From NCBI GenBank assembly GCA_026713865.1, contig JAPONQ010000019.1, positions 1 to 64,000 on the forward strand: a DNA stretch of 64,000 bases, read 5' to 3'. The notes beneath the pieces are model-generated. The model was not told where the DNA came from, did no database searches, and saw only the letters and a list, made by a program, of their open reading frames with translations. The stretch comes from Chloroflexota bacterium. GTDB taxonomy: Bacteria > Chloroflexota > Dehalococcoidia > UBA2979. The position numbers and the translations under genes are program-made. Below are positions 1-64,000 of this stretch, piece by piece (position 1 is the stretch's first letter; each line of letters begins with the position of its first letter).

Positions 1-4
1 CGCC

Positions 5-2737
5 CTAGCCTTCGTTCCGCAGGCGGGCCCGCGCCGCGTCGGCGGCGGCCTCGAGCGCCGGCTGGATGGCCGAGGCGTCGCGCCCCCCGGCCTGCGCCAT
101 CTGCGGCCGGCCGCCGCCGCCGCCTCCGGCGCGCGTCGCGGCCACCCGCACCAGTTCGTCGGCGCGCAGCCCGCGCGAGACGGCCCCCTCCGTCGCGGCG
201 GCGACGAAGATCGGGCGCCCTGCGGCCTCGGAGCCGAGCGCGACGAAGCCGACCTCGCCGAGCCGGCCGCGGACGGCCTCGGCGAGCGCGCGCAGCGCCT
301 CCTGCGACTCCGACTCCACGAGCGCGACGACGAGGCGCGCCCCGTCCCGCTCCTCGGCGCCGGCGGCGAGCCGGGCGCTGAGCTCGGCGCTCTCGCCGCG
401 CGCCCGCTGCCGCGCGCGGCGCCGCTCCGCGGCGAGCTGCTCCTCGAGCGCCTCGACGCGCGCCCGGAGCTCCTCCGGCCGCGACCGGAAGTGCTGGACG
501 AGGTCCGAGACGATGTCGACGCGCTCGTCGAGGTAGCGCTCGGCCTCGGGCCCGGTCAGCGCCTCGATGCGCCGCAGCCCGGAGCCGATGCTCGCGTCGC
601 TGACGATCACGAAGCTGCCGATGCGGCCGGTCGAGGGAAGGTGCGTCCCGCCGCAGAGCTCGCTGCTCCAGCAGCCATGCTGGTGGCGCGGATCGTGCAC
701 GTGCGGGTCGCAGTACTCCACGACTCGCACCTCGGTGGTGTAGCGGTCCTCGAAGAAGGCGATCGCGCCGCGCTCGATCGCCTGATCGTAGGGGAGCTCG
801 ACGACCTGGCTCGGGATGTCGTTGCGCACCCGCTCGTTCACCATCCGCTGCACCTCGCGCAGCGCCCCCGGCTCCGGCGCCTCCGGGAGCGTGTAGTCGA
901 AGCGCAGCCGGTCGGGCGCCACCAGCGATCCGCTCTGGCGCACCTGCGTGCCGAGCACCGTGCGCAGCGCGGAGTGCAGCAGGTGCGTCGCCGTGTGGTT
1001 GCGCTGCGAGCCGGCGCGCCAGGCGGCGGAGACGCCGGTCCGGGCCTCGTCCCCCACGGCGATCTCGCCCTCGACGACCTCGCCCCGGTGCACGATCGCC
1101 TCGGCCAGGCGCTGCGTGTCGTCGACGCGGAAGCGGGCCGGCCCGCCCGCCGCCGCCGGGATCGCGATCTCGCCGCGGTCGCCGACCTGCCCGCCCCCCT
1201 CCGGGTAGAAGCTCGTCCGGTCGAGCACGATCTCGCCCCGCTCGCCCGCGAGCAGGCGGTCCCGCGCCGAGGCGGGGGCGTCGTCGCCGCCTCCGGCCTG
1301 GAGCCCGATCACGACGCCGCGGCCCTCCGTGCCGTCGTACCCCGCGAAGCGCGACTGCAGGCCGAGCGCGGCGTAGCGCTGCTCGGAGTCGGTGACGGCG
1401 ACCGCTCCCTCGCCGGCCGCGCGCGAGCGTTCGCGCTGCGCCTCCATCTCGCGCTCGAAGCCCTCCTCGTCGACCCGGAGCCCCCGCGCGGAGGCGACCT
1501 CGCGGGTCAGCTCCGGCGGGAGGCCGTGCGTGTCGTAGAGCACGAACATCTCCCGCCCCGGCAGCTCGCCGGGGCCGTCCCCGCGGGGAGCGCGCTCCAT
1601 CAGCTGCTCCAGGCGCTCGAGCCCGCGCGTGAGCGTCGCGCGGAAGCGCGCCTCCTCCGCCTGCGCGATGCGGCGGATGAAGGAGGCCTGCTCGGAGAGC
1701 TCCGGGTAGGCGTCGCGCGCGCTCTCGATCGCGCGCGCGACCAGCGGCTCGAAGAGCTCCCGACCCGGGGCGATGGTGTGCCCGAAGTAGATCGCGCGCC
1801 GGATCATGCGGCGCAGCACGTAGCCCCGCCCGTCGTTCCCCGGCAGCACGCCGTCGGCGATGAGGAAGGCCGCGGCGCGGGCGTGCTCGGTGATGGCGCG
1901 AAGCGCCCGGGCGCCCGGCGGATCGCCCTCGGCGTCGTAGCGGCGGCCGGTCAGCCGCTCCGCCTCCCCCAGCAGCCCGCGCAGCTCGTCGGTCTCGTAG
2001 ACGGTGCGCACGCCGGCCAGCACCGCCGCCACCCGCTCGAGGCCGGCGCCGGTGTCGATGTTCTGGGCGGGGAGCGGCGTCTTCCCGCCGCCCTCGTCCT
2101 GGAAGTAGGTCATGAAGACCAGGTTCCAGACCTCGAGGAAGCGCCCGCAGCCGACGTCGGGGTGGCACTCCCCCGAGCCGCAGGCCGGGCAGCCCGGGGT
2201 CTCGCCCCAGTCGTAGTGGAGCTCGGAGCAGGGACCGCACGGGCCGACCTCGCCCGAGTACCAGTAGTTCCCCTGCTCCGCCGTGTAGCGGAGGATGCGC
2301 TGCTCGGGAATCCCGCGCTCCCGCCACAGCGCGAACGCCTCGTCGTCGTCGGTGTAGACGGTGGCCCAGAGCCGCGCCGGGGGGATCTCGAGCTCGCTCG
2401 TCATGAACTCCCAGGCCCACGCCACGGCGTCGCGCTTGAAGTAGTCGCCGACGGAGAAGTTGCCGAGCATCTCGAAGAAGGTGAGATGCGACTCGTCGCC
2501 CACGTCCTCGACGTCGGTCGTGCGGAAGCACTTCTGGATCGAGATCAGCCGCGGACCCGGGGGCTCCTCGAGCCCCATGAAATACGGGCGCAGCTGCACC
2601 ATGCCGGCGGTCGTGAAGAGCAGGGTCGGATCGCCGTGGGGGATCAGCGAGGAGGAGGGGATGCGGTGGTGGCCGCGCGCCGCGAAGTAGGCGAGGAAGG
2701 CCCGCCTGAGCCCCTCAACGGTCGTCGGCGCCGACAT
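5..2737 (-). CDS. alaS: alanine--tRNA ligase
   Basis: Charges tRNA-Ala with alanine in the cytoplasm. The 910-residue product has the class II aminoacylation core at its N-terminus (LFTTAGMVQLRPYF, CGPCSELHYDWGE), an added Cys-rich stretch just after it (several Cys between GETPGC and VGCGRF, a probable metal site), then the editing-domain motifs HTATHLLHSALR and CGGTHLPSTG. Length is slightly above the usual ~875. I chose the ATG at 2737 because it begins the conserved N-terminus and is preceded by a G-rich Shine-Dalgarno (GGGGGGTGG). The frame stays open upstream to 3292, but that part is low-complexity and overlaps glmU antisense. It is transcribed divergently from glmU. Identification is firm; the exact start is very likely. 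Confidence 0.97.
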   Translation of the reverse strand: MSAPTTVEGLRRAFLAYFAARGHHRIPSSSLIPHGDPTLLFTTAGMVQLRPYFMGLEEPPGPRLISIQKCFRTTDVEDVGDESHLTFFEMLGNFSVGDYFKRDAVAWAWEFMTSELEIPPARLWATVYTDDDEAFALWRERGIPEQRILRYTAEQGNYWYSGEVGPCGPCSELHYDWGETPGCPACGSGECHPDVGCGRFLEVWNLVFMTYFQDEGGGKTPLPAQNIDTGAGLERVAAVLAGVRTVYETDELRGLLGEAERLTGRRYDAEGDPPGARALRAITEHARAAAFLIADGVLPGNDGRGYVLRRMIRRAIYFGHTIAPGRELFEPLVARAIESARDAYPELSEQASFIRRIAQAEEARFRATLTRGLERLEQLMERAPRGDGPGELPGREMFVLYDTHGLPPELTREVASARGLRVDEEGFEREMEAQRERSRAAGEGAVAVTDSEQRYAALGLQSRFAGYDGTEGRGVVIGLQAGGGDDAPASARDRLLAGERGEIVLDRTSFYPEGGGQVGDRGEIAIPAAAGGPARFRVDDTQRLAEAIVHRGEVVEGEIAVGDEARTGVSAAWRAGSQRNHTATHLLHSALRTVLGTQVRQSGSLVAPDRLRFDYTLPEAPEPGALREVQRMVNERVRNDIPSQVVELPYDQAIERGAIAFFEDRYTTEVRVVEYCDPHVHDPRHQHGCWSSELCGGTHLPSTGRIGSFVIVSDASIGSGLRRIEALTGPEAERYLDERVDIVSDLVQHFRSRPEELRARVEALEEQLAAERRRARQRARGESAELSARLAAGAEERDGARLVVALVESESQEALRALAEAVRGRLGEVGFVALGSEAAGRPIFVAAATEGAVSRGLRADELVRVAATRAGGGGGGRPQMAQAGGRDASAIQPALEAAADAARARLRNEG

Positions 2738-2845
2738 CGAGCCACCCCCCGGCACGCCGGCCCATTGTGGGGGAGAGCCACCGAAGCTGCACACGCCCGC
2801 GGTCGCCCCGGGGCCGCGTCGGGCGCTCGGGGCGGGCCCGCGATG

Positions 2846-2851
2846 TAGTAT
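2846..2851 (+). promoter_or_regulatory. -10 element (TAGTAT) for glmU
   Basis: TAGTAT matches the sigma-70 -10 consensus at 4 of 6 positions. It lies about 80 bases before the CTG proposed as the glmU start and overlaps the upstream in-frame ATG at 2850. If this is the promoter, transcription begins near 2858 and that ATG is not in the mRNA. No convincing -35 is seen. Confidence 0.45.
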
Positions 2852-2930
2852 GGACGGCCGCTCGCGGCTCCGGGGGAGCCGACGCGAGCGAGGCCCCGGC
2901 CCGGGGGCCTCGCCCCGAGAGGAGACCTCG

Positions 2931-4379
2931 CTGAGCGCCGACGCCGGGGTCGTCCCGGGGCCGCCCGGCCCCCGGAAGTCCGCCGCGGAGTGGACAGCCG
3001 TCGTGCTGGCGGCCGGACGCGGAACGCGCATGCGCTCCTCCCGCCCCAAGGTGCTCCACGAGGTGGCGGGCCGCCCCATGCTCGCACTCGTCGTCGAGGC
3101 GGCGCGCGGCGCCGGCCTCCGCCGCACCGTGGTGGTGGCGGCGCCGGAGTCGCGCGCGCAGCTGGCCGCGGCGGCAGGCGGCGGCGACCCGGAGCGGCTT
3201 CGAGTCGCCGTGCAGCGGGAGCAGCTCGGAACGGGGCACGCGGCGCTCTGCGCGAGGGAGGCGGCGGAGGGCTCGGAGCACGTGCTCCTCACCTACGGCG
3301 ATCTCCCGCTCCTCTCGGCGTCGACCCTGGCCGGGCTGATGGAGCGCCACCTCTCGCGGGGGGCGACCCTGACCTTCCTGACGGCGACGCTCGACGACCC
3401 GACCGGCTACGGGCGCGTGCGGCGCCGGGAGGGGCGCGCGAGCGGGATCGTCGAGGAGAGAGACGCCGACGCCGCCACCCGGGCGGAGCGGGAGGTCAAC
3501 GCCGGCCTCTACGCGGCGCGCGCGGAGTGGCTGTGGCCGGCCCTCGCCGCGCTCGAGCCGGCTCCGCGGGGCGAGATCTATCTCACCGACCTCGTCGGCC
3601 GCGCCGCCGCGGAGGGAGAGTGCGTCGAGACCTGGCAGCTGCGCGACCCGGCGGAGGCGCGGCAGGTGAACACGCGCGCCGAGCTCGCCTCGGCCGAGCA
3701 GGCGCTGCGCGCGCGCGTACGGCGCGAGCTGATGGAGTCGGGCGTGACGCTGGTCGACCCCGCCACCACCTTCGTCGACGTCGGCGTCGAGGTCGGGCCC
3801 GACACCCGGCTGCGGCCGGGGGTGCACCTCTCGGGGCGCACGCGCGTCGGCGCGGGTTGCGAGATCGGGCCCAACGCGGTGCTGCTCGACATGGAGGTGG
3901 GCGAGCGCTGCCGCATCGAGGGAGCGACGCTGCGCTCCTCCACGCTTCGCGACGACGTCGAGGTCGGCCCCTACTGCGTGGTGCGGCCCGGCTGCGTGCT
4001 GGGCGAGCGCGTCCACCTCGGGAGCTACGCCGAGCTCAAGAACACGCAGGTCGGCGCCGGCTCCCGGATCGGCCATTTCTCCTACGTCGGGGACAGCGAG
4101 GTCGGCGCCGAGGTGAACATCGGCGCCGGCGTCGTCACGGCGAACTACGATGGTGAGCGCAAGCACGCGACGCGGATCGGCGACGGCGCCTTCATCGGGA
4201 GTGACACGACGCTGGTTGCGCCTGTTACCGTCGGGGCCGGCGCCTACACCGCCGCCGGCGCGGTCGTCGTCCGCGACGTCGCGCCGGGCGAGCGGGTGGC
4301 CGGCGTGCCGGCGCGCGTGCTGAGGCGCAGCGGGGACGGCGGACGCGGTGAGCGCTCCGCCGTGGACGAGGAGGTCTGA
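2931..4379 (+). CDS. glmU: bifunctional UDP-N-acetylglucosamine pyrophosphorylase / glucosamine-1-phosphate N-acetyltransferase
   Basis: Makes UDP-GlcNAc for peptidoglycan: acetylates glucosamine-1-phosphate, then transfers UMP. The N-terminal nucleotidyltransferase domain carries the signature VVLAAGRGTRMRSSRPKVLH, and the C-terminal half is a left-handed beta-helix of hexapeptide repeats ending near the acetyl-CoA site (NIGAGVVTANYDGERKHAT). From the CTG the product is 482 residues (E. coli 456). The CTG has a strong Shine-Dalgarno (GAGAGGAG) 6-7 bases upstream. The in-frame ATG at 2850 would add 27 low-complexity residues, has no Shine-Dalgarno and overlaps a -10-like element. glmS, the preceding pathway enzyme, is 13 kb downstream. 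Function is firm; the CTG start is an inference. Confidence 0.95.
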   Translation: MSADAGVVPGPPGPRKSAAEWTAVVLAAGRGTRMRSSRPKVLHEVAGRPMLALVVEAARGAGLRRTVVVAAPESRAQLAAAAGGGDPERLRVAVQREQLGTGHAALCAREAAEGSEHVLLTYGDLPLLSASTLAGLMERHLSRGATLTFLTATLDDPTGYGRVRRREGRASGIVEERDADAATRAEREVNAGLYAARAEWLWPALAALEPAPRGEIYLTDLVGRAAAEGECVETWQLRDPAEARQVNTRAELASAEQALRARVRRELMESGVTLVDPATTFVDVGVEVGPDTRLRPGVHLSGRTRVGAGCEIGPNAVLLDMEVGERCRIEGATLRSSTLRDDVEVGPYCVVRPGCVLGERVHLGSYAELKNTQVGAGSRIGHFSYVGDSEVGAEVNIGAGVVTANYDGERKHATRIGDGAFIGSDTTLVAPVTVGAGAYTAAGAVVVRDVAPGERVAGVPARVLRRSGDGGRGERSAVDEEV

Positions 4380-4412
4380 GGCCGCCCCGGCGCACCGGGG
4401 CGGCGAGCGGTT

Positions 4413-5711
4413 TTGGATACGCGATCGCTTCTGGCGCTTCTCCTCCTCGTGCTCGCCGGCGTGGTGCTGGTCGTGGTCGCCGCCGCCGAGGCATCCGTCT
4501 CGACGCCCGGGCGCCTGCGCCTGCGTCCCTCCGACGGCGACGGCCTGCACGCGCACCTGCGCAGCTACGTGCGCCAGCGCCACCGGATCCTGCGTTCGCT
4601 CTCCGCGGCGAGCAGCGTGGCGATCGTCGTCGCGACCGTCTCCACCGGCGTGCTCGTGCTCGGTGGCTCCCGGCTCGACGGCGCCGAGATGCTCGTCGTG
4701 GCGCTCCTCGCCGGCTCCGGCGCCGTGATCCTGCGCCAGAGCGCGCGGATGCTCGCGCTGCAGGGACCGGAGGCCGCCGGCCTGCGGCTCGCCCGCCTGA
4801 TCCGCCTCATCGACCTGGGCTTCGCCGCCGTCGCGTGGGGCGGCTCCCTGCCCGCCCGGCTCGTGCTGCGCCTGGTGGGCCGCGATCCCGAGCGGGGCGA
4901 TCCGACGCCGGCGCAGGAACTCCTGGGCCTGCTCGATCTCGAGGAGGACTCCGATCTGCTCGCCGAGGAGCGCCGCATGATGCGCGGCATCCTGGAGATG
5001 GGAGATCAGAGCGTGCGCGAGATCATGTCGGCGCGGACCGACGTCACCGCCGTCTCCACCGAGGCCTCGATCGGGGACGCGATGCGGCTGGTCTCCGATA
5101 CCGGCTTCAGCCGCATCCCGCTCTACGAGGAGGACATCGACCACATCGTCGGCGTCGTCTACGCGAAGGACCTGATCGCCTACCTGCAGCGCGGCGACGT
5201 GGCGCCGGCCCTGCGCGACGTCGCCCGCCCGCCGTACTTCGTGCCGGAGACCAAGCGCGCCAACGAGCTGCTCGCCGACCTCCGGCGCGAGCAGGTGCAC
5301 ATGGCGATCGCCGTCGACGAGTACGGCGGCACGGCCGGCGTGGTCACGGTCGAGGATCTCGTGGAGGAGATCGTCGGCGAGATCTCGGACGAGCACGACA
5401 CCGACGAGATCGAGATCGAGCGCGTCTCCGACGACGAGGCGGTGATCGACGCCCGCCTCTCCATCGACGATCTCAACGAGCTCTTCGGCACCGAGATCGA
5501 TCTCGAGGACGTCGACTCCGTCGGAGGCCTCGTCGTCTCCAGCCTGGGACGCCTCGCGGTACCCGGGGACGAGGTCGCCACGGACGACGACGCCCTGACG
5601 CTGCAGGTGCTCTCGATACTGGGCCGCCGCATCAAGCAGGTGCGCGTGACGCGTGCGCCGCGCGCGGGCGAGCACGCCGTCGCCGCCGAGCCCGGGCCCG
5701 CCGAGCGCTGA
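4413..5711 (+). CDS. CBS-domain / CorC-HlyC family membrane protein
   Basis: A 432-residue protein of the HlyC/CorC (CNNM-like) family, often linked to Mg2+ or Co2+ efflux. The N-terminus has a strong hydrophobic helix ([19 protein letters not shown]) and two or three weaker ones, less than a full DUF21 transmembrane domain. Next come an intracellular segment ([23 protein letters not shown], split here only by reading on), two CBS repeats ([39 protein letters not shown]) and the C-terminal CorC_HlyC domain. The start is TTG, 33 bases after glmU, so co-transcription is likely. The transporter role is uncertain because the membrane part looks reduced. Confidence 0.85.
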
Positions 5712-5859
5712 TCCCCGCGCCGCGCGGGAACGCCCGGAGCGGTGGTTGCGCGCCCTCCCCGGCTCACGCGCGGCCGGCTCTCCCCGGCCGGTACGTTGCG
5801 CGTTCGGGCGGCGGGGGCAAGTGTAGGAGCGTCCCCACCGGGGCCGCGCGGGAGAGGCG

Positions 5860-8800
5860 ATGGGCACCGTGGCCGAGGGAGCGAGCAAAGAGCAGCCGGG
5901 GCCCCGGGCCGGCGCACGCCGCCGCTCGGCCGCCGCGCGGCCCGCCGGTCCGGGCAAGCGCCTGGTGATCGTGGAGTCGCCGGCCAAGGCGCGCACGGTC
6001 GGGGGTTTCCTGGGCTCGGGCTACGTCGTCGAGTCCTCGATCGGGCACATCCGCGATCTCCCCTCGGAGGCGGCCCAGGTGCCGGAGGGGGTGACCGGCG
6101 AGGCGAGGCGGCTCGGCGTCGACGTCGAGAACGAGTTCGCCCCGGTCTACGTCATCCCCCCGGGCAAGCGGCAGCAGGTCGCGAAGCTCAGGCGGCTGCT
6201 GCGCGAGGCCGACGAGCTCTACCTCGCGACCGACGAGGACCGCGAGGGCGAGTCCATCGCGTGGCACCTGCGCGAGGTGCTGAAGCCGCGCGTGCCGGTG
6301 CGGCGGATGGTCTTCCACGAGATCACGCGCCCGGCCATCGAGCAGGCGCTGGGCTCCCCGCGCGAGGTCGACGAGGAGCTGGTCGAGGCGCAGGAGGCGC
6401 GCCGCATCCTGGACCGGCTCGTCGGCTGGGAGATCTCGCCGCTGCTCTGGAGGAAGGTGCGCTCCGGACTCTCCGCCGGGCGCGTCCAGTCCGTCGCGAC
6501 GCGCATCATCGTCGACCGCGAGCGGGAGCGGATGCGCTTCGTCCGCGGCGGCTACTGGGGCGTGCAGGCGGCGCTCGCGACGCGCGGGGAGCAGCAGTCG
6601 GGCACGCCGGGCACCGTGCACTCGCGGCTGGCGGAGATCGAGGGGCGCCGCGTCGCGGTGGGCCGCGACTTCGACGCCGCGACCGGCCGCCTCGCCCGCT
6701 CCGAGTCGGTGACGCTCCTCGACGAGGGGCGCGCCGGCGCGCTGGCGGAGTGGCTGCGGGAGGGCTCCGGCGCCGGCAGCCCGGAGCCGGCCCGCCTCCG
6801 CGTCGTCGACGCCTCGCGGCCCCGCCGCGGCGCCGCGCTGCGCGTCTCCTCGGTCTCGGAGCGGCCCTACACGCAGCGCCCGCCCGCCCCCTTCGTCACC
6901 TCGACGCTCCAGCAGGAGGCCTCGCGCAAGCTCCGCTTCACGGCCCAGCGCACGATGCTCGCCGCGCAGCAGCTCTACGAGAACGGCTACATCACCTACA
7001 TGCGCACGGACTCGACGCAGCTCTCGGGGGAGGCGACCACGGCGCTCCGGCGCCAGATCGGCTCGCTCTACGGAGCGGAGTACCTCCCCGATCGCCCGCG
7101 GCGCTACAGCGGCGGCGCCCGCCGCGCGCAGGAGGCCCACGAGGCGATCCGGCCCGCCGGCGAGATCCTGCGCACGCCGGAGAGCCTCGCCGCAGAGCTC
7201 TCGACGCTCGGACGGGACGCGCGGGGGCTCTACGAGCTGGTGTGGAAGCGCGCCGTCGCCTCGCAGATGAAGGACGCGAGCGGCGTGAGGACGCAGGTGC
7301 GGCTGGAGGCGGAGGCGCCCGCCGCCTCAGGCGGCGAGAGCCTGCTCTTCGCCGCCTCCGGCAAGGTGATCCGCTTCCCGGGCTTCCTGCGCGCCTACGT
7401 GGAGGGCTCCGACGACCCCGACGCCGAGCTCGAGGACCAGGAGCGGTTGCTGCCGCCGCTCGAGGTGGGGCAGATGCTCGACGTGGTCGAGGCGACGGCG
7501 GAGCAGCATGAGACGCAGCCGCCGGCCCGCTACACCGAGGCGAGCCTGGTGCGCGAGCTCGAGGAGCGCGGCATCGGCCGGCCCTCGACCTACGCCTCGA
7601 TCCTGCAGACCATCCAGGAGCGGGGCTACGTCAACAGGCGCGGGACGCAGCTGGTCCCGACCTTCACCGCGTTCGCGGTGGTGCAGCTGCTCGAGCGCCA
7701 CTTCTCGGAGCTCGTCGACCTCGAGTTCACGGCGCGCATGGAGGACGATCTCGACGCCGTCGCCGACGGCCGGCTCGACAGCGGCCCCTGGCTCAGGGCC
7801 CTCTACTTCGGGCGTGCCCCCGATGCGGCGGCGCCCCCCGGCGACCGCGCCGGCGCCGAGGAACCCTCGTTCAGCGAGATCGGGCTCAGGGAGGCGATCG
7901 AGCGCGGGCTCGAGGCCATCGACGCGCGGGCCGTCTCCACGATCGCCCTCGGCGAGGACGGGGAGGGACGCCCGCTCGCGGTGCGCGTCGGCCGCTACGG
8001 CCCCTTTGTCGAGGCGGGCGGCGAGGATCTCCGCGCCGACGTCCCGGAGAGCCTCGCGCCGGACGAGCTGACGGTGGAGCGCGCGAGCGAGCTCCTCGCC
8101 GCCCGGCCCGCCGCCGCGTCGGCGCTCGGTCTCGATCCCGAGAGCGGCGAGCCGATCTACCTGCGGAGCGGTCGCTACGGGCCCTACGTCCAGCTGGGCG
8201 AGGATCCCGAGCGCGACGGCAAGGGGAAGATCCCGCGCAACGCCCGCAAGCCGCGCCGCGCGAGCCTGTGGGAGGGGATGAGCCCGGAGACGGTGACGCT
8301 CGCCGAGGCGAGGGAGGTCCTCTCCTTCCCGAAGACGCTCGGGCATCACCCGGAGAGCGGCGAGCCGGTCGTCGCCCAGGACGGTCCGCGGGGTCCCTAC
8401 CTCCGGGCCGGGGACGAGAGCCGCAGCCTCCAGGACCACGACCAGCTGCGCCGGGTCACGCTCGAGGAGGCGCTCGCCATCCTCAGCCGGCCCCGCGGCG
8501 GCGCCCGCCGCGGGGCCCAGGCGCCGCTCGCCGAGCTCGGCCCCCACCCGCAGAGCGGCGCGGCGGTCGTGCTGCGCGACGGTCGCTTCGGCCCCTACGT
8601 CACCGACGGCACCGTCAACGCCTCGATCCCGCGCGGCACCGAACCCTCCGCGGTCGACCTCGAGATGGCGGTGGCGCTGCTGGCCGCCCGCGAGCAGCGC
8701 ATCCGCGCGGAGGGGGGAGAGCCCGGCCGCCGGCCCCGGCGCTCGGGCGGCCGGCGGCGCGCCCGCGGAGGGCGGAGCGGCGAACGGGCCCCACGGGCGG

Positions 8801-8895
8801 GCCCCCCCCCCCCCCCCCCCCCGCCCCCCCCGGGCGCGCCCCCCGCCTCCCCCCCGAGCGCCGCGCCCGCTCCAGCGGCCGCGATGCTACGCTAG
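5860..8895 (+). CDS. topA: DNA topoisomerase I
   Basis: Type IA topoisomerase that relaxes negative supercoils. The N-terminal Toprim domain starts near residue 34 ([17 protein letters not shown]), followed by DEDREGE, the strand-passage core and the active-site Tyr at about 380 (YMRTDST). The C-terminus has four PF13368-type repeats, each with a GRYGPYV-like core (for example [11 protein letters not shown] and [11 protein letters not shown]), in place of Cys zinc fingers. The ATG is preceded by GGGAGAGGCG. The last ~60 residues run through a C21-G-C8 tract that encodes polyproline, so the true C-terminus depends on the length of that tract. About 150 bases upstream separate it from the CorC gene. 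Confidence 0.96.
8802..8831. repeat. poly-C tract (C21-G-C8) near the topA 3' end
   Basis: Twenty-one consecutive C, one G, then eight C, inside the last codons of topA. It reads as polyproline in the called frame. It could be a real slippage-prone homopolymer or an assembly or sequencing artefact. A change of one base would move the topA C-terminus into another frame. Confidence 0.9.
8885..8893 (+). promoter_or_regulatory. extended -10 (TGcTACGCT) for the tyrosine recombinase gene
   Basis: TGC followed by TACGCT at the very end of topA, 40 bases before the ATG of the recombinase gene. The same TGc-TAnnnT arrangement precedes the thioredoxin-like gene at 30986 and the LLM gene at 39063 (minus strand). 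Confidence 0.45.
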
Positions 8896-8932
8896 GCATC
8901 AGCGGGGTGGTGACGCCGGGGTCCTTCCGTCC

Positions 8933-9973
8933 ATGCCGTCTGCCGCCCGATCCGGTCTCCGCGATCCGCACCAGGCGCTCGAGCGCTACCTCGACGACCT
9001 GCGCACCGTCCGCCGGCGCTCGCCGCACACCCTCCGCAACTACCGCGCCGACCTCCGGGGCTTTCTCGACTACCTGGAGCGCGCGGACGTCTTCTTCCTC
9101 GACGCCGGGCGCAGCCACGGCCGCGGCTACCTCGCGCTGCTCAGGGAGCGCGAGGTCGTGCCCGCCTCGGTCAAGCGCTGCGCCTCGACGATCCGCGGCT
9201 TCTACGGCTGGCTCGACACGCACGGGGTGCCGCTCGGCGCGCGGCCGGGCGACTCGATCCTGCGGCTGCGCCATCCGAAGGCCCCCGCCCGGCTTCCCCG
9301 CTTCCTGACCGAGGAGGAGACGGCCGCCCTGCTCGCGGGGGCGCCCGCCGACCCGGCCGCCGCAGGGAGCGCCGCCGCCGGCTCCGCGCGCGACGCCGAG
9401 GCGCTGCGCGATCGCGCGATCCTGGAGCTGCTCTACGGCGCCGGGCTGCGGGTGGCGGAGGTCGTGGGCTGCGACGCCTCGGACGTCGACCTCGCGGAGC
9501 AGCAGGTGCGGGTGAGGGGCAAGGGAGACCGCCCGCGCGTCGCGCTCTACGGCGCTCCGGCCCGCGCCGCGCTCGCCGACTACCTGGAGCGCGGCCGTCC
9601 CGACCTCGCCGCCGGCGCGGAGCCGGCCCTCTTCCTCTCGCGCTCCGGCCGGCGGCTCTCGGTGCGCTCCGTGCAGCGCATCGTGCGGCGGGCCGGGCTC
9701 AACGCCGGGCTCGCCGGGCGCGTGCACCCGCACCTGCTGCGCCACAGCTTCGCGACGCACATGCTCGACAACGCGGCCGATCTGCGCGTCGTCCAGCACC
9801 TGCTCGGGCACTCCTCGCCCGACACCACGCAGGTCTACACGGCGGTCTCGACGCGCGGGCAGGCATCGCTCGTGACGGCCGCGCTCGCGCGTGCGCGCGA
9901 ACGCTCGTCGCGGCGTACCCCCGGCCCGCCGGCCGCGGGCGGCGACCGGCCGGGGACGGGAGCGGCCGGCTGA
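8933..9973 (+). CDS. xerC: tyrosine recombinase XerC/XerD-like
   Basis: Site-specific recombinase likely to resolve chromosome dimers at dif. The N-terminal core-binding domain (YLDDLRTVRRRSPHTLRNYR) is followed by the catalytic domain with the Arg of GAGLRVAEV, the Lys region (VRGKGDRPR), HPHLLRHSFATHML, GHSSPDTTQVY and the nucleophile Tyr in QVYTAV. At 346 residues it is longer than the usual ~300 because of an Ala-rich insertion near residues 138-155 and a basic tail. Only one Xer is in the window, so C versus D is not decided. No clear Shine-Dalgarno precedes the ATG. It sits between topA and the aroQ operon as a single transcription unit. Confidence 0.92.
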   Translation: MPSAARSGLRDPHQALERYLDDLRTVRRRSPHTLRNYRADLRGFLDYLERADVFFLDAGRSHGRGYLALLREREVVPASVKRCASTIRGFYGWLDTHGVPLGARPGDSILRLRHPKAPARLPRFLTEEETAALLAGAPADPAAAGSAAAGSARDAEALRDRAILELLYGAGLRVAEVVGCDASDVDLAEQQVRVRGKGDRPRVALYGAPARAALADYLERGRPDLAAGAEPALFLSRSGRRLSVRSVQRIVRRAGLNAGLAGRVHPHLLRHSFATHMLDNAADLRVVQHLLGHSSPDTTQVYTAVSTRGQASLVTAALARARERSSRRTPGPPAAGGDRPGTGAAG

Positions 9974-10036
9974 CGCGGAAGCCGTCGCCCGGCCGGCGGC
10001 CGCTCCGGCGGACCCGACGCCCGGGCCCGGGGCCGG

Positions 10037-10042
10037 TAGAAT
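10037..10042 (+). promoter_or_regulatory. -10 element (TAGAAT) for the aroQ operon
   Basis: TAGAAT matches TATAAT at 5 of 6 positions. A weak CCGACG lies 17 bases upstream as a possible -35. The aroQ ATG is 60 bases from the start of this element. Confidence 0.5.
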
Positions 10043-10096
10043 CCGTGATCCGCCCCCGGAACCGCGGCGGTCGGTCGGCGAAGAGAGGTGGAACGG

Positions 10097-10561
10097 ATGC
10101 GCGTCCTCGTGCTGAACGGACCGAACCTGAACCTGCTCGGCAGCCGCGAGCCGGAGATCTACGGCTCCGAGAGCCTCGACGACATCGAGGCGGTCCTCCG
10201 CGACCGCGCGGAGCAGCTCGGCATCGAGCTGGACTTCCTGCAGTCCAACCACGAGGGCGCGCTGATAGACGCCATCCACGAGCACGGCGACTGGGACGGC
10301 GTGATCCTCAATCCCGGCGCGCTCACCCACACCTCGATCGCGCTCGCCGACGCCCTCTCCGCGACCGGGCTCCCGGCCATCGAGGTGCCCCTCTCGAACG
10401 TGCACGCGCGCGAGCCGTTCCGGCGCCACTCCTACATCTCCCCGGTCGTGTGGGGGCAGATCGCGGGATTCGGCTTCCGCGGCTACCGGGCCGCCCTGCA
10501 TCTCCTCCACCAGCGGTGGACGGAGAGGCAGGCGGAGGGCGGCTCAGAGAGCGGCGCGTGA
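10097..10561 (+). CDS. aroQ: type II 3-dehydroquinate dehydratase
   Basis: Third step of the shikimate pathway, 3-dehydroquinate to 3-dehydroshikimate. The 154-residue product has the family landmarks [50 protein letters not shown] and [17 protein letters not shown], including the catalytic Tyr and the His pair. I prefer the ATG at 10097 over the GTG at 10088 because it gives the standard N-terminus ([10 protein letters not shown]) and follows GAGAGGTGG at a good distance. It is the first gene of a tight run; its TGA overlaps the GTG of the next gene by 4 bases. Confidence 0.96.
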
Positions 10562-11694
10562 GCGCGCCCGGGGCGCCCGCGCCCGCGGGCGCGCGCGTCG
10601 GGCGGCTGCGGGCGCTGCTCGAGCGCGAGGGGTTCGACGCGCTGCTGGTGACGGCTGCGGTCAACCGCCGCTGGCTCTCCGGCTTCTCGGGCTCCGCCGG
10701 CACGCTCGTGGTTTCGGCGGGCTCCGCCCTGCTCAGCACCGACTTCCGCTACTGGGAGCAGGCGCGGGCGGAGGCGCCGTGCTTTGAGCTTGTGCGCGAG
10801 GGGGACCGCGGGACGGCTCTCCCGCTCGAGCTGCTCCGGGGGCTCGGCGGGCTCCGCGTCGGCTTCGAGCCGGGAGGGATCACCGTCGCCGAGCACGACG
10901 AGTGGCGGCGCGCGATCGCCGGCCTCGCGGCCTCCGAGCGGCCGCTCCTGCTGCCGGCGCCGGGCCTCGTCGAGGAGCTCCGGCTCGTGAAGGAGCCGGG
11001 CGAGGTGGAGGCGCTCCAGCGCGCCGCCGCGCTCACCGACGCCTGCCTCGAGCACGCCGTCGCCCTGGCGCTGCCCGGCACGACCGAGCGCGCGATCGCC
11101 CGCGCGATCCAGGACTACGCGCTGGATCACGGGGCCGACGGACTCTCCTTCGACTCGATCGTGGCGGCGGGGCCGCACGCCGCCCGTCCGCACGCCCGTC
11201 CCCGCGACGTGCCGCTGGAGCGCGGCCAGCCGCTCGTGCTCGACCTCGGCGCCTCGGTCGCGGGCTACTGCTCCGATCTCACGCGCACCGTCGTCGTCGG
11301 CGGCCCCGACGCCGCCGACGAGACCTTCCACCGCGTCTACTCGGCCGTGCTGGCGGCCCAGCGCCGGGCGCTTCAGCGCATCGAGGCGGGGATGACGGGG
11401 GCGGAGGCGCACGAGATCGCCGCCTCCGCCATTGCGGAGGCGGGCTACGGGGAGAGCTTCGGCCACGGCCTCGGGCACGGGGTGGGCGTGCAGGTGCACG
11501 AGTCGCCGCGGCTGAGGCCGGCCTCCTCACACGTGCTCGCCGACGGGCAGGTGATGACGGTGGAGCCCGGGATTTACCTCCCGGGCTGGGGCGGGGTCCG
11601 CATCGAGGACCTGTGCGTGATGGAGGGCGGTCGCTTGCGGCCGCTCTCGCGGGCGGCGAAGCTCGGCGGGGTGAGGACGGGAGGCGGCAGGTGA
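10558..11694 (+). CDS. pepQ: M24 family Xaa-Pro aminopeptidase/dipeptidase
   Basis: Cytoplasmic metallopeptidase releasing residues adjacent to proline. The 378-residue protein has a creatinase-like N-terminal domain ([20 protein letters not shown]) and a pita-bread catalytic domain with all five expected metal ligands: [31 protein letters not shown] and RIEDL. It starts at GTG 10558 overlapping aroQ by GTGA, and its own TGA overlaps efp in the same way. The aroQ-pepQ-efp order is widely conserved. The substrate (PepP- versus PepQ-like) is not decided. Confidence 0.93.
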
Positions 11695-12254
11695 TCGGGT
11701 CCGGGGAACTCAGGCGCGGCACGACGCTGGAGATCGACGGCTCCCTCTACCAGGTCGTCGAGGTCAACCACATCAAGACGAAGAAGTCCGCCGTCTACCG
11801 CACGAAGCTCCGCGACCTCCGGGCCGGGCACATCACCGAGCGCACCTTCAACGCCGGCGAGAAGGTCGCTCCCGCCCGCGTCGAGCGCCGCCAGATGCAG
11901 TACCTCTACGGCCAGGACGATCTCCACACCTTCATGAACACCGAGACCTACGATCAGGTCGCCGTCGAGGCGCGCGTGATCGCGCGGGAGCTCCCCTATC
12001 TGAAGGAGGGGGCGATCGTCCAGCTGCTGCTCTTCGGCGACGAGCCGCTCGCGCTCGAGCTGCCGGCCGCCGTCGAGCTCACGATCACCGAATCCGACCC
12101 CGGCATCCGGGGCGACACGGCGACCGGCGCCACCAAGCCCGCCACCATGGAGACGGGCCTCGTCGTGCAGGTGCCGCTCTTCATCAACCCCGGCGACCGC
12201 GTGAAGGTCTCGACGGAGAGCGGCCACTACCTCGAGCGCATCCAGAGCGCCTGA
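11691..12254 (+). CDS. efp: translation elongation factor P
   Basis: Relieves ribosome stalling at polyproline, which may matter here since several window proteins contain long Pro runs. The 187 residues form the usual KOW-like N domain plus two OB domains, ending GDRVKVSTESGHYLERIQ. The loop that normally reads PGKG is TKKS (residues 30-33, after HIK). The tip lysine at residue 32 is kept but the flanking Pro and Gly are not. The GTG start has a strong Shine-Dalgarno (GGGAGG) and overlaps pepQ by 4 bases. No modification enzyme gene is seen in the window. Confidence 0.96.
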   Translation: MIGSGELRRGTTLEIDGSLYQVVEVNHIKTKKSAVYRTKLRDLRAGHITERTFNAGEKVAPARVERRQMQYLYGQDDLHTFMNTETYDQVAVEARVIARELPYLKEGAIVQLLLFGDEPLALELPAAVELTITESDPGIRGDTATGATKPATMETGLVVQVPLFINPGDRVKVSTESGHYLERIQSA

Positions 12255-12274
12255 GCAGGCGGGGGGCCGGCGCG

Positions 12275-13519
12275 ATGAGCGGAGCGCCCTCCACGTCCTC
12301 CGGCCAGCCGGAGGCGGTGCCCGTCACCCGGCTCCTGCGACGGCTGCGCGGCGTGCTCGAGGCCGATCAGCGCTTCCGCGAGATCTGGGTCGCGGGGGAG
12401 GTCGTCAACCTCGTCCGCGCCCGCTCGGGCCACATCTACTTCACGCTGGCCGACGCCGGCGGCGCCCTGCGCTGCGCCTTCTTCCGCAACCGCAACGCCG
12501 GCCAGGCGCGGCGGCTCGGGGACGGGGAGGCGGTGCTCGCCTACGGCTCGCTCTCGCTCTACGAGGAGCGCGGCGAGCTCCAGCTCATCGTCGACTTCGT
12601 CCAGCCGGCCGGCGCCGGCGCCGCCGCCGCCGAGTTCGAGCGCCGGCGCGCCCGCTTCGAGCAGGAGGGGCTCTTCGATCCCGCGCGCAAGCGCGCGCTC
12701 CCGCGCTTCCCGCGCCGGGTCGGCGTCGTGACCTCGCCACAGGGTGCCGTGCTCCACGACGTGCGGACCGTGCTCGCGAGGCGCTGGCCGCTCGCGACGC
12801 TGCTGGTGCAACCGACCGCGGTGCAGGGCGCGGAGGCCGCCGGCGAGATCGCCTCGGCGATCCGCGCCGTCGCCTCGCCACGCAGCGCCTCGGGCCAGCC
12901 GCTCACCCCGCCCGAGGTCGTCATCGTCGCGCGCGGCGGGGGGGCGGCCGAGGATCTCTGGGCCTTCAACGAGGAGGCGGTCGTGCGCGCGATCTTCGGC
13001 TGCCCGGTGCCGGTGGTCTCGGCGGTCGGGCACGAGACCGACGTCACGCTCGCCGACCTCGTCGCCGACGTGCGCGCGCCGACGCCCTCGGCGGCGGCCG
13101 AGCTCGTCGCCCCCGATCGCGACGCGCTCGGCGCGCGCATCGCCCGCGACCGGGCGCGGCTGGATGCGGCGCTCGCGGGCGCGCTCGACGCGCTGCGCGC
13201 GCGCCTCCGCGAGCGGGAGGCGGCGCTCGGGCGCGCCCTGCCCGACTGCGGTGAGGGCCGCCTCCGGCTGCGGGCGGCGAGGGAGGTGATGGTCCGCGCC
13301 GCCGAGGCCGGGATCGCCGGTCGCCGCGGCGGCCTCGGCCGGCTCGCGGAGCGGATCGCCGCGCTCTCCCCGAGCGGCACGCTCGCCCGGGGCTACGCGC
13401 TCGTCTCGCGGGCGGATGGGAGCGCCGTCGTCTCGGCGGCCGCGCTCTCCGAGGGAGAGCGCGTGCTGCTGCGGCTGCGCGACGGCGCCCGCGGCGCGCG
13501 TGTAGAGTCTCCCCCGTGA
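12275..13519 (+). CDS. xseA: exodeoxyribonuclease VII large subunit
   Basis: Catalytic subunit of ExoVII, which degrades single-stranded DNA. It has an N-terminal OB fold (IWVAGEVVNLVRARSGHIYFT), the catalytic region (RVGVVTSPQGAVLHDV, VVIVARGGGAAEDLWAFNEE, VVSAVGHETDVTLADLVAD) and a coiled, Ala/Arg-rich C-terminal region ending in the ALSPSGTLARGYAL motif. The length of 414 is normal. It starts 20 bases after efp, and its TGA overlaps the xseB GTG by 4 bases. Confidence 0.96.
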   Translation: MSGAPSTSSGQPEAVPVTRLLRRLRGVLEADQRFREIWVAGEVVNLVRARSGHIYFTLADAGGALRCAFFRNRNAGQARRLGDGEAVLAYGSLSLYEERGELQLIVDFVQPAGAGAAAAEFERRRARFEQEGLFDPARKRALPRFPRRVGVVTSPQGAVLHDVRTVLARRWPLATLLVQPTAVQGAEAAGEIASAIRAVASPRSASGQPLTPPEVVIVARGGGAAEDLWAFNEEAVVRAIFGCPVPVVSAVGHETDVTLADLVADVRAPTPSAAAELVAPDRDALGARIARDRARLDAALAGALDALRARLREREAALGRALPDCGEGRLRLRAAREVMVRAAEAGIAGRRGGLGRLAERIAALSPSGTLARGYALVSRADGSAVVSAAALSEGERVLLRLRDGARGARVESPP

Positions 13520-13830
13520 GCAGCGACCCGCGGGAATCTCCGCCGCCGGCCTCGCACGGCGCCGGCTCCGACCCGGCCCCGGACGAGGACGGCGACACGC
13601 CCTCCTTCGAGGAGCTCTACGAGCGGCTCGAGCAGGTCGCGCAGGCGCTGGACGCGGGCGGGCTCCCGCTCGATCGCTCCGTCGCCCTCTACGAGGAGGG
13701 GATGCGCCTCGCGGCGCGCTGCGAGGCCCTCCTCGACGGCGTCGAGCAGAAGATCGAGATGCTGCGCCAGGCGCGGGTCGAGGGGCCGGCCGCCGGCCCG
13801 GAGCCGCCCGCCGACGGAAGGCTCCTGTGA
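13516..13830 (+). CDS. xseB: exodeoxyribonuclease VII small subunit
   Basis: Partner of XseA. The 104-residue product has a disordered Pro/Asp-rich N-terminal tail of about 30 residues, then the helical-hairpin XseB core (SFEELYERLEQVAQALDAGG, LPLDRSVALYEEGM, ALLDGVEQKIEML). The GTG start overlaps the xseA stop (GTGA), as expected for stoichiometric coupling. Confidence 0.95.
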   Translation: MSSDPRESPPPASHGAGSDPAPDEDGDTPSFEELYERLEQVAQALDAGGLPLDRSVALYEEGMRLAARCEALLDGVEQKIEMLRQARVEGPAAGPEPPADGRLL

Positions 13831-13837
13831 GGCGCGC

Positions 13838-14626
13838 GTGACGCTCCGCATCGGCTGGCTCACCACGGGCCGCGGGGAGGGCTCGCGCCGGCTCTACCGG
13901 GCGACCCGCGATGCGATCGGCGCCGGCGAGCTCGCCGCCGAGATGGCCGTGTTCTTCTGCAACCGCGACCCCGGCGAGGCGGCGGCCACGGACGAGCTGC
14001 TCGAGGAGGCGCGGGCCGACGGCGTTCCCGTCGTGACGCGCTCCTCGGTGGCCTTCCGCCGCGCCCGCTCCGGCGAGCGCTCGCGGCCCGGCGAGCCGCT
14101 CCCGTCGTGGCGCGCCGACTACGACCTCGCGGTCGCGGAGGCGCTCGCCGCGTACCCCTTCGAGATCGGCGTGCTCGCCGGCTACATGCTGATCCTCACG
14201 GGCGGCTTCGTCGGGCGGCACGCGCTGCTCAACTTCCCCCCCGCCCTCCCGACCGGTCCCGCCGGCACCTGGCGCGAGGTGATTTGCGAGCTGATCCGCA
14301 CCCGGGCGACGGAGAGCGGCGTGATGATGCATCTCGCGATCGCGGAGGTCGACGCCGGCCCCGTCGCCAGCTTCTGCCGCTACCCGCTGCGCGACGCCGA
14401 GCTCCTGCCGCTGTGGCGGGAGCTCGAGCCCGCGCTCGACGGGGCGACCGACCGCGAGCTCGAGGCGAGCCCGCTCTTCGCGGCGATCCGGCGTCGCGGT
14501 CTCCGGCACGAGGCGCCGCTCCTCGTCGCCACCCTCGCGGCCGTCGCCGACGGGCGGCTGCGCCTCGCGGGCGGGCGGCGCCTCGAGGGCGCGCCGCTCG
14601 AGCTCCCGGCCCCGCCCCCACCGTAG
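13838..14626 (+). CDS. formyltransferase-fold protein (PurN-like) lacking the catalytic His
   Basis: A 262-residue protein of the formyltransferase family. The N-terminal Rossmann start (LRIGWLTTGRGEGSRRLY) and the central block LAGYMLILTGGFVGRHALLNF match PurN-type enzymes. In PurN the active site is Asn-x-His plus a later Asp. Here the triplet is N132-F133-P134, so the His is replaced by Pro; the Asp is kept (D172 in EVDAGPVASF). The following GPAGTWREV insertion is not in canonical PurN. It may act on a different formyl substrate, or bind without catalysis. The GTG start is 8 bases after xseB, so it belongs to the same operon. Confidence 0.75.
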   Translation: MTLRIGWLTTGRGEGSRRLYRATRDAIGAGELAAEMAVFFCNRDPGEAAATDELLEEARADGVPVVTRSSVAFRRARSGERSRPGEPLPSWRADYDLAVAEALAAYPFEIGVLAGYMLILTGGFVGRHALLNFPPALPTGPAGTWREVICELIRTRATESGVMMHLAIAEVDAGPVASFCRYPLRDAELLPLWRELEPALDGATDRELEASPLFAAIRRRGLRHEAPLLVATLAAVADGRLRLAGGRRLEGAPLELPAPPPP

Positions 14627-14708
14627 GCGGCCCGGCCCCGGCGGGCGGCGCGATTGGGTAGGCTGTCCGGCGTGGGCGCCCCGTGCGTGCGGTGAAGGGA
14701 TCCCGGCC

Positions 14709-15023
14709 GTGAGCGAACGTCGACTGCTCCCCGCCGAAGTCCGCGTCGAGCGGACACTCGAGGCGCTGCCCCGGCGGGCGGCGGCGGCACGCCGGCGCCG
14801 GGCGCTCGCGCTCGTCCTGTCGCGGACGACGCCGGCCGTTCAGGGGGCTCTCGCCGCCGTGGCGCTGACGCTCGCCGCCGAGCGGGTGCTGCGAGCGGCG
14901 GGGAGCGTCGTCCTCTCCGTGGTCTCGACCGCGCCGCGGCCCGAGGTCCCCGCGCGCCGCGCCGCGCGCCGGCGCACGGTCGTCACCGAGCTCACGATCC
15001 TCGAGCGCCGCTTCCGGCGCTGA
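14709..15023 (+). CDS. small hypothetical protein with one membrane segment
   Basis: I do not recognise this 104-residue product. It is Arg-rich at both ends with a single hydrophobic stretch in the middle (AVQGALAAVALTLAAERVL), so a basic, single-pass membrane protein is possible. Support for coding comes from a -10-like TAGGCT at 14659-14664, a Shine-Dalgarno (GAAGGGAT) before the GTG, and its position filling the gap before rluB in the same direction. In many bacteria an scpB gene sits at this point, but this is not ScpB. Confidence 0.5.
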   Translation: MSERRLLPAEVRVERTLEALPRRAAAARRRRALALVLSRTTPAVQGALAAVALTLAAERVLRAAGSVVLSVVSTAPRPEVPARRAARRRTVVTELTILERRFRR

Positions 15024-15041
15024 GGCGCCTGCGAGCCGCCT

Positions 15042-15839
15042 GTGAGCCGCCGGCGCCCCTCCCCCGCCGCGACGCCCGCCGGCCGCGAGGAACCCGGCGC
15101 CGAGCGCATCCAGAAGATCCTCGCCGCCCGCGGCGTGGCGAGCCGCCGCGCCGCGGAGGCGCTGGTGGCGGCCGGGCGCGTGAGCGTCGACGGCCGCCCC
15201 GCCCGGCCCGGCGAGCGCGCCGATCCCCGGCGGCAGCGAATCGCCGTCGACGGCCGAGCGCTGCCCCGGGAGGCCCCGCCCCGCCGCAGCCTGATGCTCC
15301 ACAAGCCCCCCGGCATCCTGGTCAGCCGGCGCGACGAGCGCGGGCGACCCACCGTCTACGATCTCCTCCCCGGGGCACCCCCGGAGCTGCGCTACGCCGG
15401 GCGCCTCGACCGCGACAGCGAGGGGCTGCTGCTGCTCACCACCGACGGGCGCCTCGCCTTCCGCCTGACGCACCCGCGCTACGGCGTCGAGAAGGTGTAC
15501 GAGGCGACGGTCGAGGGAGAGCCGCAGCCGGGTGCGCTGGCGACGCTGCGGCGCGGGGTCGCGCTCGAGGACGGGACGACGGCGCCGGCGCGCGCGCGCC
15601 TGCTGGGGCGCCCCCGCGGGGCGGCCGGGGCCCGGCGCTCCCGCGTGCGCCTCGTCCTCCACGAGGGGCGCAAGCGCCAGGTGCGGCGCATGCTCGAGGC
15701 GGTCGGGCACCCCGTCGCGCGGCTCGTGCGCACGCGCCTCGGTCCGCTGGAGCTGGGGACGCTCCCGCCCGGCTCGGCGCGCGAGCTCACACCCGCAGAG
15801 ATCGACGCGCTCTACCGCGCGGTCGGCCTGACCCCCTGA
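15042..15839 (+). CDS. rluB: 23S rRNA pseudouridine synthase, RluB/RsuA family
   Basis: Isomerises a specific uridine of ribosomal RNA. The 265-residue protein has a basic, disordered N-terminal tail, an S4 RNA-binding domain (RIQKILAARGVASRRAAEAL) and the RsuA-type catalytic domain with the nucleophile Asp in YAGRLDRDSEGLLLLT, plus EGRKRQVRRMLEAVGHPV. RluB versus RsuA versus RluE is not settled by sequence alone. The GTG start has no strong Shine-Dalgarno. The rluB-cmk order is a common bacterial arrangement. Confidence 0.92.
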   Translation: MSRRRPSPAATPAGREEPGAERIQKILAARGVASRRAAEALVAAGRVSVDGRPARPGERADPRRQRIAVDGRALPREAPPRRSLMLHKPPGILVSRRDERGRPTVYDLLPGAPPELRYAGRLDRDSEGLLLLTTDGRLAFRLTHPRYGVEKVYEATVEGEPQPGALATLRRGVALEDGTTAPARARLLGRPRGAAGARRSRVRLVLHEGRKRQVRRMLEAVGHPVARLVRTRLGPLELGTLPPGSARELTPAEIDALYRAVGLTP

Positions 15840-15867
15840 GCGCGCGGGCTGCCCGGGGGCGCCCGCT

Positions 15868-15898
15868 GTGGACGCTTCGCGACGGGCGCCCATATCAT
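15868..15898 (+). promoter_or_regulatory. promoter for cmk-plsC-glmS (TGGACG - 19 - TATCAT)
   Basis: TATCAT (15893-15898) matches the -10 consensus at 5 of 6 positions, with TGGACG (15868-15873, 4 of 6) 19 bases upstream. It predicts a transcript start near 15905, upstream of the Shine-Dalgarno GGAG at 15931. Confidence 0.5.
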
Positions 15899-15940
15899 CG
15901 ATCGGTCGCTCGCGGGAGCGCCCACCGATCGGAGTGTTCC

Positions 15941-16684
15941 ATTCCGGCCGACGCCGCCGCGACCGAGTCCCTGAGGCGCAGCATCGCGATCGACGGACCG
16001 CTCGCCTCGGGCAAGAGCGTCGTCGGGCGCGCCCTCGCCGAGGCGCTCGGCATCGGCTTCTTCGACACCGGGCTCATGTACCGCGCGTGCACGCTCGCCG
16101 TCGGGCGCGCCTCGGTCGACGCGGAGGAGCCGGAGGCGGTCACCTCGCTGGTGCGCGCTCTTATCCTCGACATGCGGTGGCCCGATCCGGCGACGCCCGA
16201 GATCCTGATCGCGGGCGAGAACGTCACGCCGCTGCTCAGGGAGCCGGGCGTCGAGGCCGCGGTCTCCCTGGTCTCCCGCATCCCCGAGGTGCGCGACGAG
16301 ATGGTGAAGCGCCAGCGCGCTTTCGCCGCGCGCTCGCCGGTGGTGATGGCCGGCCGCGACATCGGCTCGCGCGTCCTGCGCGAGGCGCGGGCGAAATTCT
16401 TCCTCGACGCCTCCGCCGAGGTGCGCGCGCGCCGGCGCCTCGGCGAGGAGCGCGAGGCCGGACGCGCCAGCTTCTTCGAGCGGGTCCTCGACCAGACGCG
16501 GCGTCGCGACGAGCTCGACCAGACCGGGCAGCGCACGATCCGCCGCGAGCAGGTCGCCGCCGACGTGCTCGTGATCGAGACCGACGCGCTCGGCATCGAC
16601 GAGGTCGTCGCGCGCTGCATCCGCGCCTACCGCGAGGCGAACGGCGAGGGCGCGGCGGGAGCGGGCCGGAGGGCCGCGCCGTGA
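15941..16684 (+). CDS. cmk: cytidylate kinase with a non-canonical start codon
   Basis: Phosphorylates CMP and dCMP. The P-loop IAIDGPLASGKSVVGRAL is near the N-terminus, followed by GIGFFDTGLMYRA, the NMP-binding insert and VVMAGRDIGSRVL. No ATG, GTG or TTG lies in frame between the end of rluB and the ATG at 16076, and starting at 16076 would delete the P-loop. The best start is ATT at 15941, six bases after GGAG; it gives 247 residues. A CTG at 15971 would give the compact N-terminus MRRSIAIDG but has a poor Shine-Dalgarno. The stop overlaps plsC by 4 bases. Enzyme identity is firm; the exact start is uncertain. Confidence 0.9.
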   Translation: MPADAAATESLRRSIAIDGPLASGKSVVGRALAEALGIGFFDTGLMYRACTLAVGRASVDAEEPEAVTSLVRALILDMRWPDPATPEILIAGENVTPLLREPGVEAAVSLVSRIPEVRDEMVKRQRAFAARSPVVMAGRDIGSRVLREARAKFFLDASAEVRARRRLGEEREAGRASFFERVLDQTRRRDELDQTGQRTIRREQVAADVLVIETDALGIDEVVARCIRAYREANGEGAAGAGRRAAP

Positions 16685-17490
16685 GCACGCCCTTCCACGC
16701 CCTGCTCCCCCGCATCGCCGCCGGCCGGCTCTCGCGCTGGGCCTTCGTGGCGGCGACCCTCCTCACCCGCGCCGTCTTCGGCGCCTTCGCCCGCGTCGAT
16801 GTCCGCCACGGGGAGCGGGTGCCCCAGCAGGGGCCGCTGGTGTTGATCGCGAACCACGTCAACCAGAGCGACCCGCTCATCGTGCTCGCCTACGCCCCCC
16901 GGCGGTCGCGCCCGATGGCGAAGCGGGAGCTGTTCGAGATCCCGCTGGTCGGGTGGTACTTCTGGCTCTACGGGGCGATCCCGGTGCGCCGCTACGCCGC
17001 CGACACCGGGGCCCTGCGCACCGCGAGCGGCTACCTGAAGCGGGGCGAGGCCGTGCTCGTCTTCCCGGAGGGCACACGCTCCCGGGACGGCCGGCTCCGG
17101 CCCGCGCTGCCCGGCGCCGCGATGGTCGCCCTGCTCGCGGGCGCCCCGATGCTCCCGGTCGCCGTGAGCGGGACGCGCGATGTCTCGGCGCGACGGCTGC
17201 TCATGGGGTGGCTGCGCCGCCGGCGTCCGCGGATCCGGATCGAGTTCGGCGAGCCGCTCGACCCGAGGGACGCCGAGCGGGGGGCGCCGGGCAGCCGCTC
17301 CACGGTCAAGGGCGGCGCCGTCGCGGAGGCGACCGACGGCGTCATGCGCGCCCTGGCGTCGCTGCTCGAGGAGGAGGCGCGCGGCGCCTACGCGCAGCCC
17401 CGCGACGGCGCCGCACCCGTCGTCGCCCGCTCGTCCCCGCCGCGCCCCGCCGGCTCCGACGTCTCCGCGGGCCCCCCGGGAGAGGAGTAG
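16681..17490 (+). CDS. plsC: 1-acyl-sn-glycerol-3-phosphate acyltransferase
   Basis: Membrane-associated acyltransferase converting lysophosphatidate to phosphatidate. The 269-residue product has the HX4D catalytic motif (NHVNQSDP), the substrate motif FPEGTRSRDGRLRP, and a hydrophobic N-terminal region (WAFVAATLLTRAVFGAF). The C-terminal ~40 residues are low-complexity Pro/Ala. The GTG start overlaps the cmk stop (GTGA) and follows GGAGG. The cmk-plsC pairing is common in bacteria. Confidence 0.9.
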   Translation: MSTPFHALLPRIAAGRLSRWAFVAATLLTRAVFGAFARVDVRHGERVPQQGPLVLIANHVNQSDPLIVLAYAPRRSRPMAKRELFEIPLVGWYFWLYGAIPVRRYAADTGALRTASGYLKRGEAVLVFPEGTRSRDGRLRPALPGAAMVALLAGAPMLPVAVSGTRDVSARRLLMGWLRRRRPRIRIEFGEPLDPRDAERGAPGSRSTVKGGAVAEATDGVMRALASLLEEEARGAYAQPRDGAAPVVARSSPPRPAGSDVSAGPPGEE

Positions 17491-17496
17491 GCGCCG

Positions 17497-19338
17497 GTGT
17501 GCGGGATCATCGCCTACACCGGCGCCCGCCCGGCCGGACCGATCCTCCTCGACGGCCTGCGCCACCTCGAGTACCGGGGCTACGACTCGTCCGGGATCGC
17601 ACTGGCGCTGGAGGGACCGGAGCTTTATGTCGAGCGCGTGACCGGAAAGATCGCGGGGCTCGTCCGGCGGGTGGAGGGGCGCCTGCCCGAGGCGACCGCC
17701 GGGGTCGGCCACACGCGCTGGGCGACCCACGGCGAGCCCTCCGAGCGCAACGCGCACCCCCTCACCGATCCCGAGCGGCGCGTCGCGATCGTGCACAACG
17801 GGATCGTCGAGAACCACGAGGAGCTCCGCGCCTCGCTCGGCGACGGCGCGTGCTTCTCCTCCGATACCGACACCGAGGTGCTGGCGCACCTGGTTGCGCG
17901 GGAGCTGGCGCAGGGAGCCGACGCGCTCGAGGCGGTGCGGCTCGCCCTGGGTCGGACGAGCGGCGCCTTCTCGCTGGTGGCGATGCCGAGAGATGAGCCC
18001 GGGCGGCTGATCGCCGCCCGGGTCGGACACGCGGGCGGCGTCGTGGTCGGCCACGGGGAGGGGGAACACCTCCTCGCCTCCGACCTGGGCGCGCTGCTTC
18101 CGCACACCCGGCGCGTCGCCTTCCTCGAGCCGGGCGAGCTCGCCGACGTGCGGCCGGAGGGGGTCCGCTACGTCGACGCCGGGGGCGCGGAGCTCACGAA
18201 GGCGGTGGAGGAGCAGTCCGTGGGAGCGGTCGCGCTGGTGAAGGGCCGGCACCGGCACTTCCTGGCCAAGGAGCTCCACGAGCAGCCCGACGCGGTCCTG
18301 GACGTGCTGCGCGGCCGCTACCTCTCCGACCCGCCCCGCGTCGAGCTCGCGGGGATCCCCTTCGACGAAGAGGGCGCCCGCGCCCTCCGTCGCGTGGTGC
18401 TGGTCGGCATGGGGACCTCACTCCTCGCCTGCTCCGTCGGTCGCCACTACATCGAGCGCTTCGCCCGGCTCCCGGCCGAGGTCGACAACGCCTCCGAGTT
18501 CCGCTACCGGCGCCCGGTGCTCGACCCCCAGACCCTCGTCATCTCGGTCTCGCAGTCCGGCGAGACGGCCGACACGCTCGCGGCGATGGAGGAGGCGCGC
18601 GCGGCCGGCTGCCCGCAGATCACCGTCTGCAACACGCCGGGCGCGCAGGCGACGCGCGTCGCCGACGGCACCGTCTACCTCCGCGCCGGGCCGGAGATCT
18701 CGGTGGCGAGCACGAAGTGCCTGACGACCTCGATAGCGGCGCTCCACGCCATCGCGCTCCACCTCGGCCGACTGACCGGGCAGCTGGAGCCGGAGCTGGA
18801 GGCGCAGCAGGTGCGGGCCGCGCTGCACCTCCCGGCGGCCGTGGGCGAGGCGCTTGAGCTCGAGGCGCAGGTCGCGGGCATCGCCGAGCGCTACGCCCGC
18901 TACCAGAACTTCCTCTTCCTGGGCCGCGGGCTCTCCTATCCGATGGCGATGGAGGGGGCGCTCAAGCTCAAGGAGCTCTCCTACATCCACGCCGAGGGCT
19001 ACCCGGCCGGCGAGATGAAGCACGGCCCGATCGCGCTCGTCGACGAGTCCGTCCCCACGGTGGCGATCGCGCTCCGCGATGAGGTCTTCGAGAAGATGCG
19101 CTCCAACATCGAGCAGCTGCGGGCGAGGCGCGGGCCGGTGATCGCGATCGTGTCGGCGGGCGATCGCTCGCTCGACGGCCACGTCGAGGAGTGCATCGAG
19201 CTCCCCGCCGTCGACCCCCTGCTCTCGCCGGTGGTCTCGGTCGTGCCGATGCAGCTGCTCGCGTACCACATCGCGCTCGAGCGCGGCGCGGACGTCGACC
19301 AGCCGCGGAACCTCGCGAAGACGGTCACCGTCGAGTAG
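17497..19338 (+). CDS. glmS: glutamine--fructose-6-phosphate aminotransferase (isomerizing)
   Basis: First step of amino-sugar synthesis, fructose-6-phosphate plus glutamine to glucosamine-6-phosphate. After Met removal the N-terminal Cys (MCGIIAYTG) is the Ntn-type glutaminase nucleophile; HLEYRGYDSSGIAL and GVGHTRWATHGEPSERNAHP follow. Two SIS sugar-binding domains include SQSGETADTLAAMEEA and the C-terminal DVDQPRNLAKTVTVE. The length of 613 is typical. It starts at GTG 6 bases after plsC, behind a GAGGAG. No glmS ribozyme is expected or seen in the short gap. Confidence 0.97.
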   Translation: MCGIIAYTGARPAGPILLDGLRHLEYRGYDSSGIALALEGPELYVERVTGKIAGLVRRVEGRLPEATAGVGHTRWATHGEPSERNAHPLTDPERRVAIVHNGIVENHEELRASLGDGACFSSDTDTEVLAHLVARELAQGADALEAVRLALGRTSGAFSLVAMPRDEPGRLIAARVGHAGGVVVGHGEGEHLLASDLGALLPHTRRVAFLEPGELADVRPEGVRYVDAGGAELTKAVEEQSVGAVALVKGRHRHFLAKELHEQPDAVLDVLRGRYLSDPPRVELAGIPFDEEGARALRRVVLVGMGTSLLACSVGRHYIERFARLPAEVDNASEFRYRRPVLDPQTLVISVSQSGETADTLAAMEEARAAGCPQITVCNTPGAQATRVADGTVYLRAGPEISVASTKCLTTSIAALHAIALHLGRLTGQLEPELEAQQVRAALHLPAAVGEALELEAQVAGIAERYARYQNFLFLGRGLSYPMAMEGALKLKELSYIHAEGYPAGEMKHGPIALVDESVPTVAIALRDEVFEKMRSNIEQLRARRGPVIAIVSAGDRSLDGHVEECIELPAVDPLLSPVVSVVPMQLLAYHIALERGADVDQPRNLAKTVTVE

Positions 19339-19351
19339 GGGGCCAGCCCCC
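19338..19351. terminator. GC hairpin between convergent glmS and ppdK
   Basis: GGGGG-CCAG-CCCCC, a 5-bp stem that begins on the last base of the glmS stop codon. It has no T-run, so termination activity is uncertain. Confidence 0.3.
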
Positions 19352-19374
19352 GTGCCCGGTGCGGGCGGGGGCGC

Positions 19375-22137
19375 CTACGCCGGGGCGGAGGCGACGGCCG
19401 CCTGCGCCGCCGCCAGCAGCGCGATCGGGACGCGGTAGGGGGAGCAGGAGACGTAGTCGAGCCCGGCGTCGTGGCAGAAGGCCACCGAGGGCGGGTTTCC
19501 GCCGTGCTCGCCGCAGATCCCGACCTTGAGGTCGGGCTTCGCGCTGCGGCCCCGCTCGATCCCGAGCTTCACCAGCCCGCCGACCCCGACCGTGTCGATC
19601 TCCACGAAGGGGTCGCGGGAGAGGACGCCCGCCTCGAGATAGGTCGGCAGGAAGCGCCCGGCGTCGTCGCGGGAGAGGCCGAAGGCCGTCTGCGTGAGGT
19701 CGTTGGTCCCGAAGGAGAAGAAGTCCGCGTGCTCGGCGATCAGGTCGGCGACCAGGCAGGCGCGCGGCAGCTCGATCATGGTGCCGACCGTGACGTCGAC
19801 GCGCCGCCCGGCCCGCTCCATCGTCTGCTCCGCCACCCTGACCACGCGCTCGCGGAGCACGGCGAGCTCCGCCTCCGTGCTGACCAGCGGGATCATGATC
19901 TCGGGGTGGACGTCTACCCCCTCGGCGTCGAGCTCGCACGCCGCCTCGATGATCGCCCTCACCTGGGTCTCGTAGATCTCGGGATAGGTGATGGCGAGCC
20001 GGACGCCCCGGTGCCCGAGCATCGGGTTGAACTCCCGCAGCGCGTCGACGCGGCGGGCGATCGCCTCCGGCGGGCGCCCGAGCGCCCGCGCGAGCTCCTC
20101 CTGCTCCCTTCCCGCGCGCGGCAGGAACTCGTGGAGCGGCGGGTCGAGCAGCCGGATCGTGACGGGGTATCCGTCCATCGCGCGCAGGATTCCCACGAAG
20201 TCGCCCCGCTGCATCGGGAGGATGCGATCGAGCGCGGCGCGGCGCGCCTCTTCGTCCTCGGCGAGGATCATCTCGCGCACGGCGAGGATCCGGTCCTCCC
20301 CGAAGAACATGTGCTCGGTGCGGCAGAGCCCGATCCCCTCGGCGCCGAAGGCCCGGGCGCGCGAGGCGTCCTCCGGCGTGTCGGCGTTCGCGCGCACGCC
20401 CAGCCGGCGCCGCTCGTTGACCCAGGACATCAGCCGCTCGTACTCGGGCGGGAAGGAGGCGTCCGCGAGCGCCACGGCGCCCCGCATCACCTCCCCGGTC
20501 GAGCCGTCGAGGGAGATCACGTCGCCCGCGCGCACCTCCAGCAGGGAGCCGTCCCCGTCGGGAACCGCGAAGCGGTCGCGGCGGAAGTCGATCTGCAGCG
20601 CCGAGCAGCCGGAGACGCACGGCGTCCCCATGCCCCGCGCCACGACGGCGGCGTGCGAGGTCGTGCCGCCGCGCGCCGTCAGGATGCCGGCGGCGCTCGA
20701 CATCCCCTCGATGTCCTCCGGGCTCGTCTCGTCGCGCACTAGGATTGCGGCCTCGCCGCGGGCGTGCGCCTCCACCGCCGCGGCCGGCGTGAAGACGGCG
20801 CGGCCGACGGCGGCTCCCGGGGAGGCGGCGAGCCCGCGCGCGATCACCTCGCGCGGCGCCCCGGGGCGGAAGACCTGGTGCAGCAGCTCGCCGAGCCGTT
20901 CCGGATCCTGGCGGCGGATCGCCTCCTGCTCGTCGATGAGGCCCTCGTCGACCATCTCGACGGCGCTCGCGACCATCGCGTAGCCGCTGCGCTTCGCGTT
21001 CCGCGTCTGCAGGATCCAGAGGCGGCCCTGCTGGATCGTGAACTCGATGTCCTGCATGTCGCGGAAGTGGTCCTCGAGGCGGCCGGCGGCGGCGGCGAGC
21101 TCCGAGAGAGCCTCCGGCATCGTCTCCTCGAGCGTCGGGCCCCCCAGCGGCGCGCGTTCGGCCGCACCGATCTTCTGGGGCGTCCTCACGCCGGCGACGA
21201 CGTCCTCGCCCTGTGCGTTCGCCAGGAACTCGCCGACGAGGCCGCGTACTCCCGTCGCCGGATCGCGCGTGAAGCAGACGCCGGTCGCGCAGTCGTCGCC
21301 GAGGTTGCCGAAGACCATCGCCTGTACGGTGACGGCCGTTCCCCACTCGGAGGGGTAGCCGTGGAGGTCGCGGTAGACGCGGGCCCGGGGCGAGTTCCAG
21401 GAGGCGAAGACGGCGGCGATCGCGCCCCACAGCTGCTCGGCGGGGTCGTCGGGGAAGGCGCGCCCGCTCTGCTCGTGGACGGCCGCCTTGTACTGGGCGA
21501 CGAGGTCGCGCAGGTCGCCGGCGGTGAGCGCGGTGTCGAGCTCGACGCCGCGCCGTCGCTTCATCGCCGCGAGCAGCGCCTCGAAGGGCTCCGGCGCCTC
21601 CTCGGAGGCGCGCCTGACCCCGAGCACCACGCTGGCGTACATCTGCACGAAGCGGCGGTAGGAGTCGAAGGCGAAGCGCTCGTCGCCGGAGGCGCGGGCG
21701 AGCCCCTCCACGGTCTCGTCGTTGAGCCCGAGGTTGAGCACGGTGTCCATCATCCCCGGCATCGAGACCCGCGCGCCGGAGCGCACGGAGAGCAGGAGCG
21801 GGCCCGCCTCGTCGCCGAAGCGGGTGCCGGCTATCGACTCGATGTGCTCGATGCCGGCGGCGACCTGCTCCTCGAGTCCCGGCGGGTAGCTCAGGCCGCG
21901 CGCGTAGTAGTCGGCGCAGACCTCCGTCGTGATGGTGAAGCCCGGCGGCACCGGGATCCCGAGCGCGCTCATCTCGGCGAGCCCGGCGCCCTTGCCCCCG
22001 AGCAGGTCCCCCATCCCCGCCGATCCGTCGGCCGCGCCCGCTCCGAAGCGGTAGACGAGCGTGTGATCCGGCGGCCGGCCATCGGGGGACGCGGCCGGCC
22101 GGGGAGGTGCGGCCGGACTCTCGGAGGTCGTGGTCAT
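19375..22137 (-). CDS. ppdK: pyruvate, phosphate dikinase
   Basis: Interconverts pyruvate + ATP + Pi with PEP + AMP + PPi. The 920-residue protein has the ATP-grasp part (GGKGAGLAEMSALGIPVPPG, SVRSGARVSMPGMMDTVLNL), the swivelling phospho-His domain (ILTARGGTTSHAAVVARGMG, with the His as phosphate carrier) and the C-terminal PEP/pyruvate TIM barrel with the catalytic Cys in CGEHGGNPPSVAFC. A Pro-rich N-terminal tail of about 25 residues is added. The ATG follows GGGAGG. It is divergent from dgt and convergent with glmS. Very long ORFs opposite to it are shadows. Confidence 0.97.
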   Translation of the reverse strand: MTTTSESPAAPPRPAASPDGRPPDHTLVYRFGAGAADGSAGMGDLLGGKGAGLAEMSALGIPVPPGFTITTEVCADYYARGLSYPPGLEEQVAAGIEHIESIAGTRFGDEAGPLLLSVRSGARVSMPGMMDTVLNLGLNDETVEGLARASGDERFAFDSYRRFVQMYASVVLGVRRASEEAPEPFEALLAAMKRRRGVELDTALTAGDLRDLVAQYKAAVHEQSGRAFPDDPAEQLWGAIAAVFASWNSPRARVYRDLHGYPSEWGTAVTVQAMVFGNLGDDCATGVCFTRDPATGVRGLVGEFLANAQGEDVVAGVRTPQKIGAAERAPLGGPTLEETMPEALSELAAAAGRLEDHFRDMQDIEFTIQQGRLWILQTRNAKRSGYAMVASAVEMVDEGLIDEQEAIRRQDPERLGELLHQVFRPGAPREVIARGLAASPGAAVGRAVFTPAAAVEAHARGEAAILVRDETSPEDIEGMSSAAGILTARGGTTSHAAVVARGMGTPCVSGCSALQIDFRRDRFAVPDGDGSLLEVRAGDVISLDGSTGEVMRGAVALADASFPPEYERLMSWVNERRRLGVRANADTPEDASRARAFGAEGIGLCRTEHMFFGEDRILAVREMILAEDEEARRAALDRILPMQRGDFVGILRAMDGYPVTIRLLDPPLHEFLPRAGREQEELARALGRPPEAIARRVDALREFNPMLGHRGVRLAITYPEIYETQVRAIIEAACELDAEGVDVHPEIMIPLVSTEAELAVLRERVVRVAEQTMERAGRRVDVTVGTMIELPRACLVADLIAEHADFFSFGTNDLTQTAFGLSRDDAGRFLPTYLEAGVLSRDPFVEIDTVGVGGLVKLGIERGRSAKPDLKVGICGEHGGNPPSVAFCHDAGLDYVSCSPYRVPIALLAAAQAAVASAPA

Positions 22138-22228
22138 CGGTCACCCTCCCGCATCGGCGCCCCGGGGGAGTGACGGGGATGCGTGCTGCCGGCGGGCTGC
22201 ACCCGCAACGCCGCGCCGTGCGGACCCG

Positions 22229-22236
22229 AGTATACG
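22229..22236. promoter_or_regulatory. overlapping divergent -10 elements for ppdK and dgt
   Basis: The palindromic GTATAC gives TATACT on the minus strand (22229-22234, 5 of 6 matches), 92 bases before the ppdK ATG, and TATACG on the plus strand (22231-22236), about 60 bases before dgt. No good -35 is seen on either side. Confidence 0.4.
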
Positions 22237-22298
22237 GGGCGCCCGTCCTAGCCGCCGCTCGCTTGCCGGAGCCGGCGGCGCTTTGCACACTCGTGGCG

Positions 22299-23393
22299 AT
22301 GGCGGCGCAGCGACCGGTGGAGGCGCGCGTGCGTGCGCGGCTCGAGGCGCGCGAGGCGGCGCTCGCCCCCGGCGCCGCCTGCGAGGCGACCTCGCGCGGG
22401 CGCGAGCGGCCGGAGCCGCCCTCGCCGCTCCGGATCGCCTACCAGCTCGACCGCGATCGGATCATCCACACCCGCGCCTTCCGCCGGCTCAAGCACAAGA
22501 CGCAGGTCTTCATCGCGCCCGACTCCGATCACGTCGTGACGCGCATGACGCACACGATCGAGGTCCAGCAGATAGCCCGCACGATCGCGCGGGCGCTCGG
22601 CCTCAACGAGGATCTCGCCGAGGCGATCGCGCTCGGGCACGATCTCGGGCACACACCCTTCGGGCACGCGGGGGAGGAGGTGCTCTCCTCGCTCGTGCCG
22701 GAAGGTTTCCGCCACAACGAGCAGTCCCTGCGCATCGTCGATCACCTCGAGAACGCCGGCCGCGGCCTGAACCTCTCGGCCGAGACGCGCGAGGGGATCC
22801 TGATGCACTCGAAGGTGCGCGAGTCGGTGGCGGCCGAGGCGTGGGGCACCGCCTCGACGCTCGAGGGGCAGATCGTCAAGCTGTCGGACTCGATCGCCTA
22901 TCTCAACCACGATATCGAGGACGCGATCCGGGCCGGTCTGATCACGCCGGGCGAGCTTCCCGAGCGCGCGGTCGAGATCCTCGGCGAGACGCGCTCGCAC
23001 CGCCTCGACCGTCTCGTCCGCGACTGCATCACCCACTCCTGGGAGGCGGCGCAGACACCGCACGGCGGCGACGGCCCGTCGGGGCGCATCGTCCTCTCCC
23101 GGGACGTGCTTGAGGCGACGGACGTGCTGCGCGACTTCATGTTCGAGCGCGTCTACCTCGTCGACGACCAGCTCGCGCGGGCGCGGCAGGGCCAGCGCGT
23201 GGTGGAGGCCCTCTTCCGCCACTACGAGCGCCGTCCCGATGAAATCCCGGGCTACGCCCTGCCCGGCGACCCGCCCTGGCGGCGCGCCGCCGACTACGTC
23301 TCGGGAATGACGGATCTCTACGCCCTCAGGCGTGCCGGGGAGCTCGGGCTCGAGCCGGCGGCGGGGCTCGTTGCGGAGACGGAGAGTGGGTAG
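22299..23393 (+). CDS. dgt: deoxyguanosinetriphosphate triphosphohydrolase-like HD-domain protein
   Basis: Hydrolyses dNTPs to nucleoside plus tripolyphosphate. The 364-residue protein carries the HD-domain metal ligands in order: HTRAFRRLKHKTQVF, the His of TRMTHTIEV, GHDLGHTPFGHAGEEVL (HD) and KLSDSIAYLNHDIEDA (Asp). ATG 22299 is preferred; GTG 22293 in frame adds two residues. There is no obvious Shine-Dalgarno. It is a single gene downstream of the divergent promoter region. Confidence 0.93.
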   Translation: MAAQRPVEARVRARLEAREAALAPGAACEATSRGRERPEPPSPLRIAYQLDRDRIIHTRAFRRLKHKTQVFIAPDSDHVVTRMTHTIEVQQIARTIARALGLNEDLAEAIALGHDLGHTPFGHAGEEVLSSLVPEGFRHNEQSLRIVDHLENAGRGLNLSAETREGILMHSKVRESVAAEAWGTASTLEGQIVKLSDSIAYLNHDIEDAIRAGLITPGELPERAVEILGETRSHRLDRLVRDCITHSWEAAQTPHGGDGPSGRIVLSRDVLEATDVLRDFMFERVYLVDDQLARARQGQRVVEALFRHYERRPDEIPGYALPGDPPWRRAADYVSGMTDLYALRRAGELGLEPAAGLVAETESG

Positions 23394-23475
23394 GCAGCGA
23401 TGGCGTGCGGGCGAGCCACGCCGCCGCCGCCGCCGCGGCGCCCGGGAGGGCGCACCCCCCCGCCCCGCCGATCGC

Positions 23476-23481
23476 TACAAT
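23476..23481 (+). promoter_or_regulatory. -10 element (TACAAT) with a short downstream mini-ORF
   Basis: TACAAT matches the consensus at 5 of 6 positions. The predicted transcript start falls on an ATG at 23488, which opens a 7-codon ORF (MGAGPER, stop TAA 23509-23511). Its GAG-AGG codons form the Shine-Dalgarno used by the ACG start at 23518. Confidence 0.5.
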
Positions 23482-23517
23482 CGCGGCATGGGGGCGGGGC
23501 CCGAGAGGTAACCGACC

Positions 23518-24318
23518 ACGCAACGAACCGTCAGAACGCCCACGCTCGCCGGCATCCTGGTCGTGATCGCCGCCGCCGCCGTGCTCGCGGCGATCGCGTT
23601 CCTCGATGCGGGGGAGGAGGCGCCTGTCGCCGTCTCCGGCGCCGGGGCCGGGGCGCCGCGCGCGACGCCGGCGACCCCCAGCCCCCGCGCGGCGGCGCAC
23701 GTCACGACCAACCTGCGCCGCTCCCCGCACCCCGCGGCGGATGTCGTGGCGGTGATTCCGGGAGGCCGCGAGGCGGAGCTCCTGGGCCGGAGCGAGGATG
23801 GAGCCTGGGCGCAGCTGGCCTACCCCCCGGGAGGCGTCGAGGGCTGGGCGCGCCTCGCCTCCTTCGCCCTCTCGGAGCGCGACATCGCCGCCGCGCCGGT
23901 GCGCGCCTCCGAGGCGGGACCGGTCACGCCGCCCGTCGCCGAGCCCACGCCGGCGCCCGCGACGCCGGGCCCGGACGCGCTCCCCGATCTCGCCATCGCG
24001 AACGCCTTCCTGCTCCCCGACGGCCGGCTCACGGTCTCGGTGAGCAACAGCGGCGAGGCGCCGCTCGTGGAGCAGCGGATCTCGCTGCGGGTCTCGAGCG
24101 CGGAGGGGGAGATCCTCGGAGTCCTCGAGATCGGCCCCACCTCGCTCGATCCCGGCGCCGTGGCGACGGCGATCACGCCGGTCACCGTGAGCCGCACCGG
24201 CGTCTATATCCTCGAGCTCGACCGCCTCGACACGATCGCCGAGGCGAGCGAGTTCAACAACCGCTTCAGCCGGCTCTTCGTCGCCCCCCAGGCGGCGGGT
24301 GAGGGCGGCGGCGGATGA
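23518..24318 (+). CDS. secreted or membrane-anchored SH3-like / CARDB-like protein (ACG start proposed)
   Basis: Function unknown. The N-terminus is a signal or anchor helix (TPTLAGILVVIAAAAVLAAI) preceded by Arg. Next are an SH3b-like domain (TTNLRRSPHPAADVVAVIPG through GVEGWARLASF), a Pro/Ala linker and a CARDB-like beta domain (LPDLAIANAFLLPDGRLTVS, ending EASEFNNRFSRLFVAP). An in-frame TAA at 23509 limits the start. The only canonical start near the N-terminus is GTG 23563, which cuts into the hydrophobic helix and lacks a Shine-Dalgarno. ACG 23518 has GAGAGG nine bases upstream and gives a complete signal segment and 266 residues. The ACG start is an inference. Confidence 0.75.
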   Translation, partial: TQRTVRTPTLAGILVVIAAAAVLAAIAFLDAGEEAPVAVSGAGAGAPRATPATPSPRAAAHVTTNLRRSPHPAADVVAVIPGGREAELLGRSEDGAWAQLAYPPGGVEGWARLASFALSERDIAAAPVRASEAGPVTPPVAEPTPAPATPGPDALPDLAIANAFLLPDGRLTVSVSNSGEAPLVEQRISLRVSSAEGEILGVLEIGPTSLDPGAVATAITPVTVSRTGVYILELDRLDTIAEASEFNNRFSRLFVAPQAAGEGGGG

Positions 24319-24320
24319 GC

Positions 24321-24381
24321 GTGAGCGAGCGGGCGGGGGGAGTGGGCGCGTGAGCGAGCGGGCGGGGGGAGCGGGCGCGTG
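24321..24381 (+). repeat. 29-bp tandem repeat carrying a Shine-Dalgarno and GTG start
   Basis: Two copies (24321-24349 and 24350-24378) differing by one base, then the start of a third that becomes the gene at 24379. Each copy begins GTGAGCGAG and contains GGGGGGAG. Because 29 is not a multiple of 3, each GTG opens a 10-codon ORF whose TGA overlaps the next GTG. Confidence 0.9.
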
Positions 24382-24810
24382 AGCGAGGCCGGGAGGGGCG
24401 GCGCCGCGGGGACGCATGCCCGACTCGTGCGCTCGCGCGCGAGTCTGCTGCGGGCGCTCGCCGGCGTGACCGAGGCCGATTTTCGGCGCCAGGTGGACGG
24501 CGAGTTGCTCGTCGAGCGGCTGGCGGAGCTGGCGCGCCGGGAGCGCGACGCGGTCGCAAGCGCGAGCGCGCTGCTGGCGGGAGCCGGTCAGCCGGTGCCG
24601 GCGCTGCCGGCCCCGGAGCGACCGGCGGCGCTGCCCCCGCAGGTGATCCACGCCCTCGCCGGAGCGCGCCACCGATCGCTGCGCCTGCTCGACGAGCTCG
24701 CGGCCTCCGGGGCGTCGCCGGGGGACGAGCACTCGCGCGCGCTCGCACTGCTCGATGCGGTGGCCGAGCGCGAGGAGCGCGTGGCCTCGCTGCTGGGGGG
24801 AGGCCCCTGA
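24379..24810 (+). CDS. small helical protein, possibly DinB-like
   Basis: A 143-residue, mostly helical, Ala/Arg-rich protein. The pattern LRALAGVTEADFRRQVDGEL followed by helices with scattered His resembles DinB-type four-helix bundles, but the metal His triad is not clear, so the family is only suggested. The GTG start is the third copy of a repeated initiation region and is preceded by GGGGGGAG in copy two. It is co-directional with the secreted protein upstream and dnaG downstream. Confidence 0.6.
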   Translation: MSEAGRGGAAGTHARLVRSRASLLRALAGVTEADFRRQVDGELLVERLAELARRERDAVASASALLAGAGQPVPALPAPERPAALPPQVIHALAGARHRSLRLLDELAASGASPGDEHSRALALLDAVAEREERVASLLGGGP

Positions 24811-24873
24811 GCCCGGCGGCCCGGGAGCGCCCGGCCGCTCACGGCCGCGTAACGGATCGGCGGCGGCGGTGTC

Positions 24874-24879
24874 TATACC
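24874..24879 (+). promoter_or_regulatory. possible -10 (TATACC) for dnaG-rpoD
   Basis: TATACC lies 32 bases before the dnaG ATG (start to start); GGGAGCCCG before the ATG supplies the Shine-Dalgarno. No -35 is recognised. Confidence 0.35.
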
Positions 24880-24905
24880 TGTGAGGCCGTGAACACGGGA
24901 GCCCG

Positions 24906-26926
24906 ATGAGCGCGATCGACGACGTCAAGGCGCGTCTCGACATTGTCGAGACCGTGGGTCGCTATGTCCCGGAGCTGAAGCGCAGCGGTCGCACGTTCAA
25001 GGCGGCGTGCCCCTTCCACACCGAGCGCACGCCCTCGTTCATCGTCGACCCGGGCCGCGGCAGCTGGCACTGCTTCGGCGCCTGCTCGACCGGCGGCGAC
25101 GTCATCGAGTTCGTGCGACGCATCGAGGGGCTCGAGTTCCGGGAGGCCCTGTCGCGCTGCGCCGATCTCGCCGGCATCGAGCTGCGACCCCCCTCCGCGC
25201 GGGAGCGCCGCGAGCGCGAGGAGAGCGGGAGGCTGCTCTCGGCGAACGAGGCGGCGACGCTCTTCTTTCAGGCGCAGCTCGATGGGCCGTCGGGCTCCCC
25301 GGCGAGCGCCTACGCCGAAGGCCGTGGGATCGACGCCGAGACGCGTCGGGAGTGGCAGCTCGGCTACGCGCCGGCGAGCTGGAGCGCCCTGCTGGAGCAC
25401 CTGGTCGCCCGCGGCTACACCGAGGAGGAGCTGGTCCGGGCCGGCCTCGCCGTCGAGAACGAGGATCCGGCGCGCGGCGGTCGCGGCGCGCACGATCGCT
25501 TCCGCGACCGGTTGATCTTCCCGACGCGCGACGAGCGCGGACGGCTGGTGGGCTTCGGGGCGCGCGCGCTCCGCGCCGAGGACGAACCGAAGTACCTGAA
25601 CACGCCGCAGACGCCGCTCTTTGACAAGAGCGGGACGCTCTACGGCCTCGATCGCGCCCATGAGGCCGCCCGCCGGAGCGGCGAGGCGATCGTCGTCGAG
25701 GGCTACATGGACGTGATCGCCGCCCACCAGTTCGGCATGAAGAACGTCGTCGCCTCCAACGGCACCTCCATCACCGAGCGCCAGATGCGCCTGGTGAAGC
25801 GCTACACGCCGAACGTCGTGCTCGCGCTCGACGCCGACGTGGCCGGCTCCGAGGCCGCGCTGCGCGGGATCGAGGTCGCAGCCGGCGCCGCCGACCGCCA
25901 GCTCGTCGTCGGTGTCGACTGGCGCGGCCTGGTCTCGGCGCAGGAGGTGCTCGACGCCGACATCCGCGTCGCCTCCCTCCCCCCGGGCGAGGATCCCGAC
26001 TCGCTGCTGCGGGCCGACCCGGAGCGCTTCCGCTCGCTGGTGGCCGGGGCGCTCCCGGTCGCCGACTATCTCTTCGAGGCGATCCCGGGGGCGGGAGACA
26101 TGGCCGACCCGCGCGTGCGCTCGCGCGCCCTCAGCGCGCTGGCACCCACGGTCGCGGCGATGGCGGATCCCGTCGTGAGGGCGCATTATGTACAGAGGCT
26201 GGCGCGCATCGGCCGCGTCGATGAGCGCCAAGCGGCGCAGCTCGTCGCGCAGGCCCGTCGCGGCCGCGTGCGTCTGGTGGAGAGCGGGGAGCGTTCGCCG
26301 CTCGCGCCGCGGGCCGGCGGCGGCCGGCGGGCGGCGGCGGCCCGGGCACCGGGCCTTGACGGCGAGGCGCAGCTGCTCCGGCTGCTGCTCGCGAACGAGG
26401 CGTGCCGCGAGGCCGGGGAGGCGCTCGACGCCGACCTCTTCGAGGATTCCGGGAACCGCGCCCTCTACGAGGCGTGGCGCGAGCATCCCGGGCTGGCGTC
26501 GGAGCCGGGGGAGCTCGAGGAGGAGACCCGGCAGAGGGCCGACGCGCTGCTCGCGCGGGCGCTGCCGCCGATCCCGCAGGAGGAGCTCCAGGCGATGGTC
26601 GGCGAGATCGCCTCGCGGCTGCGGGAGCGGCGCCGGCAGGCGCGCCTGCGGGCACGCACGACGGAGGTGGCCGAGGAACTCGTCGCCGCACGCCGGGCCG
26701 GCGGGGACGGCGGTGCCGGTGAGCCGGAGGGGGACGGGCTGGAGCGAACGGCCGACAACGGCGATCCTGCGACCGGCGGCGAACAGGACGGCTCCGCGCC
26801 GGCGGCGCCGGTCGAGGAGCTCGCCGCCGAGCTCGAGGAGCTCGTCGCGAGTCAGCGCCGCCTGGCGCAGGGCGCCGGGGTGGAGATGGCGGAGGCGGGA
26901 GCCATGGGGGACGGGGGAGCACGAGA

Positions 26927-26930
<4 letters not shown>
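24906..26930 (+). CDS. dnaG: DNA primase
   Basis: Synthesises RNA primers for replication. The 674-residue protein has the N-terminal zinc-binding domain (C35-P-F-H38 ... C56-F-G-A-C60, with an extra residue between the last two Cys), the RNA polymerase/Toprim core ([36 protein letters not shown]) and a C-terminal helicase-interaction region with a long Glu/Ala-rich helical tail. The CFGAC spacing is, as far as I recall, common in Chloroflexota primases. Its TGA overlaps the rpoD GTG by 4 bases, the core of the classical macromolecular synthesis operon. Confidence 0.96.
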
Positions 26931-28444
<1,514 letters not shown>

Positions 28445-28480
28445 TTGACCGGAAGACGCCGCCTGGGAGGAGGAGGAGTG

Positions 28481-28705
28481 GTGCCGATCTACGAGTACAG
28501 GTGCAAGAAGTGCGGGGAGCTCTTCGCGCTGATGCGGCCCGTCTCGAAGGCCGACGCCCGCACGCGCTGCACGAGCTGCAGTTCGACTGCGGTGAGGCGC
28601 CAGCTCTCCCGCTTCGCCGTTGTCGGCGCGGGCGATGACGCGGGCGGCGGCGACGACCTCGACATGGGCGACGACGACTTCGGCGACTTCGACGACGACT
28701 GGTAG
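28481..28705 (+). CDS. FmdB-type zinc-ribbon regulatory-family protein
   Basis: A 74-residue small zinc ribbon of the FmdB family. It begins PIYEYRCKKCGELFALM, followed by the second Cys pair (RCTSCSS) and an acidic tail rich in Asp and Gly. Function in this family is not well defined; a nucleic-acid or protein-binding role is assumed. A very strong Shine-Dalgarno (GGGAGGAGGAGGAG) precedes two tandem GTG codons (28478 and 28481); the second gives the family-typical N-terminus. It lies 36 bases after rpoD and may be co-transcribed. Confidence 0.85.
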   Translation: MPIYEYRCKKCGELFALMRPVSKADARTRCTSCSSTAVRRQLSRFAVVGAGDDAGGGDDLDMGDDDFGDFDDDW

Positions 28706-28809
28706 CGGGCGGCGACGCTCTCCCCCCGTCGGTGCGAACCCGTCGGGCGGTCCTCGCTAGCCCCCTGCGCCGGCGATCCGGGCGGCGCTCGTGTCTCCCT
28801 CCGAGCGGC

Positions 28810-29832
28810 TCACGGCGCCCCCTCGTCGCTCCCTGAGGGGTGGCCGCCTGCATCTCCGTCCGGCTCGTCGCCGCTGACGGGCGCGCCGGCCGCATCTTCG
28901 TCCGGTGCGTCGCCGACGGGTTGCCCCGCGGCTCCGCCCTGAGCCGCCTCGCCGCTCGTCGCGGGCGCGCCGGCCGCATCTCCGCCCGGCCCGTCGCCGA
29001 CGCCTTGCCCCGCGGCTGCGCCCTGAGCCGCCTCGCCGCTCGTTGCGGGCGCGCCGGCTGCATCTTCTTCCGGTGCGTCGCCGACGGGTTGGCGTGCGGC
29101 CACGAGCGGGGGCGCCGCCACCGCGGCGGCGGGCGCGGGCGATCGTCGCCGGCGGTCGGCGTAGAAGGCGTAGCCCAATCCGGCGGCGACGAGCAGCGCC
29201 GCCTCCGCGATCGTGAGCATCCCCACGCCGAGCGTTGCGTCGTACCAGAAGCCGCGGGGGAACATCTGGATCAGGCGGTCGCGGTCGGGATCGAGCTTCC
29301 AGAGGTCGTTGGAGAACGAGACCACGTGGAACTGACGGAAGAGATCGTCGAAGCCGGCCAGCACCGCCGCCGAGGCGAGCCCGAGCACGGCGACGGTGAG
29401 GCCGCCGCCGAGTGCAACGAGCCGCGCGAGGTGCCGCATCGAGCGCTCCCGCGCCCAGAGGTAGACGACGGAGATATAGCCGACGACGTAGAGCAGCGAG
29501 AGCTCCTGCACGGAGAAGGCCCGACCCATGAGCTCCTTCACGTCGCGCATGTGGAGCACCTCACGCGGGTTGAAGAGCGCCTGCTCACGCCCCTCGATGG
29601 CCACGCGGATGTCGAGCAGATCACGGTCGTCCCGGAAGTAGAGGACGATGTCGCGCGCCGCGCGGTCGAGATCGGCCCGACCGACCCCCGTCACCTCCTC
29701 GGCGTCGTAGCGGTCGAAGGCGTAGCCGTAGACGGCGAGCTCGCTTGCGGCGATGCGCACGTTGGACAGCACCAGGAAGAGCGGAAGCGCGACCAGGAAG
29801 ACGGCCGTCGCTCCCCAGCGGGCGAGCACCAT
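28810..29832 (-). CDS. DUF1461 (TIGR01906) family integral membrane protein with repeated C-terminal tail
   Basis: A 340-residue membrane protein of unknown function. Family marks are the N-terminal helix (ATAVFLVALPLFLVLSNVRI), the conserved EALFNPREVLHMRDVKEL block and three further helices (ELSLLYVVGYISVVYLWARE; LTVAVLGLASAAVLAGFDD; TIAEAALLVAAGLGYAFYA). After the last helix a cytosolic tail of ~110 residues holds near-identical 28-residue repeats (core VGDxPxxDAAGAPATSGEAA). A minus-strand TAGAAT ends 8 bases before the ATG and there is no Shine-Dalgarno, so a leaderless mRNA is likely. It is divergent from mazG. Confidence 0.85.
   Translation of the reverse strand: MVLARWGATAVFLVALPLFLVLSNVRIAASELAVYGYAFDRYDAEEVTGVGRADLDRAARDIVLYFRDDRDLLDIRVAIEGREQALFNPREVLHMRDVKELMGRAFSVQELSLLYVVGYISVVYLWARERSMRHLARLVALGGGLTVAVLGLASAAVLAGFDDLFRQFHVVSFSNDLWKLDPDRDRLIQMFPRGFWYDATLGVGMLTIAEAALLVAAGLGYAFYADRRRRSPAPAAAVAAPPLVAARQPVGDAPEEDAAGAPATSGEAAQGAAAGQGVGDGPGGDAAGAPATSGEAAQGGAAGQPVGDAPDEDAAGAPVSGDEPDGDAGGHPSGSDEGAP
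28881..29095. repeat. 84-bp tandem repeats within the DUF1461 gene
   Basis: About 2.5 copies with a period of 84 bases; the shared GGGCGCGCCGGC core recurs with that spacing near 28879, 28963 and 29047. It encodes 28-residue repeats rich in Ala, Gly, Asp and Glu, and the third protein copy has diverged. Confidence 0.85.
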
Positions 29833-29839
29833 GGCGTTT

Positions 29840-29885
29840 ATTCTATCGCCGCTGCGCCGCGCGCCGTGGCGGCCGCTCGTATACT
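29840..29885. promoter_or_regulatory. divergent leaderless promoters for DUF1461 (minus) and mazG (plus)
   Basis: TAGAAT on the minus strand (29840-29845) and TATACT on the plus strand (29880-29885) each lie 6-8 bases from the ATG they serve (29832 and 29892). This spacing places the transcript start at or next to the ATG, and neither gene has a Shine-Dalgarno. Confidence 0.55.
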
Positions 29886-29891
29886 GCGCCC

Positions 29892-30971
29892 ATGGCGGCC
29901 GACGGCCCGCGCCCTCACCCTGCTCCCGGCCTCGACGCGGTGCTGGTGCCGCTCGGCCTCGCCCCCGAGCGCGTACAGTCCTTCGATCCGCTGGCGCCCC
30001 GCTTCGACGCGGCGAGACCGCTGCTCGTCCTCCCCTCCGCCTACGCCGAGGCTCGTCCCCGTCTTGACGAGCGCTACCCCTCCGATCACCCCGCCCGCGT
30101 GGTGACGGGAGACGGGGGGCGGGACGTCACGGTCGGGCTCCTCCCCGGCGATGCGAGGGCCTGGCTAATCGCCCCGCTCGCTCCGGAACAGGACCACCGT
30201 GCCCTCGCGGGCCTGCGCGCGATCGTCGAGCGTCTCTACGCCCCCGGCGGATGCCCGTGGGATCGCGAGCAGACGCACCACTCGCTCCGCCCCTACCTGC
30301 TGGAGGAGAGCTACGAGGTCGCCGAGGCGATCGACGCGGGCGACCTCCGCTCGCTGCGCGAGGAGCTCGGCGATCTGCTCGTGCAGATCCTGATGCACTG
30401 CGCGATGGCGCAGGAAGCGGCGGAGTTCACGCTGGAGGAGGTCGTCGGCGAGGCCTCGCACAAGATGCTGCGCCGCCATCCCCACGTCTTCGGCGACGAG
30501 AGCGCGGACGACGCGGCGGCGCTCGTTGAGCGCTGGGACCAGATTAAGGCCGCCGAACGCTCCGCGCGGGGCGAGGGCGGCCCGGGCGCGGCGCTCGACG
30601 CGGTTCCCCGCGCCGCGCCTGCGCTGCTCCGCGCGGCGGCGCTCCAGGGGCGGGCCGAGCGCGCCGGCGCGCCACGCCCCGACGGGCCGGCGGCCGGGCG
30701 CGTGCGCGAGGCGCTGCGCGAGGTCGAGTCGGCCGGCCCGCGCGACGCCGAGGCCCGTCTCGGCGATCTGCTGTGGGCGGTGGTCGCGCTCGCGAGGGAG
30801 CGCGACGTCGATGCCGAGTCGGCGCTCCGAGCGCACGCCGCGTCCTTCGTCGAGCAGGTGTCCGGTCCCTCCGCGGGAGACCGCGCCGCGCCTTCCGCCG
30901 AGGGCGCCGGGGCTGGTGCTACACTCGCCGCGCAGGTTGGCACGGGCACGCCGCAGGGGCGCCCCGGCTAG
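29892..30971 (+). CDS. mazG: MazG nucleoside triphosphate pyrophosphohydrolase with a partial tetrapyrrole-methylase domain
   Basis: House-cleaning NTP pyrophosphatase. The MazG core follows LRAIVERLYAPGGCPWDREQ, with the metal-binding helix LLEESYEVAEAI, EELGDLLVQILMHC and later a second, weaker MazG-like helical part. Residues ~15-90 (VQSFDPLAPRFDAARPLLVL, RYPSDHPARVV, a PL at the end) resemble the C-terminal half of the SAM-dependent tetrapyrrole methylase domain that is fused to MazG in YabN-type proteins. The N-terminal, SAM-binding half is absent, so methylase activity is not expected. ATG follows TATACT by 6 bases, which suggests leaderless translation. Confidence 0.88.
   Translation: MAADGPRPHPAPGLDAVLVPLGLAPERVQSFDPLAPRFDAARPLLVLPSAYAEARPRLDERYPSDHPARVVTGDGGRDVTVGLLPGDARAWLIAPLAPEQDHRALAGLRAIVERLYAPGGCPWDREQTHHSLRPYLLEESYEVAEAIDAGDLRSLREELGDLLVQILMHCAMAQEAAEFTLEEVVGEASHKMLRRHPHVFGDESADDAAALVERWDQIKAAERSARGEGGPGAALDAVPRAAPALLRAAALQGRAERAGAPRPDGPAAGRVREALREVESAGPRDAEARLGDLLWAVVALARERDVDAESALRAHAASFVEQVSGPSAGDRAAPSAEGAGAGATLAAQVGTGTPQGRPG
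30917..30925 (+). promoter_or_regulatory. extended -10 (TGcTACACT) for the thioredoxin-like gene
   Basis: TGC plus TACACT, within the 3' end of mazG, 61 bases (hexamer end) before the ATG at 30986. Confidence 0.5.
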
Positions 30972-30985
30972 GAGCAGAGGAGCGA

Positions 30986-31573
30986 ATGACCAGTCAGGCC
31001 TCCGTCGTCACACCCGAGCGATTCGCGACCGGTTTCCCCGACTTCGGCGCGTGGATGGACGCGATCGAGCAGCGGCAGAAGGAGTTCCAGCAGCACTACG
31101 ACGAGTTCACGCCGGACGCGGACGAGGTGGCCGCGATCGCCGCACTCGTCGAGCAGCACGGCGTGAAGGCGCTGGTGCTGGGTGAGGACTGGTGTCCGGA
31201 CGTCTGGCGCGGCGTTCCGGTCATCGCCAAGATCGCCGAGCGCAGCGGCATGGAGCTCCGGCTCTTCAAGCGCGACGAGAACAAGGACATCATGTCCGAG
31301 TTCCTCAATCAGGGGGAGTTCGAGTCGATCCCGACGATCGTCTTCTACGACCGCGACCACCGCTACCTGGGCCACTGGATCGAGCGCGCCGAGCTCGCGA
31401 ACGAGGAGATCGCCGAGATCCGGAACGAGGTCATGGCCGGCGTCCCGCCCGAGGGCCCGGAGCGCGATCGGGCGATGGCCCGCTACCGGGCCGCGACGAC
31501 CGAGCGCGCCGGCCCCTGGCGCCACGCGCAGGTCACCGAGGTCCGCGAGCTCCTCGAGGGCGCTCTCGGCTAA
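30986..31573 (+). CDS. thioredoxin-fold protein with a WCPD active-site motif
   Basis: A 195-residue cytoplasmic protein of the thioredoxin_9-like group. The fold is shown by the beta strand VKALVLGEDWCPDVWRGVPV and the cis-Pro strand IPTIVFYD. The redox motif is W69-C70-P71-D72: only the first Cys is present, the second being Asp-Val. This pattern is seen in this subgroup and implies a monothiol or non-disulfide role. It has no signal peptide. The ATG is preceded by AGAGGAGCGA. It ends just before a strong hairpin. Confidence 0.85.
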   Translation: MTSQASVVTPERFATGFPDFGAWMDAIEQRQKEFQQHYDEFTPDADEVAAIAALVEQHGVKALVLGEDWCPDVWRGVPVIAKIAERSGMELRLFKRDENKDIMSEFLNQGEFESIPTIVFYDRDHRYLGHWIERAELANEEIAEIRNEVMAGVPPEGPERDRAMARYRAATTERAGPWRHAQVTEVRELLEGALG

Positions 31574-31608
31574 GGACCCCCGCCGGGCACCCCGACGCGG
31601 GGTACACA

Positions 31609-31636
31609 GAGGGGCGCGCCAGGAGGCGCGCCCCTC
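31609..31636. terminator. strong 12-bp GC hairpin, bidirectional
   Basis: GAGGGGCGCGCC-AGGA-GGCGCGCCCCTC, a perfect 12-bp stem with a 4-base loop. It lies between the convergent ends of the thioredoxin-like gene and the zinc-ribbon gene. Only GTTG follows, so no true U-tract is present. Confidence 0.6.
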
Positions 31637-31666
31637 GTTGCGCGTCGTGCCTGCTCGCGGTGACGG

Positions 31667-32326
31667 CTATTGGGGTGTCTGGCCCGGGAGATCGCGGTCG
31701 GCAGGCTTCGCCGCTGCGTCGGAGCGGGTGGCCTCGCTCGTCGCCGGCGGACCGCCGGCGCCTGACCGCTCAGGAGCCGGACGCCGGCGCCCTGCCTCCT
31801 CGGGAGCTCCCCGGGGCGAGGAGGGCGCCCGCTCCCCGTCGCGTGCGGGTGTGGCATCTCGCTCCGGCGCCGGCGGTCGCGGCCGTGCCGTCGCGCAGTA
31901 GGGGCAGTGCCGCCACTGGTACGAGAGGAGGCGGCCGCACGCCTCGCAGGGCACGCGCAGCTGCGTCCGGCAGTGCGCGCAGACCATGAAGTCGTCGTCC
32001 ACTGGGCGCCGGCACCGCGGGCAGGCCGAGGCGGCGTGGAGCTCGGAGAGCATCGCCTCCTGCTCGAGCTGGCGGCTGTAGATGTCGTCGAGCGTCTGGC
32101 GCGGCCGCAGCACGAAGTAGAGCGGCAGCCCCACGATCGGGAGGGCGAGCGCCAGGGCGAGCGCCGTGAGTTGCGAGATGATGTCGCGCGTGCGCGCGCG
32201 GATGTCGCGGTACACCCAGATCACGGTGACGGCCCAGATCAGGGCGCCGTATCCGCCGACGATGAAGCCCGCGATGCGGAGGGTCGATGCGATGTCGCCG
32301 CCGGGCCACCCGATGCCGATATCCAC
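31667..32326 (-). CDS. membrane protein with double zinc-ribbon domain
   Basis: A 219-residue protein of unknown role. Two transmembrane helices (TLRIAGFIVGGYGALIWAVT; LTALALALALPIVGLPLYFV) are followed by a double zinc ribbon with four CxxC knuckles (CPRC, CAHC, CEAC, CPYC) and a disordered Pro/Ala/Arg tail of ~75 residues. Such proteins are common and may bind partner proteins at the membrane. The GTG start is preceded by GGAGG on the minus strand. It is divergent from pcrA. Confidence 0.8.
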   Translation of the reverse strand: MDIGIGWPGGDIASTLRIAGFIVGGYGALIWAVTVIWVYRDIRARTRDIISQLTALALALALPIVGLPLYFVLRPRQTLDDIYSRQLEQEAMLSELHAASACPRCRRPVDDDFMVCAHCRTQLRVPCEACGRLLSYQWRHCPYCATARPRPPAPERDATPARDGERAPSSPRGAPEEAGRRRPAPERSGAGGPPATSEATRSDAAAKPADRDLPGQTPQ

Positions 32327-32463
32327 CCTCGAGGGCCTCCGTCCTCACCCCGGCGTGATCAGGCTACCACGGGGCGGGGCGAGGCTCTGTGTCCGGGGCC
32401 CGGGCCGGGCCGCGGGCGCCAGGCGGGGGTTTCGCCGGGGCGGGAACGGTGCGGGTGAGGCGT

Positions 32464-32469
32464 TACAAT
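32464..32469 (+). promoter_or_regulatory. -10 element (TACAAT) for pcrA
   Basis: TACAAT, 5 of 6 matches, 28 bases (from its end) before the ATG. The Shine-Dalgarno GCGGAG follows. Confidence 0.5.
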
Positions 32470-32496
32470 CGGCCCAGTCCCCGTGAGCGGAGCCCG

Positions 32497-34776
32497 ATGA
32501 GCGAGGGAGTCGACGGGAAGGCCGGACCGCCGGCCGCCGCGGGCGAGGATGCGCTCGCCCGGGCGCCGCTGAACCCGGAGCAGCGCGAAGCCGTCGAGGC
32601 GGGAGACGGCGCGCTGCTCATCCTCGCCGGGCCGGGATCGGGGAAGACGCGCGTCATCGCGTACCGCATCGCCGATCTCGTGGGGAGGCGGCGCGTCCCG
32701 CCGGGCCGGATCCTCGCGGTCACCTTCACCAACAAGGCCGCCGGCGAGATGCGCGAGCGCGTCGAGTCGCTGATCGGCGCCCGGGCGCACTCGCTGACAC
32801 TCGGCACCTTCCACGCGGTCTGCGCGCGCATCCTGCGACGCCGCGGTACCGCCGTCGGCGTGCCGCCGGAATTCCAGATCTACGACACCGACGACCAGCG
32901 CTCGCTGGTGCGGCGCATCGAGGGCGAGCTCCAGATCAACCCGCGGCAGTTCGCGCCCGGCGCCGTGCTGGGCACGATCTCAGGCGCCAAGAACAGCTCG
33001 ATTGGTCCCGAGGCCTACGCGCGCGACGTCGGCAGCTACTTCGAGGAGATCGTGGCCCGCGTCTACCCCCGCTACGAGCAGGCCCTGCGCGGCGCCGGCG
33101 CCGTCGACTTCGACGACCTGCTGCTGCTCGTCGTGAAGCTCTTCGACGAGCAGCCGGAGGCTCTCGGCGACTACGCGGAGCGCTACCTGCACGTCCTGGT
33201 CGACGAGTTCCAGGACACGAACCTGGTGCAGTACCGGCTCGCGCGGCAGCTCGCCTCGGTCAACGGCAACATCACCGTGGTCGGCGACCCCGATCAGGCG
33301 ATCTACTCCTGGCGCGCCGCCGATGCGCGCAACCTGCAGTACTTCCTGCGCGACTTCCCGGGTGCCCGGCGCGTTCTCCTGGAGCAGAACTACCGATCGA
33401 CCGGACGCATCCTCCGCGTGGCGCGCGCCGTGCTCGCCGGCGACCGGGAGCGAGCGGAGAAGGGGCTCTGGACGGAAAACCCCCAGGGCGATCGCGTCGC
33501 GCTGTGGGAGTACCAGGACGGCGAGGAGGAGGGGCAGGCCATCGGCTCCGAGACCCGCCGGCTGCTCCGCGAGGAGGGCCGCTCTCCCGCCGAGGTCGCG
33601 GTCATGTACCGGACCAACGCCCAGTCCCGGGCCATCGAGGAGGCCTTCCTCGATGGCGGGATCCCCTACCGCATCGTCGGAGGCACCCGGTTCTACGACC
33701 GGCGCGAGGTGCGGGACCTGCTGGCCTACCTGCGCTTCGCTCACAACGAGTCGGACGTGATGGCGTTCCGCCGCATCGTCAACGTCCCCGCGCGCGGGAT
33801 CGGCGAGCGGACCGTCGACGCGGTGATCGCGGCGGCCGCCGCGCCGGGCGTCTCCGTGCTCGAGGCGGCATCCCGCGTGGCCGACGGCCGGGCCGGCACC
33901 TCTCTGCCGCCGGTGCGGGCGAACATCCGCCGTGCACTCGGAGGCTTCGTGCAGACGATGGAGCGGCTGCGCGGCGAGAGCGAGGCCCTCCCGGTCAGCG
34001 CGCTGATCGAGACGATCCTCTCGCTCACGCGCTACCGCGACGAGCTCGAGCGCCTGGAGGAGGGGGAGCCGGAGCTGGTCGAGGCGCGCTGGGAGAACGT
34101 GCAGGAGCTCGTCGCCGTCGCGGCCCGCTACGAGGAGGTGGAGCAGGATCCGTCGCTCGCCTCGTTCCTGGAGGACGTCTCGCTCGTGGCCGACGTCGAC
34201 GACCCGTCCGCCGATGTCCCCGACGCGGTGACGCTCACCACGCTCCACGCCGCGAAGGGACTGGAGTACGCCGTCGTCTTCCTGGCGGGGCTGGAGGAGG
34301 GCGTGCTCCCCCACCACCGCGCCCTCGACGATCCGGCGGAGCTGGCGGAGGAGCGACGCCTGCTCTACGTGGGGGTGACCCGCGCCAGGGAGCGTCTCTA
34401 CCTGACGCGAGCACGGCGGCGGTTCCGCAACGGCTACTACAGCGCGTCCCCCCTCTGTCGATTCCTGGAGAAGATCCCGGGAGCCGATCTCGCGCGATCG
34501 TCCCGGAGCCGTCGCGGAGCCGGTTCCGGCGAGCCGGCCTGGGCCGCGAGGGTCGCGCGGGTGCCGGAGCGCCGCGCGCCGGCGCGCGCCGGCGCCGCCG
34601 ACACCGCGGAGCCGGTGGCCTTCGCGCCCGGCGATCGGGTCGCGCACACGGTTTTCGGCGAGGGAGTCGTCGTCACCTGCGAGGCGCTGCCCGGCGATCA
34701 GCAGGTCACGGTCGCGTTCGCCGGCCGGGGGGTGAAGAGGCTGCTCGTCTCCTACGCCCCGCTCTCGCGCCTCTAG
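32497..34776 (+). CDS. pcrA: UvrD/PcrA-type ATP-dependent DNA helicase
   Basis: Superfamily 1A 3'-5' helicase for repair and replication restart. The 759-residue protein has the Q motif (LNPEQREAVEAGDGALLILA), Walker A (AGPGSGKTRVIAYRIADL), VTFTNKAAGEMRERV, Walker B (VLVDEFQDTN), VVGDPDQAIYSWRAADARN, QNYRSTGRIL, TLHAAKGLEYAVVFLAGLEE and RRLLYVGVTRARERLYL. The C-terminus has the short PcrA-type tudor-like domain (GDRVAHTVFGEGVVVTCEAL). The ATG at 32497 is chosen for its Shine-Dalgarno and promoter spacing. It is convergent with the DRTGG gene. Confidence 0.95.
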   Translation: MSEGVDGKAGPPAAAGEDALARAPLNPEQREAVEAGDGALLILAGPGSGKTRVIAYRIADLVGRRRVPPGRILAVTFTNKAAGEMRERVESLIGARAHSLTLGTFHAVCARILRRRGTAVGVPPEFQIYDTDDQRSLVRRIEGELQINPRQFAPGAVLGTISGAKNSSIGPEAYARDVGSYFEEIVARVYPRYEQALRGAGAVDFDDLLLLVVKLFDEQPEALGDYAERYLHVLVDEFQDTNLVQYRLARQLASVNGNITVVGDPDQAIYSWRAADARNLQYFLRDFPGARRVLLEQNYRSTGRILRVARAVLAGDRERAEKGLWTENPQGDRVALWEYQDGEEEGQAIGSETRRLLREEGRSPAEVAVMYRTNAQSRAIEEAFLDGGIPYRIVGGTRFYDRREVRDLLAYLRFAHNESDVMAFRRIVNVPARGIGERTVDAVIAAAAAPGVSVLEAASRVADGRAGTSLPPVRANIRRALGGFVQTMERLRGESEALPVSALIETILSLTRYRDELERLEEGEPELVEARWENVQELVAVAARYEEVEQDPSLASFLEDVSLVADVDDPSADVPDAVTLTTLHAAKGLEYAVVFLAGLEEGVLPHHRALDDPAELAEERRLLYVGVTRARERLYLTRARRRFRNGYYSASPLCRFLEKIPGADLARSSRSRRGAGSGEPAWAARVARVPERRAPARAGAADTAEPVAFAPGDRVAHTVFGEGVVVTCEALPGDQQVTVAFAGRGVKRLLVSYAPLSRL

Positions 34777-34781
34777 CGCCG

Positions 34782-34799
34782 CGGCGGGCGCAGCCGCCG
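34782..34799. terminator. GC hairpin between convergent pcrA and the DRTGG gene
   Basis: CGGCGG-GCGCAG-CCGCCG, a 6-bp stem between the two stop codons. No T-run is present. Confidence 0.35.
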
Positions 34800-34801
34800 G
34801 C

Positions 34802-35674
34802 TCACTCCGCGAGCAGCCGCGCCAGCTCCTCGCCGCCCAGGCTCGCTGCCATCAGCTCGCCGATCCGCTCGATCTTCGCCTCCCCGGCGAAGGGCGCGCT
34901 GCCGAAGATGCCCTCGACGGCCCGGACCGTCTCGACGGTGCCGTCGGGAGCCAGCAGCAGCGTCGTGTCGCGTCCGGCGGAGGCGCGATCGAGCAGGTAG
35001 GGGCTCGGCTCGGTGCCGCCGGAGAGCACCAGGCAGCTCACGCCGCTGCGGAGCGCGCCGAGCGCGATGTCGACCTTCTCGGCGCGCGTGATGACGGCCG
35101 TGCGGGGGCGCCGCTCGAAGTAGGAGACGTCGGTCGCATCATGCGAGATGGCGCCGACCAGGATGTGCTCGATGATCGCGGCATCGCCCTCTATCGAGCG
35201 CGCCAGCACGCGGGCGCCGCTCGCCTCGATCAGGCGGCCGACCGTGGGAGCGGCCAGCAACCGGTCTTCCGGGACGTGCAGCGCCCCGGGGACGGCCCTG
35301 CTGCTCCGCGTCCTGACGAGCGTCCCGTTCTCGGGAGCGCCGGCCTCCGCCCCCTCCGGCGCCACCAGCAGCGGTCGGGCTTCCAGGCGCGCGGCGAGCT
35401 CGGCGACGGCGGCGCCGGGGGAGGCCTCCACGATCAGAACGCCGCCCTCGGCGGGACGTTGCCCCTCGAGCGCCCCGGCGTCGAACGGCCGGCCGCTGCC
35501 CTCGGCGAAATCGAGCGAGGCGAAGAGATCCGCGTCGGCGCCCGCGCGGTCGTCGCCGGCGATCCGCTCCAGGCGGACGGAGCGGTCCGCCCGCGCGATG
35601 CGGCTCGCCAGGCCGACCGCGACGGTGCTCGCGCCCGCGCCCGCTCCGACGCCGCCTACGAGCAGGATCGCCAT
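34802..35674 (-). CDS. DRTGG-domain protein with a degenerate P-loop domain
   Basis: A 290-residue protein built like the regulatory N-terminal part of large phosphotransacetylases: a BioD/AAA_26-like P-loop domain followed by a DRTGG domain (LVGAISHDATDVSYFERRPR, TAVITRAEKVDIALGALRSG). The loop that should read GxxxxGKT is GAGAGAST (about residues 10-17) with no Lys, so ATP hydrolysis is doubtful. A role in sensing acyl-phosphate or CoA metabolism is only inferred from family context. ATG 35674 is chosen over upstream GTG and TTG because GGAGG lies 4 bases before it. Confidence 0.75.
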   Translation of the reverse strand: MAILLVGGVGAGAGASTVAVGLASRIARADRSVRLERIAGDDRAGADADLFASLDFAEGSGRPFDAGALEGQRPAEGGVLIVEASPGAAVAELAARLEARPLLVAPEGAEAGAPENGTLVRTRSSRAVPGALHVPEDRLLAAPTVGRLIEASGARVLARSIEGDAAIIEHILVGAISHDATDVSYFERRPRTAVITRAEKVDIALGALRSGVSCLVLSGGTEPSPYLLDRASAGRDTTLLLAPDGTVETVRAVEGIFGSAPFAGEAKIERIGELMAASLGGEELARLLAE

Positions 35675-35806
35675 CACCCCTCCGCACGGCCCCAACCGCC
35701 GGGCCGCCCCATCGGTTCACGGGCTCTTCCCGGGTGCCGGCCGCAGGCGAGTCTGACGAGGGGCGCCGCGGGGAGCAAGCGGGCCGCCGGGAGCCGCGGC
35801 GCTCCC

Positions 35807-36193
35807 TCAGCGCGCCGCGGCGTTCCCGCTCCCGGCCGGGACGCGGCGCGAGAAGAACTTGATCCGGTAGCCGTCGGGTGCGGCCAGCGTCAGGGAGTAC
35901 GCCCACGTCTCCTCGGCGACCGGGGGCAGCGCCGGCAGGCGCCCGGCGAGCTCCTCCCGCAGGGCGTGTACGTCGGCCACCTCCATCGCGCCGCGGCTGC
36001 GCTCGTCGTCGGAGCCGGCCTCCGGGTCGTCGATGATCTCGATGCCCCACTCGCGCGTGCCGAAGCAGGCGCCGCGGCGCTCGCGGCCGGCGTACTCGAC
36101 GAAGATCGGCCAGCCGAGCACCTCGCCGTAGTAGCGGTAGCACTCGTCGAAGCGCGCGGTACGGATCACGGTTCGCGTGCAGATGATGTCCAT
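35807..36193 (-). CDS. VOC (glyoxalase/dioxygenase fold) family protein
   Basis: A 128-residue single VOC module of two beta-alpha-beta-beta-beta units (IICTRTVIRTARFDECYRYY; VADVHALREELAGR; LTLAAPDGYRIKFFSR). The usual metal-binding His/Glu set is not evident, so it may be non-metal or a binding protein. It starts at ATG 36193 behind GGAGGG. It lies 34 bases downstream of the alpha/beta hydrolase in the same direction, which suggests a joint catabolic step. Confidence 0.75.
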   Translation of the reverse strand: MDIICTRTVIRTARFDECYRYYGEVLGWPIFVEYAGRERRGACFGTREWGIEIIDDPEAGSDDERSRGAMEVADVHALREELAGRLPALPPVAEETWAYSLTLAAPDGYRIKFFSRRVPAGSGNAAAR

Positions 36194-36227
36194 CACGACC
36201 CTCCTGTGCGGCTCCGGCTCTCGCTTC

Positions 36228-37034
36228 TCACCCGCGCATGAAGTCGAGCACGGTGCCGACCCATGCCTCGGGCTCCTCGTCGACGATGTCGTGCGTGCCC
36301 CCCTCGAGCTCGACGTAGGAGAGATCGGCGTGGGCCTCCCGCGCCCGCACGGTCGCGCGGTAGAGGTCCTCTCCCGTGTTGGTGAGCAGGAGCGTGGGCA
36401 CGGCGAGCGCCCGAAGCGCCGCCTCCAGGTCGTACTCGAAGACCGCGATGTAGCCGTACCATTCCGTCTCCCTGACCTGCAGCATCTCGATCACGCAGCG
36501 CGTCATCGCGCGCAGGTCGGTGTAGCCCCTGGTCACCCGCAGCCGGCGCTCCCACGGCTCGAGCAGGTGGCTCCCGTCCTCGCGGATCTCGGGCGCGTGC
36601 TCCGGGAGCCGGCCGAGGTAACGGGCGCGCTGGTCGGCATCGAAGTAGGGAACGCCGTTGAGGATGAGCCGCGAGACGCGCCCGGGATGCGAGCGCCCCA
36701 GCTCCAGGGCGGTGACCGCCCCGGTGTGGTGCCCGAGCACGGTGGCGCGCCGAACGCCGAGCGCGTCGAGCAGCGCGATCGCGGCCGAGGCGTAGGCTCC
36801 GGCGCTCGGACGTCCGTCGAGGGGGTCCGACATCCCGTAGCCCGGCGTGTCGGGCGCGATCACGCGAACCCCCGCCGCCTCGAGCAGCGGGTAGGCGGCC
36901 TCCCACTGCAGGCTGGAGCTCGGCGTCTGGTGCAGCAAGAGGAGGGGATCCCCCTCCCCGATTTCGCGGTAGTGCAGCTGCCCGCCGTCGAGGTCGATGT
37001 AGCCCCGCCGCGGTCCCCGCGCCGCTCGAGTCAT
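36228..37034 (-). CDS. alpha/beta-hydrolase fold protein with GHHTG elbow
   Basis: A 268-residue hydrolase-fold protein (YREIGEGDPLLLLHQTPSSS, VRVIAPDTPGYGMSDP). The nucleophile elbow, normally GxSxG, reads G-H-H-T-G with His at residue 103. The acid Asp (TNTGEDLY) and general-base His (EGGTHDIVDE) are both kept. A His at the nucleophile position is shared with the divergent neighbour at 37175, so it is a family feature and not a sequencing error. The substrate is unknown. ATG 37034 follows GGGGGAGG. Confidence 0.85.
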   Translation of the reverse strand: MTRAARGPRRGYIDLDGGQLHYREIGEGDPLLLLHQTPSSSLQWEAAYPLLEAAGVRVIAPDTPGYGMSDPLDGRPSAGAYASAAIALLDALGVRRATVLGHHTGAVTALELGRSHPGRVSRLILNGVPYFDADQRARYLGRLPEHAPEIREDGSHLLEPWERRLRVTRGYTDLRAMTRCVIEMLQVRETEWYGYIAVFEYDLEAALRALAVPTLLLTNTGEDLYRATVRAREAHADLSYVELEGGTHDIVDEEPEAWVGTVLDFMRG

Positions 37035-37071
37035 GGCCGCCTCCCCCTCACGTGCAGCTCGCGACCCGCGC

Positions 37072-37081
37072 ATCGTAGCGT
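37072..37081. promoter_or_regulatory. overlapping divergent -10 elements for the two hydrolase genes
   Basis: ATCGTAGCGT reads TACGAT on the minus strand (37072-37077) and TAGCGT on the plus strand (37076-37081). The minus gene starts at 37034 and the plus gene at 37175. Confidence 0.45.
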
Positions 37082-37174
37082 GCGGTCGCGCGCCCGGCGG
37101 CGCGCAGGTGTGGACGCGCGCGCGCGGCTCGGGCATGGTGCCGTGCGGGTGGGGCGCCCGCGGGGAGGACGATC

Positions 37175-37957
37175 ATGCCAAAGGGTTATGTCACCGGCCG
37201 CTGGGGACAGGTGCACTACCGCGCCGCGGGCGAGGACGGCCCGACCGTGGTCCTGGTCCACGAGTCGCCGCTCTCCTCCGAGGAGTACGTGCACGCGCTG
37301 CCGGAGCTCGGCCGGAGCGTGCGGGCCGTCGCCTTCGACACGCCGGGCTACGGGCAGTCCGACCCGCCCCCCGGCCCGCAGGAAATCCCGGACTACGCGG
37401 CCGCGCTGCTCGAGGCGGCGGACGCGCTGGGGCTCGACGACTTCGCCGTCGTCGGCACGCACACCGGCGCCTCGATCGCCGTCCAGATGGCGGTGCAGGC
37501 ACGTCCCGGGCGCGTCACGCACCTGGTTCTCTCCGGGATCCCGCTGATGCGCCCAGAGACCCGCGCCATGCTGCTCGCCACCTGGGCGCCGGAGACGCCC
37601 CCGCGGCCCGACGGCTCGCACTTCACCGAGGTGTGGGAGCGCTACGTCGCTCAGGGCGACCCGCCCCCCGACTTCATCACCACGCTCGCCTGCTCGCTGT
37701 TCTCGGTCTGGGAGCGCTACAACTGGGCCTACAACGCCGCCTTCCGCTACGACCCGGCGCCCGACCTCCCGTCGGTTCGCTGCCCGACGCTCTTCCTCAC
37801 GGCCGCATCCGACCTGCTGCTGCGCGCCGACGAGCGGGCGCTCCGGGCCATTCCGGACGGCCGCCTGACGGTCGTCGACGGACGCTCGCATCCGCTCCCG
37901 TGGTGCGTGCCGGAGCGCTTCGCGAGCGAGATCGCGGCCTTCGTGAGCGCCGCCTAG
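37175..37957 (+). CDS. alpha/beta-hydrolase fold protein with GTHTG elbow
   Basis: A 260-residue paralogue of the divergent gene at 36228 (VHYRAAGEDGPTVVLVHESP, VRAVAFDTPGYGQSDPPPG). The elbow is G-T-H-T-G with His96 in place of Ser; the acid (TAASDLLLRADE) and base (DGRSHPLPWCVPE) positions are kept. Cofactor-free dioxygenases and dehalogenase-like proteins also use this fold, so hydrolysis is not assured. The ATG follows GGGGAGGACGATC. The stop overlaps the LLM gene stop by CTAG. Confidence 0.85.
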   Translation: MPKGYVTGRWGQVHYRAAGEDGPTVVLVHESPLSSEEYVHALPELGRSVRAVAFDTPGYGQSDPPPGPQEIPDYAAALLEAADALGLDDFAVVGTHTGASIAVQMAVQARPGRVTHLVLSGIPLMRPETRAMLLATWAPETPPRPDGSHFTEVWERYVAQGDPPPDFITTLACSLFSVWERYNWAYNAAFRYDPAPDLPSVRCPTLFLTAASDLLLRADERALRAIPDGRLTVVDGRSHPLPWCVPERFASEIAAFVSAA

Positions 37958-39063
37958 GAGGCGACGGCGCTGCGCACCGGCGATCCGGCATCCCGCGCCT
38001 GAAGGCGCGGGATCACCTCCGCTGAGAAGCGCGCCATCGACTCGAGAACCCGGTCGTGCGCGAGGTCGCCCCAGCTGAAGGCGAGCATCACGCGGCGCCC
38101 GCCCGCCTCGCCGAGCTCGGCCAGCTTCTCGTGCGCCATCTCGGGGGTGCCGATGATGAAGGTGCGCTGGATCACGCTCGAGACGCCCTCCGCGGCCTCC
38201 GCCGCGTCCGCAGTCGTCCCCGGCGCCCGCCACGCCTCCATCGGCACCGCCATCTGGGCCGTGTTGAGCGTCTTGGCATGCGCGCGTCCCGCGTTGGCGC
38301 GCGCGGTCGCCGGATCGGCGATCGCGCGCGCCTGCTGCTCGCTGTCGGCGAGGTAGATCGACCTCGTCACGGCGCAGTGGTCGAGGATCCGGTCGATGGT
38401 CTCCTCGCCCTGGCCTGCCTCCCGCATCGCGTTCGTGAAGAAGGCGATGCGCTCACCCGCCCGTCCCAGCTCCAGGCGGGGCAGGAGGATCGGGTAGCCC
38501 CGCGCCGCCGCCCACAGCAGCGATTCGTCCGAGAGCGAGGAGAGCACGATCGGCGGGTGCGGCCGCTGGATCGGCGCGGGCCGCACGCCGTGGATGTGCA
38601 CCTGGAAGTGCTCGCCATCGAAGGGGCTGAAGTCACCGCCCCAGGTGCGCTCCATCAGCTCGATGGCCTCGAACATTCGCTCGCGCTGGCCCTCCGTGCT
38701 GGCGCCGAAGCCCGCGTACTCGAACTGGTTGAAGGAGGAGCCCCGCCCGATCCCGATGGTGAGCCGGCCGCCCAGCAGGTTGTCCAGTGCAGAGGCCTGG
38801 ATCAGGACTCGCGTCGGATGGTGGAGGGCCATCTGCAGCACGGCGAAGCCGACCCGGATGCGCGTCGTGTGCTGCGAGAGCGCCGCACCGAAGATCAGCG
38901 GGTCGCCGAAGGCGCACTCGCCGGTGAAGTTGTGCTCCGTCAGCCACGACGTGTCGAAGCCGAGCCGCTCGGCCTCGACGATCTGCTCGATCTGCTCCGT
39001 CATGACGCGGTGGTCGTCGTCCGGAGACGGCGAGTACGGTAGGTGAAGTGTATCGAACAGCAT
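37954..39063 (-). CDS. LLM-class flavin-dependent oxidoreductase
   Basis: A 369-residue member of the bacterial luciferase-like (F420 or FMN) TIM-barrel family. Landmarks are AERLGFDTSWLTEHNFTGEC, ALSQHTTRIRVGFAVLQMAL, LDNLLGGRLTIGIGRGSSFN and VRPAPIQRPHPPIVLSSLSD. It probably uses reduced flavin for a monooxygenation or oxidation of an unknown substrate. The ATG follows GGGAG. It has a paralogue at 47584, and its convergent end overlaps the hydrolase gene. An extended -10 lies about 60 bases upstream. Confidence 0.9.
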   Translation of the reverse strand: MLFDTLHLPYSPSPDDDHRVMTEQIEQIVEAERLGFDTSWLTEHNFTGECAFGDPLIFGAALSQHTTRIRVGFAVLQMALHHPTRVLIQASALDNLLGGRLTIGIGRGSSFNQFEYAGFGASTEGQRERMFEAIELMERTWGGDFSPFDGEHFQVHIHGVRPAPIQRPHPPIVLSSLSDESLLWAAARGYPILLPRLELGRAGERIAFFTNAMREAGQGEETIDRILDHCAVTRSIYLADSEQQARAIADPATARANAGRAHAKTLNTAQMAVPMEAWRAPGTTADAAEAAEGVSSVIQRTFIIGTPEMAHEKLAELGEAGGRRVMLAFSWGDLAHDRVLESMARFSAEVIPRLQARDAGSPVRSAVAS

Positions 39064-39121
39064 CGCGGCTCCCGACGTGGCGCGCGGGGGGACGGATCCC
39101 GGGCGCGTCTCGTGGCGGGGC

Positions 39122-39131
39122 TACTCTAGCA
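39122..39131. promoter_or_regulatory. overlapping divergent -10 elements (LLM gene and CoA-transferase pair 1)
   Basis: Minus strand reads TGcTAGAGT (extended -10, 39123-39131). Plus strand reads TACTCT (39122-39127). They serve the genes starting at 39063 and 39218. Confidence 0.45.
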
Positions 39132-39217
39132 CCGCCGGTCCGCCGTCCAGTACGCGGCGGGAGGGGGAACGGGGCCGTCGTGCGCCCTTCCGTGACTGCG
39201 GCCGCCGGATCCGCCGG

Positions 39218-40435
39218 GTGAGCGCCGCGCCGCCGCAGGCCCACGGCTCGCCGCCCGGGCCGCTCGCCGGGATACGCGTGCTCGAGCTCGGAGGGGGGCA
39301 GCCCGGCGCCTACGCGTGCTGGGTCCTGGCGGAGCTGGGAGCCCGGGTGATCGTGCTCGAGCGCCGGGATCCGGGCGACGGCGCCGCTCGCGCCGGCAGC
39401 GAGGACGCCGGTCGAGTCGCGCTCCATGCCGGCAAGCGCCGGCTCGCGCTCGATGTCTCCCGCGCGGAGGCTCGCGACATCGCGCTGCGCGTCGCGAGCC
39501 GCTCGGACGCGCTCGTCAGCAGCCTCGCCCCGCGCCGTGCCCGGGAGTTCGGTCTCGATCCGTCGGCCGCGTGCGAGGCGAGTCCCGCGATCGTCTACGC
39601 GCAGGCCACCGCCTCGGGCTCGCTCGGCGGGAGCGCGGAGGAGCCGATGGCCGACATCGTGGCCCAGGCGGCCGGCGGGCTGATGTGGAAGACGGGCCGG
39701 GACGGCGCGGCGCCGACGGCCGCCGGCGCTGCGCTCGGCGAGCACGGCGCGGGTGCCTACCTGCTGGCGGCCGTCCTCGGCGGCCTGGCGCAGGCGGCCC
39801 TGACCGGGCGCGGATGCGCCGTGGAGGTCTCGCTCGCAGGCTCCCAGGTCGCCCTCCAGTCGTGGGAGATCGCCGCGGAGTCCGTGCTCGGACGCGACAG
39901 CGGACGTGCGGGGCTCGGCCATCCCGAGGTGTCACCGGGGGCGATCTGGGGCACGTTCGAGGCCCGCGACGGGTGGCTGGTGCTCGGCTCGGTCGACGCC
40001 GCCCGTTTCCAGCGGCTCTGCGCGTTGATGGATCTGCCGGAGCTCGCCGCCCGCTACCCGGACGACCGGAGCCGGTCCGCCGGGATTCCGGACATCGACC
40101 GGGTGCTGCGCGCCCGCTTCGCAGCGCACGACCGCTCGCACTGGCTCCGCCTCTTCAGCGCGAACGACGTCATGGGGGCGCGCGTGAGCGACTACGACGA
40201 CGTGCTGGCGGACGAGCAGGCGTGGGCGAACGACTACCTGCGCACGCTCCCGGGTTCCGGCGGCGTGACCGTCGCGGGCTCCCCGATCCAGTTCGACGGT
40301 TCCGCCGCCGCCCCGCCGGGCGTGGGCTCGTCCGGGGACGCGGACGATCCCGCATCGCTCCTTCGGGAGCTCGGGTACGGGCCGCAGCAGGTCGCGATGC
40401 TGGAGGCGGCCGGCGTGTTAGGGGGAGGGCACTGA
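39218..40435 (+). CDS. CaiB/BaiF CoA-transferase family protein (pair 1, B-type)
   Basis: Class III CoA-transferase of 405 residues, moving CoA between organic acids through an aspartyl-CoA anhydride. N-terminus PLAGIRVLELGGGQPGAYAC; the nucleophile Asp is in MADIVAQAAGGLMWKTG; the small domain carries GHPEVSPGAIWGTFEARDGW and ANDYLRTLPGSGG. The B-type differs from its partner in the N-terminal loop (GQPGAYA instead of QQGPYAT). The GTG start lacks a good Shine-Dalgarno. Its TGA overlaps the next gene's ATG by one base (TGATG), as expected for a heteromeric enzyme. Confidence 0.88.
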   Translation: MSAAPPQAHGSPPGPLAGIRVLELGGGQPGAYACWVLAELGARVIVLERRDPGDGAARAGSEDAGRVALHAGKRRLALDVSRAEARDIALRVASRSDALVSSLAPRRAREFGLDPSAACEASPAIVYAQATASGSLGGSAEEPMADIVAQAAGGLMWKTGRDGAAPTAAGAALGEHGAGAYLLAAVLGGLAQAALTGRGCAVEVSLAGSQVALQSWEIAAESVLGRDSGRAGLGHPEVSPGAIWGTFEARDGWLVLGSVDAARFQRLCALMDLPELAARYPDDRSRSAGIPDIDRVLRARFAAHDRSHWLRLFSANDVMGARVSDYDDVLADEQAWANDYLRTLPGSGGVTVAGSPIQFDGSAAAPPGVGSSGDADDPASLLRELGYGPQQVAMLEAAGVLGGGH

Positions 40436-41601
40436 TGGCCGGGCCGCTCGCGGGCGTGCGCATCGTCGACTTCACCCTCTACCAGCAGGGTCCCTACGCG
40501 ACCGTGATGCTCGCCGACATGGGCGCCGACGTCGTGAAGGTCGAGCGCCGCGAGGGGGAGCGGACGCGGGCGTATCAGAGCTGGACGGGTGTCGCCTTCT
40601 ACACCAACAACCGCCGCAAGCGGAGCATCGCGCTCGACGCGCGAACGCCCGGAGGGCGCGAGATCGTGCTCCGCCTCGCGGCGCGCTCGCACGCCCTGGT
40701 CCACAACTTCCGACCGGGAGTCATGGAGCGCCTCGGGCTGGGCTACGGCGACGTGCGCGGGGCGAACCCGACCATCGTCTACGCCCGCGCCTCCGGCTGG
40801 GGGGCGCGTGGTCCGCGCGCCCGGCAGGCGAGCGTCGACCTGATCGCTCAGGCCGCGGGCGGGCTCATGTCCCGCACCGGTTTCGAGGGCGATCCCCCGC
40901 TTCCCCTCGGTGCGGCGGTGGCGGATCAGCTCGGCGCCATTCATCTCTGCGCCGGGATCGCGGCGGGGATCGTGCGTGCGGCCCGCAGCGGGGAGGGCAG
41001 CGAGGTCGACGTCTCGCTCTTCGGGAGCCAGATCGCCTTGCAGGGGCCCGAGATCGCGGCGCACTCCCTGGGCCGTGGCGCGGGCGCGCGCGCCGGGGCG
41101 GGCGAGGGCCTGCGCCGGACGGGCGGCGTCTCGGGCGCCTTTCCCACCTCCGACGGATGGATCGCCCTGGCCGCGGACGGGCCGGCGCTGGACCATCTGC
41201 TGGCAGCGCTCGCCGATGCCGGCGAAGGGCCGCCCCGCGCCGGCGCGTCCGGCGATCACGCCTCGCTCGATGCGTGGGTTCGCGAGCGGCTCCGGGAGAG
41301 GACGACGGCTGCGTGGTGTGAGCGGCTCGCGCCGCTCGACGGCGTCGCCGCCGGGCCCGTCCGGCGCTACGCGGAGATCCTCGCCGATCCCCGGTCGCGC
41401 GCCAACGGCTACGTCGTCGATCTGGATCACCCGGCGTGGGGTCGCCGGCCCGTCGTCGGCTCGCCGATCGTCTTCGACGAGATGCCGCTCGCGGAACCGG
41501 GGCGCGTCCCTGAGGTCGGCGAGTCGACGGAGCTGCTGCTCGAAGAGCTCGGCTACGGCTGGGACGAGATCACGGCGCTGCGGGAGTCATCGGTGATCTG
41601 A
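40435..41601 (+). CDS. CaiB/BaiF CoA-transferase family protein (pair 1, A-type)
   Basis: A 388-residue class III CoA-transferase. N-terminus PLAGVRIVDFTLYQQGPYAT; nucleophile Asp in SVDLIAQAAGGLMSRTGFEG; then YAEILADPRSRANGYVVDLD and the C-terminal LLEELGYGWDEITALRES. It closely resembles the A-type genes at 48733 and 54296, including the QQGP loop. Its one-base overlap with the B-type gene implies equal translation. Confidence 0.9.
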   Translation: MAGPLAGVRIVDFTLYQQGPYATVMLADMGADVVKVERREGERTRAYQSWTGVAFYTNNRRKRSIALDARTPGGREIVLRLAARSHALVHNFRPGVMERLGLGYGDVRGANPTIVYARASGWGARGPRARQASVDLIAQAAGGLMSRTGFEGDPPLPLGAAVADQLGAIHLCAGIAAGIVRAARSGEGSEVDVSLFGSQIALQGPEIAAHSLGRGAGARAGAGEGLRRTGGVSGAFPTSDGWIALAADGPALDHLLAALADAGEGPPRAGASGDHASLDAWVRERLRERTTAAWCERLAPLDGVAAGPVRRYAEILADPRSRANGYVVDLDHPAWGRRPVVGSPIVFDEMPLAEPGRVPEVGESTELLLEELGYGWDEITALRESSVI

Positions 41602-41644
41602 CGCCGGAGCGCGCCTCCGCGCCGCATCTCAGGGCGCTCCCGTG

Positions 41645-41650
41645 TAGTAC
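41645..41650 (+). promoter_or_regulatory. -10 element (TAGTAC) for the acyl-CoA dehydrogenase gene
   Basis: TAGTAC preceded by GTG, 45 bases before the ATG at 41695. No clear -35. Confidence 0.35.
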
Positions 41651-41694
41651 GCTCGCCCCGATCGCATGGGCGCCGGCGCCGATGGGGGAAGCCG

Positions 41695-42903
41695 ATGGAC
41701 TGGTCGGAGACGCCCGAGGAGGCTGCATTCCGGGCCCGCGTTCGGGCGACGATCGCGGAGCGGCTGCCCCCCGTCTACTCGGACGCCGAAGCACGCCTGC
41801 GCCGGCGCACCGTGCGCGTGTGGCGCGAGGACTACTTCTCCGACGATCCCGCGAGGCGGGCCGCCGCGGTGGCCTGGCGCGATACGCTCTCGGAGCTCGG
41901 CTGGACGGCTCCGGGCTTGCCCCGCGAGCGGGGCGGGGCGGGGATGACAACCGTTGAGCGGCGCATCCTCGGGGAGGAGCTCGCCTCGGCCGACGCGCCC
42001 GGACTCGGCGTGGCGAGTGTCGAAACGTTCGAGCGGTACGCGAGCGAGCGGCACCAGCGGGAGCACATCCCGCGCATCCTCGCCGGCACGGCCCTCTTCG
42101 CCGGGGGGTACTCGGAGCCGGGTTCCGGCTCTGATCTCGCGTCGCTGTCGACGCGTGCCGTGAGAGACGGAGACGACTTCATCGTCGACGGCCAGAAGAT
42201 CTGGAGCTCGGGCGCTCACGAAGCCGACTGGATGATGGTGCTGGTGCGCACCGACCCCGATGCTCCGAAGCATCGCGGCATCTCGATGCTGCTCGTCGAC
42301 CTGCACTCGCCGGGCGTCGAGATCGTCCCGCTCCCGAACATCACGTACGGGCACAGCTTCAACGAGACCTACTTCGACGGGGTGCGCGTGCCCGCGGACA
42401 ACCTGCTCGGCGCCGAGAACGAGGGCTGGCGAGTGGCGATGTCGGGCTTCGAGGCGGAGCGCTCGACCGAGTACAACGCGGACGTCTCCCGGAGGCGTCT
42501 GCGCGAACCGCTCGTCTTCGCACTCAGCGAGCAGGGCCGCCGACAGGCGCCGATGGGAGCCGCCCTCCGAGATGCCGTCGCCGACCGGGCGATCGAGATC
42601 GAGGTGGGCGCCCAGTTCACGCTGCGCATCGCCTCGCTTCATGCGCGCGGGGAGGCGCTCGGCTACGTTCCGTCGGTGGCGAAGCTTCACGGCTCGCACA
42701 CGCTGCAGCGCACCACCGAGACGACGATGCGCCTCCTGGGCCTCTACTGCCAGCTCTGGGATCCCGACGAGCCGCGCGCTCCGCTCTTTGCCGCGGTTCC
42801 CTACCACTTCCTCTACTACATCTCGGCGACCATCGGCGGCGGAACGTCCGAGATCCAGCGGAACGTGATCGCCACGCGCGGGCTGGGGCTGCCGAGGGGA
42901 TAG
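41695..42903 (+). CDS. acyl-CoA dehydrogenase family flavoprotein
   Basis: A 402-residue ACAD with the three-domain layout: N-terminal helices (SETPEEAAFRARVRATIAER), middle beta domain with FAD-contacting GGYSEPGSGSDLASLSTRAV and QKIWSSGAHEADWMMVLVRT, and the C-terminal helical domain ending TIGGGTSEIQRNVIATRGLG. The residue before GTSEIQ is Gly, where medium-chain enzymes have the catalytic Glu, so the base must lie elsewhere or the chemistry differs. It probably oxidises an acyl-CoA made by the neighbouring CoA-transferases. The ATG follows GGGGAAGCCG. Confidence 0.92.
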   Translation: MDWSETPEEAAFRARVRATIAERLPPVYSDAEARLRRRTVRVWREDYFSDDPARRAAAVAWRDTLSELGWTAPGLPRERGGAGMTTVERRILGEELASADAPGLGVASVETFERYASERHQREHIPRILAGTALFAGGYSEPGSGSDLASLSTRAVRDGDDFIVDGQKIWSSGAHEADWMMVLVRTDPDAPKHRGISMLLVDLHSPGVEIVPLPNITYGHSFNETYFDGVRVPADNLLGAENEGWRVAMSGFEAERSTEYNADVSRRRLREPLVFALSEQGRRQAPMGAALRDAVADRAIEIEVGAQFTLRIASLHARGEALGYVPSVAKLHGSHTLQRTTETTMRLLGLYCQLWDPDEPRAPLFAAVPYHFLYYISATIGGGTSEIQRNVIATRGLGLPRG

Positions 42904-43091
42904 CGGCGACGCGGCGCGACGTCCGGAACACCCGGGTCGCCGCTCGCGAACGGAGTCCGGCGGTACAGATCCTCCCGCACGCCGCGTCCGTCGAGAGATG
43001 GCGACGCGCAGGGCGCCACGCCCCCTCGCTCGGGCAGCGTGACACCTGCCCCCGCCCGGCTCGCTCCGGGCCCCGGCCCGGCCTGCGGTTC

Positions 43092-43120
43092 TCGACAGCC
43101 TACCGGGCGGCATGTACGGT
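43092..43120 (+). promoter_or_regulatory. promoter for the ABC permease gene (TCGACA - 17 - TACGGT)
   Basis: TCGACA (43092-43097) is 5 of 6 for a -35; TACGGT (43115-43120) lies exactly 17 bases on. This is the best-spaced promoter in the window. The rest of the 268-base gap (42904-43171) shows nothing else recognisable. Confidence 0.6.
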
Positions 43121-43171
43121 CACCCCGCCACGCGCTCGACGCCCGCGGCCCCCGCTGGCGAGGGAGGCCTA

Positions 43172-44089
43172 GTGGACACCGGGTATATCGCGCGTCGCGC
43201 CCTGCAGTTCGCCGTGGTGTTGTGGCTCCTCGTCACCATTCTCTTCATCATCCCGCGGCTCCAGGGCGACCCGATCCTGCTGCTGACCGAGGGCGACATC
43301 GAGCCCGCGGAGATAGAGAAGCTCCGCGTGGCGTACGGGCTCGACCGGCCGGTCACCGTCCAGTACCTGGACTACCTGGGCGGGCTCGCCACCGGTGACT
43401 TCGGCACCTCCATCAAGACCAGCCAGGAGGTCTCCGATCTCATCATCCAGCGCATCCAGCGCACGCTGCCGCTCGTCATCCCCGCCAAGATCCTGGCGCT
43501 GGTCGTGGCGATCCCGCTCGGGACCATCGCCGCCGTCAGGCGGGGCTGGCTCGATACCTTCGCCGTGTGGATGTCCCTGCTCTTCCAGTCGGTCCCCAAC
43601 TTCTTCGTCGCGATCCTGCTGATCTTGCTCTTCGGCGTGAAGCTCCACTGGCTGCCCACGTTCGGTAGCGGAGGGCTCGATCACCACATCCTGCCGGTGG
43701 CGGTGCTCGCCTCCTACCCGATCGCCCGCTACACGCGGCTGATGCGCGCCCAGGTCTCAGACGCCATGCACTCCGACTACGTCCGCACGGCTCGCGCCAA
43801 GGGTCTGGCCGAGGTCGTGATGGTGCGGCGGCACGTGATGCGGAACGCCCTGCTCCCGATCGTCACGCTGATCGGGCTCGACTTCGGCACGCTGATCGGC
43901 GGCACCATCATCATCGAGAACGTCTTCAGCTGGCCCGGGTTCGGCACGCTCACGCTCGACGCGGTCCTGCGCAAGGACTACCCGGTGATCCAGGGGGCGG
44001 GGCTGACCATCGGCTTCCTCGTGCTGACGGGCAGCCTGCTGGCGGATATCGCCTACGGGTATATCGACCCCCGCATCCGCCGCCGCTGA
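43172..44089 (+). CDS. peptide/nickel-type ABC transporter permease, DppB-like
   Basis: A 305-residue inner-membrane permease. It has an N-terminal helix (LQFAVVLWLLVTILFIIPRL), the DppB signature region (LRVAYGLDRPVTVQYLDYLG) and the EAA loop that contacts the ATPase (DYVRTARAKGLAEVVMVRRH, then VMRNALLPIV). The GTG start follows GAGGGAGGCCTA. A substrate-binding protein follows, but no DppC-type permease and no ATPase gene is present, so this cassette is incomplete. Confidence 0.93.
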   Translation: MDTGYIARRALQFAVVLWLLVTILFIIPRLQGDPILLLTEGDIEPAEIEKLRVAYGLDRPVTVQYLDYLGGLATGDFGTSIKTSQEVSDLIIQRIQRTLPLVIPAKILALVVAIPLGTIAAVRRGWLDTFAVWMSLLFQSVPNFFVAILLILLFGVKLHWLPTFGSGGLDHHILPVAVLASYPIARYTRLMRAQVSDAMHSDYVRTARAKGLAEVVMVRRHVMRNALLPIVTLIGLDFGTLIGGTIIIENVFSWPGFGTLTLDAVLRKDYPVIQGAGLTIGFLVLTGSLLADIAYGYIDPRIRRR

Positions 44090-44143
44090 GCGAGGTGCGC
44101 GGCCGGCGGCCCGGCGCTGTCGCCATGATCCTGACGAAAGCGT

Positions 44144-44149
44144 TAGACT
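44144..44149 (+). promoter_or_regulatory. -10 element (TAGACT) for the substrate-binding protein gene
   Basis: TAGACT in GTTAGACTGCG, 59 bases (hexamer end) before the ATG. It could let the binding protein be made in excess of the permease. Confidence 0.4.
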
Positions 44150-44208
44150 GCGCGCGCTGGCCATGAGCATTCGATCGCTCGGTAGTTCAGAGGGGAAGGA
44201 CGAACTGT

Positions 44209-45891
44209 ATGGAAGATCTGAGGACAACCCTGCTCGCGAGGCGGACGTTCCTGCGCGGTGCCGCGCTCGGCGGCGTCGGGCTCGCCGCGGCGGCGGTGAT
44301 CGGCTGCGGCGACGACGATGACGACGACGGCGCTGGGCCCGCCGCCACGACGGCGCCGCTGACGGCCACCGCGACGCCGACGGCCTCCACCGGAGCAGCG
44401 ACGGCGACGCCGACGGCCGCCGCCGCGGAGACCGTCAAGACCGGGAGCATCACCGTCGCCGTCCAGAGCAGCGTCGGCGAGACGCTGGACCCGAACTCCA
44501 CGGCCGCCATCGCCTCGGACTACGCGGGGATCTTCGATCAGCTGCTGAGGCGCGACCCGCGAACGAACCAGTACGTCCCCGAGGGTCTCGCCACCTCATG
44601 GGAGTTCGACACGAACAACCAGACGCGATGGGTCTTCAACCTTCGCGAGGCGGACTGGAACGACGGCACGCCGTTCACCGCCGAGGACGTCAAGTTCACA
44701 CTCGAGTACATCACGAACCCGGACAACAAGTCGCGGCTCATCTCGCGCCTCAACACCGTGGACAGCGTGGAGGTCCTCGACCCCCGCACGGCCGTGGTCG
44801 TGACGAAGGCGCCGGACCCGATCCTCGACCGGCGGATGATCTCGAGCTGGGTTCTCCCGAAGCACATCTACGAGGACCCCGACCGGGGAGCCGAGTGGCA
44901 GGCTCTCAGCGGGAAGCCCGTCGGAACCGGATCCTACGTCGTGGACCGGTGGATCCAGGCCGAGCGGACTGACCTGGTCGCGAGCGCGAGCTCGTGGCGC
45001 GGCAACAAGGGAATCATCGAGGCGACCGGGGCGAACATCACCGAGGGATCGACGCGGGCGTCGGCGTTCGAGGCCGGCGACGTCGCGGCGATCAACGCCC
45101 CCCTGCTCGAGGTGGCGCGTCTGCAGGGCCTGCACAACGGCGGCGTGAGCGCCGCCGTCAACGTCAGCAACGCGCACACCAACTTCTCGGTGGAGTACCA
45201 CGAGGGGCCGACCTCGGACCTGCGCGTGCGCCTGGCGCTCGCCCACGCGCTCGACAACGTGACCTACGCTGGCCTCTACGAGGGCTTCGCCGAGGAGATG
45301 CAGGGGCAGCAGCTCACGCGCACCGACTTCGGATTCAACCCGAACGTCGGCCCCTACGGCTACGACCCGGACATGTCGCGGACGCTGCTGCGGGACGCCG
45401 GCTTCGGGAACGGCTTCGATGCTCCCATCGGGCAGCTGACGGGCAACGATCCGGTGGTCGACGCGCACACGCTCGCCGTGAAGGACGCTTTCGATGAGAT
45501 CGGCCTGCAGGCCAGCATCGTGAACATCGATGTCAGCACTTGGCGCGATCACATCTACGGCCGGACGCCCCGGATCATGATCGAGCGCTGGGCCTTCAGC
45601 GGCATCGGGCAGCACGACGCCGCCTTCGCGCTCAGCTGGTCGGAGGGTAGCCAGCCGTCGAAGTTCTACGCCAATGCCGACTTCGATCGGGCGTTCAACG
45701 AGGCCATCCAGACGATGGACACGGACGCGCGGGAGAAGAAGTTCTGGGAGGCCGTGCAGGTCATGCACGACGACCCGCCCGCCGTCTGGTCGACCACGCG
45801 TCCCTCTGTCGTGGTGTGGCGCAGCGACCAGTACGACCTCTCCCTCTGGGAGCGGCCGGCGGTCTTCTTCGACCAGATCGCGGTCGTGTGA
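44209..45891 (+). CDS. Tat-exported lipoprotein, family 5 extracellular solute-binding protein
   Basis: A 560-residue binding protein of the peptide/nickel type. The signal has twin Arg (R11-R12-T-F-L-R-G) and a lipobox ending at Cys33 (AVIGC). Next come an Asp run (DDDDDD) and a Thr/Ala/Pro linker, then the SBP_bac_5 domain (ITVAVQSSVGETLDPNS, DWNDGTPFTAEDVKFTLEYI). It is 119 bases after the DppB-like gene. The ligand is unknown; the catabolic neighbourhood suggests a small organic compound and not a peptide. Confidence 0.93.
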   Translation: MEDLRTTLLARRTFLRGAALGGVGLAAAAVIGCGDDDDDDGAGPAATTAPLTATATPTASTGAATATPTAAAAETVKTGSITVAVQSSVGETLDPNSTAAIASDYAGIFDQLLRRDPRTNQYVPEGLATSWEFDTNNQTRWVFNLREADWNDGTPFTAEDVKFTLEYITNPDNKSRLISRLNTVDSVEVLDPRTAVVVTKAPDPILDRRMISSWVLPKHIYEDPDRGAEWQALSGKPVGTGSYVVDRWIQAERTDLVASASSWRGNKGIIEATGANITEGSTRASAFEAGDVAAINAPLLEVARLQGLHNGGVSAAVNVSNAHTNFSVEYHEGPTSDLRVRLALAHALDNVTYAGLYEGFAEEMQGQQLTRTDFGFNPNVGPYGYDPDMSRTLLRDAGFGNGFDAPIGQLTGNDPVVDAHTLAVKDAFDEIGLQASIVNIDVSTWRDHIYGRTPRIMIERWAFSGIGQHDAAFALSWSEGSQPSKFYANADFDRAFNEAIQTMDTDAREKKFWEAVQVMHDDPPAVWSTTRPSVVVWRSDQYDLSLWERPAVFFDQIAVV

Positions 45892-45988
45892 TCGAAGCCG
45901 CCGCGTGCGGCGGGGGGCCGGCCACCGGCCGGTCCCCCGCCCACCCGGCTGCGGCCGGCCACCGCCGCCGGCCGCCCTGCCTCCCGTC

Positions 45989-47095
45989 GTGACGCACACC
46001 CGTCCCTACCGCGTGGGCGTGATCGGGACGTCGTGGGCCGCCCGCGTTCCACTCCCCACCTTCGCCTCCTTCGAGGGCACCGAGGTCACCGCCATCTGCA
46101 GCGCCCGGGCCGAGCGCGCCAGCGAGGCGGCGCGGCGCTTCGGCGCCCGCCTCGCTGGCGACGACTACCGTGCGCTCATCGAGTCGCCCGAGGTCGACAT
46201 CGTCTACATCGGGGCGCCGGTCGCCCGTCACCGCGAGATGGCGCTCGCCGCAGCGGCGGCCGGTAAGCACATCCTCTGCGAGAAGCCGCTCGCGCTCGAC
46301 GCCGCCGAGGCCTGTGAGATGCTCGGAGCCGCGCGCGACGCCGGCGTCGCCCACGTCACCTCGTTCTTCGTGCGCCCCTTCGAGAGCCACCGCTACGTGA
46401 AGGAGCTCGTCGCCTCCGGCGACCTGGGCGAGCCCCGCCAGCTCTCGGTCACGCACTTCCCCGGCTGGCAGCGCGGCGCCTGGAGCTGGCTCGACTCGTC
46501 GGCCGAGGGCGGCGGCTACCTGGGCGCCGTCGGCTCGCACTACATCGATCTCGCGCGCGACTGGCTCGGCGAGTTCGCAACCGTCTCGGCCCAGCTGCGC
46601 ACCTGGGTCGGCGAGGCGGGCGACGCCGAGGGACTGAGGCGGCCGGTCGATGCCGACGACGCCTTCCTGCTCGCGGGTTCGATGCGGCAGGGCGCTCTGG
46701 TCTCCATCCAGTTCTCGCGGAACGTCCCGCCCGGACGCGGGCGGCGCATCGAGCTCTACGGGAGCGAGGGGGCCGTCGTCATCGACGGCGACGAGGTGCG
46801 CGGCGAGGCGCGCGTCTACCGCTCCCGGCGCGGGGAGCGGGCACCCCGCGAGGTCGAGCTTCCCCCGTCGAGCCTCCCCGATACGGTCCGCGAAAGCGCC
46901 GTCCCCATCTTCGGCGCGATGATCCACACGCTGCTCGACTTCATCGAGAGCGGCCGGAGCGAGGGGCCCACCTTCGAGGACGGACTCCGCTGCCAGGAGG
47001 TCCTGGATGCCGCCCGGCTCTCGGCGGCGGAGGGGCGCGTGGTCGCCGTGAGCGAAACGGTGAGCGAGACGCAGAGAGAGGAGGCGAGGCGATGA
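45989..47095 (+). CDS. Gfo/Idh/MocA family NAD(P)-dependent oxidoreductase
   Basis: A 368-residue two-domain oxidoreductase. The Rossmann start is YRVGVIGTSWAARVPLPTFA, followed by the AGKHILCEKPLALDAAEACE motif with the conserved EKP and the second-domain motif GGGYLGAVGSHYIDLARDWL. Such enzymes usually act on sugars, inositols or bile-type alcohols. GTG 45989 has no Shine-Dalgarno; GTG 46012 is out of frame for a good N-terminus, so the start is tentative. The stop overlaps the next gene by ATGA. Confidence 0.87.
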   Translation: MTHTRPYRVGVIGTSWAARVPLPTFASFEGTEVTAICSARAERASEAARRFGARLAGDDYRALIESPEVDIVYIGAPVARHREMALAAAAAGKHILCEKPLALDAAEACEMLGAARDAGVAHVTSFFVRPFESHRYVKELVASGDLGEPRQLSVTHFPGWQRGAWSWLDSSAEGGGYLGAVGSHYIDLARDWLGEFATVSAQLRTWVGEAGDAEGLRRPVDADDAFLLAGSMRQGALVSIQFSRNVPPGRGRRIELYGSEGAVVIDGDEVRGEARVYRSRRGERAPREVELPPSSLPDTVRESAVPIFGAMIHTLLDFIESGRSEGPTFEDGLRCQEVLDAARLSAAEGRVVAVSETVSETQREEARR

Positions 47096-47553
47096 TCGTC
47101 GGCCTGCACGTGATCCTGCTTCGGGTCGAGGACGTGGAGCGAGAGAGACAGTTCTACCAGGACGCCTTCGACCTGCCGCTGCTCGACCTTCCGCGCGTCG
47201 AGGGACGGCTCGCGCACCTCGGCCTCCCCGGCATCGGCTACGAGGGGAGCTCGACCTTCAGCGGGACGCTCGAGATCATCGGCGGCGGCACGCCGCAGCC
47301 GGTGCCCGACGACCGCATCCACTCGCCGACCACGCCGGTCTTCCAGGTCGACGACATCGAGGAGTCGATGCGGCGCGTGGTCGCCGCCGGCGGCACCGTC
47401 GTGAACGACCCGTGGAGCAGCACGCAGCGCAGCGCCTTCACGAGCCAGGAGATCTACGAGAGCGCCCGGCGCACCGGGCACGGCGTGCAGCTCGCTTACT
47501 TCGCCGATCCCGAGGGACACGTGATCGGCCTCAGGCGTCCCTTCGAGCTGTAG
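47092..47553 (+). CDS. VOC (glyoxalase/dioxygenase fold) family protein
   Basis: A 153-residue VOC protein (GLHVILLRVEDVERERQFYQ, FQVDDIEESMRRVVAAGGTV, VQLAYFADPEGHVIGLRRPF). His6, the Glu in LEIIGGG and the Glu of DPEGHVIGL are possible metal ligands. The ATG overlaps the oxidoreductase stop by 4 bases, so the two are translationally coupled and may act on the same substrate. Confidence 0.82.
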   Translation: MIVGLHVILLRVEDVERERQFYQDAFDLPLLDLPRVEGRLAHLGLPGIGYEGSSTFSGTLEIIGGGTPQPVPDDRIHSPTTPVFQVDDIEESMRRVVAAGGTVVNDPWSSTQRSAFTSQEIYESARRTGHGVQLAYFADPEGHVIGLRRPFEL

Positions 47554-47583
47554 GGACGGCGCCTGTGCGGCCCGGCGCGGCGG

Positions 47584-48705
47584 CTACGCGCCGCCACGCC
47601 ACATCCGCGCGAAGTCCGTGTCGCCGGCGCCGGCGTCCTCAAGCAGGGACGGGAGCAGCTCCGGATCGGGCTCCAGCTCCCGGATGAGCGGGAGCACGCG
47701 CTCGACGAAGCGCCCGAGGCTCGCGCGGATGAGTTCGTCCTCCATGTGGCCGAAGTTCATCCAGCAGAGCAGGTTCGCGATCCCGAGCCCGGCGAGCGGC
47801 GCGAGGCGCTCGGCGACCTCCCGGGCCGAACCCGCGACGAGCCAGCCGCCGCTCAGGTAGCGATCGCGCCAGTCGCTGAAGCGAGACGGCGAGAGCCCCT
47901 CGCCGGCCTCGCCGGCGTTCGCGACGGCGCTCTTGCGGACGTAGACGTCGATCGGGTCCGCGATGGTGCGCCGCCAGTCCTCCCCCTCCTCGGCGACATA
48001 GATCTGGCGGAGCACGCTCATGTCGCCGAGGGCCCGCTCGCGGACGCTCTCCGGCGCAGCGTCGAGCCCGCGCAGGTAGTCCGCGAGCCGCGGCGCGATC
48101 ACCTTCGGTGCGACCGGTCCGAGCAGCAGCGACCAGCCGCGCCGTCCGGCCGCCTCGAGGCGTCCCGGATCGGAGGAGGCGAAGGCGATGTGCGGCTGCG
48201 GCGTCTGGACCGGCGCCGGGATGATGCGGCCGCGGACCTCTCCCCGGTAGTGGGGCCCGTCGTAGGCGAACCCGGCCGGCCCGGCCGACCAGGCGCGCTC
48301 GCAGACCGAGATGAACTCGGCCATGCGCTCGTGGCGCAGATCGATGTCGACGCCGAAGCCGGCGAACTCGTCGGGGGCGTTGCCGGGCCCGATGCCGACC
48401 ACGAGCTTCCCGGAGGTGAGCTGGTCGAGGAGGTTGCAGCGGGTCACGAAGCGGACCGGGTTCAGAAGTGGGACGACGTTGACGGCGAAGCCGATCCGGA
48501 GCGAGGGGTTCCGCTGGCTGAGCGCCGCCGCCAGTGTGATCGGGTCCGAGTAGACGTTGTAGCCGGTGAAGTGGTGCTCGGTGATCCAGACGTCGGAGAA
48601 TCCGCTGCGCTCGGCCAGGTCGACCTGCCCCAGCACCTCCGCCAGCACGCGGCGATCGTCCGCGGGCCCTGGCGTCTGCGGGTTCAGGTAGTAGCTCGCG
48701 CGCAG
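47584..48705 (-). CDS. LLM-class flavin-dependent oxidoreductase (CTG start proposed)
   Basis: A 373-residue luciferase-like flavoprotein (LAERSGFSDVWITEHHFTGY, LDQLTSGKLVVGIGPGNAPD), paralogous to 37954. The first canonical start, GTG 48648, would delete the first beta strand. The frame upstream is open only to the TAG of the preceding CoA-transferase gene (48733-48735), with no ATG, GTG or TTG between. CTG 48705 is preceded by CGGAG seven bases before it. It aligns exactly with the ATG of the paralogue: both lie 19 residues before the Val of DxRV. An ACG directly before it is an alternative. It follows the CoA-transferase pair by 27 bases. Confidence 0.88.
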   Translation of the reverse strand: MRASYYLNPQTPGPADDRRVLAEVLGQVDLAERSGFSDVWITEHHFTGYNVYSDPITLAAALSQRNPSLRIGFAVNVVPLLNPVRFVTRCNLLDQLTSGKLVVGIGPGNAPDEFAGFGVDIDLRHERMAEFISVCERAWSAGPAGFAYDGPHYRGEVRGRIIPAPVQTPQPHIAFASSDPGRLEAAGRRGWSLLLGPVAPKVIAPRLADYLRGLDAAPESVRERALGDMSVLRQIYVAEEGEDWRRTIADPIDVYVRKSAVANAGEAGEGLSPSRFSDWRDRYLSGGWLVAGSAREVAERLAPLAGLGIANLLCWMNFGHMEDELIRASLGRFVERVLPLIRELEPDPELLPSLLEDAGAGDTDFARMWRGGA

Positions 48706-48732
48706 CGTGCTTCTCCGTCCGCCCGCCTGCGC

Positions 48733-49893
48733 CTAGCAGACGCTCTCGTCGCGCAGCCGCGTGATCTCGTCCCAGCCGTAGCCGAGCTCCTCGAGGTAGC
48801 GTTCCGTGTGCTCCCCGAAGCTCGGCGGCGGCGTTGCGCGCGCCATCGGCTCGAGGTCGAAGGTGATCGGCATCCCGGCCACGGTGATCTCGCCGTACTC
48901 GGGGTGATCCATCTCGAGCAGGTAGCCGTTCGCGCGAGCCTGCTCATCGCGCCGGATGTCGCCGTAGCGCTGCACCGGCGCCGCCGCGATCCCCGCGGCC
49001 CGCAACAGCTCCACCCACTCGGCCGCGGGGCGCCCGCGCAGCCGCCCGGCGAGCCCGGCGACGACCGCCGCGATCGCCTCCGCCGGGGACCCGGCCGCCG
49101 CTGGCTCGACTCCCGCCACCTCGCACAGAGCGCCCAGCCGCGAGGGGTCCGTGCACCCGATGGCGAGCCATCCATCCGAGGCCTCGAACGCCTGCCAGAC
49201 GCCGCGTCCTTTGATCAGCGGGTGCCCGGTGCCCGCGCGGGGCTGGGCGCCCCCGCCGCGCAGCGACCGCTCCGCGAATTCCCAGGCCTGCAGCGCCACC
49301 TGGCCGCCGTAGAGCGAGGTGTCGACCTTCTCGCCGTGGCCGGTCCGTGCGGCTCGCGCCAGGGCGCCGAGCAGCGCCGCGCCGAGCACGAGGGCCCCGA
49401 CCTGATCCGTGACGGCGCAGCCGACCGTCATCGGTCCCCGGCCCTCGAAGCCGGTCCGCCACATCAGCCCGCCGCGGGCGTGGCCGACCATGTCGACGGC
49501 GCCCTCGGTGACGCGCGGCCCGAGCGGGCCCCAGCCCGAGCCCTGGACCACGACGACCCGCGGATTCGCCCGCCGGAGGTCCTCGAAGCCGAGGCCGAGC
49601 TTCTCCATCACGCCCTGCCGGAAGTTGCTGGCCACGACGTCGGCCGTCGCCGCCAGGCGCCGGGCGATCTCGTTCCCCTCCGGGTGCTTGAGGTCGAGGC
49701 TGATCGCGCGCTTGTTGCGGTTGTGGGCGAGCACGAAGCCGCGCATCCACGGCTCGCCGCCGCCGGTGCGGCCCTGGCGCCTCTCGATCTTGATGACCTC
49801 GGCGCCCATGTCGGCGAGCAGCTTGGTGGCGTGCGGCCCCTGCTGCGCGATCGTGAAGTCGACCACGCGGATGCCGTCCAGGGGACCCGTCAT
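48733..49893 (-). CDS. CaiB/BaiF CoA-transferase family protein (pair 2, A-type)
   Basis: A 386-residue class III CoA-transferase. N-terminus PLDGIRVVDFTIAQQGPHAT; nucleophile Asp in AVDMVGHARGGLMWRTGFEG; C-terminus LEELGYGWDEITRLRDES. It belongs with the QQGP-loop genes at 40435 and 54296. The ATG overlaps the stop of the B-type gene (ATGA). Confidence 0.9.
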   Translation of the reverse strand: MTGPLDGIRVVDFTIAQQGPHATKLLADMGAEVIKIERRQGRTGGGEPWMRGFVLAHNRNKRAISLDLKHPEGNEIARRLAATADVVASNFRQGVMEKLGLGFEDLRRANPRVVVVQGSGWGPLGPRVTEGAVDMVGHARGGLMWRTGFEGRGPMTVGCAVTDQVGALVLGAALLGALARAARTGHGEKVDTSLYGGQVALQAWEFAERSLRGGGAQPRAGTGHPLIKGRGVWQAFEASDGWLAIGCTDPSRLGALCEVAGVEPAAAGSPAEAIAAVVAGLAGRLRGRPAAEWVELLRAAGIAAAPVQRYGDIRRDEQARANGYLLEMDHPEYGEITVAGMPITFDLEPMARATPPPSFGEHTERYLEELGYGWDEITRLRDESVC

Positions 49894-51080
49894 GCGACCA
49901 CACCCTCCGCGCGCAGCGCCGAGATGGCGCCGGGCGTGTAGCCGATCTCGCGGAGCAGGGCGTCGGCATCGGCGCCGGGGACCGGCGGTGGTGCGAGCGC
50001 CATCCGCGGCTCGCGGTCGTAGATGAAGGGGGATCCGGCGACGGAGACGGCACCTCGCTGCGGGTGCTCCATCTCGACGACGTAGCCGTTCTCTCGCGCC
50101 TGCGGGTCGGATGCGATGTCGGCGTCGTCCTGCACGCGCACGCCGAGGATGTCGCGCCGCTCGATCTCCTCGAGCCAGTCCGCGACGGGACGCCGGCGCA
50201 GGTTCTCGCCGAAGGTCGCGATGATCTCGTCGATGTGCTCCGCCTGGGCGGCCTCGTCGGACCAGCGCTCCGACATCTCCGGTTCGCCGATCATCTCGCA
50301 CAGCTGCGGCCACCGCGCGCGCAGCACGCCCGCGAGCTGGAGCCAGCCCTCGGCCGTCTCGAAGGCGTGGCAGATGCGGCGGTCGCTCACGTCGGGATGG
50401 CCGACGGCCAGCCTCTCGGTGACGCGACCGAGCAGCCACTCGCTGTCGATCTCCCAGGACTGCATCCCGATCTGCGACCCGTAGAGCGAGACGTCGACGC
50501 GGCGGCCGCGCCCCTCCCGCTCGGCGCCGATGGCCGCGGCCAGGGTGCCGATCAGCAGGTAGAGCGCCCCGACCCCCTCGGCGAGCGCGACGCCCGCCGG
50601 CATCGGCGGGTCGTCGGGATCGCCGGTCTTCCACATCACGCCGCCGAGCGCCTGCGCCGTGATGTCGGCGCCCGGGGCGCCGGCGAGAGGCCCCAGCGCA
50701 CCGTAGGGCGAGGTGACAGCGAGCACCGCGCGGGGTGCCTCGGCGCGCAGGCGCTCCTTGTCGAGGCCGAGCTCGGAGAGGAGACCGAGCCCGAGCGGTG
50801 CGACGACGACGTCGGCGCGGCGCACGAGATCGAGCACGAGATCGGTGGCCCGGGCACTTCCCGGATCGATCGCGATGCTGCGCTTGCCGGCATCGAAGGC
50901 GATCTCCCAGGAGGAGGGGGCGGACTCCTCGAGGTCGACCGGGGCTCCACGGCGTTCCTCGCCGGCGCGCTCCACCTTGACGACGTCGGCGCCCATCTCC
51001 GCGAGCAACTTGGCGGCGAGCAGGCCCTGCTGCGTCTCGGCGAGATCGAGCACGCGCCAGCCGGTGAGCGGTCCGCTCAC
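49890..51080 (-). CDS. CaiB/BaiF CoA-transferase family protein (pair 2, B-type)
   Basis: A 396-residue class III CoA-transferase. N-terminus PLTGWRVLDLAETQQGLLAA; nucleophile Asp in GADITAQALGGVMWKTGDPD; B-type marker GHPDVSDRRICHAFETAEGW. The GTG start overlaps the thioesterase stop (GTGA), and its TGA overlaps the A-type ATG. The order thioesterase-B-A-LLM forms one minus-strand operon. Confidence 0.9.
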   Translation of the reverse strand: MSGPLTGWRVLDLAETQQGLLAAKLLAEMGADVVKVERAGEERRGAPVDLEESAPSSWEIAFDAGKRSIAIDPGSARATDLVLDLVRRADVVVAPLGLGLLSELGLDKERLRAEAPRAVLAVTSPYGALGPLAGAPGADITAQALGGVMWKTGDPDDPPMPAGVALAEGVGALYLLIGTLAAAIGAEREGRGRRVDVSLYGSQIGMQSWEIDSEWLLGRVTERLAVGHPDVSDRRICHAFETAEGWLQLAGVLRARWPQLCEMIGEPEMSERWSDEAAQAEHIDEIIATFGENLRRRPVADWLEEIERRDILGVRVQDDADIASDPQARENGYVVEMEHPQRGAVSVAGSPFIYDREPRMALAPPPVPGADADALLREIGYTPGAISALRAEGVVA

Positions 51081-51898
51081 GGCGCGCCGCTCGCGCCCGC
51101 CGCAGGGGCTTCGGAGGCGCGGCCGCCGATCATCTCGTTGCGGGCGGTCGCGACGCAGGCGACGAGCGATCGTCCGAAGATGCCGTGCTCGTCGTGGAGC
51201 GCGCACTCCGCGACCGCGACGCCCTCGGCGCTGCCGCGCGCCACGACCTCGAGGCAGATCCACTCGCCGATCGGGAGCCGGTGCATGTAGAGCGTCGTGT
51301 CGGCGTTCTTGAAGTAGAGCCCCACAGGGCTGCGATTGCTGACGGGGCTCGCCGCCTCGCCGGCCGTCGCGGCGCGCACCAGGGGCGTGATCGGCGCGCC
51401 GTCCACGACCGGTCTGCTCACGCGAGTCCAGCGCGCCGCGGGCTCGGAGCCGCCCGTCGGGCGGAGCGATCGGTTCTCCAGGAATCGCTCCACGTTCACC
51501 CGCCCGGGCCACTGATCGGGAGCGATGCCCTCGGGGCCGGCGACCGTGCTCACAGGCGGGCGGGCGACCTCGCCCGGCGGTTCCTCGGTACGGCGGATCA
51601 GCAGCGCCGAGGCGCGGCTCACCTCGATGTCCTCGTGGGTGAGCGAGACGTCGACGACCCGGATCCGCCGGCCGTCCCGCACCACGCGCGAGGTCATGCG
51701 AAGCGGCCCGCGCGGCACCGGGCGGTACATGTCGAACGTCAGGCGCGCGGGGTGCAGCGTGCCGTCGTCGTGGCGCTCGACCTCGTGCGCGAGAAGCCCG
51801 GTGATGAGCCCGCCGCCGAGCTCGTTCTCGCCCCACGGCCCGCGGGCGCTCTCGCCCGGAATGTAGAGCCCCTGCTCGAGCGTGAACGCGCCCGTCAT
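51077..51898 (-). CDS. acyl-CoA thioesterase-like protein with two hotdog domains
   Basis: A 273-residue TesB-like double-hotdog protein. The N-terminal half has GPWGENELGGGLITGLLAHE and LTFDMYRPVPRGPLRMTSRV; the C-terminal half has YFKNADTTLYMHRLPIGEWI and GRSLVACVATARNEM. It probably releases or gates a CoA thioester in the pathway. The ATG lacks a Shine-Dalgarno; it overlaps the stop of a short upstream ORF by ATGA, which suggests translation by coupling. It is the first large gene of the minus-strand operon. Confidence 0.82.
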   Translation of the reverse strand: MTGAFTLEQGLYIPGESARGPWGENELGGGLITGLLAHEVERHDDGTLHPARLTFDMYRPVPRGPLRMTSRVVRDGRRIRVVDVSLTHEDIEVSRASALLIRRTEEPPGEVARPPVSTVAGPEGIAPDQWPGRVNVERFLENRSLRPTGGSEPAARWTRVSRPVVDGAPITPLVRAATAGEAASPVSNRSPVGLYFKNADTTLYMHRLPIGEWICLEVVARGSAEGVAVAECALHDEHGIFGRSLVACVATARNEMIGGRASEAPAAGASGAP

Positions 51899-51966
51899 CG
51901 CGCCAGGGCCCGCGCCAGCAAGCGGTCTGGCGACCGCGTGCCCCGCCAGGCCGCAGATCGGGTCAT
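51895..51966 (-). CDS. 23-residue leader peptide candidate upstream of the thioesterase operon
   Basis: A short ORF starting at ATG 51966 (with GTG 51969 directly before it). It has a good Shine-Dalgarno (GAAGGGAG) and ends in TGA overlapping the thioesterase ATG. The peptide is basic with seven Arg, a Trp near the middle and the end LLARALAR. No family is recognised. The case for translation rests on the Shine-Dalgarno, the 4-base overlap and the lack of a Shine-Dalgarno for the downstream gene. Confidence 0.5.
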   Translation of the reverse strand: MTRSAAWRGTRSPDRLLARALAR

Positions 51967-51994
51967 CACGCCGGCTCCCTTCGATGTGGCCGGG

Positions 51995-52000
51995 ACGCTA
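51995..52000 (-). promoter_or_regulatory. -10 element (TAGCGT) for the thioesterase operon
   Basis: TAGCGT on the minus strand, about 28 bases before the leader ATG. It is the same hexamer as the plus-strand -10 proposed at 37076. Confidence 0.35.
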
Positions 52001-52047
52001 GGCCCCTCCCACGGGGCTGTCAACAATCCCCGGGGGCCGCTGCGGCT

Positions 52048-52923
52048 TCACGGCTCGGCCTCGAGATCGCCGCTCCGGAAGCGGCGGATCGCCTCCACCA
52101 CGTCCACCGGCCGGTCGTGGTGCACCCAGTGCCCCGCGCCCGGGACGACCACCGCCCGTGCATCGGGGAAATGGCGGGCGTGATCGGGGCTCTGGACGCC
52201 GCGAGCGGCCGCCTCCTCCCCGATCAGCAGCAGCACCGGGCACCGCACCCGCCCCCAGATCGGCGACGCCTCCTCCGGGCGAAGCTCGACCGGATCGCTG
52301 GAGTCCACCCAGGGATCGAACTTCCAGCGGTAGCCCCCGTCGGCCGGTCGCACCGCGTGCTCCGCGAGCTCGAGAGCGCGCTCCCGGGAGAGCCGAGGAT
52401 TCCCCCGGCGCATCCTCTCCGCCGCCTCCGCCCGGGTGTCCAGGAGCCGGCCCGGTCGCTGCTCGAGGCGACGGGTGTGGTCGACCCACGCGCGCATCGC
52501 GTCGGGCTCGGCGCGCGGCAGCCGCTCGAGGTGCGCGCCGGTGCCCTCGATCGCGACGACGCGCTCCACGTGCTCGGGGTAGAGGCCGGCGGTGAGCGTG
52601 GCGACGAGACCGCCTCCGGAGTGCCCGACCACGGAGGCCGGCGCGCCGATCGCCTCGATCAGCGCGACCAGGTCGGCGATGTAGTCGGCGAAGACGTAGT
52701 GCGATCCCACCGCCCACTGCGAATCCCCGTGCCCGCGCAGATCGGCCGCGACGACGTGCCACTCGCCGGAGAGCTCTGCCGCGAGCCGGTCCCACGAGCG
52801 CGCCTGGTCGCGCTTCCCGTGGAGCAGCACCAGGGGCGGACGGGAGCGCTCGCCCCAGCTCCAGTAGGAGAGGCGCAGCCGCTGCGACTCGATGAAGTGC
52901 TGCGTCGGCCCCGGTGTCGTCAC
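52048..52923 (-). CDS. alpha/beta hydrolase
   Basis: A 291-residue hydrolase with the classical GHSGG elbow (SVVGHSGGGLVATLTAGLYP), unlike the two GxHxG relatives in this island. It also has VLLHGKRDQARSWDRLAAEL, VVAADLRGHGDSQWAVGSHY and the C-terminal base region VPGAGHWVHHDRPVDVVEAI. The GTG start follows GAGAGGACGCTC. It is divergent from CoA-transferase pair 3. The substrate is unknown. Confidence 0.9.
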   Translation of the reverse strand: MTTPGPTQHFIESQRLRLSYWSWGERSRPPLVLLHGKRDQARSWDRLAAELSGEWHVVAADLRGHGDSQWAVGSHYVFADYIADLVALIEAIGAPASVVGHSGGGLVATLTAGLYPEHVERVVAIEGTGAHLERLPRAEPDAMRAWVDHTRRLEQRPGRLLDTRAEAAERMRRGNPRLSRERALELAEHAVRPADGGYRWKFDPWVDSSDPVELRPEEASPIWGRVRCPVLLLIGEEAAARGVQSPDHARHFPDARAVVVPGAGHWVHHDRPVDVVEAIRRFRSGDLEAEP

Positions 52924-53040
52924 GAGCGTCCTCTCACCACCGGGGTGCCTTCCGCTCCGGGGCCGCCTCCTGGGACCATGCCACGCGACCGCGCTCGCTG
53001 CCGGGACCGCGCGACAACCGTTCCGCCCACGGATGTGGTA

Positions 53041-53050
53041 ATCGTAGGCT
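53041..53050. promoter_or_regulatory. overlapping divergent -10 elements (hydrolase and CoA-transferase pair 3)
   Basis: ATCGTAGGCT reads TACGAT on the minus strand (53041-53046) and TAGGCT on the plus strand (53045-53050). TTCCGC 18 bases before the plus element is a weak -35. It is nearly identical to the site at 37072-37081. Confidence 0.45.
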
Positions 53051-53102
53051 CTGCCGCCCCTCCGGGAGGGAGCGGCGCCGGCGCTCCGGGAGGTGGCAGC
53101 GG

Positions 53103-54299
53103 ATGGCGGCCGCACTCGACGGCGTGCGCGTGCTGGAGCTCTTGCCGACGCGCCACGGCGCCTACGCGACCCGCATGCTCGCCGACATGGGAGCGCGGGT
53201 GACGGTCGTGGAGCCCCCCGCGTCCTCCGCGCTCGCGCAGGCGCGATTCGAGCACGAGCTCGACCGCATCACCTACCACTCCCGCAAGGAGAGCGTCGTG
53301 CTCGACATCGAGCGCGAGGAGGCGCTCGGAGCGCTCGGAGCGCTCGAGCGGCTCGCGGCGGAGGCCGACGTCGTCGTGCGGAGCGTCGGCGAGGAGCTCG
53401 CGGAGCGCCTCGGCATCGACGAGGAGAGGCTGCGGGCGGTCAACGGCCCCCTCGTCTACGCGGTCTGCTCCGGCTTCGGTCCGCGGGGCCCCCTGGCGGA
53501 GGCGCCGGGCGCCGACCTCGCGGCGCAGGCAGCCGGCGGCTACATGGCGCGCTCCGGCTTCGAGGGCGATCCGCCGCTTCCCGCCGGCGCCGCGATCGCG
53601 AGCTCGACCGGCGCGATGTACCTCTGCTCGGGCATCCTCGCAGGCCTCGTCCGCGCCGGCCGAAGCGGCGTCGGGGGACGCGTCGACGTCTCACTCTACG
53701 GCGCACAGATCGGCATCCAGTCCTGGGAACTCGACTCGCAGTCGGTGCGCGGCGTCGTCAGCCCCCGTATCGGGCGCGGCCATCCCGACATCAGCGACTA
53801 CACGCTCTGTCACGTCTTCGAGGCGAAGGACGGCTGGATCACCCTGGCCGGGATGGGCTCCCCGCGCTGGGAGGCGCTCTGCGACCTTCTGGGCTTGGCG
53901 GAGCTCAAGGGACAGTTCATGCCCTACGGCGATCGCTCGAAGTGGGTCGTGACGATGGGGGACGTGCTCGAGATCCTCGGCGAGCATTTCCTGCTGCGCA
54001 CCCGCGCGGAGTGGCTGGAGGCGTTCGAGCGCGTGGGCGTGACCGCCGGCTCGGCGCAGACGCACGCGGAGATCCTCGGCGAAGCCCAGGCCCGTACCAA
54101 CGGCTACGTGACCGAGATGGCGCACCCCACACTGGGGGCGATCACCGTCGTCGGCTCGCCGTACGTCTTCGGCGGCGAGCCGACGACGACGCCGCCTGCA
54201 CCGCCGCCGCCCGGCGCCGATACGGAGCGCCGCCTGCAGGAAGTCGGCGTGAGCGCCGACGAGATCGCGGCACTGCGTGCGAAGGGGGTACTCGGATGA
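53103..54299 (+). CDS. CaiB/BaiF CoA-transferase family protein (pair 3, B-type)
   Basis: A 398-residue class III CoA-transferase. N-terminus ALDGVRVLELLPTRHGAYAT; nucleophile Asp in GADLAAQAAGGYMARSGFEG; B-type marker GHPDISDYTLCHVFEAKDGW; C-terminus GVSADEIAALRAKGVLG. The ATG is preceded by GGGAGG about nine bases upstream. Its TGA overlaps the next ATG by 4 bases. Confidence 0.9.
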   Translation: MAAALDGVRVLELLPTRHGAYATRMLADMGARVTVVEPPASSALAQARFEHELDRITYHSRKESVVLDIEREEALGALGALERLAAEADVVVRSVGEELAERLGIDEERLRAVNGPLVYAVCSGFGPRGPLAEAPGADLAAQAAGGYMARSGFEGDPPLPAGAAIASSTGAMYLCSGILAGLVRAGRSGVGGRVDVSLYGAQIGIQSWELDSQSVRGVVSPRIGRGHPDISDYTLCHVFEAKDGWITLAGMGSPRWEALCDLLGLAELKGQFMPYGDRSKWVVTMGDVLEILGEHFLLRTRAEWLEAFERVGVTAGSAQTHAEILGEAQARTNGYVTEMAHPTLGAITVVGSPYVFGGEPTTTPPAPPPPGADTERRLQEVGVSADEIAALRAKGVLG

Positions 54300-55480
54300 G
54301 CCGACCGCTGGCAGGCGTCCGTGTCCTCGACTTCACGATCGCCCAGCAGGGCCCCCACTCGATGATGATGCTCGCGCAGATGGGGGCCGAGGTCATCCGC
54401 GTCGACAGGAGCGGCCCCGGCGCGCCGCCGCCCCGGACGCCGGCGCGCGATCACCACATGGTCGGCTTCTCCTTCGCGCACGCGCTCGGCAAGCGCAGCA
54501 TCGCCGTCGACGTGCGCCGACCCGAGGGTCGGGAGATCGTGCTCCGGCTGGCGGCGACCGCGGATGTCGTCACCAGCAACTTCCGGCCGGGCGTGATGGA
54601 GAAGCTCGGGCTCGGCTTCGATGAGATGCGCGCCGCGAATCCCCGCATCGCCTACGTGACCGGCAGCGGCTGGGGCCGGCTGGGACCCTATCCGCAGCGC
54701 AGCTCCCTCGACATGGCGGCGCAGGCGGCCGGGGGGATGGTCTGGCTCTCCGGCTACGAGGACCGGCCGCCGCAGCCGGCGAGCTGCGCGATCGCCGACC
54801 AGGTGGGCGCCCTCACGCTCTGCACGGCCGCCCTCGCGGCCCTGGTCCGCGCCGATCGCAGCGGCGAGGCCGTCCAGGTGGACACCTCGCTCTACGGAGG
54901 CGGGACCGCCCTCCAGGCGTGGGAGATGAACGCCTCCTCGCTCGCGGGCCGGACCGTCCGATCGGGCGACGGGCACACCGTCCTCCGCCCGCGCGGCGCC
55001 GTCTGGCGGGCGTTCGAGGCGTCGGACGGCTGGCTCACGGTCGCCTGCGAGGACGCCCCGACCTTCACCCGGCTGTGCGACGTGGCGGGCGCACCGGATC
55101 TCGCGGGGAGCTACCCGGACGACGAGGCCCGCGCCTCGCACCTGGAGGCGATCGAGGCCCGCCTCGCCGGCGCGTTCGCGGCGCGTTCCGTGGAGGAGTG
55201 GCTCCGGGCGCTCCGGGCCCGGGACGTGCCGGCGGGCCGCGTGCAGAGCTTCGCCGAGGTGCTCGCCGACCCGCAGGCCCGCGCCAACGGCTACGTCGGC
55301 CGCACGCGGCACCCCGACTTCGGCGAGATCGACGTCGCCGGCCTCCCCATCCTCTTCGAGCGCGACCCGGTCTCGCCGCCGCCGCCGCCGAGGCCCGGCG
55401 CCGACACCGACGCGTTGCTCGCCGAGGTTGGCTACAGTGACGACGGGATCGGGCAGCTGCGCGACGACGGGGTGATCTGA
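54296..55480 (+). CDS. CaiB/BaiF CoA-transferase family protein (pair 3, A-type)
   Basis: A 394-residue class III CoA-transferase. N-terminus PLAGVRVLDFTIAQQGPHSM; nucleophile Asp in SLDMAAQAAGGMVWLSGYED; then FAEVLADPQARANGYVGRTR. The QQGP loop places it with 40435 and 48733. It is coupled to the B-type gene by ATGA. A DUF4389 gene follows 40 bases later. Confidence 0.9.
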   Translation: MSRPLAGVRVLDFTIAQQGPHSMMMLAQMGAEVIRVDRSGPGAPPPRTPARDHHMVGFSFAHALGKRSIAVDVRRPEGREIVLRLAATADVVTSNFRPGVMEKLGLGFDEMRAANPRIAYVTGSGWGRLGPYPQRSSLDMAAQAAGGMVWLSGYEDRPPQPASCAIADQVGALTLCTAALAALVRADRSGEAVQVDTSLYGGGTALQAWEMNASSLAGRTVRSGDGHTVLRPRGAVWRAFEASDGWLTVACEDAPTFTRLCDVAGAPDLAGSYPDDEARASHLEAIEARLAGAFAARSVEEWLRALRARDVPAGRVQSFAEVLADPQARANGYVGRTRHPDFGEIDVAGLPILFERDPVSPPPPPRPGADTDALLAEVGYSDDGIGQLRDDGVI

Positions 55481-55520
55481 CAACCGGCCCGCCTGAGAGG
55501 CGCGTGGGAAGGAGACGACC

Positions 55521-56171
55521 GTGACCATAAGCGAGGGAGCTGCCCCGTACGCGGCGCGCCTGGAGATCGACTACCCGGAACGGCTGGATCGGCTGACCTC
55601 CGTGTTCCGGCTGATCTGGCTGATTCCGATCTTCGTTGTGGCCGGGGTGCTGGCCGGTAGCGGCAGCCAGTGGGTGGTGACGAACTCGGGTGAGTGGGTC
55701 CAGGGATCGGCCGTCGGCATCGGCGGCGGACTCTTCCTCGCGACGCTCCTGATGATCCTCTTCCGCCGACGCTATCCCCGGTGGTGGTTCGACTTCCACG
55801 TCGAGCTCACGCGCTTCAGCGCGAGGATCTCCGCCTACGCCGGCCTGCTGACGGATCGATACCCCTCCACGACCGACGAGCAGTCCGTGCACCTCGACAT
55901 CGACTATCCGGACGCGGGGCGCGACCTCAACCGCTGGCTGCCGCTCGTCAAGTGGCTGCTGGCCCTCCCGCACTGGATCATCCTCGGCGTCCTGTCTGTG
56001 CTCGCGATGTTCGCGGTCGTGATCGCCTGGTTCGCGATCCTGTTCACGGGGCGCTACCCGCGCCGACTCTTCGACTTCGTCGTCGGGGTCTCACGGTGGG
56101 GGCTCCGCGCGTGGGCCTACAGCTTCCTGCTCGTGACCGACCGCTACCCGCCGTTCCGGCTCGGGGCGTAG
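55521..56171 (+). CDS. DUF4389 family membrane protein
   Basis: A 216-residue membrane protein of unknown function with two DUF4389-like halves. Each half carries an ARLEIDYPERLDRLTSVFRL / VHLDIDYPDAGRDLNRWL segment and a (W/L)FDF motif, followed by helices (LIWLIPIFVVAGVLAG; GGLFLATLLMILF; LPHWIILGVLSVLAMFAVVI). The halves end in similar TDRYPS and TDRYPP motifs, pointing to an internal duplication. The GTG start follows AAGGAGACGACC. Confidence 0.85.
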   Translation: MTISEGAAPYAARLEIDYPERLDRLTSVFRLIWLIPIFVVAGVLAGSGSQWVVTNSGEWVQGSAVGIGGGLFLATLLMILFRRRYPRWWFDFHVELTRFSARISAYAGLLTDRYPSTTDEQSVHLDIDYPDAGRDLNRWLPLVKWLLALPHWIILGVLSVLAMFAVVIAWFAILFTGRYPRRLFDFVVGVSRWGLRAWAYSFLLVTDRYPPFRLGA

Positions 56172-56293
56172 ATGAGTCATGCTCGCCGCCGCTGCCGCGC
56201 GGCGGCTGGGCGCGGAGTCGGCGAAGGGGCCACGCCCGGCCGCGGGACGCCGGGGCCCGCCCTGCGAAGCCGCGACCGTGACGTGAGATCGCC

Positions 56294-57283
56294 GTGAGCG
56301 AGGAAGGGCAGCAGCCGGCTGCGGAGCAGAGCCCGGCCCCGCGCCCCGAGCCGGAGTCGGACACGGGGACACCGCCGGAGCCGGCTTCTGGAGAGTCCGC
56401 CCCGGCGCCGGCGCGCCCCGCCTGGTCCTACTTCCTCACGCCCGCCGCGGTGCTGCTGGGGGCGGCCGCCATCATCGCCGCCGTCGTCCTCACCGATCGT
56501 GGCGGCGAACCCGATTCCGCGGACTCCCTCGCTCCCGCTCTCGAGTCGCTCTCCGCCACAGCCGGCTCGCTCTCAAGCACGGCCCGATCGCTCGCCGAGG
56601 CCGCGGACGCCCTCGCCGCCGGCACCCAGGCGAGCCTCACGGCCCCGGGCACGCCGGCCACGCTGCGCGACGCGGTGACCGGCTATGCGGCGCTGCTCGG
56701 TCTCGACGTCGGCCTCTTCGATCAGTGCCTGCAGCAGGCGGCGCCCTATGAGGCGATCAGCGCGCAGCTCCAGATCGGCGTCGCACTCGGTATCAGCGCC
56801 ACGCCCACCTTCTTCATCAACAACAAGCTGGTAGCCGGCGCGCAGCCGGCCTCCGTCTTCGCCGAGGTGATAGCGGCCGAGCTCGCGGGCTCCCCGACCA
56901 GCATCGACGAGTACTCCCCGGCGATCCGGCAGCTGGCCGAGCGGGATCCCCCGAGCTTCGTGATCCACGCCGAGCGGCCCGACCTGACCGGCGCCTTCAT
57001 CGAGGGCAACCCCGACGCCGCGGTCGTGATCGTCGAGTTCAGCGATTTCCAGTGTCCCTTCTGCCAGCGCTGGTACTACGACACGCTGCCGGAGGTGCGC
57101 TCGCTCGTGGGCGACGACGTCGCGCTCGCCTTCGCCCACTTCCCGCTTACGCAGATCCATCCCAACGCGGCCGGCGCTCACGTCGCCGCCGAGTGCGCGG
57201 GAGCCCAGGATCGCTTCTGGGAGATGCACGACCTCCTCTTCGAGCAGCAGGAGGAGTGGGCCGACCTGCCGGCGATCGGCTGA
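56294..57283 (+). CDS. membrane-anchored DsbA/thioredoxin_4-like protein with permuted halves
   Basis: A 329-residue protein: disordered Pro/Glu-rich N-terminus, one transmembrane helix (residues ~46-66), a Ser/Ala/Leu coiled segment, then two thioredoxin_4 pieces in reversed order. Residues ~121-190 match the C-terminal half of DsbA-like proteins, with the cis-Pro strand ATPTFFINNK (P171). Residues ~235-329 match the N-terminal half, with EFSDFQCPFCQRWYYDTLP (C254-P-F-C257) and AECAGAQDRFWEMHDLLFEQ, and the protein ends where the helical insert would continue. One copy of each half is present, as in a circular permutation. No DsbA-like sequence follows the stop in any frame. The GTG start is tentative. 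An extracytoplasmic disulfide role is likely. Confidence 0.85.
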   Translation: MSEEGQQPAAEQSPAPRPEPESDTGTPPEPASGESAPAPARPAWSYFLTPAAVLLGAAAIIAAVVLTDRGGEPDSADSLAPALESLSATAGSLSSTARSLAEAADALAAGTQASLTAPGTPATLRDAVTGYAALLGLDVGLFDQCLQQAAPYEAISAQLQIGVALGISATPTFFINNKLVAGAQPASVFAEVIAAELAGSPTSIDEYSPAIRQLAERDPPSFVIHAERPDLTGAFIEGNPDAAVVIVEFSDFQCPFCQRWYYDTLPEVRSLVGDDVALAFAHFPLTQIHPNAAGAHVAAECAGAQDRFWEMHDLLFEQQEEWADLPAIG

Positions 57284-57420
57284 CCGGCAGCCGGCCCCTC
57301 GCTGCTCGACCGCGGAAGCCGGCGCGGGGGGCGGCGGTTGCCGCGCGCCGGCCTGCGGCCGCATCCTGGCTCCGATCCGCCGGACCCGGGGCCGCGCGGG
57401 CGGGAAAGGAGGCCGGGCCG

Positions 57421-58320
57421 GTGGACTTCGACCGCGAGCACGACGCACTGGTTCGCGCCGCGGCCTTCGCCTGGCTCGACCAGCTCGAAGCGGTGCACGG
57501 CGACGTCCTGCCGTGGAGCGCGCTCCGGGGCGGCTTCCCGTTCCGCGGCGAGCGCGTCCACGTGGTGAGCCCGCAGGGAATCTTCACGCCGCGGATCCTC
57601 CAGGCGCCGCTCTCCATCCGCACGAGCCACGACGGTCCCTACGACGACGAGCTCGGGCCATCCGGCCTCGTCCGCTACATGCACCGCGGCGAAGATCCCG
57701 CGCACCGCGACAACAAGGGACTGCGACTCGCGATGGAGCAAGGCCTCCCGCTCGTCTACTTCGTCGCCATCGCGAAGGGCCGTTACCAGGCGCTGCGCCC
57801 GGCGCACGTGGCGAGGGAGTCGCGCCGTGACCTCTGCTTCTGGATCGACCCCACAGGAGCCGGCTCCGCCTTCGCCTTCCGGGACGCGCCCGACATCCGC
57901 GCCTACGCCACCACGCAGGCGCTCCAGCGCCTGCACCAGGGCCGCTTCCGCGAGCGCGTGCTCGACGCCTACCGCGAGCGCTGCGCCTTCTGCAGCCTCC
58001 GCCGCCGGGAGCTGCTCGACGCCGCCCACATCATCCCCGACAGCGAGCCCGGCGGCGTCGCGGAGGTGCGGAACGGCATCGCGCTCTGCCGCCTTCACCA
58101 CGCCACCTTCGATCGGCACGTCGTCGGCGTGCGGCCGCGCGATCACGTCATCACCGTGCGGCGCGACGTGATGGACGAGGAGGACGGTCCGACGCTCCGC
58201 TACGCCATCCAGGGGCTCGACGGGAAGCCGATGGCGCTGCCGCGCCGCGCCGGCGACCGGCCGGAGCAGGGGTTCCTCGAGACCCGATACCGGCGCTTCT
58301 TGGCGGTCGCTCCGCCCTGA
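57421..58320 (+). CDS. HNH endonuclease domain protein
   Basis: A 299-residue protein. The C-terminal HNH module is complete: CAFCSLRRRELLDAAHIIP, then the Asn and Cys in VRNGIALCRLHHATFDRHVV. The N-terminal ~190 residues (VSPQGIFTPRILQAPLSIRT, DNKGLRLAMEQGLPLVYFVA, then KGRYQALRPAHV) look like a PUA/SRA-type recognition fold, as in modification-dependent restriction enzymes. That assignment is an inference. The GTG start has a very strong Shine-Dalgarno (AAAGGAGG, 8 bases). No methylase or other defence gene is adjacent. Confidence 0.82.
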   Translation: MDFDREHDALVRAAAFAWLDQLEAVHGDVLPWSALRGGFPFRGERVHVVSPQGIFTPRILQAPLSIRTSHDGPYDDELGPSGLVRYMHRGEDPAHRDNKGLRLAMEQGLPLVYFVAIAKGRYQALRPAHVARESRRDLCFWIDPTGAGSAFAFRDAPDIRAYATTQALQRLHQGRFRERVLDAYRERCAFCSLRRRELLDAAHIIPDSEPGGVAEVRNGIALCRLHHATFDRHVVGVRPRDHVITVRRDVMDEEDGPTLRYAIQGLDGKPMALPRRAGDRPEQGFLETRYRRFLAVAPP

Positions 58321-58327
58321 GGGCGCC

Positions 58328-58344
58328 CCGGCGTGAAGCGCCGG
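58328..58344. terminator. hairpin after the HNH gene
   Basis: CCGGCG-TGAAG-CGCCGG, a perfect 6-bp stem 8 bases after the HNH stop. No T-run. It also lies 3' of the minus-strand tRNA. Confidence 0.4.
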
Positions 58345-58383
58345 CGGCCCGCGGGCGCGCCGACGTCGCGAACGAGAGAGGGG

Positions 58384-58459
58384 TGGTGCCGAGGGCCGGA
58401 ATCGAACCGGCGACACCACGATTTTCAGTCGTGTGCTCTACCGACTGAGCTACCTCGGC
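58384..58459 (-). tRNA. tRNA-Phe (GAA)
   Basis: A 76-base cloverleaf with a 7-bp acceptor (GCCGAGG/CCTCGGC), D-arm GCTCAGTCGGTAGAGC, anticodon arm CACGA-CTGAAAA-TCGTG with anticodon GAA at 58434-58436, T-arm GCCGG-TTCGATT-CCGGC and discriminator A. The 3' CCA is encoded in the DNA. Confidence 0.98.
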
Positions 58460-58468
58460 GTAGCGCTG

Positions 58469-58474
58469 AATGTA
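58469..58474 (-). promoter_or_regulatory. -10 element (TACATT) for tRNA-Phe
   Basis: TACATT on the minus strand, about 10 bases before the mature 5' end. No clear -35. Confidence 0.4.
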
Positions 58475-58528
58475 GCGAGTGGCGGCGGTCCGGGCCAGCG
58501 CGCCCCCGGGGCGAGGAGCGGAGCGGCC

Positions 58529-59116
58529 TCAGCGCCAGATCATCGCCCGGCGCGCGGCCTGCTGCTCGCCGGCGCTCCGCTCCGCCCAGCGCTCGAGGAA
58601 GCCGGCCCCGACCCGCGTCCGGGCGTCGGCCCAGCGCATCGGGAGGCGCCGCTCGCCCCCCTCCCCCAGCCGCTCGCGCCCGCGCACGGCGACCAGGTAG
58701 GCCGTCGAGTCCCCCAGGCCGGCGCTCTCCAGCACCTCGCAGGCGAGGTAGCCCACGCCGCCCGGAAAGAGCGGGTCGCCCTGCTGAGTCGTCCCCACCG
58801 CCAGTCCGGCGAGCTTCTCGCCGTCCCGTCCGGATCGCAGTCCGAGCGGCTCGAGCAGCTCCAGCTGCTCCTCCGCCAGGAGCGTCACGGCGAGCGTGCC
58901 CGAGCGGGCGATCAGGTCGTGGGTGAAGGTGGTGCGGCTCAGGACGACGAGCAGCCGCGGCCGCTCGGGGACGATCGATGCCCCGAAGACGGAGACGCAG
59001 ATCTGCGCGTTGAGCCGGCCGGACGCGTCGTGGCTCCCCACGGCGCAGAGCGGAGCCCAGAACTCCGAGAGCAGGTCGGGCGCCCCGGGGCCGCCGGGGC
59101 GCCCGGCCGCGCTCAC
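58529..59116 (-). CDS. flavin reductase-like domain protein
   Basis: A 195-residue protein of the FMN-binding split-barrel flavin reductase family (FWAPLCAVGSHDASGRLNAQ, ARSGTLAVTLLAEEQLELLE, YLACEVLESAGLGDSTAYLV). It may supply reduced flavin, for instance to the LLM oxidoreductases elsewhere in the window, but this is inference. The GTG start overlaps the hisN stop by 4 bases, so it is the last gene of the histidine operon. Confidence 0.82.
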   Translation of the reverse strand: MSAAGRPGGPGAPDLLSEFWAPLCAVGSHDASGRLNAQICVSVFGASIVPERPRLLVVLSRTTFTHDLIARSGTLAVTLLAEEQLELLEPLGLRSGRDGEKLAGLAVGTTQQGDPLFPGGVGYLACEVLESAGLGDSTAYLVAVRGRERLGEGGERRLPMRWADARTRVGAGFLERWAERSAGEQQAARRAMIWR

Positions 59117-59964
59117 GGCGTGGCGCCGAGATCCGCCGGGCGGCGAGGAGGCCGCTCCTCGCCCCGGAGCACGCGCAGCGCCGCCTCGTGCAGGGCGCCG
59201 TTCGAGCTGATGGCGTGGCCGATCCCGAGATCCGCGCGCCCGTCGACGTCGCTGAGCCGCCCTCCGGCCTCCTCCAGGATCGGCACCAGCGCGGCGATGT
59301 CCCACGCGGCGATCGCCGGGTCGAGCATCAGCTCGGCCGAGCCCTCCGCGACGAGCAGGTGACCCCAGAAATCGCCGTAGCCGCGCTGGCGCCAGCTCGC
59401 CTCGAGCAGCAGCGGGGCGCGGCCCTCCCACGCCCGCATCGCCAGCCGGTAGGAGCCGAAGATCACCTGCGCGTCCTCGAGGCGGTCGACCGCCGAGACG
59501 CCGATCCGCTCCCCGCCGCGCGCTGCGCCGCGTCCCTCGAAGGAGCGGCTGCGGTAGGCCCCGAGCCCCCGTCCCGCCCACCAGCGCCCGCCGAGCGCGG
59601 GCGCCGACGCCACGCCGAGCTCCATGGCGCCGCCGCGCTCGCAGGCGATGAGCGTGCCCCACACCGGGACGCCCCGCGCGAACGAGTGCGTCCCGTCGAT
59701 GGGGTCGAGGATCCAGCGGGCCGGCGCCTCCGGCGCTCCGCCCAGTCCCTCCTCCTCGCCGAGCACGGCGTGATCGGGGAAGCGCCTCGCGATGCGCGTC
59801 CGGAGCTCGCGCTCGGCCGCCTCGTCGGCCTCCGTCACCAGCGTCCCGTCCGGCTTGCGGCGCACCGCCGCGCCGCCCCGGAAGGCCCCGAGCGTCAGGG
59901 CGTCGGCGGCGTCGGCCAGCTCGAGCGCGAACGAGAGCAGCTCGCGGGTCGACGGCTCGCTCAC
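59113..59964 (-). CDS. hisN: histidinol-phosphatase, inositol-monophosphatase type
   Basis: Dephosphorylates histidinol phosphate. The 283-residue protein has the metal-binding motifs of the IMPase superfamily: [28 protein letters not shown] and [19 protein letters not shown]. The general family also includes inositol phosphatases; the HisN call rests on the overlapping hisB-hisN arrangement. GTG 59964 overlaps the hisB stop (GTGA). Confidence 0.88.
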
Positions 59965-60584
59965 GCGGTGAGGGTTCCCTTCGTGGACGGGACCTGGCCG
60001 GCGAGGCGCTCGTCGACGCGCGTGGCGGCGTCGAGGGCGCGCCCGAGCGCCTTCATCGCCGCCTCGGCGACGTGGTGGTCGTTCGCGCCGGCGAGCTGTC
60101 GCACGTGCAGGGTCGCGCGCGCCCCCACGGCGAAGGAGCCGAGCACGTGCGGCACGAGCTCGGTCGGCGCCTCCCCGATCCGCTCGCCCGTGAACTCGAG
60201 ATCGACGGCGGCGTAGGGGCGCCCGGAGAGATCCACCACCACCTGCACGAGAGCCTCGTCCAGGGGCACGGTGGCGTCGCCCATGCGCACGATCCCCGCG
60301 CGCTCCCCGAGCGCGCGGTCGAAGGCCTGCCCGAGCGCGAGCGCGGCGTCCTCCATGGTGTGGTGCGCATCGACCTCGAGATCGCCCTCGGCGCGGAGAT
60401 CGAGATCGAAGCGGCCGTGCCGCGCGAAGGCCTCGAGCATGTGATCGAGGAAGCCCACGCCCGTCTCCGCCGACGCCGACCCCGAGCCGTCCACGTCGAG
60501 CTCGACCCGGACCCGCGTCTCGGCCGTCTCCCGCTCGAGCGAAGCCCGGCGTCCCTGCCCCTCCGCCTGATCCTGCTGCGTCAT
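59961..60584 (-). CDS. hisB: imidazoleglycerol-phosphate dehydratase
   Basis: Converts imidazoleglycerol phosphate to imidazoleacetol phosphate. The 207-residue product is a stand-alone HisB dehydratase with the two metal-binding His clusters: [20 protein letters not shown] and, near the end, [19 protein letters not shown]; also [20 protein letters not shown]. The ATG overlaps the hisC stop by ATGA. The phosphatase is encoded separately (hisN), as in many non-enteric bacteria. Confidence 0.96.
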
Positions 60585-61750
60585 CGCCCGCCCTCCGTCC
60601 CTCCCAGCTCGCCCGAGGCGGCCGCCTCGTCGATTGCGGCGAGCAGCGCGTCGGTCTCCCCGGCCCGCCCCGCCGAGATGCGCACACAGCGCCCGAGGCG
60701 CGGCGACGCGAAGTGCCGCACCAGCACGCCGCGGCGGCGGAGCGCCTCGTAGAGCCGGCGCCCGGCATCCGCGGGCGGCGGCCCTCCTGCCGGCGCGGCC
60801 GTGGCCTCGACCAGCACGAAGTTCGCGGCAGACGGGTGGGGGTGGAGCCACCCCGTCTCCGCGAGCGCCGCGGCCATCCGCTCGCGCTCGGCGACGAGCG
60901 CGCAGGCCCGCTCGTCGAGCAGGGCCCGATCCTCCAGGCTCGCGAGCGCGGCCGCCTCCGCCGCGACGCTCACCGAGTACGGCTGCTTCACCACCATCAG
61001 CGTCTCGGCGAGCGGCGCCGGCATCGCCGCGTAGCCGACGCGCATCCCGGCGAGGCCGCCCCACTTGCTGAAGGTCCGCAGCACGACGAGCGGGGCGCCC
61101 GCGGCCGCCTCCTCCGCCATCGAGCGCTCCTTCGTGAACTCGATGTAGGCCTCGTCGAGCAGCAGCAGCGCCCCGCTCTCCAGCAGCGACTCCAGCAGCT
61201 CCCGGGGCGCCGACCCGCCGGTCGGGTTGTTGGGGGAGGCGAGCGCGACGAGCTTCGCCCGCCTCGCCTCGGCGAGCAGCGCCTCCGGGTCAAGCGACCA
61301 GTCCGGGAGCCGCGGCACTTCCACCACCTCGGCGCCGACCTGCCCGGCGTCGAAGGCGTACATGCCGAAGGTGGGCGGCGCGATCACGACGCGGTCGCCC
61401 GGCCCCACCACGCAGCGGATGACGAGGTCGATGAGCTCGTCGGAGCCGGCGCCGGCCACGACCGACTCGGGCGCGACGCCGAGGTGCGCCGCCAGCGCCT
61501 CGCGCAGGCGCCGCTGCTCGGGGTCGGGATAGCGGTGGGGGGTCACCGCGCCCAGCGCCCGCCGCGCGGCGGGCGAGGCTCCTTCGGGGTTCTCGTTGCC
61601 GTCGAGCTTCACCAGGCGCTCCGGGTCGAGGCCGTAGCGCGCCGCGACCTGCCGCACCGACTCGATCGCCGCGTAGGGCTCGACGGCGCGCAGCTGCGGG
61701 CGCAGCAGGCGCCGCACGTCGTCGGGCGTTGGGCCCGCGGTCCCGCCCAT
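60581..61750 (-). CDS. hisC: histidinol-phosphate aminotransferase
   Basis: PLP enzyme making histidinol phosphate. The 389-residue fold-type I aminotransferase has [50 protein letters not shown] and the PLP-Lys region [23 protein letters not shown] 61750 overlaps the hisD stop by one base; a GTG three bases earlier is an alternative. Confidence 0.95.
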
Positions 61751-63117
61751 CACCGGCCCTCCAGCCGCAGCTCGACGGCGCGCGCGTGCGCGGTCAGCCC
61801 CTCGGCCCGCGCGAGCGTCGCCGCGTACGTGCCGAGACGGTAGACATCGGACTCGGAGAGGGCGACCGTCGAGGTGACGCGGAGGAAGTCGAGGACGGTG
61901 AGCGGCGAGGCGAAGCGCGCCGATCCCCCGGTCGGCATCACGTGGCTGGGGCCGGCCGTGTAGTCGCCTATCACCTCGGGCGTCGTCTCGCCCAGGAAGA
62001 GGCCGCCGGCGGAGGTGACGAGCGGCGCGAGCCGCTCCGGCTCGCGGGTCAGCAGGCAGAGGTGCTCCGGCGCGAACTCGTTGGCGAGCGCCAGCGCCTG
62101 CTCGAGATCTGCGGCGACCACGGCGCCTCCGCGTCCGATGGCCGCGCGGGCGATCGCCTCGCGCTCGAGGGAGGGGAGCTGGCGGTCGACCTCCTCCGCC
62201 ACCGCCCGGGCCTGCTCGCGGTCGGTCGTGATCAGGATCGGCGTCGCCAGCGCATCGTGCTCCGCCTGCGCCAGCAGATCGGCCGCGACCAGGTCCGCCG
62301 CGGCGCTCCCGTCCGAGAGCACGAGCGTCTCGGTCGGCCCGTAGAGCGAGTCGATTCCCACGCGGCCGTAGAGCTGCTGCTTGGCGAGCGTGACGAAGAG
62401 GTTGCCCGGGCCGACCACGATGTCGACGCGCGGGATGCTCTCCGTCCCGAGCGCGAGCGCCGCGATCGCCTGCGCGCCGGAGGCGCGCACGACCCTGCTC
62501 ACGCCGGCGAGCTCCGCCGCCGCGAGCTTCAGCGGGTGTACCGATCCGTCGGGGAGCGCCGCCGTCGCGCCGACGAGCTCCCCGACGCCGGCGACGGCGG
62601 CAGGGACCGCGGTGTGGATCACGGAGGAGGGCAGCACGGCGACGCTCCCCGCCATGTAGATGCCGGCGGAGGCGAGCGGTGTCACCCGCATCCCCAGCCC
62701 GTGCCGCGTGAAGGGCTTCGGCCCGTGGTCGAGCTGCAGCTCGTGGAAGCGGCGCACGCGCTCGGTCATGAAGCGGAGCGCCTCCAGCAGATCGGGCGGC
62801 GTCTCCTCCAGGGCGGTCGCGATCTCCGCGCGTGTCACCTCGAGGGGCGCCTCGGCGGATCCGTCGAAGGCGCGCGAGTAGCGCACCACGGCGGCGTCGC
62901 CCTCGCGCTCGACGTCGGCGATGATGCGCGCGACGCAGGAGGCGGCGTCGAGCTCCTCGCCCAGCACCTCGCGGATGCGCTCCCTGACCGGCGCGGGCAG
63001 CTCGGGGCTCGCCAGCGGCCGGCGCCGGAGCACGCCTGCGCGCGCCGCCTCGGCGCCCTCCACGACGGCGAGCGCGCGCTCCTCCGCCCCGCCCCCGGAC
63101 GCCGCCTGCCCGCTCAC
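61750..63117 (-). CDS. hisD: histidinol dehydrogenase
   Basis: NAD-dependent zinc enzyme for the last two steps of histidine synthesis. The 455-residue protein has VTPLASAGIYMAGSVAVLPS, VVGPGNLFVTLAKQQLYGRV, DSLYGPTETLVLSDGSAAAD, AQAEHDALATPILITTD and EFAPEHLCLLTREPERL (zinc and catalytic residues). GTG 63117 overlaps the stop of the upstream phospholipase-like gene (GTGA), so the operon may begin beyond it. Confidence 0.96.
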   Translation of the reverse strand: MSGQAASGGGAEERALAVVEGAEAARAGVLRRRPLASPELPAPVRERIREVLGEELDAASCVARIIADVEREGDAAVVRYSRAFDGSAEAPLEVTRAEIATALEETPPDLLEALRFMTERVRRFHELQLDHGPKPFTRHGLGMRVTPLASAGIYMAGSVAVLPSSVIHTAVPAAVAGVGELVGATAALPDGSVHPLKLAAAELAGVSRVVRASGAQAIAALALGTESIPRVDIVVGPGNLFVTLAKQQLYGRVGIDSLYGPTETLVLSDGSAAADLVAADLLAQAEHDALATPILITTDREQARAVAEEVDRQLPSLEREAIARAAIGRGGAVVAADLEQALALANEFAPEHLCLLTREPERLAPLVTSAGGLFLGETTPEVIGDYTAGPSHVMPTGGSARFASPLTVLDFLRVTSTVALSESDVYRLGTYAATLARAEGLTAHARAVELRLEGR

Positions 63118-63878
63118 GGCTCCCTCTCCCACGAGAAATACCCGGCGATGCGCCGCGCGCACGCCTCCGCCGTCTCCTCCCAGAACGCGCGCACCCTCTC
63201 CTCCGTCACCTCGCGCAGCGCCTCCTCGGCGAGCTCCGGCCCGCGCGCGAGCTGCTCCTCGACGGCGGTCTCGTCGAGCCCGGTCCGCCCGAGGTGCAGG
63301 CGGATCATGCGGGGAAAGCGATCGTAGGTCGGCGGCTGGGCCGCGATCTCGGCGACGACCTCGCGCCAGCGGGCGATCTCCGCCGCGCGCAGGAAGGGCA
63401 CCCGCAGCTCCCCCGCCGCCGCCGCGAGCGCCTCGCGGATCTCGGTCATCGCCTCCGCATCCTCGCGCTCGCGCCGGTCCATCTCGTACTGGAGCGCGCG
63501 GTCCAGCACGTCGCGGCGCGGATCGCCGGCCCGGCGCGAGCGTTCGCCGAACTCGCTGCGGTAGATCTGCTCGATGTAGCGCTCGTCCATCACCAGGTGC
63601 GTCACGTAGCCGGCGAGGAAGGCCGGCGTCGGGCGCGGCAGCTCGTCCGGCCTCGCCAGCTCCGGGTAGGCCCGGGTCATGCGGCCGAGCGAGTCCTGCG
63701 GCGTGAAGTTGCCGAGATCGTAGAAGTGCGTCTCCTCGCGCGCGCGGCGGGTGATGACGCGGATGTCCGGCGCCGTCGCCCCCAGGTAGTAGGAGCCGCG
63801 ATCGGCGTCTATCGCCTCGCGGCCGAGCCGCCGCGCGACGCGCCGCGCCACCGCCAGGTGCGAGCCGAGCGACGGCAC
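63114..63878 (-). CDS. zinc-dependent phospholipase C-like protein
   Basis: A 254-residue, mostly helical protein matching the zinc-dependent phospholipase C / S1-P1-like fold seen in many bacterial hypothetical proteins (SLGSHLAVARRVARRLGREA, YYLGATAPDIRVITRRAREE, THFYDLGNF, FLAGYVTHLVMDERY). The N-terminal His, the Asp of APDIR and the later His residues are the expected metal ligands. There is no signal peptide. Its 4-base overlap with hisD is odd for its function and suggests co-transcription only. Confidence 0.75.
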   Translation of the reverse strand: MPSLGSHLAVARRVARRLGREAIDADRGSYYLGATAPDIRVITRRAREETHFYDLGNFTPQDSLGRMTRAYPELARPDELPRPTPAFLAGYVTHLVMDERYIEQIYRSEFGERSRRAGDPRRDVLDRALQYEMDRREREDAEAMTEIREALAAAAGELRVPFLRAAEIARWREVVAEIAAQPPTYDRFPRMIRLHLGRTGLDETAVEEQLARGPELAEEALREVTEERVRAFWEETAEACARRIAGYFSWEREP

Positions 63879-63882
63879 GGCG

Positions 63883-64000
63883 CTAGCGCCGCCCGGAGGC
63901 GGCGTCCGCCAGCCGCCGCACGAGCTCGGAGCGGAGCTCCCCGCGCCTCCCCGGCGGGGGCCGCCGGTGTCCGATCGCGCAGTTGGTCGACTCCATCACG
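63883..64000 (-). CDS. possible 3' end of a gene, cut by the window edge
   Basis: An open minus-strand frame ending in TAG (63883-63885) and running off the right edge. The visible part has an ATG near the edge followed by ESTNCAIGHRRPPPGRRGEL and an Arg/Leu-rich end. No family is recognised. It may be a gene entering from the right or a chance ORF. Confidence 0.3.
   Translation of the reverse strand, partial: VMESTNCAIGHRRPPPGRRGELRSELVRRLADAASGRR

Follow-up and report, generated by a model that had tools for sequence, protein, structure and literature searches.

The stretch of Chloroflexota DNA analysed here (the window, 64,000 nucleotides) carries a gene that very probably encodes a naturally circularly permuted, membrane-tethered DsbA. 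The two halves of the domain would form one fold in swapped order, the origin is probably a tandem duplication, and the protein is most likely a thiol:disulfide oxidoreductase. Judged by its recurrence and by the models described below, the gene is a real, conserved natural permutant of DsbA for which folding as a single domain is predicted.

Domain order and predicted fold

A preliminary description of the window, made from the sequence alone, had noted that the C-terminal half of the domain (TPTFFIN, with the cis-proline P171) comes ahead of the N-terminal half (CPFC at 254-257). Profile and structure comparisons bear this out. Pfam Thioredoxin_4 matches the protein in swapped pieces, profile positions 8-94 on residues 237-323 and positions 105-163 on DNA positions 56696-56872 (about residues 135-193). 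Both PF13462 (E 3.3e-20) and PF01323 (E 8.2e-12) score above cut-off and cover both halves, again in swapped order. The DsbA structure 4pwp aligns as two swapped pieces, chain residues 57-155 on query 222-320 and 171-244 on query 131-203. These pieces are complementary, and each half is present exactly once, as had been claimed. The C-terminus falls within the helical insert of DsbA, also as described, and homologues end at the same place. Homology to the DsbA-like superfamily spans the whole domain, with the CXXC and the cis-Pro loop both present. The standard thioredoxin fold with a helical insert has its elements in the order N-C; all 35 members of the family have C-N instead, which makes this a permuted variant and not a standard member of the superfamily. 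The features of the gene are collected in Table 1. An ATG at the corresponding place starts the orthologue in the related genome G001.

Table 1. The gene for the permuted DsbA and its parts, in positions of the window
Feature	Positions	Strand	Basis
CDS, membrane-anchored circularly permuted DsbA (probable), 329 aa	56294..57283	+	GTG start; open reading frame and G001 orthologue
Transmembrane helix, residues about 44-68	56423..56497	+	Low-confidence full-length model; hydropathy and flanking charges in 35 homologues
Stalk, SLSxTAxSL-type helical repeat, residues about 80-111	56531..56626	+	Alignments; model with low pLDDT
DsbA domain, old C-terminal half, residues 121-207	56654..56914	+	Pfam, 4pwp match, Cys-pair alignment
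Cys145, one of the conserved non-catalytic Cys pair	56726..56728	+	Cys co-occurrence
Thr170-cis-Pro171	56801..56806	+	Sequence (TPTFFIN); invariant in alignment A2
Linker from old C-terminus to old N-terminus, about 24 residues	56915..56986	+	Length survey of members
DsbA domain, old N-terminal half, residues 232-329	56987..57280	+	Pfam, 4pwp match, Cys-pair alignment
CPFC active site, Cys254 and Cys257	57053..57064	+	Sequence, alignments
Cys301, putative partner of Cys145	57194..57196	+	Cys co-occurrence

Two lines of evidence indicate that the swapped halves add up to a complete domain. Half-profiles made from the permuted family were run on 203 canonical domains, and the median overlap between N-half and C-half was 9 residues. 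The permuted chain accordingly contains the whole domain, with a slight redundancy at the break. Trimming of a tandem repeat at two neighbouring sites of one loop would leave such a surplus. The second line is structure prediction, which had been proposed as a check. AlphaFold2 gives one confident domain for residues 117-329 (pLDDT 91, pTM 0.86), not two incomplete ones, from an alignment (A6) of the query, loci L064 and L065, and 77 unaltered C-N segments of tandem DsbA proteins, the last being a reason for caution about this model. An earlier alignment of separate half-domain fragments (A4) was left out because MAFFT set C fragments on the N half. The full-length model, from three permuted sequences, is poor (pLDDT 58.7), and its secondary structure is similar to that of the 117-329 model.

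In a VIA-align comparison with 991 chains, the best PDB match to the model is the engineered permutant 1un2 (Z 10.8, rmsd 3.5, 157 residues aligned, model 7-208), a match to be read with the caveat that 1un2 may have been among the AlphaFold training data. The second row has Z 7.8 with about half of the model aligned, and most rows span the N-half only. Foldseek gives 1un2 a TMq of 0.53 over 206 columns; for BdbD the value is 0.38, with 105 columns. The earlier suggestion that a complete fold could form in permuted order is thus supported by the model. Both halves, present once, swapped and predicted to form a single DsbA fold, are what is expected of a circular permutant.

A pair of non-catalytic cysteines lies on either side of the break. 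C301 (N-half) and C145 (C-half) are both present in 32 of 32 permuted proteins examined. Among 202 canonical domains, 48 have both, 154 have neither and none is mixed (p 1e-47); with one domain per locus the counts are 43, 54 and 0 (p 1e-28). These p values ignore the relatedness of the sequences, although the zero mixed cases are telling even so. Retention of an all-or-none pair in the permuted members is an argument for continued packing of the halves against each other. The two residues probably form a disulfide and, since the break lies between them, such a bond would staple the new ends. A pair in this position makes the packing of the halves directly testable.

Conservation and origin in the Chloroflexota

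The permuted order is shared by 35 Chloroflexota genomes in two families of one class. Among 40 relatives of the window genome, it was found over the whole length in G001, G006 and G020, and the window's own family has the gene in 4 of 44 genomes. With a profile built from these four proteins, the gene was detected in 31 of 38 genomes of a second family of the class, f33 (one match being cut by a contig end), and in 21 of the 22 with completeness of 90% or more and contamination of 5% or less. Single-contig f33 genomes with the gene include G081, G111, G166 and G196. With 35 genomes sharing the order, 31 of which belong to the second family, its recurrence is far beyond chance. Assembly artefact and local deletion are ruled out by the independent and single-contig genomes.

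The permuted proteins have the same C-terminal end, with no additional sequence completing either half, and nearly all of the open frames stop right behind xEWxxL or a variant of this motif. The homologue search that had been suggested as a check therefore speaks against a local deletion. The linker is 24 residues long in 29 of 32 members, and the CXXC cysteines are present in 32 of 32 examined. Pairwise dN/dS is 0.04-0.22 (eight pairs); the gene is under purifying selection and is not a pseudogene. The preliminary description had offered two truncated tandem domains as its alternative, that is, non-functional half-domains left from a tandem DsbA gene by degenerate fusion or local deletion. 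Relatives do have tandem DsbA genes from which such remnants could come. The idea is nevertheless scarcely credible, given the single confident domain of the model, the order, linker length and C-terminus conserved over 35 genomes, the low dN/dS, the invariant CPFC, the complementary halves and the retained cysteine pair.

A survey of 400 genomes of the phylum gave no permuted protein outside the class. Three candidates were set aside, G555 as a tandem at a contig edge and G520 and G717 as triples. Among the best 80 genome-wide matches listed, the C-N order occurs in L064 and L065 only (two peptide patterns). A search of phages gave no match to the permuted protein, and no plasmid match reaches 80% coverage of the query; the best of them (Granulicella), whose CDS is about 500 aa long, is taken to be a tandem. 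Plasmid matches H3, H4 and H8 are DsbA-like matches under formate/nitrite transporter annotations on haloarchaeal plasmids.

In trees of both halves, joint and separate, the permuted members form one clade without canonical members inside, and a single origin of the family is most likely. Both halves of the clade fall among normal DsbAs, with a weakly supported sister group that differs between the halves. The four proteins from the window's family cluster with those of genus g94 of f33 (branch 99/97), with G111 outside at 94/88. This grouping and the rarity of the gene in the window's own family suggest lateral transfer.

Tandem duplication is a known route to circular permutation (PMC3320104). 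It appears the likeliest here because relatives carry tandem DsbA genes: those of G006 and G020 encode 511-518 aa and adjoin VKOR. In these genomes the double gene (L031, G006:C58:22602-24189, and G020:C128) is followed directly by VKOR; in the window genome a lone DsbA precedes VKOR. An ancestral DsbA (Thioredoxin_4) domain, probably duplicated in tandem, would have shed its first N-half and its last C-half. The loss of the outer halves would leave a chain that starts and ends in the helical insert, with the linker of about 24 residues between the old termini. The two halves are predicted to pack as one DsbA fold with CPFC beside the cis-Pro, and the Cys145-Cys301 bond would hold the new ends.

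Probable membrane tether, possible redox partners and gene neighbourhood

The N-terminal tail before the transmembrane helix is rich in P and E in the window protein. Over 35 proteins, the 15 residues before the helix have on average 1.9 K+R and 0.7 D+E, and after it the means are 0.46 K+R and 3.4 D+E. By the positive-inside rule this charge bias points to an N-terminus inside and a DsbA domain outside, where the protein most likely acts as an extracytoplasmic thiol:disulfide oxidoreductase. The helix had been placed at the old junction of the halves. Part of this stands, in that the stalk joins the helix to the old cut in the helical insert; the helix itself is at the new N-terminus. It would serve as a membrane tether that puts the anchor on the helical cap and not ahead of strand beta-1.

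The stalk bears on whether one chain makes one domain. In a domain-swapped oligomer, the C-half of one chain would complete the N-half of another, the active site would be shared, and the stalk would perhaps hold the chains. Prediction of a monomer cannot tell swapped from unswapped forms, and the stalk is heptad-like in all four proteins of the window's family. In most f33 members, however, it is of low complexity and not heptad-like, and the linker of about 24 residues is long against the 5-residue GGGTG that suffices in 1un2. Such an oligomer would fit the same data but is improbable. As to an N-terminal oligomerisation domain of the DsbC/DsbG/ScsC type, there is a heptad-like stalk in some members only, in a part of the model that is of low confidence.

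The permuted DsbA might belong to the reducing or isomerising side, with a CcdA/DsbD-type membrane protein feeding it, and not to the oxidising arm of VKOR or DsbB; this would change its role only. None of the nine g94 genomes gave a VKOR or DsbB match, and eight of them carry the permuted gene. Of 9 genomes tested, 8 have DsbD_TM-type genes, G111 (g94) among them. Against this, a search of G006 found no DsbD_TM, and genomes of the window's family, that of the window included, have VKOR beside a normal DsbA. In f33, DsbB is above cut-off in 16 of 38 genomes and VKOR in 6 of 38, and the absences may reflect divergent genes or incomplete genomes. The permuted gene is not linked genetically to either type of partner, and a reducing or isomerising role is less likely than not. 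The g94 genomes without a VKOR or DsbB match do contain DsbA-type proteins, with no re-oxidant evident among the matches.

A more speculative proposal, which is unlikely as it stands, is that the permutation was selected because the anchor then sits on the helical cap in place of the beta-1 side, so that the active site faces another membrane partner in a relay without VKOR or DsbB. It is tied to the eight g94 genomes that have the permuted gene and in which neither partner was seen. If true, it would represent a distinct thiol relay.

Neighbouring genes give no useful functional clue. No redox partner gene lies beside the permuted gene in the neighbourhoods compared, and the surroundings of CcdA-like and canonical DsbA genes in G000 and G111 gave no link to it. 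The gene is directly behind ruvA and near mutM in most f33 genomes compared, with another context in genus g6. In the window its neighbours encode a DUF4389 protein and an HNH protein. The former (55521-56171, +), directly upstream, has two DUF4389 stretches; it adjoins the permuted gene in G001 and was not seen beside it in G006 or G020. The latter (57422-58320, +; frame open from 57052) is an HNH_2 protein resembling the phosphorothioated-DNA restriction endonuclease family, with 60.8 bits to NF045808, below the cut-off of 180. The sole tRNA gene found in the window, a tRNA-Phe, is at 58384-58459 (-). A promoter and terminator scan around the gene found nothing.

Comparison with known DsbA proteins

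Canonical anchored or lipoprotein DsbA-like proteins (PF13462; NF041057 Rcas_1661; B. subtilis BdbD, 3eu3; C. diphtheriae DsbA, 4pwp) share with the window protein the homologous halves, the CXXC, the cis-Pro and, by its predicted topology, an extracytoplasmic location. Their order is N-C, in contrast to C-N. Against the NF041057 Rcas_1661 (seleno)lipoprotein family the window protein scores 107.9 bits, below the cut-off of 190. Many canonical DsbA matches in the class have one in-frame TGA (for example G259:C20, G167:C1:8855, G107:C46, G205:C11), suggesting selenocysteine forms that would fit this family. M. tuberculosis DsbA (Rv2969c, 4ihu/4jr4), whose cysteines were compared by spacing from CXXC and cis-Pro and not by residue-level alignment, differs in being unpermuted and in its active-site motif.

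Tandem multi-DsbA proteins of Myxococcota and Chloroflexota have serial C-N segments that align over the whole permuted domain. They retain complete terminal domains, whereas the window protein has one domain equivalent only. For example, L066, L068, L070, L071, L074, L075 and other Myxococcota-like loci encode proteins in which complete DsbA domains, three or four in number, repeat about every 212 residues. Two or three multi-DsbA genes in a row occur at L081, L088 and L101, and at L009 and L011 DsbA domains are apparently fused to NhaA-like Na+/H+ antiporters.

Circularly permuted DsbA is well known from protein engineering. Hennecke, Sebbel and Glockshuber reportedly made a library of circularly permuted E. 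coli DsbA in 1999, and the engineered cpDsbA_Q100T99 (PDB 1un2) is said to be that of Manjasetty et al. in 2004. Permuted E. coli DsbA variants that remain functional have been described (PMC3281007, citing Hennecke 1999). For a natural permuted DsbA, no report was found in the open literature, subscription papers being mostly outside the scope of the search.

The sequence of 1un2 is E. coli DsbA 100-189, GGGTG, then 1-99. The permuted-family profile matches it as a collinear single piece and matches E. coli DsbA of wild-type order as two swapped pieces. The window protein is like 1un2 in the swap, in the predicted global fold and in having the helical-insert loop as break. The break point is at ...LFEGVQKT in 1un2 and at ...LLFEQQEEWADLPAIG in the window protein; the chain ends 6 residues past LF in the former and 13 past LLF in the latter. 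With its break in the helical insert as in 1un2, the window protein is cut at a site that tolerates permutation. The engineered protein is man-made and soluble with a 5-residue linker. The window protein, unlike it, is natural and membrane-anchored; its linker runs to about 24 residues, and a non-catalytic cysteine pair is conserved across the cut. Its homologues offer a set for comparing permutation, folding and anchoring, and in a natural family with nearly the same break as engineered DsbA, evolution would have arrived at a similar solution.
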